A program made the position numbers and the translations under genes. This document shows positions 1-64,000 of a stretch of 64,000 nt of DNA, piece after piece. The notes below the pieces were generated by a model, which saw nothing but the letters and a program-made list of their open reading frames with translations, had not been told where the DNA came from and made no database searches. The stretch comes from Pectinatus sottacetonis (GTDB lineage: Bacteria; Bacillota; Negativicutes; Selenomonadales; Selenomonadaceae). How positions within the stretch are numbered: position 1 is the first letter of the stretch; every line of letters begins with the position of its first letter. The DNA lies in assembly GCF_015732155.1 (NCBI RefSeq), contig NZ_WIQK01000001.1, positions 62,001 to 126,000 of the forward strand, read 5' to 3'.

Positions 1-1134
1 ACCTTCTCGGCGCATAGTTTCAATTAATATAGATAAATGCAGTTCACCGCGTCCTGAAACCTTAAAAGTATCTGCCGAATCAGTTTCCTCAACCTTTAAA
101 CTGACATTGGTTTCCGTTTCTTTGAATAACCTGTCACGTAAATGACGTGATGTTACAAAATCACCTTCATTGCCTGCAAAGGGACTGGTATTTACACCAA
201 ATGTCATTGACAACGTAGGTTCATCAATATTAATTGCCGGCAGGGCTTCTGGATTTTCCGCATCTGCAATAGTGTGTCCAATACTTATATCTCCCAGACC
301 GGTTATAGCCACAATTTCTCCCAATGGTGCTGTTTTTACCGGAACACGTTTCAGTCCCTGATAAACGAAAACCTGTCCTATTTTAGCTTTTCTTTCTCCA
401 TCACCACTTATTATGACTACATTTTGACCTTCCCTTGCCTGCCCACGAATAATACGTCCGATTGCAACACGACCAACATATTCATCAGCATCAAGCGTAG
501 TTACCATTATCTGCAGAGGACCATCAGCATCACCCTGAGGTGCTGGTATTTCCTTTATCAAAAGATTCATCAGTGGTTCCAAATTAGTACTTTCATCGTC
601 CATAGAAAGTTTTGCTATCCCATCGCGAGCAGCTGCATAAACAACAGGAAAATCAAGCTGCCCATCGTCTGCACCAAGTTCCATAAACAATTCTAAAACT
701 TCATCATAAACATCATCCACACGTTGATCAGGACGATCTATTTTATTAATTACAACAATGGGCTTTAGTTTTTGTTCCAAAGCCTTTCTAAGAACATATT
801 TAGTTTGCGGCATAGGTCCTTCAAAAGCGTCTACCAATAAAAGGACTCCGTCTACCATATTAAGTACACGTTCAACTTCACCGCCAAAATCAGCATGTCC
901 CGGGGTATCAACTATATTTATTTTTATACCTTTATACATAATAGCCGTATTTTTAGATAAAATAGTAATACCGCGTTCACGTTCCAAATCATTGGAATCC
1001 ATAACACGTTCAGCAACTTGTTCGTTAGCGCGGAATACATGACTTTGTTTCAGCATAGCATCTACTAAAGTTGTTTTTCCATGATCGACGTGCGCAATTA
1101 TCGCGATATTTCTAAGATTTTCATTAGTACTCAT
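1..1134 (-). CDS. typA: TypA/BipA ribosome-associated GTPase (N-terminal 378 residues; runs off window)
   Basis: Translational GTPase of the TypA/BipA family, which acts on the ribosome during stress and cold adaptation. The minus-strand frame reads from an ATG at 1132-1134 to base 1 without a stop, giving 378 of about 610 residues. The G-domain motifs are clear: [10 protein letters not shown] (P-loop), [12 protein letters not shown] and NKID, followed by the domain II beta-barrel and the start of domain III (ending [20 protein letters not shown]). A good ribosome binding site, GGAGGA, lies about 12 bases before the start. It is transcribed divergently from fba. The family assignment is from motif order and is firm. 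Confidence 0.95.
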
Positions 1135-1375
1135 AATTAACTTACATTCCTCCAGGAAACAATTCTTCATTTAGTTGTATATCTTCATAATCATAGTATA
1201 AAAAGTAATTACTGTCAATCATAATATATAATAATAAGTAGCTAATTATATATGCTTAATTTATTTAAACAAATATTAATACAATTTTAACATTTGCAAA
1301 TAATATAAATTTCTATAAATACGGTCAATCTTATCATAAAAAATATTTTATATTACACCAAATAGTCAATAATTG

Positions 1376-1416
1376 TGTTATAATCTTCATATAGCTTTAG
1401 ATAAAAAACTTGGAGG
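1376..1416 (+). promoter_or_regulatory. fba promoter (extended -10) and Shine-Dalgarno site
   Basis: A TATAAT hexamer at 1379-1384 is preceded by TG at 1376-1377, an extended -10 element. No good -35 is seen at 17 bases; TTACAC at 1353-1358 is a weak, over-spaced candidate. GGAGG at 1412-1416 is the fba ribosome binding site. The rest of the 1135-1427 gap between the divergent typA and fba genes is AT-rich and shows nothing else. Confidence 0.55.
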
Positions 1417-1427
1417 TATAAACAAAA

Positions 1428-2393
1428 ATGGCAAAAGTAACAACTACAGAAATGTTTAAAAAAGCCTATGAAGGCGGTTATGCTATTGGCGCTTTCAATG
1501 TAAACAACATGGAAATTATCCAGGGTATTACTGAAGCAGCAAAAGAAGAACAAGCTCCTCTTATTCTTCAGGTATCTGCTGGTGCCCGTAAATATGCAAA
1601 ACATGTTTATCTTACAAAATTAGTTGAAGCAGCAATTGAAGATACAGATTTACCAATTGCCCTGCATCTGGATCATGGTGCTGATTTCGATATCTGTAAA
1701 TCCTGCATTGATGGCGGATTCACCTCCGTTATGATCGACGGCTCCAAACATAGCTTCAAAGATAATATTGAATTGACAAAACGTGTTGTTGAATATGCAC
1801 ACAAAAAAAATGTTGTAGTTGAAGGTGAACTGGGAAGACTTGCCGGGATTGAAGACGATGTCAATGTTTCCGCTGAAGATTCTTCTTATACACAGCCAGA
1901 AGAAGTTGAAGAATTTGTAAAATCTACTGGTGTTGATTCACTGGCAATTGCCATTGGTACAAGCCATGGTGCTTTCAAATTCACACCAGAACAATGCACT
2001 AGAAATGAAGACGGTGTATTAGTTCCACCTCCACTTCGCTTTGATATTCTTGAAGAAGTAAAAAAACGTCTTCCTGGTTTTCCTATTGTATTGCATGGTG
2101 CTTCATCCGTTATTCCTAAATACGTAAAAATCATTAATGATAATGGTGGTAAATTAGCTGATGCTGTTGGTATCCCTGAAAGCCAGCTAAGGAAAGCTGC
2201 CAGCTCTGCTGTATGCAAAATCAACATTGATTCTGATTTGCGTTTAGCTTTAACTGCCGGTATCCGCGAATATATGACAGCTCATCCTGAACATTTTGAT
2301 CCTCGTCAATATTTATCTCCAGCCAGAGCATATATCAAAGAACTCGTAAAACATAAAATTGATGATGTACTTGGATGCAAAGGCCAAGCTTAA
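1428..2393 (+). CDS. fba: class II fructose-1,6-bisphosphate aldolase
   Basis: Zinc-dependent aldolase that cleaves fructose-1,6-bisphosphate to DHAP and glyceraldehyde-3-phosphate in glycolysis and runs in reverse in gluconeogenesis. The protein has 321 residues, normal for the family. The zinc and catalytic region LHLDHGADFD sits near residue 80, the segment VEGELGRLAG near 133, and the second zinc histidine and phosphate site in VLHGASSVI near 223. The start is fixed by GGAGG 11 bases upstream. It stands alone between its own promoter and an intrinsic terminator at 2428-2492. Confidence 0.95.
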   Translation: MAKVTTTEMFKKAYEGGYAIGAFNVNNMEIIQGITEAAKEEQAPLILQVSAGARKYAKHVYLTKLVEAAIEDTDLPIALHLDHGADFDICKSCIDGGFTSVMIDGSKHSFKDNIELTKRVVEYAHKKNVVVEGELGRLAGIEDDVNVSAEDSSYTQPEEVEEFVKSTGVDSLAIAIGTSHGAFKFTPEQCTRNEDGVLVPPPLRFDILEEVKKRLPGFPIVLHGASSVIPKYVKIINDNGGKLADAVGIPESQLRKAASSAVCKINIDSDLRLALTAGIREYMTAHPEHFDPRQYLSPARAYIKELVKHKIDDVLGCKGQA

Positions 2394-2427
2394 TCTGATA
2401 GTTTAACAAATACAACAAAAAATTCAT

Positions 2428-2492
2428 TGCTCTCTTTACAGGTAACGGTAATACATAGTAAACTGTTGCTATAAAGAGAGCATTTCTTTTTT
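2428..2492 (+). terminator. intrinsic terminator of fba
   Basis: Eleven-base arms, TGCTCTCTTTA at 2428-2438 and its complement at 2472-2482, are followed by a T-rich tract (TTTCTTTTTT). The loop of about 33 bases is unusually long, but the stem is perfect. Confidence 0.75.
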
Positions 2493-2611
2493 ATAAAAAC
2501 AACCATAAACCTTTTTCTGCCATTCTTTTTTATAATATATTATAATGGTTGCTAATAAGATAAAATCACATTTTATCCTTAATGAATTTTTATATCTTAG
2601 GAGGATCTATT

Positions 2612-4150
2612 TTGAATGACAATAATGAACTTGTACTAGTAATCGACTTTGGCGGACAATATAATCAGCTTATTGCCCGCAGAGTCAGAGAATGTGGCGT
2701 TTATTGTGAAATTGTTCCATATGATTATTCACTTGCCAAAATCAAAGCCAAAAATCCTAAAGGAATAATCCTGACTGGCGGTCCTGCTAGTGTATATGCT
2801 AAAGATACACCACAGGCAGTTGATGGCATATTTGATATCAATGTCCCTATTCTGGGTATATGCTACGGACACCAAATCATTGCCAATGCATTAGGTGGTA
2901 CAGTAACACATGCAGAAACAGGCGAATATGGAAAAACCTCTGTAACACTCGACCCTTCTGCTGTTATTTTCGATACAATTGACAAAGAAAACACCTGCTG
3001 GATGAGCCACCGTGACTATGTATCCAAGGTACCGGTAGATTTTACAATCATCGGTCATACCACTACTGGTCCGGTAACCGCAATGTCAAATGATAAAAGA
3101 AGGATATACGGTGTACAATTCCATCCCGAAGTAGAACATACTCCTTTCGGTAAAAAAATGCTGAAAAATTTTCTTTTTAAAATTTGTGAAGTAAAGGGAA
3201 ACTGGAGTATGGAAGCATTTGCCGAAAGTAAAATAAATGAAATAAAAAAATCCGTAGGCAATAAAAAGGTTTTATGTGCCTTATCCGGTGGTGTAGACTC
3301 ATCAGTAGCCGCTGTAATAACTCATAAAGCTGTAGGAAAACAGCTCACCTGCATATTCGTTGACCACGGCTTACTGCGCAAGGACGAGGGAGACCAAGTA
3401 GAAAAAGTATTTAAAGATAAATTTGATATGAACTTCATCCGTATAAATGCCCAGGAACGATTTCTCAATAAATTACACGGTGTTTCTGATCCTGAAAAGA
3501 AAAGAAAAATTATAGGTGAAGAATTTATCCGCGTATTCGAAGAAGAAGCCAATAAATTAGGACAAATAGATTTTCTCGTACAAGGAACCATTTATCCTGA
3601 TGTAGTAGAAAGCGGTACCAAGACCTCTGCCACCATCAAAAGCCATCATAATGTTGGCGGTCTTCCTGAAGATATGCAATTCTCTCTTATAGAACCCTTG
3701 CGGGAATTATTTAAAGATGAAGTCCGTGCTGTCGGGGAAAAGCTTGGTATCCCTCATGATCTGGTATGGCGCCAGCCATTCCCCGGACCTGGCCTTGCCA
3801 TACGTGTTTTAGGCGAAATTACTGAAGAAAAACTTGTTGTAACACGTGAAGCAGATGCCATATTCCGCGAAGAAATTGCCAAAGCCGGATTAAGCGAAAA
3901 AATCTGGCAGTACTTTGCCTGCCTGCCCAATATAAAATCTGTAGGTGTCATGGGTGATAGCCGCACTTACTGTCACACTATAGCATTACGTGCTGTCACC
4001 AGCTCCGATGCCATGACCTCAGAATGGGCCAGAATTCCTTATGAAGTTTTAGATAAAATATCCCGTCGTATAGTAAACGAAGTTCCTGGTGTTAATAGGA
4101 TCGTCTATGACATCACCTCTAAACCGCCAGCTACTATTGAGTGGGAATAA
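2612..4150 (+). CDS. guaA: GMP synthase (glutamine-hydrolysing)
   Basis: Converts XMP to GMP using ATP and glutamine, the last step of guanine nucleotide synthesis. I place the start at TTG 2612 because AGGAGG at 2599-2604 is spaced 7 bases from it; the ATG at 2582 has no such site. That gives 512 residues, the usual length. The class I glutamine amidotransferase nucleophile is in GICYGHQII and the His-Glu pair in FHPEVEH. The ATP pyrophosphatase P-loop is ALSGGVDSS. The C-terminal dimerisation domain ends [14 protein letters not shown]. Two TATAAT hexamers at 2531 and 2541 are candidate promoters without convincing -35 boxes. The 3' end borders a genomic island, a position known as an integration hotspot in other bacteria. 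Confidence 0.96.
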
Positions 4151-4217
4151 TAATATAACGGCTGGAAATAGCATAGCTACAGGCTTTTAAAAAGCCGTGG
4201 TCGCAATTTGGTCGCAT

Positions 4218-4264
4218 AAACGCAAAAACCACAGGAATTTTTTCCTGTGGTTTTTGCGTTTTTA
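4218..4264. terminator. bidirectional intrinsic terminator between guaA and the island
   Basis: A perfect stem of about 20 bases (core CGCAAAAACCACAGGAA, 4221-4237) is flanked by A-rich and T-rich tracts on both sides, so it can end both guaA and the converging minus-strand regulator gene. Confidence 0.85.
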
Positions 4265-5212
4265 CTGCAGTTGTTCAATAGGTAAATCATACATGGTTAA
4301 CATTTCTTCATAGTTCGATTTAAAAAATTTGTCATTTTCGTAGGTGTTATTGGCGAATCGTTTTTGTAATTCCATTAAACCATTTTTAACTAAACTATAA
4401 AGTGATGCGCTGTAAATATTAAAGTCTATCAGAGAATGTCCCGAATAGGTGTATGTGTTTTCTGTGAATTCTACGCCTTTGTAGATTAATTGTTTCAGCA
4501 TAATTAAAAAATCTATAAATGCTGGCTTTTGAGCGTCAGATAACGCTATAAGCTGAGAATAATCAAATGAGATTATGGTTGCTACATGTCTAGATTGTCT
4601 TTCTGGGATATAACCGAATTCTATATGAATATCATTGCGCAACAGGTTTTCCAGTACAATTGCAATATCTTTAAATGTGCATATATTCACTTCTGTAGGC
4701 TGGTTCAGATATGGCTTGTACATATTGGCAAAATTGTCAGAAATAAATTTGTCATGTGCACGCTTATCTAGTGGGTATCGATATCGCCAATCTCTGTATG
4801 TATTATACTTTTTCATAGCAGTTTCATTATCATCATTTTTTTGCACAGAGAATTTTGCTTGGCTGTATACCAGGAATCTAAAGCATACAGAATATCTTTG
4901 CTTGGTGGATTGTCGTTAAATGTTAGCGAATATTGATTGTTGATTTTGTTTATTTCCAGTCCCAATTCATCTTCAAGCAGGAAAAAAATATGCATAAACA
5001 TCATCGAAAGTAGTTATATTTATTTCTGAAAGTACAGATTCATCTACATTTAGAGCTTTCACAATTTTTTGTAAAAGCTCTGGCTTGGGTTTGCGGACGT
5101 CGTTTTCATACTGTCTTATTCGATCGCCGGAAAGACCTACCATTTTGCCAAGTTGAGACTGCGTATAGCCTCGAAATGCACGTATATGTCGTATCTTGTC
5201 GCCAATTGTCAT
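4262..5212 (-). pseudogene. XRE-family repressor, broken by two frameshifts
   Basis: Three minus-strand pieces in different frames read as one island-type regulator. Piece 1 (start ATG 5210-5212, AGGAGA upstream) is an HTH: MTIGDKIRHIRAFRGYTQ, then QLGKMVGLSGDRIRQYEND. It stops at FDDVYAYFFPA. One base further on, another frame continues MHIFFLLEDELGLEI (piece 2, to 4813), the usual continuation of this family. A second shift at an A7 run (minus strand, near 4842-4848) leads into piece 3, KKYNTYRDWRYRYPL and on to residue end LPIEQLQ at 4262. The function would be repression of the island's integration genes through the operators at 5275-5292 and 5319-5354. Homopolymer sequencing error is possible for the second shift, but two independent shifts argue for decay. 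Confidence 0.75.
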
Positions 5213-5274
5213 GTTTAATCTCTCCTTAATCTGAATTGTAACATGTTTGTGAACATTAATCAAAAAAATAATAT

Positions 5275-5292
5275 AAGTACAAAAAAGTACTT
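5275..5292. promoter_or_regulatory. operator 1, AAGTAC-N6-GTACTT
   Basis: Inverted half sites AAGTAC (5275-5280) and GTACTT (5287-5292) are separated by six A. The same half sites and spacing recur in operator 2, so both probably bind the XRE repressor encoded next door. Confidence 0.6.
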
Positions 5293-5318
5293 GTAAGAAT
5301 AAAAAACACATGTTACAC

Positions 5319-5354
5319 CATCTATATAAGTACAAATTTGTACTTATATAGATG
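5319..5354. promoter_or_regulatory. operator 2, 36-bp perfect palindrome
   Basis: Every base from 5319 to 5354 pairs with its mirror around 5336.5. The core is AAGTACAAATTTGTACTT (5328-5345), the same half sites and 6-base spacing as operator 1, flanked by TATA-rich arms. It sits between the divergent repressor gene and the excisionase-like/integrase genes, where a lysogeny-type operator is expected. Confidence 0.7.
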
Positions 5355-5372
5355 CGGAAAGGAGGAAAAATA

Positions 5373-5530
5373 ATGGAAGTTCAAATAAGGATTGGGGATG
5401 CAGTAAATCAAAGGCTTATGCAATAATCAAGCAGTTATCAATGCAGATGCTGTCAGACAATCCAAAACTTTTGACCTTAAGTGGAAAAATCAATCGTGTA
5501 TATTATGAAGAAGTTTGCCTTAAACGGTAG
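5373..5530 (+). pseudogene. excisionase-like small DNA-binding protein, frameshifted
   Basis: An ATG at 5373 follows a strong GGAGG site but stops after 17 residues. A shifted frame from about 5396 reads GCSKSKAYAIIKQLSMQMLS and on to YYEEVCLKR, stop at 5528-5530. The SKSKAY...I..L pattern matches the short helix-turn-helix proteins that precede tyrosine integrases in Firmicute islands. The missing middle codons and the shift suggest a small deletion. It lies just downstream of operator 2 and 26 bases before the integrase. Confidence 0.5.
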
Positions 5531-5556
5531 TTATTGCGAAGGAGAATGGTATTTGT

Positions 5557-6483
5557 ATGAGTGCTACAAAAGATGAGAAGCGTGGTACATGGATGATGTA
5601 TATACGATATCGTGATTGGCAGGGAAACATCAAAGAAAAGCGAAAGCGTGGTTTTCGGACAAAGCATGAAGCGTTAGATTATGAACGAGAGTTTTTATCT
5701 GACAAAAGTAATGACATTAACATGGATTTTAGCAGTTTTGTAAATGTCTATCTAAATAATTTAAAACCAAGAATAAAATATAACACGTACCTGACAAAAG
5801 AAGCCATAATAAAATCGCGAATATTGCCATATTTCAAAAATCTTAATATTGATGATATAGCGCCAATGAATATTATTAAATGGCAAAATGAGCTGTTGAG
5901 TAAACGAGATTTAGAAGGGAAAGGTTATTCGGCAACATATCTTCGAACAATCAATAATCAGCTTAGTGCTATATTCAATCATGCATGTCGTTATTACAAC
6001 ATGAAAGAAAATCCATGTGCTAAAGTTGAAAAAATGGGAAAAGGCAAGGCCAATGAAATGCTTTTTTGGACAAAGTGTGAATATCTCAAGTTTTCTGAAG
6101 CTATGAAATCAAAGCCGATTTCATATTATGCGTTTGAAATCTTATATTGGTGTGGTATGCGGCTTGGAGAGATGCTGGCCTTGACAAGAAAAGATATTGA
6201 TCTGGATGTAAAGCAGATTACCATCAATAAGTCTGTACAGCGGTTTAGTGGACAAGATTGCATTACGACGACTAAAACAGATAAGAGCAATCGAGTGATT
6301 GATATCCCGGATTTTCTATGTTGTGAGATGGATGACTATATTTCCACCATATATAAGTGCGAAGCTGATACACGTCTTTTTGAAGTAACGAAGAGCTATT
6401 TGCATCACGAAATGGATCGTGGAGTAAAAGAAGCTGGAATCAAGCGGATACGGATACATGATTTGAGACACAGGTTCTTATAA
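5557..6483 (+). pseudogene. tyrosine recombinase (island integrase), C-terminally truncated
   Basis: The N-terminus (GTWMMYIRYRDWQG) is an AP2-like arm-binding domain. A SAM-like core-binding domain follows (about residues 55-135), then the catalytic domain with the first Arg in YWCGMRLGEML and the His-x-x-Arg box HDLRHRF. The frame ends at residue 308, directly after that box, so the second His/Trp box and the nucleophilic Tyr (about 60-70 residues) are missing. It cannot be a working integrase as read. Sequence after the break belongs to a different protein tail, so the truncation came from a deletion or recombination rather than a point mutation. It probably once inserted the island at guaA. 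Confidence 0.8.
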
Positions 6484-6604
6484 TCCAATTTGTGATACAT
6501 GTGGGGCAGAAATGTACCTTAAAGAATGGAACGGGAAAAAGTTTTGGGCCTGTCCAAACTGGCAAAAAGGTGACGATGGGCACAAGACGAAACAGTATCA
6601 ATGA
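6479..6604 (+). pseudogene. orphan C-terminal zinc-ribbon fragment
   Basis: Overlapping the integrase stop in another frame, about 41 residues read YNPICDTCGAEMYLKEWNGK then KFWACPNWQKGDDGHKTKQYQ, with Cys-x2-Cys and a third Cys. This resembles the topoisomerase-type C4 zinc ribbon found at the end of some DNA-processing proteins. No start codon or upstream domain is present, so it is the tail of a deleted gene. Confidence 0.5.
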
Positions 6605-6837
6605 TCATCAGACGGAAAACAATAATAATAGGCACACCCCTTCTTGCCTTCGGCAAGATATAAGGCTATAGCGGTGCGACTCATGGCGTTAACAATTGTT
6701 TACATAAAATGTTAACACCATATCAATGAAAAACTATTCTATAGTGTATGGGATAGGCTACAGAAAGATAAAATGGAACATCCGGAGAATTGGCCAAGAT
6801 TGTATGAAAAAAAAGAATAGTGGTAGATGTTTTGTGG
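6605..6837. other. gap after the integrase: gene debris
   Basis: No intact gene. About 6717-6822 on the plus strand an open frame without a start reads LFYSVWDRLQKDKMEHPENW and PRLYEKKE, which looks like the end of a lost island gene. An imperfect inverted repeat (GTTAACA ... TGTTAAC, near 6684-6715) and a small hairpin CTTGCCTTCGGCAAG are the only other structure. Confidence 0.4.
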
Positions 6838-6877
6838 GGAACAGTTATTTGCAGTAAGATAACTGTTCCTTGTTTTT
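6838..6877 (+). terminator. intrinsic terminator before the defence operon
   Basis: Arms GGAACAGTTAT (6838-6848) and ATAACTGTTCC (6859-6869) are followed by TTGTTTTT. The 6878-7053 stretch beyond it is AT-rich and must carry the defence operon promoter, but no clear consensus pair stands out. Confidence 0.75.
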
Positions 6878-7053
6878 ATGTTTCGACCTATTGGAAAGTG
6901 AAAAATTAGACCTGTGTTTCATAACCAATATGCGTTATAGAGAATGTATAGATAAATATAGATTAATTTGAAAAATTCAACGCAAATTGGTTTTAATACA
7001 TAATCTAAAATGATATGATATAAAAATAGGATATAAAGGTGGAGGGTATGGCA

Positions 7054-10000
7054 ATGAAGGTTATCAATAATATCAATGATATAGCTCGTGATGATTTAAT
7101 GGCAACAATCAAAAAGGGCAGTAAGGTATTTGTTGCTGCAGCTTGTTTCTCTATGTATGCATATAATGTACTTAAAAAGCAATTAGATAGTATTGATGAA
7201 TTTCGTTTTTTGTTTACTTCACCGACATTCATTAAACAAAAAGCTGAAAAAGCGAAGCGAGAATTTTATATTCCTCGTTTAGATCGGGAACATAGCCTTT
7301 ATGGTACGGAATTTGAAATAAAACTTAGAAATGAGTTGACACAAAAAGCGATTGCCAAAGAATGTGCCGCCTGGATTCGAAAAAAAGCGATTTTTAAGTC
7401 GAATACATCTGGTGAAAACATGAGTGGCTTTGCTACAGTAGAAAGTCATGATGCACAAACTGCCTATATGCCTTTGATGGGCTTTACGACAGTTGATCTT
7501 GGCTGTGACAGAGGAAATAATAGCTATAATATGATCAATCGCATGGAAGCCCCTTTTTCAACTCAATATATAGAGTTGTTCAACCAATTGTGGAATGATA
7601 AAGATAAGCTACAGGATGTTACTGAATCTATCATCGAAAATATATCTTCAGCTTATAATGAAAATGCACCAGAATTGATTTATTTTCTGGCGCTTTACAA
7701 TGTATTCAGTACATTTTTAGATGATATATCAGAGGATAATCTGCCTAATGAAGCAACCGGATTTAAAAACAGTCAGATTTGGAATATGCTATATGATTTT
7801 CAAAAAGATGCAGTTCTGGCTATCATTAATAAATTAGAACAGTATAATGGTTGCATTCTGGCTGATAGTGTAGGGCTTGGTAAAACTTTTACAGCATTGG
7901 CTGTGGTAAAATATTATGAGAATAAAAATAAGACAGTACTTATTTTATGTCCCAAAAAATTATCTGAGAACTGGAATACCTATAAAGATAACTATGTCAA
8001 CAATCCTATTGCGAAAGATCGGTTGAATTATGATGTACTCTTTCATACGGATTTATCACGTACGCAGGGGACCTCGAATGGGCTTGATTTGGATCGCTTG
8101 AACTGGGGTAATTATGATTTAGTTGTCATTGATGAATCGCATAATTTCCGCAATGGCAGTGGTACGCATGCCAATACAGTGGAGAACCGATATGTGAAGT
8201 TAATGGATAAGGTCATTCGGACAGGCGTTAAAACAAAAGTATTAATGCTTTCGGCTACACCTGTCAATAATCGATTCAATGATTTGAAAAATCAACTGGC
8301 GATTGCCTATGAAGGCAATGCCGGGAATCTTGATGAACGTTTAAAAACGAAGAAACCGATTGAGGATATTTTCCGACAGGCACAGAGATCATTTAATGAG
8401 TGGAATAAACTGGAACCGGCAGATCGGACTACAGACGCTTTACTACATAAATTAGATTTCGATTTTTTTGAGCTTCTGGACAGTGTAACAATTGCTCGTT
8501 CACGTAAGCATATCAAAAAATATTATAATACGGTTGAGGTTGGAAAATTTCCAGAACGGTTAAAGCCGATTTCTCTGCGTCCAAGCATCAGCAATAAAAA
8601 TAATGCCATCAACTACAATGAAATTTATGAGCAGTTGATGACCTTGTGCTTGGTTGTTTACACACCATCAAATTATATTTTCCCAAGCAGGTTGGAAAAG
8701 TATATGGACTTGAGCCATAGTAAAGGACTTACGCAAAGCGGTCGCGAAGAAGGAATTCGCCGATTGATGAGCGTCAATCTGTTGAAACGATTGGAAAGCT
8801 CTGTATATTCCTTTAAACTAACACTCAGCCGTATTCATGCTTTTATAGAAGATACGCTGGAGGAGATTGCATGTTTTGAGAAAAATGGCATGTCTGATCT
8901 TGATGTATACGAAGTTTCGGATCGTGATTGGGATGACGATGATCAGAATACAGATTTATTTACCGTTGGCAAAAAAATAAAGATTGATTTGGCAGATATG
9001 GATTATAAAAGCTGGCGGGAAGGATTGCTGCATGATGCAGAAATTTTGGAGCTTTTGACCAGTATGGTAGAAGATATCACACCAGAATATGATTCTAAGC
9101 TGCAAACGTTGTTGAAGTTATTAGCAAATAAAATTGAACGGCCAATTAACAGTGGAAATAAGAAGGTACTGATTTTCTCAGCATTTTCAGATACAGCAGA
9201 GTATCTTTATGACAATGTTAGTACATTCATCAAACAAAAATATGGCATGGATACCGCTATTATTACCGGCAGCATAGATGGAAAGACTACAATCAAGGGA
9301 CTAAAAGCTACGCTGAATAATGTACTCACGTGCTTTTCACCTATCTCCAAAGGAAAAGATGTGTTGATGCCTGACAGTGATGCTGATATAGAGATTCTGA
9401 TTGCTACGGATTGTATTTCTGAAGGGCAGAATTTACAGGATTGCGATTATCTGGTAAATTATGATATTCATTGGAATCCTGTGCGGATTATTCAACGTTT
9501 TGGACGTATAGATCGTATCGGCAGTAAAAATGAATACATCCAGCTGGTAAATTTTTGGCCGGATATGACATTGGATGATTATATTAATCTGAAAGGCCGT
9601 GTAGAAACGCGGATGAAGATAAGTATTATGACGTCTACAGGTGATGATGATCTTATAAACGCAGAAGAAAAAGGAGATCTGGAATATCGTAAACAACAGC
9701 TGAAACGATTACAAGATGAAGTTGTTGATATAGAGGATATGTCTACAGGCATATCAATTATGGATTTGGGATTGAATGAATTCCGGCTGGATTTGTTGGA
9801 ATATGTAAAGACACATGCTGATATGGATAAGCTTCCGTTTGGTCTTCATGCGGTAGTTCCTGCTAATGAGGAATTGCCGGAAGGCGTTATCTTTGTGTTG
9901 AAAAACATCAATAATAGTGTGAATATAGATCATCATAATCAGATTCATCCCTTTTATATGGTATATGTTGATACTGATGGGAATATTGTTTGTGATCATT

Positions 10001-10278
10001 TGCAGCCTAAAAAACTTTTGGATGATATGCGGCTTTTGTGTCGTAAACAGCAGGAACCGATCAGGGAGTTGTGTGAGCGATTCAACAAGGAAACAGCCGA
10101 TGGAAGAAATATGAGTGATGTCTCCCAACTATTGAGCGATGCGATTCATTCTATTTTGGATGTCAAAGAAGAAAGTGATATTGACAGTTTGTTTCGTAGT
10201 GGTGGAACATCAGCGCTGATGTCGTCAATATCAGGTTTGGATGATTTTGAATTAATTTGTTTTGTCGTAATTAAATAA
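7054..10278 (+). CDS. SNF2-like DEAD/DEAH helicase with N-terminal PLD-like region
   Basis: Large superfamily 2 helicase, first gene of the defence operon. The start at ATG 7054 is preferred because GGAGGG at 7041-7046 is spaced 7 bases from it, giving 1074 residues; GTG 7039 overlaps that site. The first 200 or so residues resemble the phospholipase D-like domain that precedes such helicases, but I see no clear HxK pair. The helicase motifs are clear: ADSVGLGKT (Walker A), VIDESHNFRNG (DESH), LSATPVNNR (motif III), ATDCISEGQNLQDC and QRFGRIDRIGS (motifs V and VI). It probably translocates on DNA in partnership with the Mod/Res proteins encoded downstream. The exact role is unknown. Confidence 0.85.
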   Translation: MKVINNINDIARDDLMATIKKGSKVFVAAACFSMYAYNVLKKQLDSIDEFRFLFTSPTFIKQKAEKAKREFYIPRLDREHSLYGTEFEIKLRNELTQKAIAKECAAWIRKKAIFKSNTSGENMSGFATVESHDAQTAYMPLMGFTTVDLGCDRGNNSYNMINRMEAPFSTQYIELFNQLWNDKDKLQDVTESIIENISSAYNENAPELIYFLALYNVFSTFLDDISEDNLPNEATGFKNSQIWNMLYDFQKDAVLAIINKLEQYNGCILADSVGLGKTFTALAVVKYYENKNKTVLILCPKKLSENWNTYKDNYVNNPIAKDRLNYDVLFHTDLSRTQGTSNGLDLDRLNWGNYDLVVIDESHNFRNGSGTHANTVENRYVKLMDKVIRTGVKTKVLMLSATPVNNRFNDLKNQLAIAYEGNAGNLDERLKTKKPIEDIFRQAQRSFNEWNKLEPADRTTDALLHKLDFDFFELLDSVTIARSRKHIKKYYNTVEVGKFPERLKPISLRPSISNKNNAINYNEIYEQLMTLCLVVYTPSNYIFPSRLEKYMDLSHSKGLTQSGREEGIRRLMSVNLLKRLESSVYSFKLTLSRIHAFIEDTLEEIACFEKNGMSDLDVYEVSDRDWDDDDQNTDLFTVGKKIKIDLADMDYKSWREGLLHDAEILELLTSMVEDITPEYDSKLQTLLKLLANKIERPINSGNKKVLIFSAFSDTAEYLYDNVSTFIKQKYGMDTAIITGSIDGKTTIKGLKATLNNVLTCFSPISKGKDVLMPDSDADIEILIATDCISEGQNLQDCDYLVNYDIHWNPVRIIQRFGRIDRIGSKNEYIQLVNFWPDMTLDDYINLKGRVETRMKISIMTSTGDDDLINAEEKGDLEYRKQQLKRLQDEVVDIEDMSTGISIMDLGLNEFRLDLLEYVKTHADMDKLPFGLHAVVPANEELPEGVIFVLKNINNSVNIDHHNQIHPFYMVYVDTDGNIVCDHLQPKKLLDDMRLLCRKQQEPIRELCERFNKETADGRNMSDVSQLLSDAIHSILDVKEESDIDSLFRSGGTSALMSSISGLDDFELICFVVIK

Positions 10279-10291
10279 GGGAGTTGCACAT

Positions 10292-10951
10292 ATGTTTGGA
10301 TTACCTAAATCGACAGAATTCAATAAGCGTATCCCTAAACAAAAATTTTATGAGAATATATCTGTAACATCTGCTTTAAAGAAAAGTTTTGTTGAACAAG
10401 TCAAAACAATTGTTTGGAAAAATAAGCTGGCACCTGCTACGCTAAATGTAGCAGGCGGGCAAATCGTACAAGAGTTGCAGATTTTTGAAGTTCGATTGAA
10501 TCAGATGATGATTGATGAGAATATTTTGCGTCAAATTGATAAAGCAATTTCGTATCATATCTTGTATCTGTTGGAGTATGAAGGAAAATACCAAGCTTGT
10601 ATTGCTTATAAGGAAATCAGCGAATCTGGAATTAGTGGATTAAAAGAAAACCAATATTATCATACCGAATGGTCGATTGAAGAAAAACTGTCTTTGCGGC
10701 TGGATGGACTTGGGCTAGATGATATTTATAGCAGCTACGTGCGACAAATTGCTGGTAGTCAATTGCAAGTATGCGAGAGTGGAGAATCAATCAAAAAGTC
10801 AGTGGAACGCAGTCAGAAAAAAGCAAAGCTGGAAAAACAGATCAAAAGCTTAGAAGGAAAAATCTGTAGAGAAAAGCAATTGAATCGAAAAATGCAATGG
10901 AATGCGGAATTGAAGCGATTAAAAATTGAATGGGAAGAAATGGACTCATAA
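10292..10951 (+). CDS. DUF4391 family protein
   Basis: 219 residues, start set by GGGAG 9 bases upstream, 13 bases after the helicase. The opening (FGLPKSTEFNKRIPKQKFYE) and the middle (DKAISYHILYLLEYEGKYQA) match the DUF4391 family, which occurs between SNF2-type helicases and type III methylase genes. The C-terminal 60 residues are a charged coiled coil (KKAKLEKQIKSLEGKI). Biochemical function is not known; a bridging or nuclease-accessory role in the operon is inference. Confidence 0.7.
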   Translation: MFGLPKSTEFNKRIPKQKFYENISVTSALKKSFVEQVKTIVWKNKLAPATLNVAGGQIVQELQIFEVRLNQMMIDENILRQIDKAISYHILYLLEYEGKYQACIAYKEISESGISGLKENQYYHTEWSIEEKLSLRLDGLGLDDIYSSYVRQIAGSQLQVCESGESIKKSVERSQKKAKLEKQIKSLEGKICREKQLNRKMQWNAELKRLKIEWEEMDS

Positions 10952-10981
10952 TAGTATGAGGCGATAGAAGGAGAGCATAAA

Positions 10982-12844
10982 ATGGATAAAATGCGCATGG
11001 AGTCAGCTGATATGACAGCTCAGAATATAGAAAAAATCGGGACAATGTTTCCTAACTGCATAACAGAAACCATAGATAAAAACGGCAAGCCCAAAAAGGC
11101 AATCAACTTCGAGCTGCTCAAGCAGATGCTTTCCGGCGATGTGTTAGACGGCGATGAAGCCTACGAATTTACATGGGTAGGTAAAAAAGCTGCCATTGTG
11201 GAAGCCAACAAACCTATCCGTAAGACGCTCCGTCCTTGCCTAGAGGAAAGTAAGGATTGGGATACCACTGAAAATCTCTATATTGAGGGCGATAACCTTG
11301 AGGTGCTGAAACTTTTGCAGGAAAGTTATCTTAATAAAATAAAAGTAATTTATATAGATCCTCCATATAATACGGGAAATGACCAGTTCATATATTCGGA
11401 TAATTATCGTGTTACAGAGGTTGAATATAATGATCTTTCTGGACTTTTTGATGACGAGGGAAATAAAAGATTTAAAGAAAATAGTATTAGTAATCCTAGG
11501 TTTCATTCTAGTTGGTGTAGTATGATGTATTCAAGGTTGTTATTGGCGAGAAATCTTTTAACTGATGATGGCATTATTTTCATATCTATAGATGAACGTG
11601 AATATTCAAACATTAGAAAAATTTGTGATGAAATTTTTGGAGAAAAAAATTATTTTGGAGACATTATTTGGGAAGCAACTACTCAACCAATAAATGCAGG
11701 AACAGCAAGATTTGGATTGCAGAAAAAAACAGAGACTATATTGATGTATGGCAAACAAAAAAACAAATTTAGTGGATTTACACTTGAGAAAATAGAAGGA
11801 GAATTAAATTACCCACATCAAGGAAAACATGGAAAATGTCGGTTTGAAATAATAGAAAAATCAGATTCTGGAGATTATAATAGACCCACAATGAAATTTT
11901 CAATATTAGGACAATATCCGCGTAATGGGAAACGTTGGCAAATAGGCGATAAAACAGCTAAAAAACTTGAAGCTGAAGGAAAAGTGGAAATAGTAGATGG
12001 TATTGTAAAAAAAGCAGTATATCCGGAAGATGAGATAGATAAAACGCAATATAAACCATTTTGGTCACTTCTTTTAGCTAATGATGTTGGGACAGCACAG
12101 ACTGGAAAAGACGAATTTAATGATTTAATGGAAACTTCTATGGGATTTGATACTGTAAAACCAAGGGCGTTAATTCAAAAATTATTAACTTACTTAGGTA
12201 AAGATTGTACAGTTTTAGATTTTTTTTCTGGAACAGCTACTACAGCTGAAGCCGTAATAAATTTAAATGTTACTGATGATGGAAAAAGAAAATTTATCAT
12301 GGTACAAATACCTGAAGTTTGTGAGGAAGTTACAGATGCTTTTAAAGCTGGGTATAAAGACATTTGTGAAATCGGCAAAGAACGTATTCGCCGTGCAGCT
12401 AAAAAGATAGCTGAAGAAAATCCGAAGGCAAAATTTGACTCCGGTTTCCGTGTTTTCAAGTTAGATGAATCAAACATGACAGATGTCTATTATTCGGCAG
12501 ATGCATATAATCAAGGAATGCTTTCAATGTTGGAATCCAATATCAAGCCGGACAGAACTGACATTGATTTGCTTTTTGCCTGCATCCTTGATTGGGGGCT
12601 TCCTCTGTCCATGCCGTATACCTCGGAAAAGCTGCAGAGTTGTACTATTCACACATATAACAATGGTGACCTGATCGCTTGTTTTGATATAAATATTTCT
12701 GAAGACGTAATAAAAGAAATTGCAAATAGAAAACCATTGCGAGCTGTTTTCCGTGATTCCAGTTTTGCTAACAGTCCATCTAAAATTAACGTTAGTGAAA
12801 TATTTAAGCTTATTAGTCCACGTACTACAGTAAAAGTAATTTAA
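10982..12844 (+). CDS. mod: type III restriction-modification DNA methyltransferase (Mod)
   Basis: N6-adenine methyltransferase of the beta class, 620 residues, which recognises the target site for both modification and restriction in a type III system. Motif IV is DPPYNTG (about residue 126) and comes before motif I VLDFFSGTATTAEAV (about residue 410), the beta-class order. The region between them carries the target recognition domain. The ends of the gene are visibly richer in GC than its middle (about 11330-12360), suggesting a swapped recognition domain. GGAGAG precedes the start. It is followed 11 bases later by res. Confidence 0.92.
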   Translation: MDKMRMESADMTAQNIEKIGTMFPNCITETIDKNGKPKKAINFELLKQMLSGDVLDGDEAYEFTWVGKKAAIVEANKPIRKTLRPCLEESKDWDTTENLYIEGDNLEVLKLLQESYLNKIKVIYIDPPYNTGNDQFIYSDNYRVTEVEYNDLSGLFDDEGNKRFKENSISNPRFHSSWCSMMYSRLLLARNLLTDDGIIFISIDEREYSNIRKICDEIFGEKNYFGDIIWEATTQPINAGTARFGLQKKTETILMYGKQKNKFSGFTLEKIEGELNYPHQGKHGKCRFEIIEKSDSGDYNRPTMKFSILGQYPRNGKRWQIGDKTAKKLEAEGKVEIVDGIVKKAVYPEDEIDKTQYKPFWSLLLANDVGTAQTGKDEFNDLMETSMGFDTVKPRALIQKLLTYLGKDCTVLDFFSGTATTAEAVINLNVTDDGKRKFIMVQIPEVCEEVTDAFKAGYKDICEIGKERIRRAAKKIAEENPKAKFDSGFRVFKLDESNMTDVYYSADAYNQGMLSMLESNIKPDRTDIDLLFACILDWGLPLSMPYTSEKLQSCTIHTYNNGDLIACFDINISEDVIKEIANRKPLRAVFRDSSFANSPSKINVSEIFKLISPRTTVKVI

Positions 12845-12855
12845 GGAGGTTCTGC

Positions 12856-15800
12856 ATGAAATTACAATTTAAGCATCAAAAATTTCAGGCAGATGCCGCA
12901 CAAGTGATTGTCGATGTGTTCAAAGGACAACCTTATGGCAAGCCTACTTATATGATGGATCGTGGTACTGGAATATATCAAACTAGTACTACTGAAGATC
13001 GTGATTATACTGGATGGAACAACATGCCCATAATACCGGAAATCAATGATCAGATTATTCTGGATCACATCAACAAGATTCAGCGTTCTTACCAGATTGA
13101 ACCTTCCAATGAACTGAAAGGGCGATATAATCTGACAGTTGAAATGGAAACAGGTGTTGGTAAGACATATACATACATAAAAACAATGTATGAGCTTAAC
13201 AAGTATTATGGATGGAGCAAGTATATTGTCGTTGTACCTAGTGTTGCTATACGTGAGGGTGTTTATAAATCATTCCAGATTACGCAAGACCATTTTGCCG
13301 AAGAGTACGGAAAGAAAATCAGGTTCTTTATCTACAATTCTGCACAGCTTACGGAAATCGACCGCTTTGCGTCAGACAGCGCTATAAATGTCATGATTAT
13401 CAATTCTCAGGCGTTTAATGCCAGAGGCAAAGATGCAAGGCGAATTTATATGCAGTTGGATGAATTCCGCTCCAGAAGACCTATAGATATCATTGCAAAG
13501 ACCAATCCGATTGTAATTATTGATGAGCCTCAATCAGTAGAGGGCAAGCATACTAAAGAACGATTAAAGGAATTCAATGCTTTATTTACTTTGCGTTACT
13601 CTGCTACCCCACGGGAATATTACAACCTGATTTATCGTCTTGACGCAATGGATGCTTATAATAAAAAACTGGTCAAGAAAATTTCGGTTAAGGGCATTGA
13701 AGAGTCCGGTTCGACGGCAACTGATAGTTATGTATATCTACAAAGTATCAATCTTTCAAAAACTGATCCGACTGCAACGATTCAGTTTGATTTAAAAGGT
13801 GCTGCTGGGATTCGTAAAGTTACACGAACAGTAGGGATTGGTTACAACTTGTATGATAATTCCGGTGAAATGGAAGAATACAAGAAAGGGTTTGTGGTTA
13901 AATTTATCGATGGTCGTGATGATTCTATTGAATTCATAAACGGGATCAAAATATATGCCGGTGATGTCATAGGTAAAATAGATGAAATGCAGATTCGCCG
14001 CATACAAATCAGAGAAACTATTCTTTCTCATATTGATAGAGAAAGAAAACTTTTCTATAAAGGAATCAAGGTACTGTCCCTTTTCTTCATTGATGAAGTT
14101 GCAAAGTATAAACAATATGATGCAAATGGAAATGCAGTAAACGGTGTTTATGCGGACATTTTTGAAGAAGAATACAAGGACGTTGTTGGAAATATGCAAA
14201 TTGCCATGGGCGAAGATAAATATATGGAGTATTTGAATTCAATCGATGCTCATGACACTCATGCCGGGTATTTCTCGATAGATAAAAAAGGACATGCAGT
14301 AGACAGTAAAGTGTCGGATAAAAAAGAGAAAACATCTGATGATATCGACGCTTATGATCTTATCATGAAGAACAAAGAACTTCTTCTGGATTGTGATCCA
14401 AAGCGTTCCCCTGTCCGCTTTATTTTTTCTCACTCTGCTCTTCGTGAAGGGTGGGATAACCCAAATGTGTTCCAGATATGCACTTTGAAACAAAGCGGCA
14501 GTGATGTTCGTAAGCGTCAGGAAGTTGGGCGTGGCTTACGTCTTTGTGTCAATCAAGATGGAGAACGTATGGATTCATCTGTTCTTGGCAATAATGTGCA
14601 GAATATTAACATACTTACAGTCATCGCAAACGAGAGTTATGACAGCTTTGCAAAGGGTTTACAGACTGAGATTGCTGAAACCGTATCTGACAGACCACTA
14701 GCTGTTACGGCTGACCTTTTCAAGGGAAAAGTCATTACAGATGCAAGAGGTAATGAACAGGTTGTTGATGATGATACAGCACAGGCTATCTATTTTGACA
14801 TGATAGTGAACAGATACATTGACAAGAAAGGCATATTAACTGATCAGTATTATCAGGATAAGGCTAACAACGAAATTAAGGTTGCGGGTGAGGTGAAAGA
14901 TTCAGCTGCTTCTGTGATTGAAATTATAGATTCTGTATATAACAGCCACTCTATGCAGCCTGAAAATGCCCGCAGCAATAATGTAGAACTTCAAGTTAAT
15001 ACTGATAAGCTTGCAATGCCTGAGTTTAAGGCATTATGGAACAAAATAAATGAGAAATCTGTTTATGTTGTTGACTTTGATACAGATGAATTAATAAAAA
15101 AATCCATTACTTCTATGAATTCTAATCTTCGTGTTTCAAAGATATATTTTAAGGTTCAAACCGGAACGATGGATGAAATCAAATCCAGAGATGTTTTAAG
15201 GAATGGGGATGCCTTTGTCAAGGAGGAATCTGGACACTACGGTGCAGTAATCAAGGCAAGTACAAGTGTTAAATATGATCTTATTGGAAAGCTTGTTGAT
15301 GAGACAGGTCTAACAAGAAGAGCTGTAATTAAAATTCTTCAGGGGATTGAGAAACCAGTATTTGACCAATTCCATGATAATCCAGAAGAGTTTATTCTAA
15401 AGTCATCACGTCTGATCAATGATGAGAAAGCTACTGCCATTATTGAACATATTACCTATCGTGCGATGGATGATCATTATGGAACCGATGTTTTTACAGA
15501 ACCAACTATCAAGGGAAAACTGGGCATAAATGCAATGAAGGCCAACAAAAGTTTATATGATCATATTGTTTACGATTCTACAAATGAGAAAAAATTTGCA
15601 ACAGATCTGGATTCAAGTAAGGAAGTAGCTGTCTATGTCAAACTGCCTAATGGATTCTATATCAACACACCTATTGGGCATTATAACCCCGACTGGGCAA
15701 TTGCATTCCATGAAGGAACTGTAAAACACATTTATTTCGTAGCTGAAACAAAAGGTTCGATGTCTTCCATGCAGCTTAGACTGATTGAAGAATCTAAAAA

Positions 15801-15900
15801 CCACTGTGCCAGAGAGCATTTCAAGGCGATAAGCTCTGAGAATATTGTTTATGACGTGGTGGATAGCTATAAGACGCTGTTGGATAAAGTGATCAGGTAA
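12856..15900 (+). CDS. res: type III restriction enzyme, helicase-nuclease subunit (Res)
   Basis: ATP-dependent translocase and endonuclease partner of Mod, 1014 residues. Walker A is METGVGKTYTY (about residue 97) and the DExx box is IIDEPQSVEG. Motif V/VI is SALREGWDNPNVFQ with RQEVGRGLRL. The C-terminal PD-(D/E)xK nuclease is visible as YNPDWAIAF followed by FVAETKGS. Length and motif order match the family. AAGGAGG 8 bases before the ATG fixes the start. No frameshift or missing motif is seen, so Mod and Res look functional. Confidence 0.92.
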   Translation: MKLQFKHQKFQADAAQVIVDVFKGQPYGKPTYMMDRGTGIYQTSTTEDRDYTGWNNMPIIPEINDQIILDHINKIQRSYQIEPSNELKGRYNLTVEMETGVGKTYTYIKTMYELNKYYGWSKYIVVVPSVAIREGVYKSFQITQDHFAEEYGKKIRFFIYNSAQLTEIDRFASDSAINVMIINSQAFNARGKDARRIYMQLDEFRSRRPIDIIAKTNPIVIIDEPQSVEGKHTKERLKEFNALFTLRYSATPREYYNLIYRLDAMDAYNKKLVKKISVKGIEESGSTATDSYVYLQSINLSKTDPTATIQFDLKGAAGIRKVTRTVGIGYNLYDNSGEMEEYKKGFVVKFIDGRDDSIEFINGIKIYAGDVIGKIDEMQIRRIQIRETILSHIDRERKLFYKGIKVLSLFFIDEVAKYKQYDANGNAVNGVYADIFEEEYKDVVGNMQIAMGEDKYMEYLNSIDAHDTHAGYFSIDKKGHAVDSKVSDKKEKTSDDIDAYDLIMKNKELLLDCDPKRSPVRFIFSHSALREGWDNPNVFQICTLKQSGSDVRKRQEVGRGLRLCVNQDGERMDSSVLGNNVQNINILTVIANESYDSFAKGLQTEIAETVSDRPLAVTADLFKGKVITDARGNEQVVDDDTAQAIYFDMIVNRYIDKKGILTDQYYQDKANNEIKVAGEVKDSAASVIEIIDSVYNSHSMQPENARSNNVELQVNTDKLAMPEFKALWNKINEKSVYVVDFDTDELIKKSITSMNSNLRVSKIYFKVQTGTMDEIKSRDVLRNGDAFVKEESGHYGAVIKASTSVKYDLIGKLVDETGLTRRAVIKILQGIEKPVFDQFHDNPEEFILKSSRLINDEKATAIIEHITYRAMDDHYGTDVFTEPTIKGKLGINAMKANKSLYDHIVYDSTNEKKFATDLDSSKEVAVYVKLPNGFYINTPIGHYNPDWAIAFHEGTVKHIYFVAETKGSMSSMQLRLIEESKNHCAREHFKAISSENIVYDVVDSYKTLLDKVIR

Positions 15901-15988
15901 TGTTATGAATGCAACTATGGTATTTGGAATGATCTGGCGATTTACTATATAGTTTAATATACAAATATAGTAGAGTGAGGTGTATAGA

Positions 15989-18571
15989 ATGTTTGAAAAT
16001 GGTTCGATGATACTTGGATTCGATTGTCACCTGCATACTGTGCAGGACAAGGAATTCAAGTATGAAGGCGAGCAAAGTAGTTTTGTTTCAGAGTATGTTG
16101 ACAAACTCTGTCAGGAAAATATTTCTGTTGGAGTAATTACAAACCATAATAAATTTGTGTGTGATGAATATAAGGCAATCAAAAGTGCCGCCAAAAAAAA
16201 GGATATCATTATTTTGCCTGGAGTAGAACTTTCAATAAAAGAAGGAGCAAGTTCTATACATGTTCTGATTGTTTTTAATCCAGATGAATGGTTAAAAGAT
16301 GGAACGGATTTTATTTCTAGGGTTATTGATTCGTTGTTTTTAGATGTTAGTAATCCTGGAGATGAAAATAAGTGTACAAAAGATGATTTCTTAAATGTAA
16401 TAAAGAAATTTAATGATCAGAACAAAGATTATTTTATGATATGTGCGCATGTAGAGCAAAATAAAGGTTTCTGGAAGGAGTGTAAAGGAACATTAATTAC
16501 TGATTTATCAGCAAATCCTTGTTTTAAGAGAAGAGTGATTGGCTTCCAAAAAGCGCGAACAAGAGATCTGATTACTAAGGTACATAATTGGATGAAATAT
16601 GATATAGCTTTTGTAGAAGGATCTGATCCGAAGTCAATTAATGAAATTGGAACATGTAATAAAAAAACATATATAAAAATAGGCGAAAATTCATATTCGG
16701 CAGTGAAATATGCATTGTCAGATTATCGAAACCGCGTTTATGATAATATTTCACCAATCAGTCATGGATATATTAAAAAGATGAAATGCATTGGTGGTAA
16801 ATTATCCAATCAAGTGTTTTCTCCATCACCTGAGCTTAATACACTAATAGGAATAAGAGGAAGTGGAAAGTCTTCTGTTTTAGAAGTATTGAGATATGCG
16901 CTTAATAAGGAACCCGCAACGGATGTAAAATACAAAAATGACTTAGTAAAAGCGGTTCTTGGATCGGGGGGACAGGTTGAACTTACAATTATTGATAAGC
17001 ATGGCAAATCTTATTTATTAAAAAGAATATTTAATGAGAAAAGTACGATATATGACGATTCTGGCGATGTGTTGAAAATTCCGGTTGAAACAATATTGAA
17101 GAATCCGCTGTATTTTGGACAAAAGGACTTAGCACTAACTCGAAAAGGGTACGAATTTGACTTATTAAACAAGATAATTGGAGATAAGGTACCAGATATA
17201 ACAGAAGAATATAAAAATATCCAAAGTAATTTGTGTGATGATATTAATGACCTCAGATTATTAACAGATATTCCGAGCAAGATCTCAGATATAAATAATG
17301 AAAATTTAACGTTAGAACATAAGCTTCAAGTATATAAAGAAAAAGGTCTTGATGAAAAACTAAAAAAACAGACATCATGTAATACTGATCTTGTAAAGCT
17401 GGAAGCCATATCTGACTGGATAAAGGAAATGGTATCATCCATCAACACCGCATATTTAAAGCAAGAACGAAATCTTCTTGCTTTAGATGGTTATAGTTCT
17501 CAGTATAATGCTGAAATATTTCAGGATGTGGAAAAATATATTGGACAAACCAATGTTTGTTTGGATTCGATTAAAACTGATATTAATATATTGAAGGAGG
17601 TACAGGAAGGGCTAATACTTACCAAGAAAAAACTTATAGAAAAAATTGATTCTTTAAAAGATGAATTCGCTGAAATTAAAAGAGAAATCAATGATGAACA
17701 ATTAGACGCTGATAGTTATGTTTCATATCAAAAAAAATTATCCACTAACAAAGAAAAAATAACTACACTTCAAGAAAAGTTAAAATCTAAAGAAAAACTA
17801 AAAGGGTCTATTCAGAATGCATTTAATCAACGTAATGCATTTTTGGAAAAAAACTATATTGAATATAAAAAGGCAATAGGCGAAATAAATAAGCAACAAG
17901 ATATGTTATCTATTAGCATTGAGTTCAAGGGAGATAAAAGTACTTTTAAGGAGGACCTAACAACACAATTTAAAGGAACGGGATTATCAGATGTTAAATA
18001 CAATGAAATATGTACTAAGTTCTCAGATTTACCAGAAATTGTTGAAGACTATTATCTGGGTTGTGGAAATAAAATAAAGGATTATTGTACAGATAATATA
18101 TATTCAAAAATGGCTCAAAAAATAGAAGAAAATTATATTGATATGATTGCTAGTGATACCCCCGATATCATTAACATATCATATCATGGAAAACCACTTA
18201 GTAAACATTCTCTTGGGCAAAGAGCCTCAGCTTTAATATTGTTTATTTTGACGCAACATGACAGCGACGTGATAATTGTAGACCAGCCGGAAGATGATTT
18301 GGATAATCAAGTTATCTATGAGGAATTAATACAAACAATTAGAAGAGAAAAGAAAGATATGCAGTTTATATTTGCGACGCATAATGCAAATATCCCAGTG
18401 TTAGGTGATGCAGAAAGGGTTGTGACATACATTTATAGTGGGGATGAATCTGTTGAGCTGATGGAAGGAACGATAGATTCTGCAGAAACTCACAGAGATA
18501 TTGTAAATATTATGGAAGGCGGAGTAGAAGCATTTAAAAAGCGAAATGAAATATATGGCAATTGGGAATAG
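15989..18571 (+). CDS. TrlF-family protein: PHP phosphoesterase fused to SMC/ABC-like ATPase
   Basis: 860 residues from ATG 15989 (GAGG 8 bases upstream; a GTG at 15980 overlaps that site). The N-terminal 230 residues are a PHP domain: DCHLHT, TNHNKF, PGVELS and CAHVEQN supply the metal ligands. An ABC-type ATPase follows, with Walker A GIRGSGKSS near residue 285, a coiled-coil middle (about 430-650), the signature HSLGQRASAL, Walker B VIIVDQPEDDLDN and the switch His in FATHNAN. This architecture is the TrlF type. Related proteins accompany defence or RNA repair loci. It closes the defence operon after an 88-base gap and may act on nucleic acid ends; substrate unknown. Confidence 0.85.
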   Translation: MFENGSMILGFDCHLHTVQDKEFKYEGEQSSFVSEYVDKLCQENISVGVITNHNKFVCDEYKAIKSAAKKKDIIILPGVELSIKEGASSIHVLIVFNPDEWLKDGTDFISRVIDSLFLDVSNPGDENKCTKDDFLNVIKKFNDQNKDYFMICAHVEQNKGFWKECKGTLITDLSANPCFKRRVIGFQKARTRDLITKVHNWMKYDIAFVEGSDPKSINEIGTCNKKTYIKIGENSYSAVKYALSDYRNRVYDNISPISHGYIKKMKCIGGKLSNQVFSPSPELNTLIGIRGSGKSSVLEVLRYALNKEPATDVKYKNDLVKAVLGSGGQVELTIIDKHGKSYLLKRIFNEKSTIYDDSGDVLKIPVETILKNPLYFGQKDLALTRKGYEFDLLNKIIGDKVPDITEEYKNIQSNLCDDINDLRLLTDIPSKISDINNENLTLEHKLQVYKEKGLDEKLKKQTSCNTDLVKLEAISDWIKEMVSSINTAYLKQERNLLALDGYSSQYNAEIFQDVEKYIGQTNVCLDSIKTDINILKEVQEGLILTKKKLIEKIDSLKDEFAEIKREINDEQLDADSYVSYQKKLSTNKEKITTLQEKLKSKEKLKGSIQNAFNQRNAFLEKNYIEYKKAIGEINKQQDMLSISIEFKGDKSTFKEDLTTQFKGTGLSDVKYNEICTKFSDLPEIVEDYYLGCGNKIKDYCTDNIYSKMAQKIEENYIDMIASDTPDIINISYHGKPLSKHSLGQRASALILFILTQHDSDVIIVDQPEDDLDNQVIYEELIQTIRREKKDMQFIFATHNANIPVLGDAERVVTYIYSGDESVELMEGTIDSAETHRDIVNIMEGGVEAFKKRNEIYGNWE

Positions 18572-18752
18572 TAGAAAATGATTATGAACTGCTAAGAGAA
18601 TGATTCGGAAAACAGGTTGCTGTAAGTTTTCTAAAGTAAAGCTGAATGTCTTTATGTATGGTCTATAATGGACTCACAAATTAAGACATTTTCAGAAAAC
18701 ATTTATAATGAACCTGCTATACTGTAGATAACATTCGAAAGAATATCCATTC

Positions 18753-19019
18753 ATGTCTAGAAAAAGAAGAAATTTCACAGCGAAATTCAAGTCAGATCTC
18801 GTTTTAGAACTGCTAAAAGGAGACAAGGATCTCAACGCGTTGGCTGCTGAAAACAGTATACAGCCAAATCTTTTGCGAAACTGGAAAAAGGAATTTCTTG
18901 ATAAAGTCTCTGTTGTATTCGATGATTTTCGTGAAGAGAATATCAGAGAAAAGTTGAAGACGAGCGCAAAGAAAAAACAGCTTATGCTAAAAAAATTGGA
19001 CAGCCCACCATGCAGGTGA
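18753..19019 (+). pseudogene. IS3 orfA, degenerate
   Basis: Helix-turn-helix orfA beginning MSRKRRNFTAKFKSDLVLEL and containing NSIQPNLLRNWKKEFLDK, nearly identical to copy 2 for the first 60 residues. After EENIREKL the frame departs from copy 2 (lost bases) and ends at 88 residues. Confidence 0.8.
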
Positions 19020-19901
19020 ACTGGTTGAAAAAAAATCTGAAGAACTGCTTGGACCTAACTACGAAAGTAAATTTAGTCTGAAACCTTTTGAATACTAGAG
19101 AATTTCCGGCTCAAAAAGGCACTGAATTACTGGAAGTAAATCGTACCAGCATTTCTTACAAGGGTCCATCAGTCTCAGATGAAGATCTTGAATGTTAAGG
19201 CCATCATAGACCATATTCATATGGATAACCCCACTTGGAGTGCGCGTCAAATGTCATCTCAACTCAAAAGCCTCGGTTACTTGGTATGTCGCAGGAAAGC
19301 ACATCGCTACATGATGGAAATGGGCATCGACGCCATCTATCCGAAGATGAATCTTTCTAAGCGTATGCAGCAGGCTAAGGTATGCCCATACTTACTGCGC
19401 AATGCAGTAATAACCCGGCCAAATGAGGTATGGTACATTGATGTGACCTATATTCCTATCAAGCATGGCGCTTTCTTTATCTGACCGCCGTCATCGACTG
19501 ATATAGCCGCTGTATTGTTAGCTGGGATATAGATATACTTGGGATACAAGGATGGTCATCAACGCGCTCAAAAAGGCCTTCGATGTCGCAAAACCACTGA
19601 TTTTAAACATTGCTAGTTTACTAGCAATGTTTAAACCAATTTTCTCAGGCAAAATAAGGTACGGCAAAACATGGATGGCAAAAGTCGATGGGCTGACAAT
19701 ATCATGATTGAACGTTGGTTCCGAAGCTTCAAGTATGAAGAAGCCTATCTGACACAGTATGACAACATCAAGGAGGCTCGCCAAGCCATTAAGAATTATA
19801 TCCACACCTACAATTTCCAACGGCATCACTCGGTAATTAACTATCAAGTACCGGCTATACTGTACTATCCGGCAATGCTGATAGATTATGCTGCGGCCTA
19901 G
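19020..19901 (+). pseudogene. IS3 orfB transposase, multiply broken
   Basis: Fragments in several frames: RHPTWSARQ-type region near 19212, YPKMNLSKRMQQAKVCPYLL near 19336, YIDVTYIPIK near 19435, then WADNIMIERWFRSFKYEEAY from about 19690 to the stop at 19899. The segment with the second catalytic Asp is replaced by a 34-base hairpin (19602-19635). Here the Trp after NIMIER is intact, unlike copy 2. Confidence 0.8.
19602..19635. repeat. 34-base perfect inverted repeat inside dead IS3 orfB
   Basis: Sixteen-base arms (TTTAAACATTGCTAGT and its complement) around a TT centre. The right arm aligns with normal IS3 sequence (copy 2 has CACCAGCAATGAATATA there), while the left arm is its reverse complement and replaces about 30 bases of transposase sequence. 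This looks like a template-switch mutation rather than a functional site. Confidence 0.65.
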
Positions 19902-19955
19902 GGTTCATTATAAATTCTTTAAATTTTGTCTTGACAAGTGAGCCATTATAGTATT

Positions 19956-22904
19956 TTAGATATTAAATGATATAACGGAAGGAATAGTATTTATATTTTT
20001 AAATCTTAATAACGTATATACAATTCCTGGTATTCCCTGAAAAAAAGTATAATTAGCATTTTTATTTGTAAAAATATTATTAGAAAAAAATAAAGCATTT
20101 TCTTTTTCTAATAATGTAAAAGCTGTTGTTGCTAAATCTGGACGTAATAATTTTTTCGATGCAGATAATAAAACATCCACTTTTCCTAAAGTACCACAAC
20201 ATAAACTATTATTTTTAGATGGCATATTTATTATAATGTTAATTGCTCTATTTATATCAGCATTTATAAGTTCTTTATTAATTAAATTTAAGGCTTCTAA
20301 ACGAGTAATTAATATGCCCGCTGCACCATTACACCAAGCATTATAAAGTTTATGCTTTTCAGTTTGTGATTTTCTTAGATCAGGCCAACAAGCTGTTTTT
20401 TTTAAAATGATGCTATTTTCATAAATAATGCCTTCTTCAGCAGCATAAAGAAATTTTTTTATTTTTGTTAATTTGAATAATTTTATTAATGCATAAGATA
20501 TACCAGAAGCCCCATGAGCAAAACCACATAATGGTTGATTATTTTCTGATATAATTTGCTTATTTTTCCAGGCTCTTAATCCATTACTGCCTGTATAACG
20601 ATTATTTAATAAATGATTTCCACATTTTATTGCTAAGTCAAGTATTTGTTCATGGGGATTTTTATTATAAAGTGCAAGTAAACTTAATAATAAACCAGCG
20701 CATCCACCTATTACATCTAATATAGTATCATTAAATATAGTATTATCAGAAATATTTTTTATTAAATTCATTGTGTTTTTATAAAAAAAATTTGTTTCCA
20801 TTAAATAGTCTGTTAATGTTAATGTATATATTTCACCACCAAGACCATTTGCTATTCCTAAATTCGCATTATTAAGCGAATTTTCCGTATTTATAGTACC
20901 GAAATATTCATTAATAGGTTTTAGAATTTTATAAACTATATCATTAGTATTTTTAGATGAAAATATTTTTTTTGTTGCTGCAAGAAATATTGCAATTCCA
21001 GCTGTTCCTTCATAAAGGCCAAGTCCCATTATTTTAGTGATATAAGTTGAGTTGTTTATTAATTCAAGTTGATTCCAAGTTACTGATTTTTGATAGTCTA
21101 TTTTTTTACTCATTAGACTATCTCTTACTTCTAATATATTTTTTTTATAGGTTGATTGCTTTAAAATAGAATCATTTATAGGGAGTGCTAATGGATTATG
21201 ATTAGTAGTTTTTAAATCTTTTAATATTTTATATGATTTCTTAATAAGAAAACATTGCTCTTCTATATTTTGATATGATAAGTTTGATATTGTATGAATT
21301 AAAATATCAAAAGATGTTTTATTAAAAAAATTTGGTATAACGTTATTAGAGGATAAAATTAAATTTTTTTTGTTAGCTTTATATTTAAAATAAGGTATAT
21401 CTAAGTTTTTAATGGATAAAAATTCATCTTTTAATATTTCTTTATTTTGTTGTCCCATAAAGATTGATATTATATAAAATAAGCTTTTAATTTTATGTTG
21501 CTGTTGTTGTTTATTTATAAAAAATGGAGGCTTTAAAATATTTAATATCAAATGTACATAATTTTGTGTTGGTCTATTAATATAACGTAAATACTGATTA
21601 GCAAATAGATATAATATACTATTAGGTTTTAACAATTCATTTTTTAATTTTATAAATGTTATATATGTATTTTTAAATCCGTCTATAATATCATTTACAA
21701 AATCATATGAATGAATAAGTTTTCCATTTAATGATACATTGTTTTTTTGAAAAAAAACATTAATATACTTAAATTCTAATGTCATTGAGTCTAAATTAAC
21801 ATTTGTCCAAATAGGTTCTTTAAATGTTGTTTGAATAGATGAATTATTTCCGAAACCACCTAAATTTGATATAGAACCATTATTTTTAATATAAAATGCA
21901 GGTAATAATCCACTTTGAAGAATAGAACAATTACGTTCTAGTAAATCGTCAATCGTCATTGAATTATTATTTTTTTTATTATTCATAAGCATTTCTAAGT
22001 CTATTAACACTGGAGTATTGTTATTCGCAATGACATTTTCATAATGAAAATCTGTTCCTCCTAAGATTGATATTATACATAATAATGAACCAGCATGTTT
22101 ATAATAATGAGTAACATCGTTTATGCTATAACAGGGTAAATGTTCTACAAATTCTACCCAACCATATGTTTTTCCATCTATAAATTTTAATATTTTGTGT
22201 TGAAATGAAGTATTATTACTATTAAAAAATGCTAATAATTTATAATATTCTTTTTCAATAGAAATATTTCTAGGTTTAAAAATAATATTTTGTTTATTTC
22301 TAAAAGATACCAATATTACAGTTTTATTATTGTTATGATTATCTGATAATTCCAATTTTAATGAAGATATTTTACCAATACTTTTCCCATCGAAAAATTT
22401 TTGACATAACTTATTATAATCTTTTTCAAAAGTAGTGGAAAAATCAGTTATAAAATCAACCCAATAAGACACTGTTTGCGAAATATATTCCGCCAGTACA
22501 GGATATTCATTAAAAAATGCATTTAATTCGCCATAAAGCATGTTGTTAATAAATTTATTATATTCAATAGTAGTAGTTATTTTAATATAATCATTTGTAG
22601 TTATTTCTCCTAAAAAATGTTTTATTGAATAAGTATTTGTCATGCAAAATTTTATATATAATGTTTCTGAAGCTATTTTAGAAAGTCTTTTTAAAAGAAA
22701 ATATTGTATATCGGAGAATGCGTTATCAGTAAAATAATTTATTATATTAGGATTTTTTTTTAATAATTTATTAAATCCAATATTTACAAATAAACATAAA
22801 ATTTCTTGAAACGGTATTTTTTCCTTATTTTTTAAAAAAAATTTTTTATCATTTAGTGTAATACTATTACTCATTATATTTTTTTTAGTATTATTTATTT
22901 TCAT
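19956..22904 (-). CDS. lanM: type 2 lanthipeptide synthetase LanM
   Basis: Bifunctional enzyme that dehydrates Ser/Thr and forms (methyl)lanthionine rings in a precursor peptide. 982 residues, typical length. The N-terminal DUF4135 kinase-like dehydratase shows IIFKPRN (Lys), GGTDFHYENVIA and PVLIDLE. The C-terminal LanC-like cyclase (about residue 640 on) has GLYEGTAGIA, CGFAHGASGI and the zinc site residues in AWCNGAAG and LCCGTLG, ending FFQGIPGIVYTLL. No disruption is seen. The gene is visibly more AT-rich than its neighbours (Asn, Ile and Lys codons almost all A/T), which suggests transfer. It lies 122 bases downstream of the precursor gene. Confidence 0.93.
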   Translation of the reverse strand: MKINNTKKNIMSNSITLNDKKFFLKNKEKIPFQEILCLFVNIGFNKLLKKNPNIINYFTDNAFSDIQYFLLKRLSKIASETLYIKFCMTNTYSIKHFLGEITTNDYIKITTTIEYNKFINNMLYGELNAFFNEYPVLAEYISQTVSYWVDFITDFSTTFEKDYNKLCQKFFDGKSIGKISSLKLELSDNHNNNKTVILVSFRNKQNIIFKPRNISIEKEYYKLLAFFNSNNTSFQHKILKFIDGKTYGWVEFVEHLPCYSINDVTHYYKHAGSLLCIISILGGTDFHYENVIANNNTPVLIDLEMLMNNKKNNNSMTIDDLLERNCSILQSGLLPAFYIKNNGSISNLGGFGNNSSIQTTFKEPIWTNVNLDSMTLEFKYINVFFQKNNVSLNGKLIHSYDFVNDIIDGFKNTYITFIKLKNELLKPNSILYLFANQYLRYINRPTQNYVHLILNILKPPFFINKQQQQHKIKSLFYIISIFMGQQNKEILKDEFLSIKNLDIPYFKYKANKKNLILSSNNVIPNFFNKTSFDILIHTISNLSYQNIEEQCFLIKKSYKILKDLKTTNHNPLALPINDSILKQSTYKKNILEVRDSLMSKKIDYQKSVTWNQLELINNSTYITKIMGLGLYEGTAGIAIFLAATKKIFSSKNTNDIVYKILKPINEYFGTINTENSLNNANLGIANGLGGEIYTLTLTDYLMETNFFYKNTMNLIKNISDNTIFNDTILDVIGGCAGLLLSLLALYNKNPHEQILDLAIKCGNHLLNNRYTGSNGLRAWKNKQIISENNQPLCGFAHGASGISYALIKLFKLTKIKKFLYAAEEGIIYENSIILKKTACWPDLRKSQTEKHKLYNAWCNGAAGILITRLEALNLINKELINADINRAINIIINMPSKNNSLCCGTLGKVDVLLSASKKLLRPDLATTAFTLLEKENALFFSNNIFTNKNANYTFFQGIPGIVYTLLRFKNINTIPSVISFNI

Positions 22905-22938
22905 ATTTTACTCTCATTTCATAATAAAAGTATTATAT

Positions 22939-23007
22939 CTTATTAGTAATACTAATAAGAGGATGGAAACATAAAATAAATATTCTATATTCTCATCCTC
23001 TTATTAG
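22939..23007 (-). promoter_or_regulatory. lanA-lanM intergenic alternative hairpins (possible attenuator)
   Basis: Two mutually exclusive stems share one strand. A 14-base perfect repeat pairs 22952-22965 (CTAATAAGAGGATG) with 22994-23007. A 9-base repeat pairs 22939-22947 with 22951-22959. Because 22952-22959 is used in both, the RNA can fold one way or the other between the precursor and synthetase genes. Neither stem has a long U-run, so processing or RNA stability control is as likely as termination. Confidence 0.55.
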
Positions 23008-23026
23008 AGATTGTATTATATATTTA

Positions 23027-23206
23027 TTAGCAAGTACATACTGTACTCAACAGGACACTTACACAACCTACGTTTTGAGTTTCCAATTCACCTGGTTTTA
23101 TAACATTAGCAGCTACAAGTTCCTTTTCAAGACTTTCTTTTACAGAATTAACTACCTTTTCTTTTAAAACTGGATCATTTTGCAAAGCATCTTCAATTTT
23201 ACCCAT
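23027..23206 (-). CDS. lanA: lanthipeptide precursor peptide (LanA)
   Basis: 59 residues from ATG 23204-23206; AAGGAGT is spaced 7 bases before it, while the GTG at 23215 overlaps that site. The leader is charged and helical (MGKIEDALQNDPVLKEKVVN, then SVKESLEKELVAANVIKPGE). The C-terminal core ends CVSVLLSTVCTC, with Cys48, Cys57 and Cys59 and with Ser50, Ser54, Thr55 and Thr58 available, so up to three rings are possible. No double-glycine cleavage site is evident; the stretch before the first Cys is LETQNVG. The ending resembles the VICAC tail of actagardine, but the CTLTxEC lipid II motif is absent. Its position before lanM supports the assignment. Confidence 0.85.
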   Translation of the reverse strand: MGKIEDALQNDPVLKEKVVNSVKESLEKELVAANVIKPGELETQNVGCVSVLLSTVCTC

Positions 23207-23253
23207 CAAATTCACTCCTTAATTAAATTATAAATACTTTCTAATTTCATATT

Positions 23254-23293
23254 ATATCTTCTGAATTTTACTATGGTAAAATTTAGAAGATAT
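23254..23293. terminator. strong hairpin upstream of lanA
   Basis: Arms ATATCTTCT/AGAAGATAT with an inner AATTTTAC/GTAAAATT pair form a stem of about 18 bases with one bulge, followed on the plus strand by T7. It lies within 50-90 bases of the lanA start and either insulates lanA or belongs to the IS66 relic next to it. A TATAAT on the minus strand overlaps the stem (near 23247-23254). Confidence 0.5.
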
Positions 23294-23479
23294 TTTTTTA
23301 TGTTAAGGTTATTGATTTCCGCCATTGCTGCAAACGATACTGTCTGGTTAATTCTTTAGTACTTATGAGAAAATCCCCCTTTAGACTTTTTCGAGTTTTT
23401 CGACCTGCTCTGAAAACTCTAAAGAAATTATCTCATTTTTGGGGTATATTTTATAGCCACTGTTTTATTTTGCGGTTAC
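23294..23479 (-). mobile_element. internally deleted IS66-family relic
   Basis: Reverse complement of the left end of the large IS66 at 49980-50145: it begins GTAACCGCAAAATAAAACAG, runs through the tnpA leader and first codons (STKELTRQYRLQQWRK), then jumps to CAATAACCTTAACATA, the sequence just before the right-end hairpin in two other IS66 relics. It therefore kept both ends and lost the middle. It occupies the lanA-TetR intergenic space. Confidence 0.7.
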
Positions 23480-23495
23480 TTTCTATATGTAATAT

Positions 23496-23547
23496 TTGAC
23501 AAACACTTTACTTTATACTATGATGAACGTATGTTCAATATAGTATA
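23496..23547 (+). promoter_or_regulatory. TetR gene promoter overlapped by operator
   Basis: TTGACA at 23496-23501 and TATGAT at 23519-23524 are spaced 17 bases. A 34-base near-perfect palindrome at 23514-23547, core TGAACGTATGTTCA (23524-23537), covers the -10 and start region. Autorepression by the TetR protein is inferred. A related core, TGAACGCTTGTTTA, recurs before the efflux genes. Confidence 0.75.
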
Positions 23548-23570
23548 AATATTCTGAGGATGGCAGAAAT

Positions 23571-24167
23571 ATGGCACAGGTATTAAAAGAAGAAATAAAA
23601 AACAAAATATACCAAATGGCAATTGAGGAATTTTATAATAACGATTATAAGACTGCTACTTTAAGAAATATTGCAAAGAATGCAGGTATTCCCGTCGGGC
23701 TTATTTATACTTATTACAAAAACAAAGAGGCTCTGTTCAATATTATCGTTAATCCTATATATTTATCTGTCCAAAAATTACTATTATCAGAGCCAGGCGT
23801 ATCAGGTAGTAATCAGAACCATGATACTTCTTTTCATTTTCAAAAGGAACTACCGGCTGTCCTTAACATGCTCAAAAACAATCGCAGACAATTTGTTATT
23901 CTGATCGATAAAAGCAAAGGGACCTCATATGAAAACACTAAAGAAGAATTTATCCAATTCACTAAAATGCATATACAAATGCAGCTACAGGCTAAAATAC
24001 ATAAAAGCAAAAAAATAGATGAGTTATTTTATCACATATTAGCCAATAATTTTATGGAAGGTGTTTTTGAAGTCGCCAGACATTATAAAAATGAAGAATG
24101 GGCTGCCAATATTATGCAGCTTTATACACAGCAATATTTTTATGGTGTAAATTCTTTGATCAAATAA
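23571..24167 (+). CDS. TetR/AcrR-family transcriptional regulator
   Basis: 198 residues. N-terminal helix-turn-helix (about residues 12-58: YNNDYKTATLRNIAKNAGIP, then VGLIYTYYKNKEALFN), followed by an all-helical ligand-binding domain with no recognisable ligand signature. It is the first gene of a unit with a HlyD-type adaptor and an EmrB-type MFS pump, so it most likely controls drug or toxin efflux in response to a substrate. GAGGA lies 11 bases before the ATG. Confidence 0.88.
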   Translation: MAQVLKEEIKNKIYQMAIEEFYNNDYKTATLRNIAKNAGIPVGLIYTYYKNKEALFNIIVNPIYLSVQKLLLSEPGVSGSNQNHDTSFHFQKELPAVLNMLKNNRRQFVILIDKSKGTSYENTKEEFIQFTKMHIQMQLQAKIHKSKKIDELFYHILANNFMEGVFEVARHYKNEEWAANIMQLYTQQYFYGVNSLIK

Positions 24168-24171
24168 TTTT

Positions 24172-24207
24172 TTGCTTAATATTGAACGCTTGTTTAATAT
24201 TAAGCAA
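24172..24207 (+). promoter_or_regulatory. palindrome between TetR gene and efflux genes (operator and/or hairpin)
   Basis: Twelve-base perfect arms TTGCTTAATATT / AATATTAAGCAA enclose TGAACGCTTGTTTA-like sequence, the TetR operator core seen at 23524-23537 with changes in the last bases. T6 follows. It can serve as a second operator, an attenuating terminator, or both. Confidence 0.6.
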
Positions 24208-24232
24208 TTTTTTAAAGGAGTACAAACTATTT

Positions 24233-25291
24233 ATGATTACTTGGATAAAAAATGTCAATAAAAAAACTTTGTGTTTAATGATTGCCACAGTTATTTTAAG
24301 TATAAGTGCTGCAACGGCATATATACATTACAGCGGGCAGTCAGTCTCTACTGATGATGCTGCAATAGACGGGCAGACTGTAATACTATCACCTAAAGTA
24401 GCAGGGTACATAAAAACAATATACGTTAATGACAATCAGACTGTAAAAGCCGGCGAGATTATTATGCAGATAGATCCCAAAGATTATCAGATTCAAGTTG
24501 AGAATGCCAAAGCAGCATTAGCAGCAGACAATGCTGCTTTGGCTGCTGCTCAAAATCAGTCAGCGGCAACTGTGATCACAGCACCAGCAAATGTAAGTGA
24601 AGCTAATCAGAAGGTGAATGCTGCACAGGCAGCGTGGGAAAAAGCCTTGGCTGATAAAAATCGTATGGGGATGCTCATTCAAAGCGGGGCCTGCTCACAG
24701 CAGGAATATGATCAAGCTGTGGCAGCAGAAAAATCGACAAGAGCTTCACTCGGTCAGATGAAAGCTTCACTGGTATCGGCAAATTCTGCACCTGACGTCA
24801 TAAAAAGTTCTCAAAATAAAGTAAAGCAGCTTCAGGCTCAAGTGGTACAGGCACAGGCAAAACTTGACCAAGCCGAAAATAATCTGCAGCATACAAAAAT
24901 AGTTGCTCCAATGGCGGGACGAATAACCAAGAAAAGTGTCAATAAGGGAGCTTATGTAGAAGCCGGCACACAATTATGCTCACTAGTCAGTTTTGATTTA
25001 TGGGTTACAGCAAATTTCAAGGAAACTCAGCTAAAAAGAATTAAACCCGGTGATAAAGTGGATATTTCGATAGATGCATATCCTAAACTTAAACTTACCG
25101 GTAAAATCGACAGTTTTCAGGCAGGTACCGGTTCTTATTTCTCATTATTTCCAGCAGAAAATGCTACTGGAAACTTTGTGAAAACAACACAACGTATTCC
25201 TGTAAAAATATTACTTGACCATCTTTCTGACTCTACTGCGGCATTATTAGGTCCTGGTATGTCTGTCAAACCTACTGTACACATAAATTAA
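24233..25291 (+). CDS. HlyD/EmrA-family membrane fusion protein
   Basis: Periplasmic adaptor for a multidrug pump, 352 residues from ATG 24233 (AAAGGAGT 11 bases upstream). One N-terminal membrane segment (CLMIATVILSISAATAYI), a biotinyl-lipoyl-like hairpin (STDDAAIDGQTVILSPKVAG), an Ala/Gln-rich coiled-coil hairpin (about residues 90-220) and a beta-barrel domain (FDLWVTANFKETQL). An EmrA-type adaptor fits a cell with an outer membrane. 12 bases before the MFS gene. Confidence 0.9.
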   Translation: MITWIKNVNKKTLCLMIATVILSISAATAYIHYSGQSVSTDDAAIDGQTVILSPKVAGYIKTIYVNDNQTVKAGEIIMQIDPKDYQIQVENAKAALAADNAALAAAQNQSAATVITAPANVSEANQKVNAAQAAWEKALADKNRMGMLIQSGACSQQEYDQAVAAEKSTRASLGQMKASLVSANSAPDVIKSSQNKVKQLQAQVVQAQAKLDQAENNLQHTKIVAPMAGRITKKSVNKGAYVEAGTQLCSLVSFDLWVTANFKETQLKRIKPGDKVDISIDAYPKLKLTGKIDSFQAGTGSYFSLFPAENATGNFVKTTQRIPVKILLDHLSDSTAALLGPGMSVKPTVHIN

Positions 25292-25303
25292 AGGATAAAA
25301 AAT

Positions 25304-26827
25304 ATGAAATCTAAATCTTTGATTATTTCTTTTGTCGTTAGTATAGCCGCCTTTATGGAAATTCTGGATACAACAGTAACTAATGTAGCGCTTACACATA
25401 TTGCAGGTGATTTAAGTGCCGGTATGGAAGAAAGTACCTGGATACTGACATCTTATCTGGTAACTAACGCTATTATTCTGCCGGTTTCTGGCTGGTGCTC
25501 CGAAAAATTTGGACGGAAAAGATATTTTATAGTCTGCATAGCCGGGTTTACACTTACTTCTTTCTTGTGCGGAATAGCCACTTCATTGCCAGCATTAGTT
25601 TTTTTTCGATTGATTCAAGGCTTGGCAGGCGGAGGCCTGCAGCCAAGCCAGCAAGCTATTATAAAAGACAGCTTTCCACCGCAAAAGCTTGGCAGTGCCT
25701 TTGCTATTGTAGGTATCGTAAATGTATGTGCGCCTATTTTAGGGCCGGCCTTGGGCGGATATATAACTGACAATCTCAGTTGGCGGTGGATATTTTTTAT
25801 CAATGTGCCTATTGGTATATTAACAGCTATTTTAGTAAAAAAGCTGGTTCCTGATTTTCAGCATGAGACAGCCAGTTCTTCTATTGATTATATCGGTTTT
25901 ACAATGCTTGCTGTTGGGCTTGGTACATTGCAAGTTGCTCTGGATAATGCCCAACAGTATGATTGGTTTGCAAGCTCGGGAATCATGGCATTATTTATTA
26001 TTTCGTTTATCAGTATAATTGCAACAATTATATGGCTGTTGCGCCAGAAAAATCCAATCGTAAACATACGACTTTTCAAGATACCGTACTTTGCCATAGG
26101 TTGTATAATGATGTTTTTTACCGGAACACTTGTAAATGTCAGTGTAATGCTGCTGCCTATGCTGGTACAAAACTATTTTGGCTATGATGCAACGACAGCT
26201 GGACTTATTTTAGTTCCTGGTGGAATCGTTATATTGCTGTTGATGCCTGTGGTTGGTAAGTCATTAAAAATTTTCAAGCCCAAATATTTAATAGCTTTTG
26301 GAATGTTTATCAGTGCTGGCAGTATGTTATTTTCTGAAGGTATTAACCTGCAAAGCGATAAAACATATTTCATATTGGTAAGGATCACGCAGATTCTTGG
26401 CACCCCCTTCCTTTTTGTTCCAACATTGTCCGTAGCATTCTGTGATATTTCCACTAAGGAAAGCAATAATGCTTCTGCCATTATTTCGCTAATGAAAAAT
26501 CTTGGCGGCAGTTTTGGTATTTCCATTATAACCAGCTACCTGGCTCATCATCAGCAGATAGAACAAACATATTTGGAATCACATCTTACCTTTGATCAAA
26601 TAGGATACAAATTAGGGTTAAATCAATACACTGCTGTAATTCAAAATATCCACTTTCCTTCTTTATTGAACAGCAATACAGTTATATATGGAACAATGAT
26701 GAAATTGTATCAGAGTCTACAGCTGCAAGCTGATATTTTAGCCTATATTGACACTTTCCGGCTGCTTGGTTGTCTCTTTTTGGCACTAGCCTTCATAGCT
26801 TTAGCATTGCCTACAAGGAAAAAATAA
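25304..26827 (+). CDS. DHA2-family (EmrB/QacA) MFS multidrug transporter
   Basis: 507 residues, about 14 membrane segments. Opens FMEILDTTVTNVALTHIAGD (motif D1 of 14-TMS drug:H+ antiporters), motif A GWCSEKFGRKRYF, and motif C-like GPALGGYITD. With the preceding EmrA-like adaptor it forms a tripartite-type exporter. Regulated with the TetR gene. Substrate unknown; a role in exporting the lanthipeptide encoded upstream is possible but unsupported. Confidence 0.9.
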   Translation: MKSKSLIISFVVSIAAFMEILDTTVTNVALTHIAGDLSAGMEESTWILTSYLVTNAIILPVSGWCSEKFGRKRYFIVCIAGFTLTSFLCGIATSLPALVFFRLIQGLAGGGLQPSQQAIIKDSFPPQKLGSAFAIVGIVNVCAPILGPALGGYITDNLSWRWIFFINVPIGILTAILVKKLVPDFQHETASSSIDYIGFTMLAVGLGTLQVALDNAQQYDWFASSGIMALFIISFISIIATIIWLLRQKNPIVNIRLFKIPYFAIGCIMMFFTGTLVNVSVMLLPMLVQNYFGYDATTAGLILVPGGIVILLLMPVVGKSLKIFKPKYLIAFGMFISAGSMLFSEGINLQSDKTYFILVRITQILGTPFLFVPTLSVAFCDISTKESNNASAIISLMKNLGGSFGISIITSYLAHHQQIEQTYLESHLTFDQIGYKLGLNQYTAVIQNIHFPSLLNSNTVIYGTMMKLYQSLQLQADILAYIDTFRLLGCLFLALAFIALALPTRKK

Positions 26828-26902
26828 CTGGTAATGTTGAACCTTTTTTGCAAAATTAATTATTTTATTACCTAGCACAATGCAAATTCAATATATAATG
26901 AT

Positions 26903-27292
26903 TTAGAAATTATATGCAATACCAAAATTCAGTCCATATGAATGCAGCCCTATATAATCAATGCTTTGGATAAATGATATATCATCAAAATCATTTGATA
27001 CCTGCAAAAAATAGTCAACATATTTATTATCACTATCGTACGATATATTCCAATAATTATTATGATTATTACTTTTTGATCCATAAGATAAACCGTATTC
27101 TTTCAACAGTACCCTTTCATTATTAGAAGAATATGGTATTATATACGAATACATTGATTGCGGCGTCTTTTTTATAAATGATTCTTTCACTGCTCCATTT
27201 GCAAAACAAATTACAGTTGATAATAATAATAAGCTTAAAATAATAGCCGTTTTTTTCAAAAAAACATTTATTGCTTTAAATAAAAATTGCAT
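26903..27292 (-). CDS. small secreted, possibly outer-membrane protein
   Basis: 129 residues, not recognised. Basic N-terminus and hydrophobic core (TAIILSLLLLSTVICFANG) form a signal peptide with likely cleavage after ANG. The mature part is polar with alternating aromatic residues and ends SYGLNFGIAYNF; a C-terminal Phe with alternating pattern is typical of outer membrane beta-barrel proteins. Too short for a full barrel, so it may be a fragment or a small porin-like protein. No operon partner. The ribosome binding site is weak. Confidence 0.5.
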   Translation of the reverse strand: MQFLFKAINVFLKKTAIILSLLLLSTVICFANGAVKESFIKKTPQSMYSYIIPYSSNNERVLLKEYGLSYGSKSNNHNNYWNISYDSDNKYVDYFLQVSNDFDDISFIQSIDYIGLHSYGLNFGIAYNF

Positions 27293-27476
27293 TTACAATT
27301 AACATAATCCTTTGTTTATAAGGAATTATCCTATTCTCCTTTTTTTAATATTTATCAGTTTATATAATTTTTATTAAACACATTGCCGTTTCTATTTTGG
27401 TAATTATTAATATTATAATTCAACAAATTTTTTAGTCAACAGCATAAAACCAATAGTTACACAAAAAAATAAATGC

Positions 27477-27668
27477 TTATAAATATCTTGCGTATATATT
27501 GAAAAATCTGTCTAACCAGCCAATTATTCATAACCCTGAGCTGATAGAAAATTATCTGCCATGGAGTGAAATAACTGTAGTCAATAACCTTAACCATATA
27601 TAAATACCGCTAGTCCTTATAATTATAATACAGGATTAGCGGTATTTTTTATACACTGTTTAGTTAAT
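27477..27668 (+). mobile_element. IS66-family right-end remnant
   Basis: The plus strand reads the C-terminus of an IS66 TnpC (NQPIIHNPELIENYLPWS) followed by a hairpin (ACCGCTAGTCC ... GGATTAGCGGT, 27606-27644) with T6, then TATACACTGTTTAGTTA, which mirrors the IS66 left end. The same arrangement occurs at 49795-49980. No matching left end is nearby. The rest of the 27293-27691 gap shows nothing else. Confidence 0.75.
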
Positions 27669-27691
27669 CTCTTACAATCTAAATATTTTTT

Positions 27692-28963
27692 TTATAATAA
27701 TGTTGCTATTAATTCGCTTCCTTTTATAAACAACCATCCGACCCATGTAGTAACAGGTCCCACTAAATTAGTTATAAATGTAAATCCTTTTACTGAAGTA
27801 ATATGAGAATCTACTGCTGCTTTTGTAAATTCAGGTGCCAGTGATGTACCTGCATAAAATATTACTATGATAATTAAAATACCCGATATCAGCATACGGA
27901 ATATATTCCTCTTACAAAAAGGAGCTATTATCGCAAACAAAAACATTAATGATGCCAGGTCAGCAAATGGTAAAACTTTATTTCCCGGTAAAATAAAGGC
28001 TAGAACGATTGCAAAGGGCAACAACAGTAGTCCTGTTGACAAAACTGCTGGATCGTCTATTAATAATGCCGTATCCATACCAATATAAAACTTTCTATTA
28101 GGAAACCATATACGTAACTTTTTATTAACATGCTCTTTTACCATTACTAATCCTGAAACCAATACATTTACCACTACTGGCAGCAAATACATTGCAGCTG
28201 CTATATTCACTGCTAAAGTTAAAACTTTCGGTATATCATATCCGGCAAATATCCCCATGACAGCTCCAATGATTGCCCCAAAGCTTATTGGTTCACCTAA
28301 AATCCCTAAACGCCTGTTAATCGTTTCAGGATCAAACTGTATTTTATTTAGGCCAGGCATATGTTCGCAAATCCAATTTCCTATTATCCCAAAGGGTACC
28401 CATGCTAGACAAGTCAAATGAGGGAACGAAATACCGTCCAGATCTTTATTAGGAAATTGTTTCTGAATAATTGGCTGCGTAATATCTGCTACAATAAGTG
28501 TCAGTGCATAGATAATCCAAACTGCAACCACTGAAATCCAGAAATTATCTGTACCTGCGTAAATTGCTGTCCCTACCAATAAAAATATCCAAAAATTAAA
28601 TATATCCAAATCTACAGTTTTAGTAATATTAGGAATTAATAATATAGCATTTATAACTAAAAATCCCACAACTGTGACCAGCATAATCGGTGAACCCCAG
28701 CTAATTGTAGAAGCTGTTCCCCAGCCGACATCAGTAACTGTGAGCTGTAACCCAAGTCTTTCCACCATAGCTTTTGATGCTGGCCCAAGTGCATTCAGCA
28801 TCATAGTAATTACCATAGAAACACCGGTGAATCCAACTCCTACAAGCATGCCGGATTTAAATGCTTTTGCCGGATGCATTCTAAAAATCATTCCAACAAC
28901 AAAAAATATTATTGGCATCATGACTGCTGACCCCAAATTTACAATCATGTTAATTATTGGCAT
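27692..28963 (-). CDS. PTS galactitol-type EIIC permease
   Basis: Membrane permease of the galactitol (Gat) PTS family, 423 residues with about 10-12 hydrophobic segments. Family signatures include GFTGVSMVITMMLNALGPAS near residue 45 and GWGTASTISWGSP near 80. The start follows AAGGGAG. It is the last gene of the sugar operon, 34 bases after the dehydrogenase stop. No EIIA or EIIB gene lies in the window; the downstream end is an IS66 remnant, so partners may have been lost or reside elsewhere. The substrate is probably a polyol or deoxy sugar. Confidence 0.88.
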   Translation of the reverse strand: MPIINMIVNLGSAVMMPIIFFVVGMIFRMHPAKAFKSGMLVGVGFTGVSMVITMMLNALGPASKAMVERLGLQLTVTDVGWGTASTISWGSPIMLVTVVGFLVINAILLIPNITKTVDLDIFNFWIFLLVGTAIYAGTDNFWISVVAVWIIYALTLIVADITQPIIQKQFPNKDLDGISFPHLTCLAWVPFGIIGNWICEHMPGLNKIQFDPETINRRLGILGEPISFGAIIGAVMGIFAGYDIPKVLTLAVNIAAAMYLLPVVVNVLVSGLVMVKEHVNKKLRIWFPNRKFYIGMDTALLIDDPAVLSTGLLLLPFAIVLAFILPGNKVLPFADLASLMFLFAIIAPFCKRNIFRMLISGILIIIVIFYAGTSLAPEFTKAAVDSHITSVKGFTFITNLVGPVTTWVGWLFIKGSELIATLL

Positions 28964-28997
28964 ACTTACACTCCCTTTCCAAATAATATATTAATTT

Positions 28998-29138
28998 TCA
29001 TTTCTTTAAAAATCTTTCTGCAAATAATTTAGGCGTATTTTTAAATGCATCTGCTGTTGTACCTGCCAAGTGAGAAGTCAATGTCACATTAGGCAATGTC
29101 AAAAATGGTGAATCTGCTGGTAATGGTTCATCCTGAAC
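28998..29138 (-). CDS. D-2-hydroxyacid dehydrogenase, 3' exon
   Basis: 46 residues plus stop: VQDEPLPADSPFLTLPNVTL, then TSHLAGTTADAF and on to AERFLKK. The His in TSHLAGTT is the catalytic His of the D-isomer-specific 2-hydroxyacid dehydrogenase family. The reading frame joins directly to the 5' exon ending ...AAIDTFD at 30664 if the intervening element (29139-30663) is removed. Alone it has no start codon. Confidence 0.85.
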   Translation of the reverse strand, partial: VQDEPLPADSPFLTLPNVTLTSHLAGTTADAFKNTPKLFAERFLKK

Positions 29139-29251
29139 CTCCCACGACTAAAGTCGCGGGGTTCCTGCTTCACGGATAGTTGCGCCAAAAGCACGTCTTA
29201 TATTATCTCCACAGGCTATCCCCGTAGTTCCTACGGTTCTTATATATGTTA
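29139..29251 (-). ncRNA. omega (re)RNA-like 3' region and right-end hairpin
   Basis: Downstream of tnpB the minus strand reads ACCGTAGGAACTACGGGGAT, typical of TnpB guide RNA scaffolds, and ends with a hairpin CCCGCGACT-TT-AGTCGTGGG (29142-29161). In active elements the guide would be the flanking host sequence starting at 29138. Here the tnpB is broken, so any RNA is likely vestigial. Confidence 0.6.
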
Positions 29252-30090
29252 TTATGCTGTTATGTTTAATATTCTTAGTCCTTCATTGCGAATGTTTATG
29301 GCGGCATTTATATCTCTGTCATGCTGGGCTTTACAGTTAGGACATTCCCATTTCCTTATAGTAAGGTCTTTTATTTCTTTGTTCTGGTAACCACAATTAT
29401 GGCACAGCTGGCTTGATGGATAGAATTTGTCTATTTGTACTATTTCTTTGCTATACCACTGAGCTTTATATTTTATCTGGCGGATAAATTCTGACCAGCT
29501 GGCATCTATAATACTTCGGGCAAGTTTGTGGTTTTTCAGCATGTTATTTATTTGTAAGTCTTCTAAGCAGATAACATCGTAGTTTTCTATAAGTTTATGA
29601 GATAGTTTATGCAGCATATCTTTTCGCTGATTTGCAATACGTGCCTGCAGCCTTGCCACTTTGATTCTTGCTTTGTTTCTGTTTATACTTCCCCACCTAG
29701 TTTGGGAAGTTTTATTTTTGTTCCCAGAAATTCAATGTTGCTATTGGTAAAGTTTGTTTTGTAGGATTTATGCCTGTTTTTTTTGGTCTTGAATTTAGGA
29801 AAGCCAACTTTTTTATGTTTAAAGAAGTTCTGGTAAGCTGTATCGAGGTCTTTTAACGCGTTTTGTAAGGAACATTTATCTGGTTCTTTTAACCAGGTGT
29901 TTTCTTTTTTCAACTGCGTTAAATTACTGGAACATTTGGTATAGGTAAGTGTGGTTTTATCATTGTTGTATGCTTTGATTCGCATGTCGAGATAGTGATT
30001 AAAAACATATCTTACGCAGCCAAATGTTTTTTGCAGCAGTAGTTCCTGTGTTTTGTTGGGGTATATCCTAAATTTGAAGGCTTTTTCCAT
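29252..30090 (-). pseudogene. tnpB (IS605-type RNA-guided nuclease), internally deleted
   Basis: N-terminal piece 29683-30090 (MEKAFKFRIYPNKTQELLLQ ... FTNSNIEFLGTKIKLPKLGG) stops shortly after. The C-terminal piece 29252-29659 resumes in another frame at KARIKVARLQARIANQRKDM and carries ICLEDL (RuvC-II Glu), the zinc ribbon CHNCGYQN/CPNCKAQ, and DRDINAAINI (RuvC-III). About 100 or more residues between them, including the RuvC-I Asp, are gone, and the join shifts the frame. The protein cannot cut DNA. Confidence 0.88.
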
Positions 30091-30279
30091 GATTGCTCAC
30101 TTTTCTTTTTATCTTTACAAGATTATTGCCTGATTATTTTAAACTTAACATGCAGGCTTTAGAAAAGCAAGTTCTTTGCAGTAACATATATAAGAGTCGT
30201 AAGTTCTTTTTTAGTCGTATGGGGGAGGTGTCGTTCACACGGGCTCGCTGATTCCTATGCGGTTCTCTTATGAACTCCT

Positions 30280-30663
30280 TTATGTTTCCATAAAGCACAG
30301 ACTATATCTTGTCCTTCGGCATTATCCGTTAAGGTCTGCCCACTTCCAGCCGCTTGGCTGTACTTCCCTCAAGAGGAATAGTCGTTGGGGATTCTCCTGT
30401 TCGGAGCTTTCCTGCTGATTGTCCATTTTCTTAGTGTTTAGGGTTTAACCTTGCACCATACAGCATATTTTTTTTACTTTCGTCGCCGTCACGTTTGAGC
30501 TTGTTTCATCTTAGCGTTGTGGCTATGCTGTCTTTAGGAGTTTCCAGCATTTCAGGCAGTATTGGATTGGTCTTTGCCAATCTCTATATGCATATTTCTA
30601 TACATACTGACTAGTTTGGTCGCCTAACTCAGACTGAAGTCACGAGTGTGCGGCTCCCATTTA
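30280..30663 (-). ncRNA. group I intron catalytic core (5' part of the IStron)
   Basis: Conserved elements appear in order on the minus strand: a Q-like segment AATCAGCAGG (30411-30420), an R-like segment CAACGACTATTCC (30375-30387), and a perfect S element AAGATATAGTC (30300-30310). GACTA in R and TAGTC in S form P7. The 5' exon end TTGAT can pair with GTCAG (30607-30611, minus strand) as P1, with a U-G pair at the splice site. No intron ORF other than tnpB is seen. The interval from about 30091 to 30663 contains no protein gene. Confidence 0.8.
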
Positions 30664-31521
30664 ATCAAAAGTATCAATTGCCGCACCAGCCAATTTTTTT
30701 TCTGATAGTGCCTTAATTAACGCTTTTTCATCTACTAATGCTGACCGTGCTGTATTTATGAAATAAGTATTTTCATCCATTAATGCAAAAATATGACTAT
30801 CAATAATATGATATGTTTCCTCTGTAGCACGCATATGAATAGTCACTATATCTGCTTTTTTGACAACTTCCTCGACACTCTTCAGTCTGTCAGCCTCACC
30901 AGATATACTCACATAAGGATCATAATAAACAATTTTTACATCAAAACCTTTTAAAAATTTTGCTACCAACTGGCCTATATGTCCAAACCCAATAATCCCG
31001 ACAACTTTTCCACCTAATTCCGGAATATTATCTTTATTAGGAAAATCTTTAAACCAAATATCTTTATGCATTTCTGCATTAGTCCGGGCAATATTTCGGA
31101 TCTCTGATAAAATCATGCCGACTGTAAATTCCGCCACAGCTCTGGCATTGCGTCCTGCAGTATTTATCACCTGTATTTTTTTACTTTCAGCATATTTTTT
31201 ATCTACATTTTCTATGCCGCCTCTTAAAACGCCTATATATTTTAGGTTTATTGCCTTATCAATTAATTTCTTTCCAATTGGCATAAACTGAGTAATTATT
31301 AAATCATAGTCACCTATATTTTTTAATAATTCTGGATCACTTATTTCAATGGCATTAGCACCATGTTGTTCAATTTTAATATTGTCATTTTGTAAATCTT
31401 CAACAGATTTATGGCTCCAATCACGAATTTCTACCGTATCGCCATTATTTTCAAAAGCTTTTAATCCATTGCTTAACATTTCTGATGTAATAAGATTATC
31501 ACCAAACGCCAAAATTTTCAT
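30664..31521 (-). CDS. D-2-hydroxyacid dehydrogenase, 5' exon
   Basis: 286 residues from ATG 31519-31521 (AGGATGG upstream; the ATG two codons earlier is less well placed). NAD-dependent dehydrogenase that interconverts 2-oxo and D-2-hydroxy acids. The NAD-binding motif is VGIIGFGHIGQLVAKFL (about residue 160), with the conserved Arg/Gly region GVLRGGIENVD and NTARSALVDE near the end. The frame ends at IDTFD where the IStron is inserted; the catalytic His lies in the 3' exon (28998-29138). Activity therefore depends on intron splicing. Part of the sugar operon, 35 bases after the SDR gene. Confidence 0.88.
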
Positions 31522-31556
31522 AATCAATCCATCCTTTATACTTAAATTTTTGTTTT

Positions 31557-32318
31557 TTAATGCATCAACATGCCGCCAGTAACATCTACAGTCGCTCCGG
31601 TCATATAACTATATATATCAGAAACAAATAATGTTCCCATTTTAGCTATTTCTTCAGGTTCAACAACTCTTCCCATAGGAATTCTATTCACATAATAATT
31701 TGGATCTTTATCAAGATTCGCCTGAATCATCCTTGTGTGCATAATACCAATAGCAATATTATTACTATTAATTCCTTTTTTTGCCTGCTCTCTGGCAAAT
31801 GAAGCATTAAATGCTATCAATCCAGCTTTTGATGCCGCATAATGTGAATGCCCAGTTGTAGAACCATAATAGGCAGCTTGACTGGTAATATTCAAAACAT
31901 GTCCGCCATGCTCTTCCTTATTTGCATATTGAGCAAATTTTTGGCACAAAAGGAATGGTGCTCTTAAATTTGTTTCAAGCTGCAAATCCCAATCATCGGA
32001 TTTTATTTCCGTAACAAGTCCCGTTAACCAAACTCCTGCATTATTAATTAAAATGTCTATTTCCCCAATTTTTTCATGCACTTCATCAAATAATAATCCT
32101 ACTTGTTTAACTTTTGATAAATCGGTCTTGAACCCATAGGCTTTTACATTTGTTTGTTCAGCTACCATTTCTTCTACTTCATCCGGCTTTTCTTTTTCAC
32201 TATAATAACTAAAACCAACAGTCACTCCTTCTCTCGCTAACGCCAAAACAAATTGCCTTCCTAGTCCTGTTGCTCCTCCAGTTACCAATGCTTTTTTACC
32301 TTTTAGACCCAATTCCAT
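31557..32318 (-). CDS. short-chain dehydrogenase/reductase (glucose/ribitol dehydrogenase type)
   Basis: 253 residues from ATG 32316-32318, one base after the kinase stop codon, with AAGGA inside the kinase tail. NAD(P)-dependent oxidoreductase: cofactor motif TGGATGLGRQ (residue 13), NNAG (about 91), catalytic Ser in NITSQAAYYG and Tyr-x3-Lys in YAASK, ending TGATVDVTGGMLMH. In this operon it probably oxidises a polyol or reduces a keto sugar before or after phosphorylation. The exact substrate is not visible. Confidence 0.88.
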   Translation of the reverse strand: MELGLKGKKALVTGGATGLGRQFVLALAREGVTVGFSYYSEKEKPDEVEEMVAEQTNVKAYGFKTDLSKVKQVGLLFDEVHEKIGEIDILINNAGVWLTGLVTEIKSDDWDLQLETNLRAPFLLCQKFAQYANKEEHGGHVLNITSQAAYYGSTTGHSHYAASKAGLIAFNASFAREQAKKGINSNNIAIGIMHTRMIQANLDKDPNYYVNRIPMGRVVEPEEIAKMGTLFVSDIYSYMTGATVDVTGGMLMH

Positions 32319-32319
32319 G

Positions 32320-33894
32320 TTATTCAATCCTTTCAATAATTTTAGGTTTAGATAATACGGTATCTTCAATATCCGACCAAACATTTGCCTGATTAATTAC
32401 AGCTTTTTTATACAATTCATATTTCTGCTGATATATTTCTGCCATTGCAGGATCTGGTTTAATTACTTTAGAAATATTCACCATATTTTCTGCCGCTACA
32501 TGAAAATCAGAAAAAACACCTGCCATAACTCCGGCGGCCATTGATGTTCCCAATGCGCCATTTTCTTTTACATTTACCAGTTCCAGTGGTTTTTGAAATA
32601 CATTTGCAAACATTTGCAGCCATATCTGTGAATTGGTTATACCACCAGCAATTCTAATTGGTTTATCTAAAACATTTTCATTAATTTTCATTAATTTTTC
32701 AACATGTGCTTTATGGGCAAAGCATACTCCCTCATAAATTGCACTTACAAACTTAGCCAATGAAGTTTCCTTAGTAGCTCCGATAAATCCTGCCGAAGAA
32801 TTGGCTACTCCAGCATTCGAGCCAAAAATAAACGGATAAAAAATAAGCTTACTTTCCCATGGTTTAACAGATTCTACTAATCTTGAACAATAATCATATA
32901 CACTACTTTCATCATCAACAATTTTCAACAATTTAGAATGAGCCTTTAAAAATGTATCAATAAACCATGTAAGGTTAGAACCGCTGGTGGGAGATGCTTC
33001 TGTCAGTAAATATTCTTTTTCCAGCGGATAATCCGAAGTCATGAATAAATCCTTCACTACTGTAATTTTATTATCAATATACTGATTTATGCTCCATGTT
33101 CCCGTTACAATAGATAATTGATTATGCTTTACCAGTCCTGTGGAAAGAGCACTGGCAGTTATATCAATTAGGCCTCCTGCAACTAAAGTTCCTTTACTTA
33201 ACCCTGTTTCATTGCTTACTTCATCAGTAATCTCTCCAGCTTTCTCTGCTGATTTAATCAACGGCGGCATCTTCTTCATCCATTTCCCTATACCAAAATA
33301 CTCAAATACATATTTATCATAATTTTCTGTATCTTGGTTAAAAAGTGATGTTCCGCTGGCATTCGAAACTTCAAAACCAGCCTTGCCAGTTAACCAGTAT
33401 CTCACTAAATCTGTTATCATAAACACATATTTTGTTTTATCATAAATTTCAGGTTCATTTATATCCAACCATTTCAACAAAGCCGGCGGCTGTGAACTCC
33501 AAATAGTTGCATAGGTACGGGGACGAACAATTTTCTCATAATTCTCATCAGATAGCCACTTTTCAACAACTTTATGTGCTCTATTATCTGTTGAGATAAT
33601 TCCATTTCGCACATAACTACCATTTTCACCAATAAGATATAACCCATTTCCATGTCCAGTCGTAGAAACACCAATAATGTCCTTTGGATTAATGCATGCT
33701 TTTTCTATTGCCCCTCGAATAGCCGAAAAGTTCACCTGTTTTAGTTCACTCATATCTCTTTCCGTCCAGTATTCATGAGGAATCAACATATTTGTATAAG
33801 TGGTACATTGTGCTACTTCTCTTCCTTTTAAATCATAAATAGCAGCTTTACTTGATGTTCCCCCATTATCTATACCCATTAAATACTCAGGCAT
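32320..33894 (-). CDS. FGGY-family carbohydrate kinase
   Basis: Sugar kinase of the xylulokinase/LsrK/erythritol kinase group, 524 residues from ATG 33892-33894 (AAAGGAG upstream). The first ATP/phosphate motif is LMGIDNGGTSSKAAI, the N-terminal domain contains GVSTTGHGNGLYL and GIISTDNRA (catalytic Asp), and the C-terminal FGGY signature is near FAHKAHVEKL with RIAGGITNSQIWLQM. The closest resemblance is to L-xylulose/3-keto-L-gulonate kinases, but the substrate cannot be fixed from sequence. The gene lies between the GlpP-like and SDR genes. Confidence 0.88.
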   Translation of the reverse strand: MPEYLMGIDNGGTSSKAAIYDLKGREVAQCTTYTNMLIPHEYWTERDMSELKQVNFSAIRGAIEKACINPKDIIGVSTTGHGNGLYLIGENGSYVRNGIISTDNRAHKVVEKWLSDENYEKIVRPRTYATIWSSQPPALLKWLDINEPEIYDKTKYVFMITDLVRYWLTGKAGFEVSNASGTSLFNQDTENYDKYVFEYFGIGKWMKKMPPLIKSAEKAGEITDEVSNETGLSKGTLVAGGLIDITASALSTGLVKHNQLSIVTGTWSINQYIDNKITVVKDLFMTSDYPLEKEYLLTEASPTSGSNLTWFIDTFLKAHSKLLKIVDDESSVYDYCSRLVESVKPWESKLIFYPFIFGSNAGVANSSAGFIGATKETSLAKFVSAIYEGVCFAHKAHVEKLMKINENVLDKPIRIAGGITNSQIWLQMFANVFQKPLELVNVKENGALGTSMAAGVMAGVFSDFHVAAENMVNISKVIKPDPAMAEIYQQKYELYKKAVINQANVWSDIEDTVLSKPKIIERIE

Positions 33895-33908
33895 TTTTAT
33901 TCTCCTTT

Positions 33909-34457
33909 CTAATTCCACAATTCTATTTTGCTTGTAGTTATTCCGCATATTCCCGATGCGAATATTTCTTTGACCATTTTTTTATCCCGAACAAATCCTC
34001 CAGCAATAAAAGGTATACCCTTTCCTAACTGTTGCAAATTAGCAAATTCTTGCACAGCACAGTACGCAGGTAAAGTTTCTATAGCATCGAATGTATTTTT
34101 TCTTAATATTTCAGATGTTCTTTTAAGTGAGCGGCTGTCAATTAAAAAAAACCTATATACAACAGCCATTCCCAAATTTTTAGCTATATTTCCCGCCTGT
34201 ACATTTGTCGTAAAAACTCCATCCAAGTGATACATATTTTTAAGTAATTTTAGTCCTGTACTATCTGGTGCAAATCCCCCGATTAACTCAAGATGTGCAA
34301 ATGCCTGTTTACCGCATTTATGCACATAATCTGCTTGTGATGCCAAATTTCCTATATCTGTATTACTTAATAATATAATAGGAGCTTTTGATTTACAGGC
34401 TAATGACAAATGTCTTATTTCTCTGACTGAAGGTATTATAGTATTTTTTAATCGCAT
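33909..34457 (-). CDS. GlpP-family antiterminator protein
   Basis: 182 residues, start with GGAGGAG upstream. The TIM-barrel-like sequence (IILLSNTDIGNLASQADYVH, HLELIGGFAPDSTG, DGVFTTNVQAGNIAKNLG, IPFIAGGFVRDKK) matches the GlpP family, which binds leader mRNA and allows read-through of a terminator when its phosphorylated ligand is present. The operon leader contains such a terminator (35406-35464), so autogenous control of this sugar operon is plausible. In Bacillus GlpP responds to glycerol-3-phosphate; here the effector may be the kinase product. Confidence 0.85.
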   Translation of the reverse strand: MRLKNTIIPSVREIRHLSLACKSKAPIILLSNTDIGNLASQADYVHKCGKQAFAHLELIGGFAPDSTGLKLLKNMYHLDGVFTTNVQAGNIAKNLGMAVVYRFFLIDSRSLKRTSEILRKNTFDAIETLPAYCAVQEFANLQQLGKGIPFIAGGFVRDKKMVKEIFASGICGITTSKIELWN

Positions 34458-34558
34458 AAGAACTCCTCCGAATAATATAATTTACATTAACTATATCATA
34501 AAATTACGAATTAATATTTTAATCTTGTTACTATAATCATTCAGCATTTTTGCTTTTA

Positions 34559-35371
34559 TTATGCTTTCACAGAACTATAAATTTCAAGAGCTTTTTCAAC
34601 ACTTGCATCATCATGGATCAATGCTGATAATGCAGCTACTTTACCAACAGGATTCGGATCTTGCGTAATATTTCTTCCACAGGCAATCCCTTTTACACCC
34701 GCCTGCATCAAATTATAAACATATTCAAAATAAGTTTTATTATCCGTTTTAGGTCCACCAAGAGCTACAGTTGGTTTTATAGTATTTTTTACAATTTTTT
34801 TATCTGTTTCAATGTTACCAGTAAACCTTGTCTTTATAATATCTGCTCCATATTCCGCTCCAAGCCTGGCAGCCGTTTTTATATATTCTGGATTTCCTGA
34901 ATTAGGATACGCATCAATAACAGGATATGAACAAGGTAATGTTTCCGCTAATACTGGGACATTCCATTCTCTTCCCTGTTTTGCCAGTGATGAAAGCATT
35001 TTATGTGAAAATTCTTCCCTACCCTTATCTCCTCCCGGAAATGTCATACATACAACACCATCTGCCCCTAATTTCAAAGCATCAGTTACGTCAAAAAATT
35101 GTGCTGTATCAGGAACATTATTATCAAATACATCTGCTGACCCATCCACACGTAAAACAATAGGTACATCTATTAAATCTTTTGCAAACATTTGAGCCTG
35201 CCCATAAGTAACCAATGCACAGTTCAAGCCATATTTTAAAAGATTTTTTACGTTCTTTACAGAAAAGTCCACTCCTTCTGTATATGCACTAAATCCAAAA
35301 CCATCCAATGCTACAATAATAGTTTTTCCATCTTTTCCGAAAATACGATTCATTCTTTTTGTCTTATCCAT
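34559..35371 (-). CDS. class I aldolase of the DhnA/LsrF family
   Basis: 270 residues from ATG 35369-35371 (AGGAGG 9 bases upstream; an ATG 15 codons earlier lies inside the leader hairpin region). Schiff-base aldolase or thiolase type: ALDGFGFSAYTEG near the N-terminus, ADGVVCMTFPG in mid-sequence, Lys in DIIKTRFTGN and the phosphate-binding GIACGRNITQDPNP. It most likely cleaves the phosphorylated sugar made by the kinase and dehydrogenases downstream. First gene of the operon, 101 bases before the GlpP-like gene. Confidence 0.85.
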   Translation of the reverse strand: MDKTKRMNRIFGKDGKTIIVALDGFGFSAYTEGVDFSVKNVKNLLKYGLNCALVTYGQAQMFAKDLIDVPIVLRVDGSADVFDNNVPDTAQFFDVTDALKLGADGVVCMTFPGGDKGREEFSHKMLSSLAKQGREWNVPVLAETLPCSYPVIDAYPNSGNPEYIKTAARLGAEYGADIIKTRFTGNIETDKKIVKNTIKPTVALGGPKTDNKTYFEYVYNLMQAGVKGIACGRNITQDPNPVGKVAALSALIHDDASVEKALEIYSSVKA

Positions 35372-35397
35372 ATAAAACTGCCTCCTTAAAATATTAC

Positions 35398-35464
35398 AAA
35401 AAAATAGAGTGCCCAAATAAACCAGTATAAAGTAATTATTTATACCAATCTAAATGAACACTCT
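35398..35464 (-). terminator. leader terminator upstream of the sugar operon
   Basis: On the minus strand AGAGTG (35459-35464) pairs with CACTCT (35406-35411). The inner arms also pair over about 20 more positions with several G-U pairs and a TAATTAC loop. A, then T7 and G follow. It lies between the promoter and the first gene, so transcription must read through it to express the operon. Confidence 0.75.
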
Positions 35465-35505
35465 GTATTTCTTGTTCACAAAATATATTTTGTTTTTACA
35501 ACTTT

Positions 35506-35534
35506 ATAATAATTCAAAATAATCATTTTGTCAA
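35506..35534 (-). promoter_or_regulatory. sugar operon promoter
   Basis: Minus strand TTGACA (35529-35534), 17-base spacer, TATTAT (35506-35511). Transcription would start near 35499, giving a leader of about 130 bases that contains the terminator. The region 35535-35703 upstream is AT-rich with no gene. Confidence 0.75.
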
Positions 35535-35703
35535 TAAAAATTTTATTTTATATATTACTCACTAATATAAACATTTTTACATTTAGATATGTGTAATAAG
35601 TATTTTCACTACGTATGCTATTTCATCTTTAGTGAGTGTAAAATAGTTTGTGTAAAAATGATTTTCATATACATCCCGATGGGAATACGGGAGATATACA
35701 TTA

Positions 35704-35865
35704 CTATAATATTAAATATAATAAGCAAAATATAATCATATTTACTGTCACATAAAAAATGCTGATAATTAAGGCAAATAACATCAAAATCTTTGCCATG
35801 GCATCGAGACGATGCAAAATAGATTTTCCCGGGAAAAACTGCCCGATCATTATATCACTAAGCAT
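35704..35865 (-). pseudogene. ecfT stub (ECF transporter transmembrane subunit, N-terminal fragment)
   Basis: 53 codons with a strong GGAGGGG site 5 bases before the ATG. The N-terminus MLSDIMIGQFFPGKSILHRL and DAMAKILMLFALIISIFYV match the start of EcfT/CbiQ proteins (normally about 260 residues, beginning GQYxPGxSxxHRLDPRxK). The frame ends after the second hydrophobic stretch. It lies 92 bases downstream of jetD and may be transcribed with it. No other ECF gene is present, so it is a remnant of a displaced transporter locus. Confidence 0.65.
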
Positions 35866-35957
35866 TTTTTCCCCTCCTATGCCAAGCCTGACTTACAGCT
35901 TCTGTTGCAGCATTAATATTAATGTATGGTAAACGCAATAAACATAGCTGTTTACCA

Positions 35958-37256
35958 TTAGAAAAAATCATTTAATAAATCATTTATAAAACTCTCTTGA
36001 TACACAGCCTGTTTATATTTTTGTAATAATTGAACCTGCTGTCTTAATAATGGCTGCTTAATTTTTTCTAATTTTTTGAGCCGCTCATTTGATAATGTAT
36101 TATTATCATTATTTTTCCCAATAATATCAATATATTGCCGGGCATTAAAATGCCATAATTTAACACGTGTGCCATACCGCTCTATTATTTTTTCGACAAT
36201 ACCCAGTCCCTCGGGGTCAAAATCGCCAGAATAATAAAACACCGCGCCACTGCTGTATAATCTGTCCAACAACGCCCATGATGCCATTTTAAGCTGCCCA
36301 TGTAAACATATCACGGCTTGATTATTACCACTCTGTTGCAAATAATCAATAATTGCTGAAAAAACACCAGAGTTTTCTACTATATATACAATATATTTTT
36401 CTTTATTTTCAACTTCAGATATTGGACAAATTTTCGTTGCACGAACGATTTCTCGTAAAGGCAGATTAAGCGGTGCCTTTATTTTAGCCGCTTCATACCA
36501 ATAAGCAATCCGTCCGGTATCATTAAAGCCACACAAACCAAAAACAGTAGCAAAATTAAGGATATCATCGCGCAATAATTTATGTCGATAAAAAATTTCT
36601 GTTTTAGCCTCAATACTTATTATCGCCATATTAGTACCAGCCAAAAACGCCAATGCCTGCAATAGTACATTAGCTTCCACCGTGTTGACATCAAAAATAT
36701 GCGGATTGCCGCTTACTCTATTAGCAAAAACCGGCAACCGTTCATAGTCCGTCGGTAAATTATCCAAAGCTTCTGCCAGCAGCTGCAATAACTTTTTATC
36801 ATTAGCTAATTCTCGACGATACAGATATAACTCTTTATTTTTTAGTGCTTGCAGCCATTTATTAGCCGCACCGGTCATATGTTTTTCTAATAATTCATCA
36901 ATAATTGCCAGCTGATTTTTTTGCTGTAATAATTTTTCCTGTTGTTTAGAAATAAGCGGGTCTTTGTGATAATACTTTAAAAAGTTTTCCAGTTCAATAG
37001 CCGCGAACCGCGTATTTTTCCATGCACTACAAAATTTTTTATAGCTTATACGCACTTTACTTTCTCGTATATATTTACCTAAAAACCCCGACAATATTTC
37101 TTTATCACTACTGCTAAGTGCTGTGAACTCCACAACACCTCCCCAATGCCCAAGACTGCGATATTTATCACAGAAACATGCTGCTAAACGAGATAAAATT
37201 TCATTATCGTTAAAATAGACTTTTGCTGTTTTTAAAATATCTTCTTCATTTTTCAT
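35958..37256 (-). CDS. jetD: Wadjet protein JetD (DUF2399/TIGR02679 type, TOPRIM nuclease)
   Basis: Nuclease subunit of Wadjet, which cleaves plasmid DNA after loop extrusion by the SMC-like complex. About 432 residues from ATG 37254-37256; GAGGA about 11 bases upstream supports it over the ATG at 37274. The C-terminal TOPRIM fold is visible: IVENSGVFSAII (Glu), VICLHGQLKMA, and YYSGDFDPEGLGI (the Asp-x-Asp pair). The N-terminal half is helical and DNA-binding in homologues. Overlaps jetC by 11 bases. The motifs are intact, so it looks active. Confidence 0.88.
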   Translation of the reverse strand: MKNEEDILKTAKVYFNDNEILSRLAACFCDKYRSLGHWGGVVEFTALSSSDKEILSGFLGKYIRESKVRISYKKFCSAWKNTRFAAIELENFLKYYHKDPLISKQQEKLLQQKNQLAIIDELLEKHMTGAANKWLQALKNKELYLYRRELANDKKLLQLLAEALDNLPTDYERLPVFANRVSGNPHIFDVNTVEANVLLQALAFLAGTNMAIISIEAKTEIFYRHKLLRDDILNFATVFGLCGFNDTGRIAYWYEAAKIKAPLNLPLREIVRATKICPISEVENKEKYIVYIVENSGVFSAIIDYLQQSGNNQAVICLHGQLKMASWALLDRLYSSGAVFYYSGDFDPEGLGIVEKIIERYGTRVKLWHFNARQYIDIIGKNNDNNTLSNERLKKLEKIKQPLLRQQVQLLQKYKQAVYQESFINDLLNDFF

Positions 37257-40200
37257 CAGCTTGTATGTCCTCATCAGTCAGAAGCATTTTCCGCACATGA
37301 CCGTCCCAATGACAGCCAAACAGCTGCACATATGGAGCATTGGCGGGACGCAGCAACTCATACATATTAAGCTGCGGCACCACATCATAATCACCCCAAA
37401 TAGCCTGTGAATTCATTATATAATTAAAACCTAATTTTTCCACCAAATTAAACATATCACGAATATTTTTTTCATCGACACCAGCAAAAGCTTCATCAAG
37501 CGTTATTATAAACGGTGCATCCTTTCCTGCTTCAAGATAACGGGAATATGCCGCCGAAAACAACGGAATATACATCGCCATAGCTTTTTCACCGCCGCTA
37601 AAGCGAAAAAATATTTTATCTGTGAGTTCTCGTCTTTTTATCTGCTGCCCCTGATCATAAAAGAGTTTAAAATTAAACCACTGACGATAATCAAGCAAAT
37701 CACGAACTGCCTGCTGAAAAAACTCAAGATCTTTTTGCTGTAATTCCGCCTCTTCCTTGGCCTGCTTAATTCGTGCCGAAAAATGTTCCACAATCTTTTT
37801 CATGTCCTCATCCTTGAGTAAAGCAGGATCCATATGCAGTAAATCCACCAGTTCTCCTGTATCTAACTCGGCATCATCCTGCCCACGCAGCGGTTTCCAT
37901 TCCAATCTAAATTTTATACCGCTTGAAGTATCACTTTTCTGCATAAGCGAATTCATTTGTTTAACCCAATGCTCAGCGGCATAAATCTTTTGGCTGATAG
38001 CCCGCCCAATATCGTTCATTATTATTTCTTCATAAAGTCTTTTATCCTGCTCTGATAAAAGATTTTCCTGCTCAATTAAATGTTTTTTTATGATATCTGC
38101 CTGCTGATATGGATTTAATAAATTTCCCGCTGTTTCTATTACTATTATCTGGCGCTTTGCCTTTTCCGCCAAATTATTCCATTCATTTTCCCATTCACTT
38201 TTTCTATCTGCGCCATCTAAATTTGGTATTGTCATAATCTGTTCATCAAGCTGACGAATCTGCAAACGATATTCCTGCAGATGCATCTGCTCATAAGAGA
38301 ATTTTTCATTCAATTTACTCATAAGCTGGGTTAATGTTTTTCTGCCGCTTTTTTCCCATTTTTTTACTATATTTGCCAATTCTGATTCATCGGTAATTGC
38401 TGGAATAATCAGTCCACGCTCAATTTCATCGTTTAATAATTTCTGCGCAACCTCTGTTATTTTTTTATAAAAATTACACTCCAGCTGCAACTGTTCCAAT
38501 TGAACAGTAGTCTGCTCAATTACTCCTTGATTTTTGGCATTAATGGCGACCTGTTCATTTATAGCCTTTGGCAGCAAACTTAATCGCTGCATTACAACAG
38601 CTATGCGCTTGTCTAGTTTATCAATATCCATTTCCTGCAAGTAACTATTAATCGTATCCAGACGTTTTTTTAATTTATTTACTTCCAGTTCACATTCCAA
38701 GCGTTGTCCGATAAATTCATCAATTTCAGTCTGTACATAATCTATATCGGCACATATACGCTGGCGATTACGCTGGACATTGTCATAATCTTTTTGCTCT
38801 ATTTGTAATTTAGCAAAATAACTATTATAGCGCTGCATCTCATCTTGCGCTTTCTCATAGGCTTCATTGGTAAAAGGCAGCGTATTATTCCCACGCAGTT
38901 TATTTATTTCCTGCTGTTGTTGACGCATTTGCTCCGCAAGCTTTCCCTTAGCCAGTTCTTTGTCAGCAACTTTTTTACTCTGCCTTTCAAGTTCACTTTG
39001 ATACTGCTGCTGACTATTATATACAAGCTTAATTTCTTTTTCCGCAGGAAAATCTTTTTTTGCCATTACTATCTGAGTGATTTTATTCTTAATTTTTTCC
39101 ACTGCATTTTTTATCTCAACATTCTCAGCCTGCCGCGCCTGCAGTACCTGCTGTTTTTCAATAATTTGCTTTTGTCTATACAATTTTCTTGCCCGACTGC
39201 CTAAATACATTGCTTCTGCTGACAAAATTTCACAGCCGCTGATATTCCCATAGTGATAGGCTCCATTTTGTACGTTCATACTAATATAAGCATCAGTACT
39301 ATAAGCATAAAACGCTTCATCAACAACAATACTGCTCAAAATACTGGCAATACGTTCTTTTCCCACAACCGTTTTTTCACCTGGCTGCAAATAATCAAAT
39401 AAGGTTTTAGCCAATACCGGAACCATCGCGCTGCCAACAATATTTCCCCGCATTTGCTGTGGCAGCGTCTCATTCACAGCATCACTTTCCAATATCAACG
39501 CATTTAAAACACCACTGCCAGTTAATGCTGCTTCAATAGCACACTGCTGCTGTGCTGTCACAGTTTCTCTAAATTCAACACTTTCGTAAAAAGCTATCCA
39601 TTTAATTTTATTTTCAGTTAAATATTTTCTAGCCTGCTGCATTTCCTCTGATAACATCGGCACGGCTTCTTTTGTTTCTCGTAATACTTTGAGCTGCTGT
39701 TCAAGTTGTTCAATTTCATTATCCAAAATTTTCTGCTTGGCAATAAACTCTCCCAAAATAGCGTTATTACTTTGTATAACATCTATGTACTGATTTTCCA
39801 GCACAATTGCTGCGTATTCCCATTGCTGTCCGTCATATAGTTCCTGTAAAACAGTTATTATCCTTGTTTCTGCTTCGATATCAATTGGCAAAATATTTTT
39901 ATATTTGTTTTTCCATTCATAATAGGCTTTTACTAATTTGTCCCGCTGCTCTTCCAACTGGGCAGTAATCTTTTCATATTGCCGTTGATATTCGTCCAGC
40001 AGTTTATTTTCCTGTCCCAATTCCTTTTCAATGCGACTATAATTATCAGTTAATTTTTGGTAAGCCTGTGCTGCCCTGCGCAAACACTGTAAATGACTGC
40101 TATAATTATCTATTTCCTGCTGCCATGCTGAAAAATGAACAGCATTATCGTTGTTATTTACAGCATATCCCGCCTGCATTACCTCTGCAAAGACAAACTG

Positions 40201-41433
40201 CGCTGTCTTTGCTATATCAGTTAGTTCATCCAGTATATCAGCAACTGTCGTTTCCAGCTGAACTATTTTTTCTTCATAAGTATGCACCATATCCGTCAAT
40301 TCAAATTCTCGCTGTTTTTTCTCACTTAAAGTCTCTGCCAGACGCTCATAATCATTTTGTTTCTTCTGCAATAATTCTTCTTTATCACGTTTATCAGAGG
40401 CAGCACGATAAATTTTATTATTTTTAAGTTCTTCATTTTCATTGCTAAGCTCATCTTGTTCAATAATAAGCTTTTGTTGTTGTTCTTGTGCCAGTTGACA
40501 ACATTGCTGAGCCGTTTCTTGTTCTTGCAGACAAACAGCATAATTTTTTTTAGCTGATTCATAACGCTGCTTATAAGTTCTATCCGCTAAAATCTGCTGC
40601 ACTAACACACCACGATTATAAGCATCATATTCGCGACAGATACCATTAAAAGATTTTTCTTCCCGCTGCAGTTGTTCAATAGCCAGTTTGGTTTTTTCCA
40701 TACTTTCAATCGTTTCTGATAAAGGCTGCAGCTGTTCTTCACTTAAAGCCGGCAACGATTCGTTTAATATTTCATATATTACACTGGGCTTAAAATCACG
40801 TGATAATTTGGGACTGCGTAATTGTATAAGCAAACGCATCAACTCGCGATACTTATCAATATCTTTAAACCCAAAAATATAACGATTAACCAGCTGCATA
40901 TATTCCTTCTGTGACAAAGTCAGCCTTCCCCCTGTACCCAACCGATTCTCGAGTTCTCGGCGTGACAGGGGAATACGCTGTTTTTCACCGGTCTGAGGAT
41001 TTTTTTCCATTTTATAAAGATAAAAATCCTTATTTATACGCCGGTTGTCTGTTACGATAAATCCCCAAAAATCTACTTTCCCGGCATTACGACGAGCATG
41101 CAGACCTATCCCTGTCGTAATATACTGCTCACTTTTTTGTCTTTTATACTCCAAAAATAAATAACCTGTCCGCTCATCATAATTACTTATTTCTTTTTCG
41201 CCTAAAAGATAATCTTCTATTCGACGTGAGCGTGAGCCAAAACTATCCAATCTTTCAGCTGACTTTACACCATCCAGCAGCAATGTAATAAGACTTTGCA
41301 TCGTTACTGATTTGCCGGCACCATTACTGCCACGCAATAACAGCCTCCCACCAGCAAATAAAAATTCAGCCTCATCATAATACCAATAATTAAGTATTCC
41401 GGCTCTATGCAACTGCCATTTATTACTTTCCAT
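37246..41433 (-). CDS. jetC: Wadjet protein JetC (SMC/MukB-like ATPase, TIGR02680 type)
   Basis: Large SMC-like motor of Wadjet, 1395 residues from ATG 41431-41433 with AGGAGGT spaced 10 bases before it. Walker A is LRGSNGAGKS (about residue 36). Long coiled coils (about 270-1150) with a hinge-like break near 680-780 follow. The signature FRFSGGEKAMAMYIP and Walker B FIITLDEAFAGVDE lie in the last 150 residues. It partners with JetA and JetB to form the loop-extruding complex. It overlaps jetB by 11 bases, consistent with translational coupling. Confidence 0.9.
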   Translation of the reverse strand: MESNKWQLHRAGILNYWYYDEAEFLFAGGRLLLRGSNGAGKSVTMQSLITLLLDGVKSAERLDSFGSRSRRIEDYLLGEKEISNYDERTGYLFLEYKRQKSEQYITTGIGLHARRNAGKVDFWGFIVTDNRRINKDFYLYKMEKNPQTGEKQRIPLSRRELENRLGTGGRLTLSQKEYMQLVNRYIFGFKDIDKYRELMRLLIQLRSPKLSRDFKPSVIYEILNESLPALSEEQLQPLSETIESMEKTKLAIEQLQREEKSFNGICREYDAYNRGVLVQQILADRTYKQRYESAKKNYAVCLQEQETAQQCCQLAQEQQQKLIIEQDELSNENEELKNNKIYRAASDKRDKEELLQKKQNDYERLAETLSEKKQREFELTDMVHTYEEKIVQLETTVADILDELTDIAKTAQFVFAEVMQAGYAVNNNDNAVHFSAWQQEIDNYSSHLQCLRRAAQAYQKLTDNYSRIEKELGQENKLLDEYQRQYEKITAQLEEQRDKLVKAYYEWKNKYKNILPIDIEAETRIITVLQELYDGQQWEYAAIVLENQYIDVIQSNNAILGEFIAKQKILDNEIEQLEQQLKVLRETKEAVPMLSEEMQQARKYLTENKIKWIAFYESVEFRETVTAQQQCAIEAALTGSGVLNALILESDAVNETLPQQMRGNIVGSAMVPVLAKTLFDYLQPGEKTVVGKERIASILSSIVVDEAFYAYSTDAYISMNVQNGAYHYGNISGCEILSAEAMYLGSRARKLYRQKQIIEKQQVLQARQAENVEIKNAVEKIKNKITQIVMAKKDFPAEKEIKLVYNSQQQYQSELERQSKKVADKELAKGKLAEQMRQQQQEINKLRGNNTLPFTNEAYEKAQDEMQRYNSYFAKLQIEQKDYDNVQRNRQRICADIDYVQTEIDEFIGQRLECELEVNKLKKRLDTINSYLQEMDIDKLDKRIAVVMQRLSLLPKAINEQVAINAKNQGVIEQTTVQLEQLQLECNFYKKITEVAQKLLNDEIERGLIIPAITDESELANIVKKWEKSGRKTLTQLMSKLNEKFSYEQMHLQEYRLQIRQLDEQIMTIPNLDGADRKSEWENEWNNLAEKAKRQIIVIETAGNLLNPYQQADIIKKHLIEQENLLSEQDKRLYEEIIMNDIGRAISQKIYAAEHWVKQMNSLMQKSDTSSGIKFRLEWKPLRGQDDAELDTGELVDLLHMDPALLKDEDMKKIVEHFSARIKQAKEEAELQQKDLEFFQQAVRDLLDYRQWFNFKLFYDQGQQIKRRELTDKIFFRFSGGEKAMAMYIPLFSAAYSRYLEAGKDAPFIITLDEAFAGVDEKNIRDMFNLVEKLGFNYIMNSQAIWGDYDVVPQLNMYELLRPANAPYVQLFGCHWDGHVRKMLLTDEDIQADEK

Positions 41434-42610
41434 ATGCTGTAGTACCTCCTGCCAAATAATCTGCCGGGTATTTGCCAATTAGCTTAAATAATGCCGGCTG
41501 CAATATCACCATATTTTCTTTTTTGTGCCAAAATACCATCTGCCACTCCATCATTTCCGCCAAAATTGCCCGCGCCAGTTTTTCTGCTGTCATTTCACGA
41601 AATTCTTTGGTCCAGCCACTATTAAATTGCTGAGCAGTCTTCTCAGCCAAATTTATAAACTCTTTTAATGATAACGCCTGTGGCTTAATACTATTTTCCC
41701 AACAATACGCAGCAAAACTCAAAATAACATCATGACTGCCTTTCAAGCGTGCGGGGAAAACATCTTTAAACCAAGTATTGCGCTCATTACTTACTGCCAT
41801 AGCACAATCATCATATAACTGTACATCAACTTCAAACAGCTCCATCATTTCTTCATTTATACGCCGATACATCTTGCGTAAATAGGCGAAATCACCAGCA
41901 GCCGCTTCTTTATAAAAAATGGGGGACAATAATAACTGCCGATAGACATTATGACGACGATGAGCTACTTCTTCCGCTTCCACCGCATCATTTTCCATAA
42001 ACTCACTTTGATATAAACTGGCAATATCATCATAGTTTTGCAGGTCTTTAGGGTAACTGCGTAAAAAATAACGTGACAATATCGTTATCTGATAAAGTGT
42101 TTCCCCTGAAAAAGATTCACGCGAAAAATCATTGCTTAAAAAATTTTCGCCGCTGCGGTCGCCATCTATCCAGCGCAATATTTCCATTGACAATAGATAG
42201 TTTATTACTCTGACCAATGCCCGCCGCCAATTATATGACTCCCAATTTATTTTGTCGTTAAATTCTTCGTCTGGATAATATTCCAGCAAAGCCTCACATA
42301 AATCACTCAATAAAAATTTACTGTCAACTTCCTGTTCTTCCAAATACGCCATAATACAGCAAAGTAATACATAATCCTCTGCCTGCTGAAATTCTTTAAT
42401 CCCCATGAATGCTTCAGCTCTTGCTGGTATCTTTTCCAGCTTGTAAAAACGTTGATTGCTGACAAGCAGCCAGCCGCATTTATCTTGAAAATATCTTTGC
42501 AGCTCTTTTTCATAACGTCTTACCAAATTATATTCCTCAGGTGATTTTTTTCTTATGAGCCATTTATTTTCTAAAAGCAGCATCATAGCACGTTTCATAT
42601 TATTATCCAT
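41423..42610 (-). CDS. jetB: Wadjet protein JetB (DUF2398/TIGR02678 type)
   Basis: 395 residues, GAGGA before the ATG, overlapping jetA by 8 bases. Kite-like winged-helix subunit in the SMC complex. Family features: MLLENKWLIRKKSPEEYNLV at the N-terminus, WESYNWRRALVRVINYL in the middle, and a tail ending VILQPALFKLIGKYPADY. No enzyme motif is expected or seen. Confidence 0.88.
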   Translation of the reverse strand: MDNNMKRAMMLLLENKWLIRKKSPEEYNLVRRYEKELQRYFQDKCGWLLVSNQRFYKLEKIPARAEAFMGIKEFQQAEDYVLLCCIMAYLEEQEVDSKFLLSDLCEALLEYYPDEEFNDKINWESYNWRRALVRVINYLLSMEILRWIDGDRSGENFLSNDFSRESFSGETLYQITILSRYFLRSYPKDLQNYDDIASLYQSEFMENDAVEAEEVAHRRHNVYRQLLLSPIFYKEAAAGDFAYLRKMYRRINEEMMELFEVDVQLYDDCAMAVSNERNTWFKDVFPARLKGSHDVILSFAAYCWENSIKPQALSLKEFINLAEKTAQQFNSGWTKEFREMTAEKLARAILAEMMEWQMVFWHKKENMVILQPALFKLIGKYPADYLAGGTTAYGK

Positions 42611-44102
42611 AATTTTTCATCCTCGCCGCCGTTACCTGCAATTTCATTTTCGGTAAAACAAATTCACCATCATCACTTTTTAATACAATGGTTTCAATAG
42701 TATTATTATCCCATAGCAATTTCACCTGTCGTCCCGTCTGAGTCTGAATCTGACGGGTTTCCTGCTGCAGGCAGCGTGTTATCCAGCCCAGCAGAGTTTT
42801 ACGCACAGCAGTGGATATTTTAGGCAATTCAGCCAAATCAATACTATCATGATGAATTAGTTTATCGATTAATTCATCATGCACTATTTGCTGTTCACGA
42901 TACTTTTGTAAAACCAGTCTTTTTTCTGCTGCATATTCAGTCATAGCCTGCTGTTTACTTTTTTCCCGATATGTTTTTGTTCGCGGTTTCATCTCGATAA
43001 CCGTGGGAGCTTCCTCCTGCATCAGTATATCAAAACTATCACTACTACGCGGCTTTGCATAAAAATGCCGCATCTGTACAGTACCGAATAATACCGCACT
43101 AAGTTTGGCTGCTTCCTGCTGTGTTCCTAACCGTAAAAACCAGCGGGACAAATATATGTAATCATTTTTGCGGCTGCGAAAGGCCTGATGACGTTCAGCT
43201 AACCTTTTGGCAAAACGTGTTATCCGCCTTATTGTTTCCATCGTTTCCCCATATAGTACCCGCAACTCACTTTCACGATACTGGGCGCCCAAAAACCACT
43301 CTTTTATCGCCAAATACTGTTCCATGTATTCCTCAAAGTACTCTTTTGCTGACTTTTCTTCACCAAGCCGATAATTAAGCTGATAATTAGCTATTTTATC
43401 TATTATATTTTTCTCTTTTACTGCGTCATTTCTTTTAAATACTGCCTCAATCTGCAATGACGAATGCTGCAAACCTATCATGAAGTTTTGCAAATAATGA
43501 GTAAATTTATCCTTATAAATAATAAATTCACTTGTTTTCATGCGTTCTTCAACTTTTTCACTTTTAACATGCGCCAAATAATCGGCAGCATTTTGCACCA
43601 TCGTTTTAAAATAATGACATAAATCATTCCAAGTCTGATTTAAATTCTCGGCACTTAAATCATTTCCCTTATCTAAAAGCATTGTTATAGAATGCAGAAG
43701 TCTATCAAACTGCGTTATTTCCAGCGATCCGCCAAATTCACTGCCAATCTTTTGCAGATTCTGAATCATACGTTCTATTTCTACGGTGTATGGTGTACAC
43801 TGATAACGTAATTTTTTCTTTTTGAAATCATCAATTGTATTCATATTAGCAGTTTCCTGCTGTGCCGATAAATTATGCCATTGTACCAGCTGATTTAAAT
43901 CCTGGTTAAGCTGTTCACTTGTATATTCCTTAAAATGGTCATCTTCCCGCAAATATTGATATATTTCTTCTGGATAAATATATGTCTGCATCCGCTCATG
44001 TTTTTTATAACAAAAATGAATGATACTGCGGTATCGCCAGGTATTCTCCTGATTTAAATAGGCTGTTTCCGATATTCTTTTTAAAGTACTTTGCTCTACC
44101 AT
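42603..44102 (-). CDS. jetA: Wadjet protein JetA (DUF2397/TIGR02677 type)
   Basis: 499 residues, first gene of the operon, AAGGAAA before the ATG. Kleisin-like subunit of the Wadjet SMC complex. NTWRYRSIIHFCYKKHERMQ near the N-terminus and the long helical middle are as in TIGR02677 proteins. The four genes jetA-B-C-D overlap each other in the standard order, which makes the system assignment secure. I do not assign the Wadjet subtype number from memory. Confidence 0.88.
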   Translation of the reverse strand: MVEQSTLKRISETAYLNQENTWRYRSIIHFCYKKHERMQTYIYPEEIYQYLREDDHFKEYTSEQLNQDLNQLVQWHNLSAQQETANMNTIDDFKKKKLRYQCTPYTVEIERMIQNLQKIGSEFGGSLEITQFDRLLHSITMLLDKGNDLSAENLNQTWNDLCHYFKTMVQNAADYLAHVKSEKVEERMKTSEFIIYKDKFTHYLQNFMIGLQHSSLQIEAVFKRNDAVKEKNIIDKIANYQLNYRLGEEKSAKEYFEEYMEQYLAIKEWFLGAQYRESELRVLYGETMETIRRITRFAKRLAERHQAFRSRKNDYIYLSRWFLRLGTQQEAAKLSAVLFGTVQMRHFYAKPRSSDSFDILMQEEAPTVIEMKPRTKTYREKSKQQAMTEYAAEKRLVLQKYREQQIVHDELIDKLIHHDSIDLAELPKISTAVRKTLLGWITRCLQQETRQIQTQTGRQVKLLWDNNTIETIVLKSDDGEFVLPKMKLQVTAARMKNYG

Positions 44103-44447
44103 TTTATTTATTTCCTTCTAAAATATTTAATCTTCCTAACCTTATCTTATTATTCTACACTATAACCGTAAATACTTTTAGACATTTCTTTTTTTAAATC
44201 TATTGCAAAATAATAAATATAAGTTTATAATAATATATGAACTAATTATTATCTTACTCTTTCCTGCACTTTCATGGTGCAGGATTTTTTTATTGCATAA
44301 CTTTAAAATGACTATTGTATCGTTACTTTTAATATAAAATACAATGAATATATATCATAGATATTTACAGTACAATTAATTCCACTATAATTAGATATCT
44401 AAAAAAAGTATAAAAAAAGCACCCTTCAGGGTGTTCCATCTTATTTA
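44103..44447. other. gap upstream of jetA
   Basis: No gene. It must carry the jet operon promoter, but AT-richness gives several weak candidates and no clear pair. A hairpin CCTGCAC-N7-GTGCAGG followed by T7 on the plus strand (44263-44291) is terminator-like although no plus-strand gene precedes it. Confidence 0.4.
44412..44436 (-). terminator. intrinsic terminator after the zinc ribbon gene
   Basis: Minus strand CACCCT-GA-AGGGTG followed by C and T7, 12-36 bases after the stop codon at 44448. Confidence 0.75.
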
Positions 44448-44645
44448 CTATTCATGGTTAAATAGCAGCCTAATGTTGAATAGCTGTGTATATCCACATT
44501 CTCTACAGGTAAGTTTTAAATACTTATCCGTTTTGGCAGCCAGTATATATTGACAATGACAAATAGGACAATCTTCCCTTCTAAAGCCATTTCTTTTTAA
44601 CTGTGCCAAAATTTCTCCGATGCTTTTTTCATCTTTTTGATTCAT
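44448..44645 (-). CDS. small zinc-ribbon protein of unknown function
   Basis: 65 residues with AAGGGGA before the ATG. Two Cys pairs, CPICHC and CRECGYTQLF, form a zinc ribbon; the N-terminus is charged (MNQKDEKSIGEILAQLKRNG). No catalytic motif. It has its own terminator. Function unknown. Confidence 0.7.
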   Translation of the reverse strand: MNQKDEKSIGEILAQLKRNGFRREDCPICHCQYILAAKTDKYLKLTCRECGYTQLFNIRLLFNHE

Positions 44646-44734
44646 TAAATATCCCCTTTCTTCTTTATTATTTTAACACTAATTGATAAAAAAATCATTA
44701 TTTAAATAGTAATCCTTTTATTGTTTTCCCAATA

Positions 44735-44775
44735 AAACAGCCCTCTCTAGTCTTTAATACAAAAAATAGAGAGGG
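44735..44775 (-). terminator. terminator-like hairpin after the His-rich gene
   Basis: Arms CCCTCTCTA and TAGAGAGGG around a 17-base AT-rich loop, about 30 bases beyond the stop codon at 44808; the minus strand then reads CTGTTTTATTG, a weak T-tract. Confidence 0.5.
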
Positions 44776-44807
44776 TTCATCAGAACCAATTAAAAGACTC
44801 ATTATTA

Positions 44808-45056
44808 TTACCTGTGATTACGTTCCCAATGTCCTTCAATCCAATGACCATGGGACCAATGTCCATCAACCCAGTGATGATGACGATGATGTTCATTATG
44901 ATGAACCGGTGGATGCGGTGCTTGATCATTATGATGTATTGCCGGAGCATCAGCATCATATGGATGTGCTGATACAACTGCAGTCCCAGATACACTAAGT
45001 GCCATAAATGCGGATACCATAAATACGGCCATTTTCTTTCTTGTAAATTTCAGCAT
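44808..45056 (-). CDS. secreted His/Trp-rich protein, probable metal binder
   Basis: 82 residues with AGAGAG before the ATG. Signal peptide: KFTRKKMAVFMVSAFMALSV then SGTAVVSAHP, cleavage likely after VSA. The mature part of about 50 residues is very rich in His, with NEHHRHHHW and the repeat GHWSHGHWIEGHW. Such His clusters bind Ni, Zn or Cu; a periplasmic metal buffer or chaperone is inferred. No metal-transport gene is adjacent. Confidence 0.75.
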   Translation of the reverse strand: MLKFTRKKMAVFMVSAFMALSVSGTAVVSAHPYDADAPAIHHNDQAPHPPVHHNEHHRHHHWVDGHWSHGHWIEGHWERNHR

Positions 45057-45176
45057 ATTAACAACTCTCTTTCAAAAATAATTATTAATTCTATTTACGT
45101 AATTATATTACCAAAACCAGCTTTACAAATTGTGACATATTTGTAACTTTTTATCGACTTTTTATCTACAATTGCT

Positions 45177-45216
45177 AAAATACTATATTTATTTATCTAA
45201 ATAAATATAGTATTTT
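45177..45216. terminator. AT-rich hairpin between His-rich gene and tRNA-Arg
   Basis: Perfect 16-base arms AAAATACTATATTTAT (45177-45192) and complement (45201-45216). Either a weak bidirectional terminator or a structural element. The tRNA -10 candidate TATAAT is at 45231-45236. Confidence 0.45.
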
Positions 45217-45257
45217 CTTTATGATTATGTTATAATATTAGCTGTTTCTTATGTTAT

Positions 45258-45332
45258 GCGCCCGTAGCTCAGTGGATAGAGCACTAGCCTCCGGAGCCAG
45301 GTGCGTGGGTTCGACTCCCACCGGGCGCACCA
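45258..45332 (+). tRNA. tRNA-Arg (anticodon CCG)
   Basis: Cloverleaf with acceptor GCGCCCG/CGGGCGC, D arm GCTC/GAGC, anticodon loop CTCCGGA (CCG), variable GTGC, T arm GTGGG-TTCGACT-CCCAC and encoded ACCA. The anticodon stem CTAGC/GCCAG has an A-C mismatch at the third pair. The 3' half overlaps, antisense, the tail of a recombinase reading frame, so this is an integration site scar. Confidence 0.93.
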
Positions 45333-45685
45333 TCAAAACACAATCGGTAACGAATCGTTATGTTATCAGTGGTTACAGTGATTTTTTCAATGAAATGATT
45401 TATAAGATTTTTTAATACTTCGGGGTCGTTACTATAAATATCATTACGGTATTGATCAATGTATTTTATAATCTGCTCTTTGCTGAGCGGAGGAATATAG
45501 CTGCTTTCTAATTCTGCAATTGTACTGCGGATGGAAAGCAGCTCTTTTTTTGTTTCAGCAAGACGTTCTTTATCAAATTCATCAGCAATACCGTCAGCAA
45601 ATATGACAAATACCTGTTCCATTTCATCATGGAGGGAAATTACATCATCTAGTATAAATTGAATAGTTTCGTTAATATCACTCAT
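45284..45685 (-). pseudogene. serine recombinase C-terminal fragment reading into tRNA-Arg
   Basis: 133 codons. The segment LSKEQIIKYIDQYRNDIYSN ... HFIEKITVTTDNITIRYRL matches the extreme C-terminus of large serine recombinases (coiled coil, then QFRxGDI, then V.DDKI.I.Y). The catalytic N-terminal domain is absent. The last residues, DGAPGGSRTHAPGSGG, are simply the antisense translation of the tRNA gene, typical of recombinases that insert at tRNA 3' ends. Its ATG overlaps the stop of the upstream ORF (ATGA), so it may still be translated. Confidence 0.7.
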
Positions 45686-45840
45686 TTATTTTCAAGGTCT
45701 TTATAAAGTTTATAATTCTTTTTTAAAATTTTCTTGGATGCTTTCTTAATTTTTTGTGCTAGAACAGAATTATTTTTACTAGTTTTTATAATATGTCCAG
45801 TTGTAGAAGTTTTAAGTTTTTGATTATCTTTTTGATTCAT
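45682..45840 (-). CDS. small basic protein of unknown function
   Basis: 52 residues from ATG 45838-45840 (AAAGG 8 bases upstream). Very Lys-rich (LAQKIKKASKKILKKNYKLY). Overlaps the recombinase fragment by four bases (ATGA), so the two are translationally coupled. It is likely part of the same integrated element. Not recognised. Confidence 0.45.
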   Translation of the reverse strand: MNQKDNQKLKTSTTGHIIKTSKNNSVLAQKIKKASKKILKKNYKLYKDLENK

Positions 45841-46084
45841 AGTAATACCTTTTTTCGTACCGACCAATATGGGTGGCTTTTTTATTATGTTAATTAAAAG
45901 TATTTAAAGAAAGTTACTTTTAATATTATATTCGTATTCAAAAGACCTCATATAAATTTCTTCTTGACTAATATGTATCTTCCCTGACGATATGTATATG
46001 TAAGCTACTACCCCTATACGGACGGCTTTTTCATTTTTTACCTAATAGTAATCCATATAATTTTTATAATATGAACGAAACTAT

Positions 46085-46130
46085 ATAATGCCACTAATCT
46101 TATAATTACTATACAAGATTAGTGGCATTT
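46085..46130. terminator. terminator downstream of scpB
   Basis: Arms TGCCACTAATCTT and AAGATTAGTGGCA around a short AT loop, followed on the plus strand by TTTTT and lying 30-75 bases beyond the scpB stop on the minus strand. Closely similar hairpins occur at 27606-27644 and 49921-49963. The remainder of the 45868-46161 gap holds nothing recognisable. Confidence 0.65.
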
Positions 46131-46161
46131 TTGCTACATATTATTTAATTAAGCAGTTATA

Positions 46162-46941
46162 TTATTTACCATTAAAACATGGTGGTCTTTTTTCCAAAAA
46201 GGCTGTAATAGCTTCTTCATAATCATGGCTATCATATACTTTACGCCGCAATCCCTGAACACGTTCAAAATCAGCTGGATTAATTGGGAAAGCTTTAGAC
46301 AAAATACGAAACTGTTCCTTGATAACTTCCACAGACAACTGAGAACGTGACATCACTGTTTTAGCTATATCCATCGCAACCTTCAAAAGATCTTCTTCCG
46401 GTACCAGATGGTTTATAATACCAATTTCTGCTGCTTTTTTAGCAGGCAGTGGCGATGCTGTAAAAAACATTTCCTTAGCAATATTAATTGGCAATCTATT
46501 CATAAAATGAAGAATACCAGTAAGATTATATGGTACTCCCATTTTTACAGGAGTCATTGCAAAACTTGCCGTATCATCAGCCACAACCATATCACAGGTC
46601 ATAGTCAAATCACAAGCTCCACCCCAAACACTGCCATGAACAACCGCTATTACAGGTCCAAAATATTTTTCTACAGTCCTTAACAGTCTTTCCAAAGAAT
46701 CATAATAACTTAACGGATCTCTCATCTTACGCGGCAGTTCTTTTACATCATGTCCTGCGGACCAGACTTTCATTCCTTCAGATGCTTTCAAAATAATAAC
46801 TGGTATCCTCTGCGCTTCAAAATCATCAAATGCACTAATTATATCATCTACCATTTCTCTGCTGAGAGCATTCAGCTTTTTAGGATTATCCAAAGTAATA
46901 ATCCCCACATTATCCCGAACTTCTTTTTGTACTAATGCCAT
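46162..46941 (-). CDS. scpB: methylmalonyl-CoA decarboxylase, enoyl-CoA hydratase family
   Basis: 259 residues from ATG 46939-46941 (GGAGG 9 bases upstream). Crotonase-fold enzyme that decarboxylates methylmalonyl-CoA to propionyl-CoA. It matches E. coli ScpB (YgfG) closely in motif order: LNALSREMVDDI, SAGHDVKELP (oxyanion hole), RDPLSYYD, GSVWGGACDL (second oxyanion segment), MTPVKMGVPYNL, and a tail DYEEAITAFLEKRPPCF. It stands alone; mutase and CoA-transferase partners are not in the window. Propionate formation is typical of Negativicutes. Confidence 0.85.
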   Translation of the reverse strand: MALVQKEVRDNVGIITLDNPKKLNALSREMVDDIISAFDDFEAQRIPVIILKASEGMKVWSAGHDVKELPRKMRDPLSYYDSLERLLRTVEKYFGPVIAVVHGSVWGGACDLTMTCDMVVADDTASFAMTPVKMGVPYNLTGILHFMNRLPINIAKEMFFTASPLPAKKAAEIGIINHLVPEEDLLKVAMDIAKTVMSRSQLSVEVIKEQFRILSKAFPINPADFERVQGLRRKVYDSHDYEEAITAFLEKRPPCFNGK

Positions 46942-47478
46942 AGTTTCAGCCTCCAAATTAGTTTATAAGTGTTACATTTTCTCTATTTGTAACATCCCAT
47001 TTACATAATTGGTTAATTATGCCAATATGTTTTTACTTCCACTCAATAAAAATCATTTTTTATTAAGTGTATATAGTATACACCAAAAAAACATACAAAA
47101 ACATCATGCTTTATGAGTTTAACGACTGAAGCTATTGCACTAAATACATTGCTTATTTTTCCTAAAAAAATTGCTACCTAAAAATCCCCTATATAAAAAA
47201 TATTAATGCGAATTAGTGTAAATAACAAAAGTATTTTATAAACTTTCACATTAAAATAAAACATCTATATTATTCATAAATGTAATAGAAATATTTGTAA
47301 AGCTACTTAATTCAATGTCATACAAGCTTAGTAAATAATTCTACACATTGTTTTATCTATGATTATCATACATAAAAGTATTTATTACAAAGCAAAACCT
47401 TTTCATATCATAAATTTATCTTTTTATAGGCAGACATCTTACTATCAGGCAATCAATGATGCCTGCCCAAGCTCTTTT
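46942..47478. other. scpB-usp intergenic region with candidate operators
   Basis: No gene. Two inverted repeats upstream of scpB: TGTTACA-N11-TGTAACA (46970-46994) and GTGTATA-TAG-TATACAC (47067-47083), the latter overlapping a TATACT on the minus strand that could be a -10. The rest is AT-rich and featureless. Confidence 0.45.
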
Positions 47479-47916
47479 TTAAAACAGCTTACTTTCTTTT
47501 TTACATACCAACACACAGCATTTTGCATCTTGAATGACTTTTTGACTTACGCTGCCAAAAATTTTTCCCTCTATTGTTCCTAAACCACGCGACCCAATAA
47601 TAACCATGTCAATAGACTTTTCTTTTACTAACTTTAGTATTTGGTCTGCTGGATCACCTATCTCCATAATACCTTCAACATCTACACTATCCGGTACTTT
47701 TTTTACTGCATTGTCAAGTATCGCTTTAGAATAACGATTATTTGATTCAATAAGTTCTTCTAACAGATATGAATCGACAACTGGGACATTACGATTCTTT
47801 ACATAAATTACATACAGCTTAGCTTTAAATTTCTCAGCAATTTCTATTGCCTGCTGCAACGCAATCATTGAGTTTTCAGAACCGTCGACCGCCACTAAAA
47901 AATTTTTGGTATCCAT
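47479..47916 (-). CDS. UspA-family universal stress protein
   Basis: 145 residues from ATG 47914-47916 (AAAGGAGAG upstream). Single Usp domain: FLVAVDGSENSMIALQQAIE at the start (Asp for ATP) and the ATP-binding signature GSRGLGTIEGKIFGSVSQKV near the end, so an ATP-binding Usp. Monocistronic. General stress role; no specific partner seen. Confidence 0.9.
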   Translation of the reverse strand: MDTKNFLVAVDGSENSMIALQQAIEIAEKFKAKLYVIYVKNRNVPVVDSYLLEELIESNNRYSKAILDNAVKKVPDSVDVEGIMEIGDPADQILKLVKEKSIDMVIIGSRGLGTIEGKIFGSVSQKVIQDAKCCVLVCKKESKLF

Positions 47917-47975
47917 ATTATCTCTCCTTTTAATTATTGTTTCCATTTTACCATGAAATAAGTATATTATTGACA

Positions 47976-48240
47976 TACTCCCTCATGCCTAAAGGCAGAA
48001 AATTCTAGAATACGAACGAATATTGCTGGCAAAATGCCATTTTTATGAATTCTCTTCTAAACGATTAACATCTTTATATATATTATATATTTCGAGAAAA
48101 AAAATTTTTCTCCTTCTTGGAGTATATTTATAGCTGCGTTTTTATCTTTATTATTGTGTGTTCCTCATTCAAGGCAATTCCATTCTCGTAGATTTAAATC
48201 TTTTGTTTGTTAATATTTGAATCAGTGTTCTTCATCTATT
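47976..48240 (-). pseudogene. tnpB/IS605-type remnant
   Basis: The minus strand reads KDLNLREWNCLE-stop-GTHNNKDKNAAINILQEG, the zinc ribbon and RuvC-III tail of a TnpB with an in-frame stop and missing upstream domains. Towards 47976 the typical right-end motif TGCCTTTAGGCATGAGGGAG is present. Upstream pieces near 48240-48320 are too decayed to align. The 48320-48670 stretch is AT-rich and shows no gene; it must hold the promoter of the RepL-like gene. Confidence 0.7.
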
Positions 48241-48670
48241 TCATATTCCTTTACTTAAAATTTTGGTTTTTATATATTGCTTTATATCGCCAACAATGCA
48301 CCTCCTACTGTTAAATAAGATATTACATCTCTCAATTTTTAGAGAATAATTGCAATTCTATAACTATTAGGATAAAGCCGGTAGGAAATTTTGTTATTTA
48401 TAAACAATAATAGCCGAAAATCTCGTTGTAAAAAATATATTAAGCAGTCTCTACTATCGCACTTTAAATTATTTTATCAACTAACACAACGCGAAAAATG
48501 ATATTATAAATGTTATTTTTATTGATTCCCCAATATGTATGTGGTAAAGTTATATATATATCATATTGTCAATTCCAGTGACACTTCTAATATCATTTTA
48601 AAGGTGCTTTAGATACATATAAACCATCTATCTAATATGCTGTATATTCTAGCAAAGGAGGTTTTGAAAT

Positions 48671-49225
48671 ATGGCGAGACGTACTAATGTAACAAAGTAC
48701 AAAGAAAATCCTTTTCTGAAAGAAACTACACTTCAAAGCATACAAGGTAATAGGACAATAACTGGCACAGGAGAACAAAGTGATACTAGACTTGTCGTTA
48801 CTTCTGATACTGAAGAAATAAAAGAAATGACTGGATTTTATACGAAAGTCGAAGTTGATAAAACTCACTTTTTAAAAATATATTCATTAGGAATAAGAAC
48901 ACTTACAGGTTTATCAAGTGCCGGTATGAAAACATTTTCTATTATTTATAACATTATTATTCTAAATAAGCAATATACTAAAGATACTATACTGCTTAAT
49001 TATGACATGCTAGAAGATGAACAACAAGCAACCTGTAGTAGAGCTACTTTTTATCGTGGCCTAAAAGATTTATTAAAAAAGAATTTTATCGCTGAAACAC
49101 TAATATCAGGCGTATATTTTATAAATCCAACTTACATTTATAATGGTAATAGATTAGCATTAGTAAATGAATATATACTGAAAGAAAATAATACAGAACT
49201 AGAAAAAAGGAGTAAAAATAAATGA
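48671..49225 (+). CDS. RepL-like plasmid replication protein
   Basis: 184 residues; AAAGGAGG is spaced 10 bases before the ATG. The C-terminal 110 residues resemble Firmicute plasmid RepL proteins: a winged-helix region (LSSAGMKTFSIIYNIIILNK ... CSRATFYRGLKDLLKKNFIA) ending in a strand motif VYFINPTYIYNGNRLALVNE, like the MINPxxIFKGN ending of RepL. The N-terminal 70 residues are not recognised. It suggests an integrated rolling-circle-type plasmid or mobile element relic. Confidence 0.6.
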   Translation: MARRTNVTKYKENPFLKETTLQSIQGNRTITGTGEQSDTRLVVTSDTEEIKEMTGFYTKVEVDKTHFLKIYSLGIRTLTGLSSAGMKTFSIIYNIIILNKQYTKDTILLNYDMLEDEQQATCSRATFYRGLKDLLKKNFIAETLISGVYFINPTYIYNGNRLALVNEYILKENNTELEKRSKNK

Positions 49226-49587
49226 TATTTTACGATAACGGATCAAAAATAACTACAAGCATATCACTCGCCTCACAAAATAAAGTAACTTTTATAATTG
49301 AAAATATTACAGGCGTTTGGTTTATTAAACAAAAATATGATGTAAATAACATTACCTTTAATGCCCAAATTCTTGATTCTTCTGAATACAATGTAGATGA
49401 GGAAACTTTTACCAGAATTTTAAACCACGCCAATGAAATTATAAATAATATTTGTACAAGAGTTAGTATAAGCTTAGATAAAAATCAAATTCATCATGCC
49501 ATAATAGCATTTTTATATAGCAATGAAAAAATTGATAAAGAAGATTGGCCAATAATTTTAGATGGATCTGATTCAGGATTTCTATAA
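49222..49587 (+). CDS. hypothetical protein coupled to the RepL-like gene
   Basis: 121 residues, overlapping the RepL-like gene by four bases (ATGA). Beta-rich N-terminus and helical C-terminus (EETFTRILNHANEIINNICT); no known motif. Co-occurrence suggests a plasmid accessory function such as copy control. Not recognised. Confidence 0.5.
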   Translation: MIFYDNGSKITTSISLASQNKVTFIIENITGVWFIKQKYDVNNITFNAQILDSSEYNVDEETFTRILNHANEIINNICTRVSISLDKNQIHHAIIAFLYSNEKIDKEDWPIILDGSDSGFL

Positions 49588-49615
49588 TTATATCTTTCTA
49601 CCTAGTCGTTTCATA

Positions 49616-49979
49616 GTAACCACAAAATAAGGCAGTGGCTATAAAATATTCCTCAAATATGAGATAATTTTCTTAGGAATAACTTTGCAGGAAACTGGCT
49701 GTTTTTTCGGTTAGCCCAAAGGAGCCAAAGCAAGCGCCGCTGTATACAGCATAATAAAAACCTGCAAGACAAATAAAATAGATACATATAATATCTTGAA
49801 TATATATGAAAAAAACATGCCTAACCAGCAAATTATTTAGAATCCTGAGCTGATAGAAAATTATCTGCCATGGAGTCACGAAATAAAAAACAACTGTAGC
49901 CAGTAACCTTAACATATATGAATGCCGCTAACCCTTGTAATTACAATACAGGATTAGCGGCATTTTCTATACACTATTT
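49616..49979 (+). mobile_element. internally deleted IS66-family relic
   Basis: 364 bases with both ends. Left end GTAACCACAAAATAAGGCAG, then a jump to the TnpC C-terminus (PKGAKASAAVYSII, NPELIENYLPWS, with in-frame stops), then the right-end hairpin (49921-49963) and TATACACTATTT. Its right end abuts the left end of the next IS66 at 49980. Non-autonomous. Confidence 0.75.
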
Positions 49980-50091
49980 GTAACCGCAAAATAAAACAGT
50001 GGCTATAAAACATACCTCAAACATGAGATAATTTCTTTAGAGTTTTCAGAGAAGGTCGAAAAACTCGAAAAAGTCTAAAGGGGGATTTTCT

Positions 50092-50447
50092 CATAAGTAC
50101 TAAAGAATTAACAAGACAATATCGTTTACAGCAATGGCGGAAGTATTTGAAAGAGCGAGCGGGCAGGCAGCAATCTTACAGTAAAATCTTTTTGTGAAAA
50201 GTATGGTTTAAACGTAAAAAGTTATTATTATTGGCAGAAAATAATCCGTAATGAAGCAGGTAAGTCTTTAGCAGGTACTATTGTTCCTATTAATATTTCC
50301 GCCTCATTAAAATCAGCAGCTGTTCCAACAAAAATCACCATTCGTTATGGTAATTTTTGTTTGGAAACACAGGATAATATAAATTCTCAATATTTGGAAG
50401 AAACACTGGCGTTATTTATAAAAATGGAACAGAAATATGCTCGGTGA
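50092..50447 (+). pseudogene. IS66 tnpA, frameshifted
   Basis: The frame opens ISTKELTRQYRLQQWRKYLK and shifts near 50165 (GGCAGGCAGCAA): the first frame soon stops, while the next frame continues SNLTVKSFCEKYGLNVKSYY then YWQKIIRNEAGK to the stop at 50445. The joined product is about 118 residues, a normal TnpA. Its stop region overlaps the tnpB start by 11 bases. Confidence 0.7.
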
Positions 50448-50524
50448 CATATCTTCAGTAGAACATATTTATATAGCCTGTGGTCATACGGATATGCCAA
50501 AGTCAATAGATGGTCTTTGCTGTT

Positions 50525-51766
50525 CACGTTCGTTTCATAAACAAGATAATTGTTCTTAAATAAGAAATGTTAGTCTATAAGTCAGCTACCTCACATAACA
50601 GTTGGCTATTCATAAGACATTTTAGCAGATTAGCTTTAATGCTACATTTTTTAAGCTGCTTAGCTAAATATCTTTTATGTAGCAGTAATGCCAATTTTCT
50701 AAGGCTGTTTAAAGTTTTTTGCCCATTTTCAGATATAATAGAACACTCATCTTCCGAAAAGGTTACATCTAACAGCCAATGCATGCTTTCAATTTTCCAA
50801 TGTTCACGGCAAATATGTAAAAGCTCTTTGGCATCTGTATCCTTACTTGTTATATAATAACCAGTTTCATCACTGGTTTCACGGTTCGTTGTTGTAATAC
50901 GCTTAACTGCAAATATTGAACTCAGTCCTGCCCATTCTTTATATCCATTCAGCCATTTAATATCTGAACATTTTTTGCAGATGCGTTTCTCAATTCTTCC
51001 TCCATTTTTTTCAACTGTCGTATAAGAATCTAATGTTTTGCTATCGAATTCTTCATCAAAGAAAAATTTAACATCATCGTGCAATGTCTTTTGGTTTTCC
51101 TTAAGCCCAAAAACGTAATTGCCATGCTTGGCTATAATTTTCTTGCAGGTTTCTTTTTGACAATGCATCGCATCAGCCGTTACTGTCTTGTCCTTAATGT
51201 TTAGATTATCCAATAGCTGCTGGAATACAGGAATCTCGTTTGTCTTTTCATGTATAGATTTTTGCCCTAAAACGACGCCGCTTTGTGTTAAATATACAGT
51301 TAATATTTGCAGTGCTGAATGCGGTGTACCTTTTTTAGAGGTACTACGGATTGCCTTCCCGTCTACAGCGATAACATCGCCCAAGTCACAGTATGCTGCA
51401 TCATGCATTATTTCAATAATTACACTGGCTACTTTATCTGCGTCCATAATATTTAATATACGGCTGAAAGTAGCTTTAGAAGGGATTTTAGTGATATTAA
51501 ATTTCTTTTTTAAAAATTTTGCATTGCTTTATGCATAAGTTGTTATATCTGCCAGTTCATCTAATCCACACAATACGGCACACATTATTATAGTAAGTAT
51601 ATCTGTTAAACTATGTTCTACATAGCTTGAATGTTTGTTATCTTCTATTATTGCAAATTTTTCTTTGATATAATCCATTTTTTCACCTATACTTTTTTAC
51701 TTTGGATTATATCATTTATTTCCTTTTTTTGTTAATATTTATTTTCCGGTTTATGAAACGAACGTG
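50525..51766 (-). mobile_element. ISAs1-family insertion sequence (1242 bp)
   Basis: Perfect 18-base terminal inverted repeats (CACGTTCGTTTCATAAAC and complement at 51749-51766) flanked by a 9-base direct repeat TTTGCTGTT (50516-50524 and 51767-51775). It carries one transposase gene on the minus strand. Boundaries are exact from the split tnpB. Confidence 0.9.
50575..51678 (-). pseudogene. ISAs1-family transposase with an in-frame stop
   Basis: Start ATG 51676-51678, MDYIKEKFAIIEDNKHSSYV, then a TAA at 51529-51531 after DITTYA, then the same frame continues SNAKFLKKKFNITKIPSKAT and MDADKVASV to 50575. The DDE residues lie in IAVDGKAIRST, TADAMHCQKE and HWKIESMHW, all after the stop, so reinitiation at an internal Met could still yield a 290-residue product. 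Total 367 codons, normal for the family. Confidence 0.8.
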
Positions 51767-52042
51767 TTTGCTGTTTAGTACAGCAAAAATTCAAGATGGG
51801 TCCGTTTGACAAGAGTTTGTTTTTATTCAGCAGCAGGAAACACGACCGGCTTAAAGCATTATTATTTGAAGGTGACGGTTTTGTCCTTTTATATAAACGG
51901 CTGGAAAATGGCAAATTCCAGTGGCCGGATACACCTGAAGAAGTACTGGATTTAAGCCGGCAGCAATTACGCTGGCTGCTGGAAGGTTTATGCATAAACC
52001 AGCCTAAAGCTGTAAAGAAAATAACCGCTAAAAATTGTATAT

Positions 52043-52089
52043 GACCGGTAAATTCATAAATTGCTATGAATTTACCGGTCTTTCTGCTA
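52043..52089 (+). terminator. terminator-like hairpin at the group II intron insertion site
   Basis: Perfect 15-base arms GACCGGTAAATTCAT (52043-52057) and complement (52066-52080), then TTTCTGCTA up to the intron boundary. Group IIC introns insert just after such stem-loops. Confidence 0.75.
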
Positions 52090-53967
52090 GTGTGCCCGGC
52101 ATGGGCGCAGTCTAACGGGTGAAAGTCCCGAGTGCAGGTTAATAGTGCCAAGCACATAGCTTAAGGCAAGGGTGTCCATCGCGAGGTGGAATCTAAAGGA
52201 AGCCAGCGGCAAATCTCTGGTCTGACGAACAGAAATCACATATAAGGCAGGAGTAACCGGGTAAGGTTGCTAGACAAACCAAAGCCCAAAACTATTCGAG
52301 GCCAATCCTGTAAATGTGGCAGATGGATGGAGAGAAAGACTGCGTTCTTACCCGGGGAGGTCTCGCGGACATGCAGAAATAAAATTGAAACATGGTTGAA
52401 ATAAGATTTATCGTGAGAAGTCAGCTGAGGTCATAGTACTGGAAGAAATCCAGGAAGGACCGAACAATAATAGCGTTCTTGGGCAGAGGGAGGAGAAGTC
52501 ATGCAAAGAAAGCAGAAAACCAATAAAATGGACTGCCCTTGTAAGGGTATGTTGGAAACAGATAGTAGCAAGGGAGCGCAGAGCATGACATCGCTGGGAA
52601 CTGCAACAAAGAACCGTGTGAACCTGTTAGAAATAATCCTAAGTCCGGCAAATCTCAATGAAGCCTATCTCAGGGTAAAGCGAAAGAAAGGCGCAGCCGG
52701 AGTAGATGGCATGAAAGTTGACGAAATGTACGGATGGTTAAAAGAACATAAGGAAGAATTCCTTGAATCGCTAAAGAACGGGAAATATAAACCACAGCCG
52801 GTACGGCGGGTAGAAATACCTAAGCCAGACGGAGGGAAAAGAAAGCTTGGCATACCAACAGTACTGGACAGAGTAATACAACAAGCAATAATGCAGGTAC
52901 TACAGCCAATTTTCGAACAGACATTCTCAGACAACAGTTATGGATTCAGACCGGGAAAGAGTGCGCACCTGGCCATAAAACAGGCGGAAGCCTATTATAA
53001 AGAAGGATACACTAAAATAGTGGACCTTGACCTTGCACAGTACTTTGACACGGTAAATCATGACATGCTCATAAACATGCTCCGAGAAGAAATACAGGAT
53101 GAGCGCGCAATAGCACTCATCCGAAAATATTTAAAGAGCGGAGTAATGGAAGGCGGAATAATAAGCCCGACAATGGCAGGAACGCCGCAGGGAGGAAACC
53201 TGTCACCATTACTGTCTAACATCTATCTTACAAAATTTGACAAACTGCTAGAAAGCAGGGGACATAAATTTGTAAGATACGCCGATGACTGTAACATCTA
53301 TGTAAAAACGCCAAGAGCGGCAAAACGTGTAATGGAGAGCTGTATAAACTATCTTGAAGGAAAACTGAAACTAAAAGTCAACCGGAAGAAAAGTAAAATA
53401 GGCAGCCCATTGCGGGAAAAGTTTTTAGGATTTTCTCTGCACAAAGTAGTAGGGAAAATAGGAATCAGGCCACACCAAAATGTAATCCGGAAATTCAAGC
53501 AAAAGGTGAAAGAAATAACCGGCCGCAGTCGCGGCCGGTCAATAGAAAGCATCTTGCTTGAATTAAAAAATTATACAATAGGCTGGCTTAATTACTTTTC
53601 CATAAGCGATATGCGCAGCAGAATACAAGATTTAAACCAGTGGATTAGGCGTAGATTGAGAATGTATCTGTGGAAACAGTGGAAGAAAATTTCCGCGAGA
53701 TTTAAAAATCTGAATCGATTAGGATTGTACAAAGGCAAGGCGTGGGAGTATGCCAATACAAGACTGGGGTACTGGCGCATCGCAAACAGTCCAATATTAG
53801 GCAAAACACTAACAGATAAATATCTTGAGTCGCTTGGTTATATGAATATAGCCAAGAAATATGAGATGTTTCATTCACGTTAAATTATTGAACCGCCGTA
53901 TACTGAACAGTAAGTACGGTGGTGTGAGAGGTCGGTCATTCAATTAATGAGTGACCTCCTACTCGAT
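52090..53967 (+). ncRNA. group IIC intron (ribozyme with RT ORF)
   Basis: The 5' end GTGTGCCCGGCATGGGCGCA and GGGTGAAAGTCCCGAGTGC are the conserved start of bacterial class C group II introns. The intron ORF is at 52501-53883. Domain V is at about 53888-53923 (AACCGCCGTA ... TACGGTGGTG) and domain VI ends CCTACTCGAT near 53967; the 3' boundary is uncertain by a base or two. It lies between tnpB and tnpC of IS66, after a terminator hairpin, the class C site preference. All parts needed for splicing appear present. Confidence 0.88.
52501..53883 (+). CDS. ltrA: group II intron reverse transcriptase/maturase
   Basis: 460 residues, GGAGGAGA before the ATG. RT motifs in order: PKPDGGKRKLGIPTVLDRVI (RT1-2), FEQTFSDNSYGFRPGKSAH (RT2-3), VDLDLAQYFDTVNHD (RT3), GTPQGGNLSPLLSNI (RT4), FVRYADDCNIYV (catalytic YADD, RT5). 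The maturase X domain follows (REKFLGFSLHKVVGKIGIRP, YTIGWLNYF). No HNH endonuclease domain, as expected for class C. It assists splicing and mobility of the intron. Confidence 0.93.
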   Translation: MQRKQKTNKMDCPCKGMLETDSSKGAQSMTSLGTATKNRVNLLEIILSPANLNEAYLRVKRKKGAAGVDGMKVDEMYGWLKEHKEEFLESLKNGKYKPQPVRRVEIPKPDGGKRKLGIPTVLDRVIQQAIMQVLQPIFEQTFSDNSYGFRPGKSAHLAIKQAEAYYKEGYTKIVDLDLAQYFDTVNHDMLINMLREEIQDERAIALIRKYLKSGVMEGGIISPTMAGTPQGGNLSPLLSNIYLTKFDKLLESRGHKFVRYADDCNIYVKTPRAAKRVMESCINYLEGKLKLKVNRKKSKIGSPLREKFLGFSLHKVVGKIGIRPHQNVIRKFKQKVKEITGRSRGRSIESILLELKNYTIGWLNYFSISDMRSRIQDLNQWIRRRLRMYLWKQWKKISARFKNLNRLGLYKGKAWEYANTRLGYWRIANSPILGKTLTDKYLESLGYMNIAKKYEMFHSR

Positions 53968-54003
53968 TACTGTAAACATCTTTTTATTAAAGGACGGTTA
54001 TTT

Positions 54004-55109
54004 ATGACACAGCTGGAAGCTTCAATGAAAAAACGCATAACAACATTAGAAGAAGAAAACCTGCGTCTTAAAGAACAGGTTGCTTATCTACGCAAACATG
54101 TATTTGGCCGTAAAACAGAAAAAACAGCTGTTATTTGTGAAGATCAATTAAGCCTGTTTGACGAAGCAGAACAGCAAACAAAGAAAACTGCCCCCGAACC
54201 AGAAATACAGATAATAAAAGAACATAAACGCAAAAAATATTCCGGGCAGAAAAAAGAACTGCTGGAAAACCTGCCACATGAAAAGAAAATTATAACACTA
54301 CCCGAAGATAAAAGAATTTGTAACCGCTGCCAAAGTAACCTTGTCTCCATGGGTGAAGAATTTATCCGCAGCGAATTAGAATATATCCCAGCTAAAGTAA
54401 AAGTAATAGACCTTTACCGGGAGACATTTGAATGCCGCACTTGCCGAAAAAATGAACACTTCAGTATAGAAAAACCACAAATACCAGCATCCGTAATACC
54501 ACATAGTATAGCCACACCGTCAGCAATAGCTCATACCATGCAGCAAAAATATGAATATGCAGTACCGCTTTACCGTCAGGAAAAACAATGGCAGCAATTA
54601 GGCATAAAACTAAACAGAGCAACGCTTGCCAACTGGATAGTTTTAGCAGCACAAGAGTGGCTGCTGCCCATAATAAAAAAAATGCATGAATATCTTTTAC
54701 AAGAAAAAGTTATTCATGCAGACGAAACACCAGTACAAATAATGGGCGAAAAAAACCGTAAAAACACAGCAAAATCCTATATGTGGCTGTATAGCAGCGG
54801 TAAATATGACCCAATACATAACATCCGGATATTCGAATACCAGCCAGGAAGAAAAGGCGATTATGCCCAAAACTTTCTCCAAGGATATAACGGGTATTTG
54901 CACACCGATGCCTATATTGGCTATGAAAAAGTAGAAAACATAAAACATTGTCTGTGCTGGGCCCATGCCAGAAGATACTTCGTTGAAGCAATACCTTCTG
55001 ACACTGATGAACTTTCCGGGACAATAGCACAAGAAAGCATAAAACAAATAAATAAACTGTTTGCCATAGAAAAACTATTAATAAAAGAACCCATACAAAA
55101 CAGGCAAAA
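54004..55109 (+). pseudogene. IS66 tnpC transposase, truncated by IS3
   Basis: Start at ATG 54004 (AAAGGA upstream); the in-frame ATG at 53947 lies inside the intron. Leucine-zipper N-terminus (KKRITTLEEENLRLKEQVAY), the TnpC zinc-binding region CNRCQSNL...CRTCRK, and the DDE part HADETPVQIMGEKN, HTDAYIGYEKV and CLCWAHARRYF. It breaks at about residue 369 where IS3 begins; the C-terminal Glu region and IS66 tail are lost. Confidence 0.88.
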
Positions 55110-55159
55110 TATAATGGCTCACTTGTCAAGACAGAAATCTAAAGATTTTATAATGAACC

Positions 55160-56020
55160 TTAAGCCGTGGCATAGTCTATCAGCATTGCTGGATAGTACA
55201 GCGTAGCTGGCACCTGATAATCAATTGCTGAATGATGCCGTTTAAAATTGTAGGTATAGATATACTTCTTAATTGCTTGACGCGCCTCTTTTAGGTTGGC
55301 ATATTGGGTCAGATAAGCTTCTTCATACTTGAAACTTCGAAATCAACGTTCAATCATAATATTGTCAGCCCATCGGCTCTTTCCATCCATGCTTTGACGG
55401 ATGTTATTCCCTTTGAGAAATTCAATATATTCATTGCTGGTGAATTGACACCCCTGATCTGAATTTAAAATTAGTGGCTTGGCAACTCTAAAAGCTTTTC
55501 CAAGTGCATGAATGACCATTCTTGTATCCAATGTATCATCTACCTCCCAGCCAACAATACATCGGCTATACCAATCGATGACAGCAGTCAAATAAAGGAA
55601 TCCTCGCTTGATGGGAATATAGGTGATGTCTATTGACCAGGCTTGATTTGGCCGAGATATTACGGCATTACGTAGTAAGTAAGGACATACCTTTGCCTGC
55701 TGCATGCGCTTTGAAAGATTCATCTTCGGATATATCGCGTCAATTCCCATTTCCGTCATATATCGGCGTGCTTTCCTGCGCCCTACTAAATAACCGAGGT
55801 TTTTAAGTTGAGATGATATTTGACGTGCGCCCCAAGCGGGATTATCCGTATGAATACGGTCTATAATGGCCTTACATGCAAGCTCTTCTTCTGAAACTGG
55901 CGTTCCTTTGTAATAAATGCTAGTACGATTTACTTCAAGTAATTCAGCGCCTTTTTGAGCTGGAAGTTCCTTAGTCGTCAAAAGGTTTCGGACTAAATTT
56001 ACTTTCGTAGTCAGGTCCAA
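55160..56020 (-). pseudogene. IS3 orfB transposase with a premature TGA
   Basis: rve-type DDE integrase core: IDITYIPIKRGFLYLTAVID (first Asp), LILNSDQGCQFTS (second Asp), and Glu in ADNIMIER. A TGA at 55343-55345 replaces the Trp codon (TGG in copy 1) just after the catalytic Glu region; the frame then continues FRSFKYEEAYLTQYANLKEA to a stop at 55160. A product ending at TGA keeps D, D and E but lacks the last helices. Confidence 0.8.
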
Positions 56021-56316
56021 GGAGTTCTGTAGATTTTTTTCAACCAGTCCACCTGCATGGTGAGCTGGCCAACCTTTTTCGCATATTCTTCTTTCTCTTT
56101 GCGTTCCTCATCAAGCTTTTCTCTGATATTCTCCTCACGGGAATCATCGAATACAACAGAGGCTTTATCAAGAAATTCCTTTTTCCAGTTTCGCAAAAGA
56201 TTTGGCTGTATGCTATTTTCGGTAGCTACCGAGTTGAGATCTTTCTCACCCTTGAGCAGTTCAAGAACAAGATCCGATTTGAATTTTGCTGTGAAATTTC
56301 TTCTTTTCCGAGACAT
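56011..56316 (-). CDS. IS3 orfA with -1 slippage site
   Basis: 101 residues, MSRKRRNFTAKFKSDLVLEL with the helix-turn-helix NSIQPNLLRNWKKEF and a leucine-zipper-like tail. An A7 run (minus strand, 56034-56040) within WLKK lies just before the end; slipping back one base there joins orfA to the orfB frame, the usual way IS3 elements make their transposase. Confidence 0.85.
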   Translation of the reverse strand: MSRKRRNFTAKFKSDLVLELLKGEKDLNSVATENSIQPNLLRNWKKEFLDKASVVFDDSREENIREKLDEERKEKEEYAKKVGQLTMQVDWLKKIYRTPWT

Positions 56317-56452
56317 AAATGAACCTTCTTTCGAGTGTTATCTACAGTATATCAGGTTCATTATAAACGTGTTCAGAAAATGTCTTAATTTATGAGACCA
56401 TTATAATGCTCCTGCCTCCTCCTTGATTTATAGCAACACAGCAAATATTCCT

Positions 56453-57445
56453 TTAATTCCTTAATAATTTTAAATTAACAATACAACCAGCCCAGGATAA
56501 ACCTACTCCGAAGCCTATAAGCATAACTTTTTCTAATTTTTCTACTGGTTCTTTTTGTACTAAATCAGTTAATGCTATTGGTATTGAACTAGATACAGTA
56601 TTTCCATATTCACTAGCATCATTCCAAAAATGACAGTTTAATAATTCGCATTTTTGCTGCAAAAACTCCAAAATAAATTTATTGGCCTGGTGGAATACAA
56701 AATAATCTATTTCAGTTTTACTTAAATTCATCTTTTTTAAAATGGTTTTCATGGTTTTGGGAACAACTTCTAAGGCAAACTGACTAATAGCTGCCCCATC
56801 CATATACAAATTATAATTTGTCCGTATGTTTCCATATTTATCTGTGGTTTCTTTTTCAGGAACTCCAAAGCGTTCTTGCATTGCACCTACTGGAACAATT
56901 AGCTTTCCTGCACCACTCCCATCTGTCCCAAAAACGTTTCCTAATATCCCAGACTCTTCTTCTTTTCTGCTTTCAATTAAACAAGCTGTTGCCCCATCGC
57001 CAAAAAGCGGTTTCACTGCATTATCTCGTGAATTTATATATTTACTATATGTTTCTGCTGTTATTAATAAAATATATCCTGCTTGTCCTGATTCAATAAG
57101 ACCTTTTGCTATTCCTAATCCATAGACAAAGCCTGAACAACCTAAGTTAAAATCAAAAGCACCGCTGTTTTTATTTAATCCAAGCTTATCCTGCAAAATA
57201 CAAGCTGTAGTTGGTAAGATATAATCAGGTGATTGTGTACAAAGAATTATGAAATCAATTTTAGTTTTATCTATTCCTTTGTCGAATAATTTATTTGCCG
57301 CTTTTATGGCTAAGTCAGATGCTATTTCCCTACTATTACAAATATGCCTTCTATATATTCCCGTTTTTTTGGTCAAACGGTTTATTTCATTAATTTCTAC
57401 TGTTTCAGGTAATGAATATGTTATTTTTGTAATATATGCTTTCAA
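56453..57445 (-). CDS. 3-oxoacyl-ACP synthase III-like enzyme (KAS III/FabH family)
   Basis: Condensing enzyme, 330 residues. The Cys-His-Asn triad is present: NLGCSGFVYG (Cys near residue 113), VFHQANKFI (His) and EYGNTVSSSIPIAL (Asn). It joins an acyl-CoA starter to malonyl-ACP. Located with a dedicated ACP and SDR in a surface-glycan cluster rather than with fab genes, so it probably builds a short acyl group for sugar modification. It is the last gene of the cluster, next to IS3. Confidence 0.88.
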   Translation of the reverse strand: MKAYITKITYSLPETVEINEINRLTKKTGIYRRHICNSREIASDLAIKAANKLFDKGIDKTKIDFIILCTQSPDYILPTTACILQDKLGLNKNSGAFDFNLGCSGFVYGLGIAKGLIESGQAGYILLITAETYSKYINSRDNAVKPLFGDGATACLIESRKEEESGILGNVFGTDGSGAGKLIVPVGAMQERFGVPEKETTDKYGNIRTNYNLYMDGAAISQFALEVVPKTMKTILKKMNLSKTEIDYFVFHQANKFILEFLQQKCELLNCHFWNDASEYGNTVSSSIPIALTDLVQKEPVEKLEKVMLIGFGVGLSWAGCIVNLKLLRN

Positions 57446-57464
57446 GTTTTCCTCCTTAAAATTT

Positions 57465-58211
57465 TTACGCTAAATATCCTCCATCGACTACAATATTACT
57501 TCCCGTAATCCATTTTGCTCTGTTACTTAAAAGAAAAAGTACTGTGCCACTAATATCTTTTACTTCTCCTGTTCCTAATAAATATCTATCAAAAAGATCT
57601 TTTGTATTTGTTAAATTCTCAGCTCTTTCGGTCATTGGTGTTTTTACCCATCCTGGTACTATGCTATTAAGTCTGTGCCCTTTACCACAAATTTCCTTGG
57701 CAATAGATTTTATACTACTATTTATTGCTGCTTTTGCTGCAGTATAGGCAAACATTCCTTTTTCACTAGAAAGTGCACATACTGATGAAAAAATAACATT
57801 TGACGTCCCTTTTTCTGAATATTTACTTTTTGTAACAAGTTGAATTAGGTCTATTCCAGCCCAAAAACTTGTCTGCATAATCTTATGAGCTATATCTTTA
57901 TTATATGCGCGTAATGGAGTAATTTCGCTTATTCCTGCTGCATGTACGCTCCCATTTAATTTACCATATTTATCGACAAATTCTCTTATCTTATTTTCTA
58001 ATGCTATATTATCACAGACATCCACTGTTGCAATATGAATTTGTTCAGGCGCTTCTTCTTTTAAGCTTAACAGGTTTTCTTTTTTTCTTGCAACAGCTAA
58101 TATAACTGCACCAGCTTTTACTAATTCTAGTGTAACCTGACGCCCCATTCCAGATGATGCGCCTGTCACTATATAGTGATTTCCTGTAAAGTTAAACTCC
58201 ACTGAATCCAT
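57465..58211 (-). CDS. SDR-family reductase (3-oxoacyl-ACP reductase-like)
   Basis: 248 residues from ATG 58209-58211 (GGAG 8 bases upstream inside a longer ATG frame from 58223). NADP motif VTGASSGMGRQ, SVHAAGIS in place of NNAG, catalytic Ser in FSSVCALSSEKG and YTAAKAA (Tyr-x3-Lys), ending WITGSNIVVDGGYLA. Probably reduces the beta-keto product of the adjacent KAS III to a 3-hydroxyacyl-ACP. FabG-like length. Confidence 0.85.
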   Translation of the reverse strand: MDSVEFNFTGNHYIVTGASSGMGRQVTLELVKAGAVILAVARKKENLLSLKEEAPEQIHIATVDVCDNIALENKIREFVDKYGKLNGSVHAAGISEITPLRAYNKDIAHKIMQTSFWAGIDLIQLVTKSKYSEKGTSNVIFSSVCALSSEKGMFAYTAAKAAINSSIKSIAKEICGKGHRLNSIVPGWVKTPMTERAENLTNTKDLFDRYLLGTGEVKDISGTVLFLLSNRAKWITGSNIVVDGGYLA

Positions 58212-58232
58212 ATATTTCTCCATGTATTAATT

Positions 58233-58448
58233 TTATTTCACTAATGCATATAAATCAGATATTTTTTTAGCTTCACGTATCTTCTCAGGTAAAATCTTTT
58301 TACCATATGATGCGTCTGCCATTGCTAAAAAACTTACAAAACTTAATGAATCCCATTCTTCTATATTATTTAACTCTGTATCCATTTCTATTTTTTCTTC
58401 ACAATCCAGTAATTCAACCATTTTATCTATAAATTGTTTTTCTCCCAT
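58233..58448 (-). CDS. acyl carrier protein
   Basis: 71 residues, AAAGGAGA before the ATG. Four-helix acidic protein with the phosphopantetheine Ser in EEWDSLSFVSFLAM. Divergent from AcpP (no DSLDTVE), typical of specialised ACPs in secondary or glycan pathways. It lies 21 bases upstream of the SDR gene. Confidence 0.88.
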   Translation of the reverse strand: MGEKQFIDKMVELLDCEEKIEMDTELNNIEEWDSLSFVSFLAMADASYGKKILPEKIREAKKISDLYALVK

Positions 58449-58483
58449 GTGATATTCTCCTTTGATTATTGTACATATTGTTT

Positions 58484-59050
58484 TTAAAATAATATTTCTA
58501 AGTCTTTTTTAGTTTTATTATACATATCTTTTGTACGATAAAGTTCCCTTTGTTTATTCCCATTTACCAGTAATTCATGCGGATATTGACACTCAGATAT
58601 ATTATAAATAAAGCCCATTGTTTTATTTATGTGTAGTGCTTTTTTATTTCTTATCCCAACATGAATATACATATTATCAACTTTTTTATATAAATAATCT
58701 CCTATTAATATAAAACTTTCCAAAAAAGCCATTGTTCCTTTAAATAATGGATTGCCTAAGATAAGTCTTCCCAATATACATTTTTTATGTATTTTGTCCA
58801 AATCCGTCCAGCCGATTGTCCCAAAGGGAATATTACTTTCCTTGTCTATCATAATCATAAATCCCTGGGTATCATCTTTAACATATTTTTTATACCATTC
58901 TAATTCACTTTCTAATGTAAGATCAAAAGGCTGATTTAAAAATTTATTCAAAACTTTATCATTACGCCATTTAATTACATATTTAAAATATTTGGGGGAA
59001 ATTTCATCTAAAATAGCATATTTCCCTTCGATGTATATACTTTTTTCCAT
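58484..59050 (-). CDS. GNAT-family N-acyltransferase
   Basis: 188 residues, GAGGAG before the ATG. GNAT fold: YVIKWRNDKVLNKFL, FGTIGWTDLDK, LGRLILGNPLFKG in place of the usual acetyl-CoA loop, then HVGIRNKKALHINKTMGFIY (N-x-x-A and GF). In amino-sugar loci this family acylates the amine of the sugar nucleotide. It is the likely acceptor enzyme for the acyl group made by ACP/KAS III/SDR, though acetyl-CoA is the alternative donor. Confidence 0.8.
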   Translation of the reverse strand: MEKSIYIEGKYAILDEISPKYFKYVIKWRNDKVLNKFLNQPFDLTLESELEWYKKYVKDDTQGFMIMIDKESNIPFGTIGWTDLDKIHKKCILGRLILGNPLFKGTMAFLESFILIGDYLYKKVDNMYIHVGIRNKKALHINKTMGFIYNISECQYPHELLVNGNKQRELYRTKDMYNKTKKDLEILF

Positions 59051-59129
59051 AATAGCTCCTCTTGATTATTTACTGTCTGAATCAACATCAATAATAACGG
59101 TGACACAAATAATCTTAATCGACTCATAC

Positions 59130-60227
59130 CTACCCTTTATAACCATTGATAGTATCAATAATATAAGTAATCTCATTATCTGTCATTCCATTAAAAATTG
59201 GTAAACTCAATACTGTATCTGCATAATTTTCTGCTATAGGATACTCACCCTTCTTATGTCCAAGGTACCTATAACACTCCGATAAATGCGGCGGTATAGG
59301 ATAATGAATAACTGTTTTTATTCCTTTATCTTCTAGAAAACACTTAAATTTATCACGTTTTTCTGTTCTTATGACAAACTGATGATATACATGTTCTGAC
59401 TTACTTCTTGTCATTGGTAATTTTATATTATCATTTCGTATTTCTTCTAAATATATATTGGCAATCTTTTTACGTTCACTTTCCAGTTCCTTTATGTGTT
59501 CTAATTTAACGCGCAAAAGTGCTGCTTGAACTTCATCTAGACGAGAATTAACACCTTCAAGTTCATTATGATATTTTATTCGGCTCCCATAATTACGCAT
59601 CATTTTTATTCTTTTATAAAGTTTTTCATTATCAGTAACAATTGCCCCAGAATCACCAAATGCACCTAGATTTTTAGTTGGATAAAAACTAAAGCATCCT
59701 ATATCGCCAAAAGATCCTGTCATTTTTTTATCAAAATGTGCCCCATGCGACTGGGCGCAATCTTCGAGTAAATACAAGTTATATTTATTTGCAATTTGTG
59801 TTATTTTATCCATTTGAGCTGCCTGCCCATAAAGATGCACAGTCATTATTGCTTTTGTTTTTGCTGTAATTACCCGTTCTATATTTTCTGCATCTATATT
59901 ATAATATATGTCTGGCTCAACAAAAATTGGCGTTGCCCCATTTTCTGTAATACTCAATACTGTGGCTATATATGTATTGGCTGGAACAATCACTTCATCT
60001 CCTGCTTTTATTCCTAATGCCTTTACTGCCAATGTTAATGCATCTAATCCCGAATTTAACCCAACGCTATATTCACACCCTATATAAGTTTTAAATTCAT
60101 TTTCAAATTGTTCTAATTCAGGTCCGAGTATATACCATCCTGAACGTAGCACTTTAATTGCTGCCGATTCATATTCTTTTTGATATAGTTCAAACTGACG
60201 ATTTAACACTGCTAAATCAATTTTCAT
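59130..60227 (-). CDS. DegT/DnrJ/EryC1 sugar aminotransferase (FdtB/QdtB type)
   Basis: PLP-dependent aminotransferase, 365 residues, that aminates a dTDP-3-keto-6-deoxyhexose. GLNSGLDALTLAVKALGI, EVIVPANTYIATVLSITENG, LLEDCAQSHGA and the Schiff-base Lys in FYPTKNLGAFGD are the family motifs. Its ATG overlaps the stop of the fdtA-like gene by 11 bases, so the two are coupled. The pair FdtA-FdtB makes dTDP-Fuc3N in Aneurinibacillus; QdtA/B makes Qui3N, which cannot be excluded. Confidence 0.9.
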   Translation of the reverse strand: MKIDLAVLNRQFELYQKEYESAAIKVLRSGWYILGPELEQFENEFKTYIGCEYSVGLNSGLDALTLAVKALGIKAGDEVIVPANTYIATVLSITENGATPIFVEPDIYYNIDAENIERVITAKTKAIMTVHLYGQAAQMDKITQIANKYNLYLLEDCAQSHGAHFDKKMTGSFGDIGCFSFYPTKNLGAFGDSGAIVTDNEKLYKRIKMMRNYGSRIKYHNELEGVNSRLDEVQAALLRVKLEHIKELESERKKIANIYLEEIRNDNIKLPMTRSKSEHVYHQFVIRTEKRDKFKCFLEDKGIKTVIHYPIPPHLSECYRYLGHKKGEYPIAENYADTVLSLPIFNGMTDNEITYIIDTINGYKG

Positions 60228-60630
60228 CCCAATATCCTTCTTCTACCATTTTTTTGAATATTTTATGATCTCGTATATAATCATGTTCATTATAATAAGC
60301 GGAAGCAACCACACAAAGAACCGACTCATTTTTGTGCCATATCATATCACGCCATATACCATTTCCTATTAACAATCCTTTTTCTGGCGAATCAAGCATT
60401 ATGCTTTTTTTATTATTTCCATCATCTAATACTATTTCTATACTACCATAAGGACAAAAAAGCATTTGTTGCAAATTTTTATGCGCATGTCCACCTCTTT
60501 GTCCTTCTTTAGGCACTCCATAAATATAATAAACACGTTTAATAGAAAAAGGAATATCCCTTTCTCCTTCAAAAAAGGATAAACTACCTAAAATTTCATG
60601 TTTTACAGTTTTTATGCTAATAATTTTCAC
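60217..60630 (-). CDS. dTDP-4-oxo-6-deoxyhexose 3,4-ketoisomerase (FdtA/QdtA/WxcM cupin)
   Basis: 137 residues from a GTG start with GGAGG 11 bases upstream. Cupin core RGGHAHKNLQQMLFCPYGSI and GNGIWRDMIWHKNESVLCV, with the paired His typical of the family. Moves the keto group from C4 to C3 of dTDP-4-oxo-6-deoxyglucose, preparing it for the adjacent aminotransferase. rmlA/rmlB are not in the window. Confidence 0.88.
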   Translation of the reverse strand: MKIISIKTVKHEILGSLSFFEGERDIPFSIKRVYYIYGVPKEGQRGGHAHKNLQQMLFCPYGSIEIVLDDGNNKKSIMLDSPEKGLLIGNGIWRDMIWHKNESVLCVVASAYYNEHDYIRDHKIFKKMVEEGYWDEN

Positions 60631-60667
60631 CTACAATATTCCTCCATCGGGACAAATAATAAAATAT

Positions 60668-63094
60668 TTAGCTATTAAAAATATCACTACCGAATTTTTT
60701 TAAAAATTGTTCATAATAAATTTTTTTATCCTGTGATGTATCTATATCGTATATATGAATAGGAAATTTAGATTTATTACACTCTATAATTTGTACTAAA
60801 TTTTCAGTAAATATCTTTGAATCAATAACTGTATTTTTCATTTGATAATCTTTTTTATATCGATAATCTTCATCACTAATATATTTTATTATTTCTTCTT
60901 TAATTTCTTCTATCTTAATAAATTCAATTTTTAACTTTTCTGAATTGAAAAGTAATCCTTCTAAGGATTTACCACTTCCTAAAGTAATTGGCGCTTTACC
61001 AGCAATAGCACTATATTGAGTCATAAGTCCACCCAAAAAAGGATATGTATTTATATACATGTCAATATTTTGTAAAACTTGGAATAAATCCTTTCTTTCA
61101 TTTGTATGAAAAACACGACCAGGATATCTTGCCATTAATATTTTTAATTGGGAATCATCTCCATACCCTGCATACCAAAATTTGGTATGCGAAAAAGCTT
61201 TTAAACAATAATCAATAATTTGATAGTAGGTGTTATTTTTATCCATTGTCTTATACAAAAAACCACCTGAAAAAATAACAAAATCTTTATTTTCTTTTTC
61301 AAATGGAAATCCATCAAATTTAAGCCTTTTATTAAAAATGGGATAATATGGTTGTTTAATAAGTTTATTTGCCAAAATTTTTCTATATTTAAATGATAAA
61401 GACGCACCATAATCTCTAAATTCTAAACAATAATCAAAACTATTTTTTCCTAACCAAAAAGCATGATCTGTCAAATTTATTAGATAACGTTTCATCATAT
61501 TTTTAAAATGCATAAATGCCATAATTGCAGAAATATCATATGGTGTAGTATAAAGGAAACCAATTCGCGGTTTAAATAAATATATGTATTTACATAATAT
61601 TTTATATGTATTTATTATATTATTAGCTGGTAAATATAAAATTTTTGCATTATAGCAATGTAATATTTTTTTTAAAGTTGGAATATTTTCTCTTCCCTTA
61701 TTTATTACAATATAAAATATTTTGTATCCTGCCAAGCCAAGTGCCTGTAAATAAATTTGAGCCAGCCCTCTGCTATCAAGCCCAAACCCATCATAAAAAA
61801 GTACCCGCTTATCATCTATATTTTTGTATAAAGTCTTGTCCGATAATATTTTTTCTATTTTTTGTAATTCATTTTCTAAGTCATTATCTGTATATCTTTG
61901 ATTATATTCATATAATATTGAACCCATATTACGTATTTTTAATAATCCATTTTCTAATTGATTTTCTAAAAAATTATTTTCAATTTTTCTTTTTTCATTT
62001 ATAATTGCCATATCAATTTTTTGAGCTAAATTTTTATTTGAATTCATTGTATTTGAAGCTATTAATTCATTATTATTAATTATGTTATCCATCGCAAATA
62101 CATCATTTTCTAGTCCAGATATAACATCAAAATTATAATTCACACTATAATCTACACATTGTGAGGAAATATCTTCACGACTTGTAATAAAATAATCTAC
62201 ATTTTGTAATATATAATCAGTAATTTTTCCATTTCCCTGATATATTAATATTGTAGGAGAATTTTTTCCCTTACTTGTTATGCATTTCTGTAAATATGCT
62301 ATTTCCCTACAATATTTTGTTTTTGGTAGTTCTAATAAAAGTATAATTTTGTTTATAGAGGAATATTTTCCCAAATATTCCTCTATAATCTTTTTCCAAA
62401 TAGGATAACTATTTTCAAAATCTAATATAAAATAATAAATTTTATACTTTAGCGATTTAAAATTCCTTAATTTTGTAATAATTTCATTTTCTAATTCTTC
62501 ATTTAAGCAATTACAATAAAACTTACTTACAAATTTTTCTGGATTTTGCATTAAGGCCAGATTCTTTTTAATTTTTTCTATATCCCAATACCACCACTTA
62601 ATTTTCTGTAACCTATCAATTATATCCTTATCAAAACGATATTTAATTACTTTGGCAGGATTTCCTACTACAACAGCATATGGTGGTACATTGCCAGATA
62701 CTACTGCCCCTGCTCCTATAACTGCACCATTACCAATACGTGTTCCTCCTAATATTACCACGTTGCAGCCAATCCAGACATCATTTCCGATGATAACCTG
62801 ATAATGATTTGCATTTTTATAATGATTAAAATTATCCTTTTTCATAATATCAATAAATGGATAAGTAGTTACTTGACGATAATCATGATTTAACCCTATT
62901 TCAAAAGTAAGTCTATGCGCTAATGAGCAATAGCGGCCAATAAGTACATGACAATCTGTACTCCCATATTCTAAATTACCATTAACCAAATACGAGCCGG
63001 GTCCCATAGTCAATGCAACTATTCTCTCTTCTTTATCCATATAAAGCTTCCGGACTTTTATATCAAAATTAGCAAAATTCACTGGAATAATCAT
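60668..63094 (-). CDS. fusion of hexapeptide acetyltransferase and glycosyltransferase
   Basis: 808 residues, AAGGAG before the ATG. Residues 1-205 form a left-handed beta-helix acyltransferase (CatB/WbbJ-like: [20 protein letters not shown], then [20 protein letters not shown] and [12 protein letters not shown]). After a helical linker, residues about 420-780 resemble a GT-B type glycosyltransferase ([57 protein letters not shown]). The two activities in one chain suggest transfer of a sugar and its O- or N-acetylation at the same assembly step. Acceptor unknown. Confidence 0.75.
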
Positions 63095-63149
63095 AATTTA
63101 GCTCCTTAAAATCACTTATTTAATTCTTTACTACTTTTCTCTACAATAT

Positions 63150-64000
63150 CTATCTATGTTTTAAATGCATAATATACTTATATACCTTTAATTCCCAATG
63201 CTTTTCCTTTGGTACTAAATTTGTACTTAGAATAGTTTTCACTAAATCATTGTCATAATTAATATCTTCATCAAATTTTACTATTGATTCACAATGGCCT
63301 ATTTTCAGCCCAGCATCCTCAATAATTTTTTTTAGACTATATAAGTTTAAAAAGCGTATATTACTTTCCGAAAAAACATCACTTACTAAATCAGATTTAT
63401 ATAAATAATCTCCTGATAATATTTTTCTCAAATTATCATAATGCATGATGTTATAGGCACTAACAACAATTTCCCCGTTATCTTTTAAATATGGTACAAG
63501 TTTTTTTAAAACATTTACTGGCTTTTTAACTTTTGTTATATAATCCGGCAAAAGGATATAATCAAAAAATTCCTTTCCATAGGATAAATTCATTGTTTCA
63601 ATATCGCCATATATAGCAGGGAAATAATGATTAGCAATTTGTACAGCTGTTTTTCTTTTATCTATACCATATATATTTATACCAACATTTTTTGACTTTA
63701 ATTCCAGCAATGCAGCTCCACAAGAACAACCTATTTCTAGGATATGCATCCCTGCACATAAATTCAAGCTGTTATATTCACTTATATTATCTATAGAAGA
63801 AATAGAATCTATCCCCCATTTATTGAAAAACTTACTGTGATTTTCAATAATAATATTCGCGTATTTTTGATTATATCCCTTAAATGAAACCCCACCAAAA
63901 TGATGAATAAACGTATCATTGCATTGTAATAAATCATATCCAGCTTTTATAATTCGCAATGAATAATCGTCATCTTCAAAATTTCCTGGGAAAAATTGTT
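63150..64000 (-). CDS. GT2 glycosyltransferase-methyltransferase fusion (5' part outside window)
   Basis: Open from 64000 without a start. The first visible residues, FFPGNFEDDDYSLRIIKAGY, are the end of a GT2 glycosyltransferase domain (ED..Y..R). From about 50 residues on, a class I SAM methyltransferase follows: MHILEIGCSCGAALLELKSK (motif I), IYGIDKRKTAV (motif II), FFDYILLPDYITKV (motif IV). Its substrate is likely a sugar of the same glycan. It lies 55 bases upstream of the acetyltransferase-GT gene. Confidence 0.75.
   Translation of the reverse strand, partial: QFFPGNFEDDDYSLRIIKAGYDLLQCNDTFIHHFGGVSFKGYNQKYANIIIENHSKFFNKWGIDSISSIDNISEYNSLNLCAGMHILEIGCSCGAALLELKSKNVGINIYGIDKRKTAVQIANHYFPAIYGDIETMNLSYGKEFFDYILLPDYITKVKKPVNVLKKLVPYLKDNGEIVVSAYNIMHYDNLRKILSGDYLYKSDLVSDVFSESNIRFLNLYSLKKIIEDAGLKIGHCESIVKFDEDINYDNDLVKTILSTNLVPKEKHWELKVYKYIMHLKHR

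Follow-up and report, generated by a model that had tools for sequence, protein, structure and literature searches.

A group A IStron inserted in a D-2-hydroxyacid dehydrogenase gene of a Pectinatus-like bacterium and its probable removal by splicing

Group A IStrons combine a group I ribozyme with an IS200/IS605-type element and, according to the 2014 survey of Tourasse et al. (PMC4227781), insert directly after TTGAT, TTTAT or ATTAT and end in TCAG. Among the IStrons published for Negativicutes are MspISt1, MfISt1 and SrISt1. The first-pass annotation of the locus studied here regarded an IStron in a sugar operon of a probable Negativicute as notable, a claim that falls with the Megasphaera, Megamonas and Selenomonas elements tabulated in 2014 (PMC4227781). 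Its assignment of the host was sound, as its TnpB shares 87-89% identity with Pectinatus brassicae copies, which fits a Pectinatus-like member of the Selenomonadaceae. A literature search for group I introns in Pectinatus returned nothing relevant, which is no proof of absence. The element, located in the window (the whole stretch of 64,000 nt that was analysed), belongs to a known type, of which it provides a good new example, and is no new kind of system. With its siblings it makes up a multi-copy family of IStrons that can now be added for Pectinatus-like bacteria.

Judged by its sequence features, the element is a group A IStron: the intron occupies its 5' part, it follows a TTGAT target, it ends in TCAG with no target duplication, and an IS200/IS605-type ORF B lies downstream of the ribozyme (Table 1). 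A group B assignment (GG-ending target, IS607 ORF A) was ruled out by the TTGAT target and the TTCAG end. The covariance search that the first-pass annotation had proposed as a check was run with cmscan against all Rfam models and recovered the group I intron over the full length of RF00028, a model that is general as to intron subclass; the subclass described for group A IStrons is IA2, with P7.1, P7.2 and an extended P9. The two P7 strands and the S element were found where they had been placed by eye. Also, folding of the RNA around the exon-intron boundary paired UUGAU with GUCAG (z -2.76), the U-G pair of the splice site being part of an extended stem with pairs on both of its flanks, in agreement with the P1 helix proposed earlier. 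The IS605-type component is likewise real, since TnpB-type ORFs are present, with PF12323 and PF07282 domains in the remnants and complete tnpB genes in sibling copies. The right end folds into the hairpin expected of an IS200/IS605 end. By analogy with that family, this hairpin would be the end recognised by TnpA, and in relatives that are active it would probably double as the guide RNA's 3' end. At the left end, a DNA hairpin was sought and the fold was no better than that of shuffled sequences, with no significant z-score.

Table 1. Features of the IStron and of the gene it interrupts (window coordinates)
Feature	Position	Strand	Basis
Complete IStron (1,531 nt), first bases TAAATGGGAGCC, last bases GGGAGGTTCAG	29133..30663	-	ends common to other genome copies; empty-site orthologue
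Terminal TTCAG, last base G, with the 3' splice site after 29133	29133..29137	-	sibling ends; orthologue; group A ending TCAG
Right-end hairpin	29135..29164	-	fold of 29129-29200
Group I intron core, Rfam RF00028	30278..30611	-	69.0 bits, E 2e-15, full model 1-253
Internal guide sequence GUCAG	30607..30611	-	predicted pairing with 5' exon UUGAU (30668-30664)
P7 5' strand GACTA	30379..30383	-	Rfam alignment
S motif AAGATATAGTC with P7 3' strand TAGTC (30304-30300)	30300..30310	-	Rfam alignment
tnpB remnant, N-terminal part, 135 aa	29683..30090	-	PF12323 E 1.6e-19
tnpB remnant, C-terminal part, 135 aa	29252..29659	-	PF07282 E 1.1e-25, PF01385
5' exon, D-2-hydroxyacid dehydrogenase residues 1-286, ending ...IDTFD / TTTTGAT	30664..31521	-	ORF; ATG at 31521
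3' exon, DEPLPADSPFLTLPNVTLTSHLAGTT... to TGA (29000-28998)	28998..29132	-	orthologue comparison with L032

Other introns were noted in the course of the analysis. On the + strand of the window, a group II intron (52175-53967; RF02001 141.6 bits, RF01998, RF00029) surrounds an ORF of 460 aa that resembles a reverse transcriptase (52501-53883). An IS66-like transposase ORF (53947-55206) comes directly after it; both ORFs are named from sequence. In genome G177, a distant TnpB is preceded by four group I introns (L125-L128), and a MerR-like, IS607-type reading frame lies between in at least one case; within the same family, these introns probably represent group B IStrons.

The boundaries of the element, whose first base comes directly after TTGAT and whose last five bases are TTCAG, were set by comparison with its siblings and with an empty site. 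All 11 copies of the window's genome that have a 5' end are preceded by TTGAT, and ten 3' ends in this genome run through ...GTGGGAGGTTCAG (GTTCAG) before the flanks diverge; the ends of the eleventh copy, L027, agree with those of the other copies. Two further copies of the same genome look like truncations, namely a 5' intron fragment without the IS part (L018, G000:C1:1560900-1565900) and an IStron without its 5' end (L019, G000:C1:1612300-1617300). An uninterrupted orthologue of the dehydrogenase, L032, is found in the congeneric genome G003 (80% identity over the 5' exon, 95% over the 3' exon) and reads IDTFDDEPLPANS at the junction, or TTTGAT-GATGAACC in DNA, without insertion. Rejoining the exons at TTCAG gives TTTGAT^GATGAACC, the same DNA as in L032, and the joined sequence TTTGATGATGAACC is exactly that of the G003 orthologue. 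The frame then continues as IDTFD^DEPLPADS and the TSHLAGTT motif is restored. Because the sibling 3' ends run through GTTCAG and the TTCAG junction equals the empty site of the orthologue, the element is taken to span 29133-30663.

The limits given before, 29139-30663, were right for the start after TTGAT and 6 nt short at the 3' end. A splice site there, at GGGAG^GTTCAG, would also finish in G, as does the true end, and both cuts keep the frame because the 6-nt error amounts to two codons, so that the in-frame rejoining and the recovery of TSHLAGTT claimed originally are borne out with either of them. However, GTTCAG is common to all siblings, the empty site of the orthologue agrees with the TTCAG junction instead, and the VQ that this cut would leave in the protein (IDTFD-VQDEPLPADS) is absent from every aligned homologue, none of which has room for it at the junction. 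The cut is also at odds with the published group A IStrons, which end in TCAG (PMC4227781). It is therefore highly unlikely to be the main 3' splice site, although occasional alternative 3' splicing may take place. Less likely still is that an ordinary IS605-type insertion merely adjoins an unrelated intron. TnpB homologues with no detectable group I intron do exist in Caloramator and others, but here intron and tnpB form one unit whose ends are fixed in all two-ended copies, including the internally deleted ones, and the same ends recur at many loci. The reading of an IStron that splits the dehydrogenase, as first proposed, is upheld by the intron covariance match, the empty-site orthologue, the common ends of the siblings and the orientation of the genic insertions described below.

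In order to assess whether the IStrons are compatible with function of the genes that carry them, the flanks were joined for 29 two-ended copies from G000, the window's genome (10), G010 (10), G090 (5), the congeneric G001 (3) and G072 (1), five related genomes being in the comparison. Three of these copies are intergenic. The other 26 are genic and, without exception, have the sense orientation and leave a single open frame when their flanks are joined. The background share of sense TTGAT inside genes is 0.64 in G000 and 0.56 in G010 (200 kb of each, with genes approximated by long non-overlapping ORFs), which gives P = 1.5e-6 for 26/26 under random insertion. Part of this bias could stem from insertion following the direction of replication. 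About 80% of genes are assumed to be co-directional with replication, and at this figure the probability of 26/26 sense insertions is still ~0.003; the G000 copies, moreover, are interspersed on both strands within 92-706 kb. The split genes include cmk, pyrF, uvrB, kdsC and those for the CCA-adding enzyme and glucose-6-phosphate isomerase. No second copy of cmk (G010), uvrB (G000) or kdsC (G000) was recovered by profile search, the only copies being IStron-split; for kdsC, the short 5' exon is absent from the search output but present in the joined flanks. In kdsC (L012, G000:C1:703600-708700) the split falls exactly inside the catalytic DxD motif, IIFD^VDGVLSDG, so that without splicing the product would probably be inactive. 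Taken together, these patterns suggest that IStrons are very likely spliced in vivo in these genomes, in which case the sole uvrB and kdsC of G000 and the sole cmk of G010 would depend on ribozyme splicing, a natural experiment.

The tnpB of the window copy is broken by a 271-nt deletion, as might be expected of a degenerate insertion that no longer splices and leaves the dehydrogenase a pseudogene. Against this, its ribozyme reaches the 69.0 bits also scored by the uvrB and kdsC copies, the two exons are open as well as conserved, and both element ends are intact, all of which makes loss of splicing very improbable. Conservation of the exons relative to G003 mostly predates the insertion and was set aside as a sign of ongoing selection, and the dehydrogenase gene itself could be decaying. 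If the IStron is spliced, as preferred here, automated annotation would report the dehydrogenase as broken although the enzyme is likely to be functional.

The insertions also share a reading phase, 25 of the 26 genic copies lying at xTT-GAT^. This phase is found in 77-81% of sense TTGAT in coding DNA, the excess having a P of only 0.017, and the preference is mostly a by-product of codon use. The survey of Tourasse et al. reports frequent in-frame insertion (54% of intragenic IStron insertions in C. difficile and Fusobacterium) and suggests that ribosomes are kept off the intron by a stop codon at the junction (PMC4227781). In Pectinatus the stop is immediate in the xTT-GAT^ phase, which fits the published explanation. 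In G010 and G090, however, the phase-0 frame of the intron meets no stop over 63 nt. Shielding by a stop codon does not fit these two genomes, in which 13 of 14 insertions nevertheless share the phase.

With respect to mobility, the 271-nt deletion of the window copy shifts the frame at element position 969/970, i.e. between 29695 and 29694, as compared with full copies such as L017, and from its sequence this tnpB is judged dead. Slippage between repeats was considered as the origin of the deletion and found no support: a 15-nt imperfect repeat occurs near one side, with a spacing of 249 nt vs the 271 nt deleted. No tnpA is present in the window copy either. In recent IStron work, guide RNAs of TnpB are described as overlapping the intron at its 3' end and competing with splicing; judging by the lost tnpB, such competition cannot operate in cis in the window copy. 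The intact TnpA and TnpB required of an autonomous IS605-type element are found in one copy, L009, of the same genome. Its TnpA of 138 aa matches PF01797 (E 8.8e-41) and contains an HIH motif as well as a candidate catalytic tyrosine, while its TnpB of 369 aa has the D, E and D residues at the motifs where they are expected. Over the 40 nt compared at each end, its left end is the same as those of L015 and L017 and its right end differs by two bases.

In G010, L100 and L106 occupy different genes and share an identical 726-nt deletion, by which much of the ORF region is lost, so a TnpB-deleted form has multiplied in this genome; most of the ORF region is also gone from L014 (802 nt) and L114 (892 nt). 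Such copies, together with the intact L009, point to mobilisation in trans by TnpA, with which they fit without proving it. The 2014 survey held trans mobilisation to be unlikely, given that an intact ORF A was found in none of the genomes carrying truncated copies (PMC4227781). One complete copy kept beside many deleted ones makes the idea testable in this family, and mobilisation by L009, if true, would answer that puzzle of the missing intact ORF A.

Targets and guides were compared across copies. Elements inserted after TTGAT (G000, G001, G010, G090, G072 and G127) carry the guide GTCAG, once GTTAG, which still pairs. In one other genus of the family, elements inserted after TTTAT (in one case CTTAT or ATTAT) carry GTAAG in 8/8 cases and, where one is visible, a different TnpB lineage. 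This pattern is suggestive of a guide that changes together with the target, and the switch may be a single event rather than independent changes. The available part of the survey gives the target classes, and no statement on covariation of target and guide was found in it (PMC4227781). A further group I intron with a TTTAT target and a GTAAG guide (L115, G121:C13) is followed by a long sugar-transporter-like reading frame, with no TnpB detected downstream; it is perhaps an ORF-less IStron. We consider it an evenly balanced question whether L009 mobilises the tnpA-less and ORF-less copies in trans while target and guide change together, one pentanucleotide serving both as insertion site and as part of the splice-site helix.

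The course of events that we favour with high confidence is that a group A IStron entered the dehydrogenase gene downstream of TTGAT and is spliced out to give a normal enzyme, and that it moves only with TnpA supplied in trans. In the transcript, UUGAU of the exon would pair with the guide GUCAG; the ribozyme would cut first after the final U of the exon and next at the G that closes TTCAG. Joining of the exons would yield the normal 330-residue protein. Having neither TnpB nor TnpA, the window copy would be movable only by the TnpA of an intact copy such as that present in its genome.

Among described elements (PMC4227781), the closest are MfISt1 of Megamonas funiformis and MspISt1 of Megasphaera, which share the T-rich pentanucleotide target, the TCAG end, the intron upstream of an IS605 ORF B, a truncated ORF A, a Negativicutes host and the 1.8 kb size class. 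They differ in genus and in being single, compared with about a dozen copies here; the window copy also has a broken ORF B, and ORF A is complete in one sibling. CdISt1 of Clostridioides difficile, by its description in the same source (PMC4227781), resembles the element in target, ends, gene order and many copies per genome, and differs in host and sequence. IS607-type group B IStrons such as BcISt1 and SrISt1 are likewise intron-transposon fusions but have a GG-ending target and a serine recombinase as ORF A. ISDra2/IS8301 of the IS200/IS605 family, as the survey describes them (PMC4227781), have the TTGAT target, the subterminal hairpins and TnpA plus TnpB; unlike the element in the window, they carry no intron.
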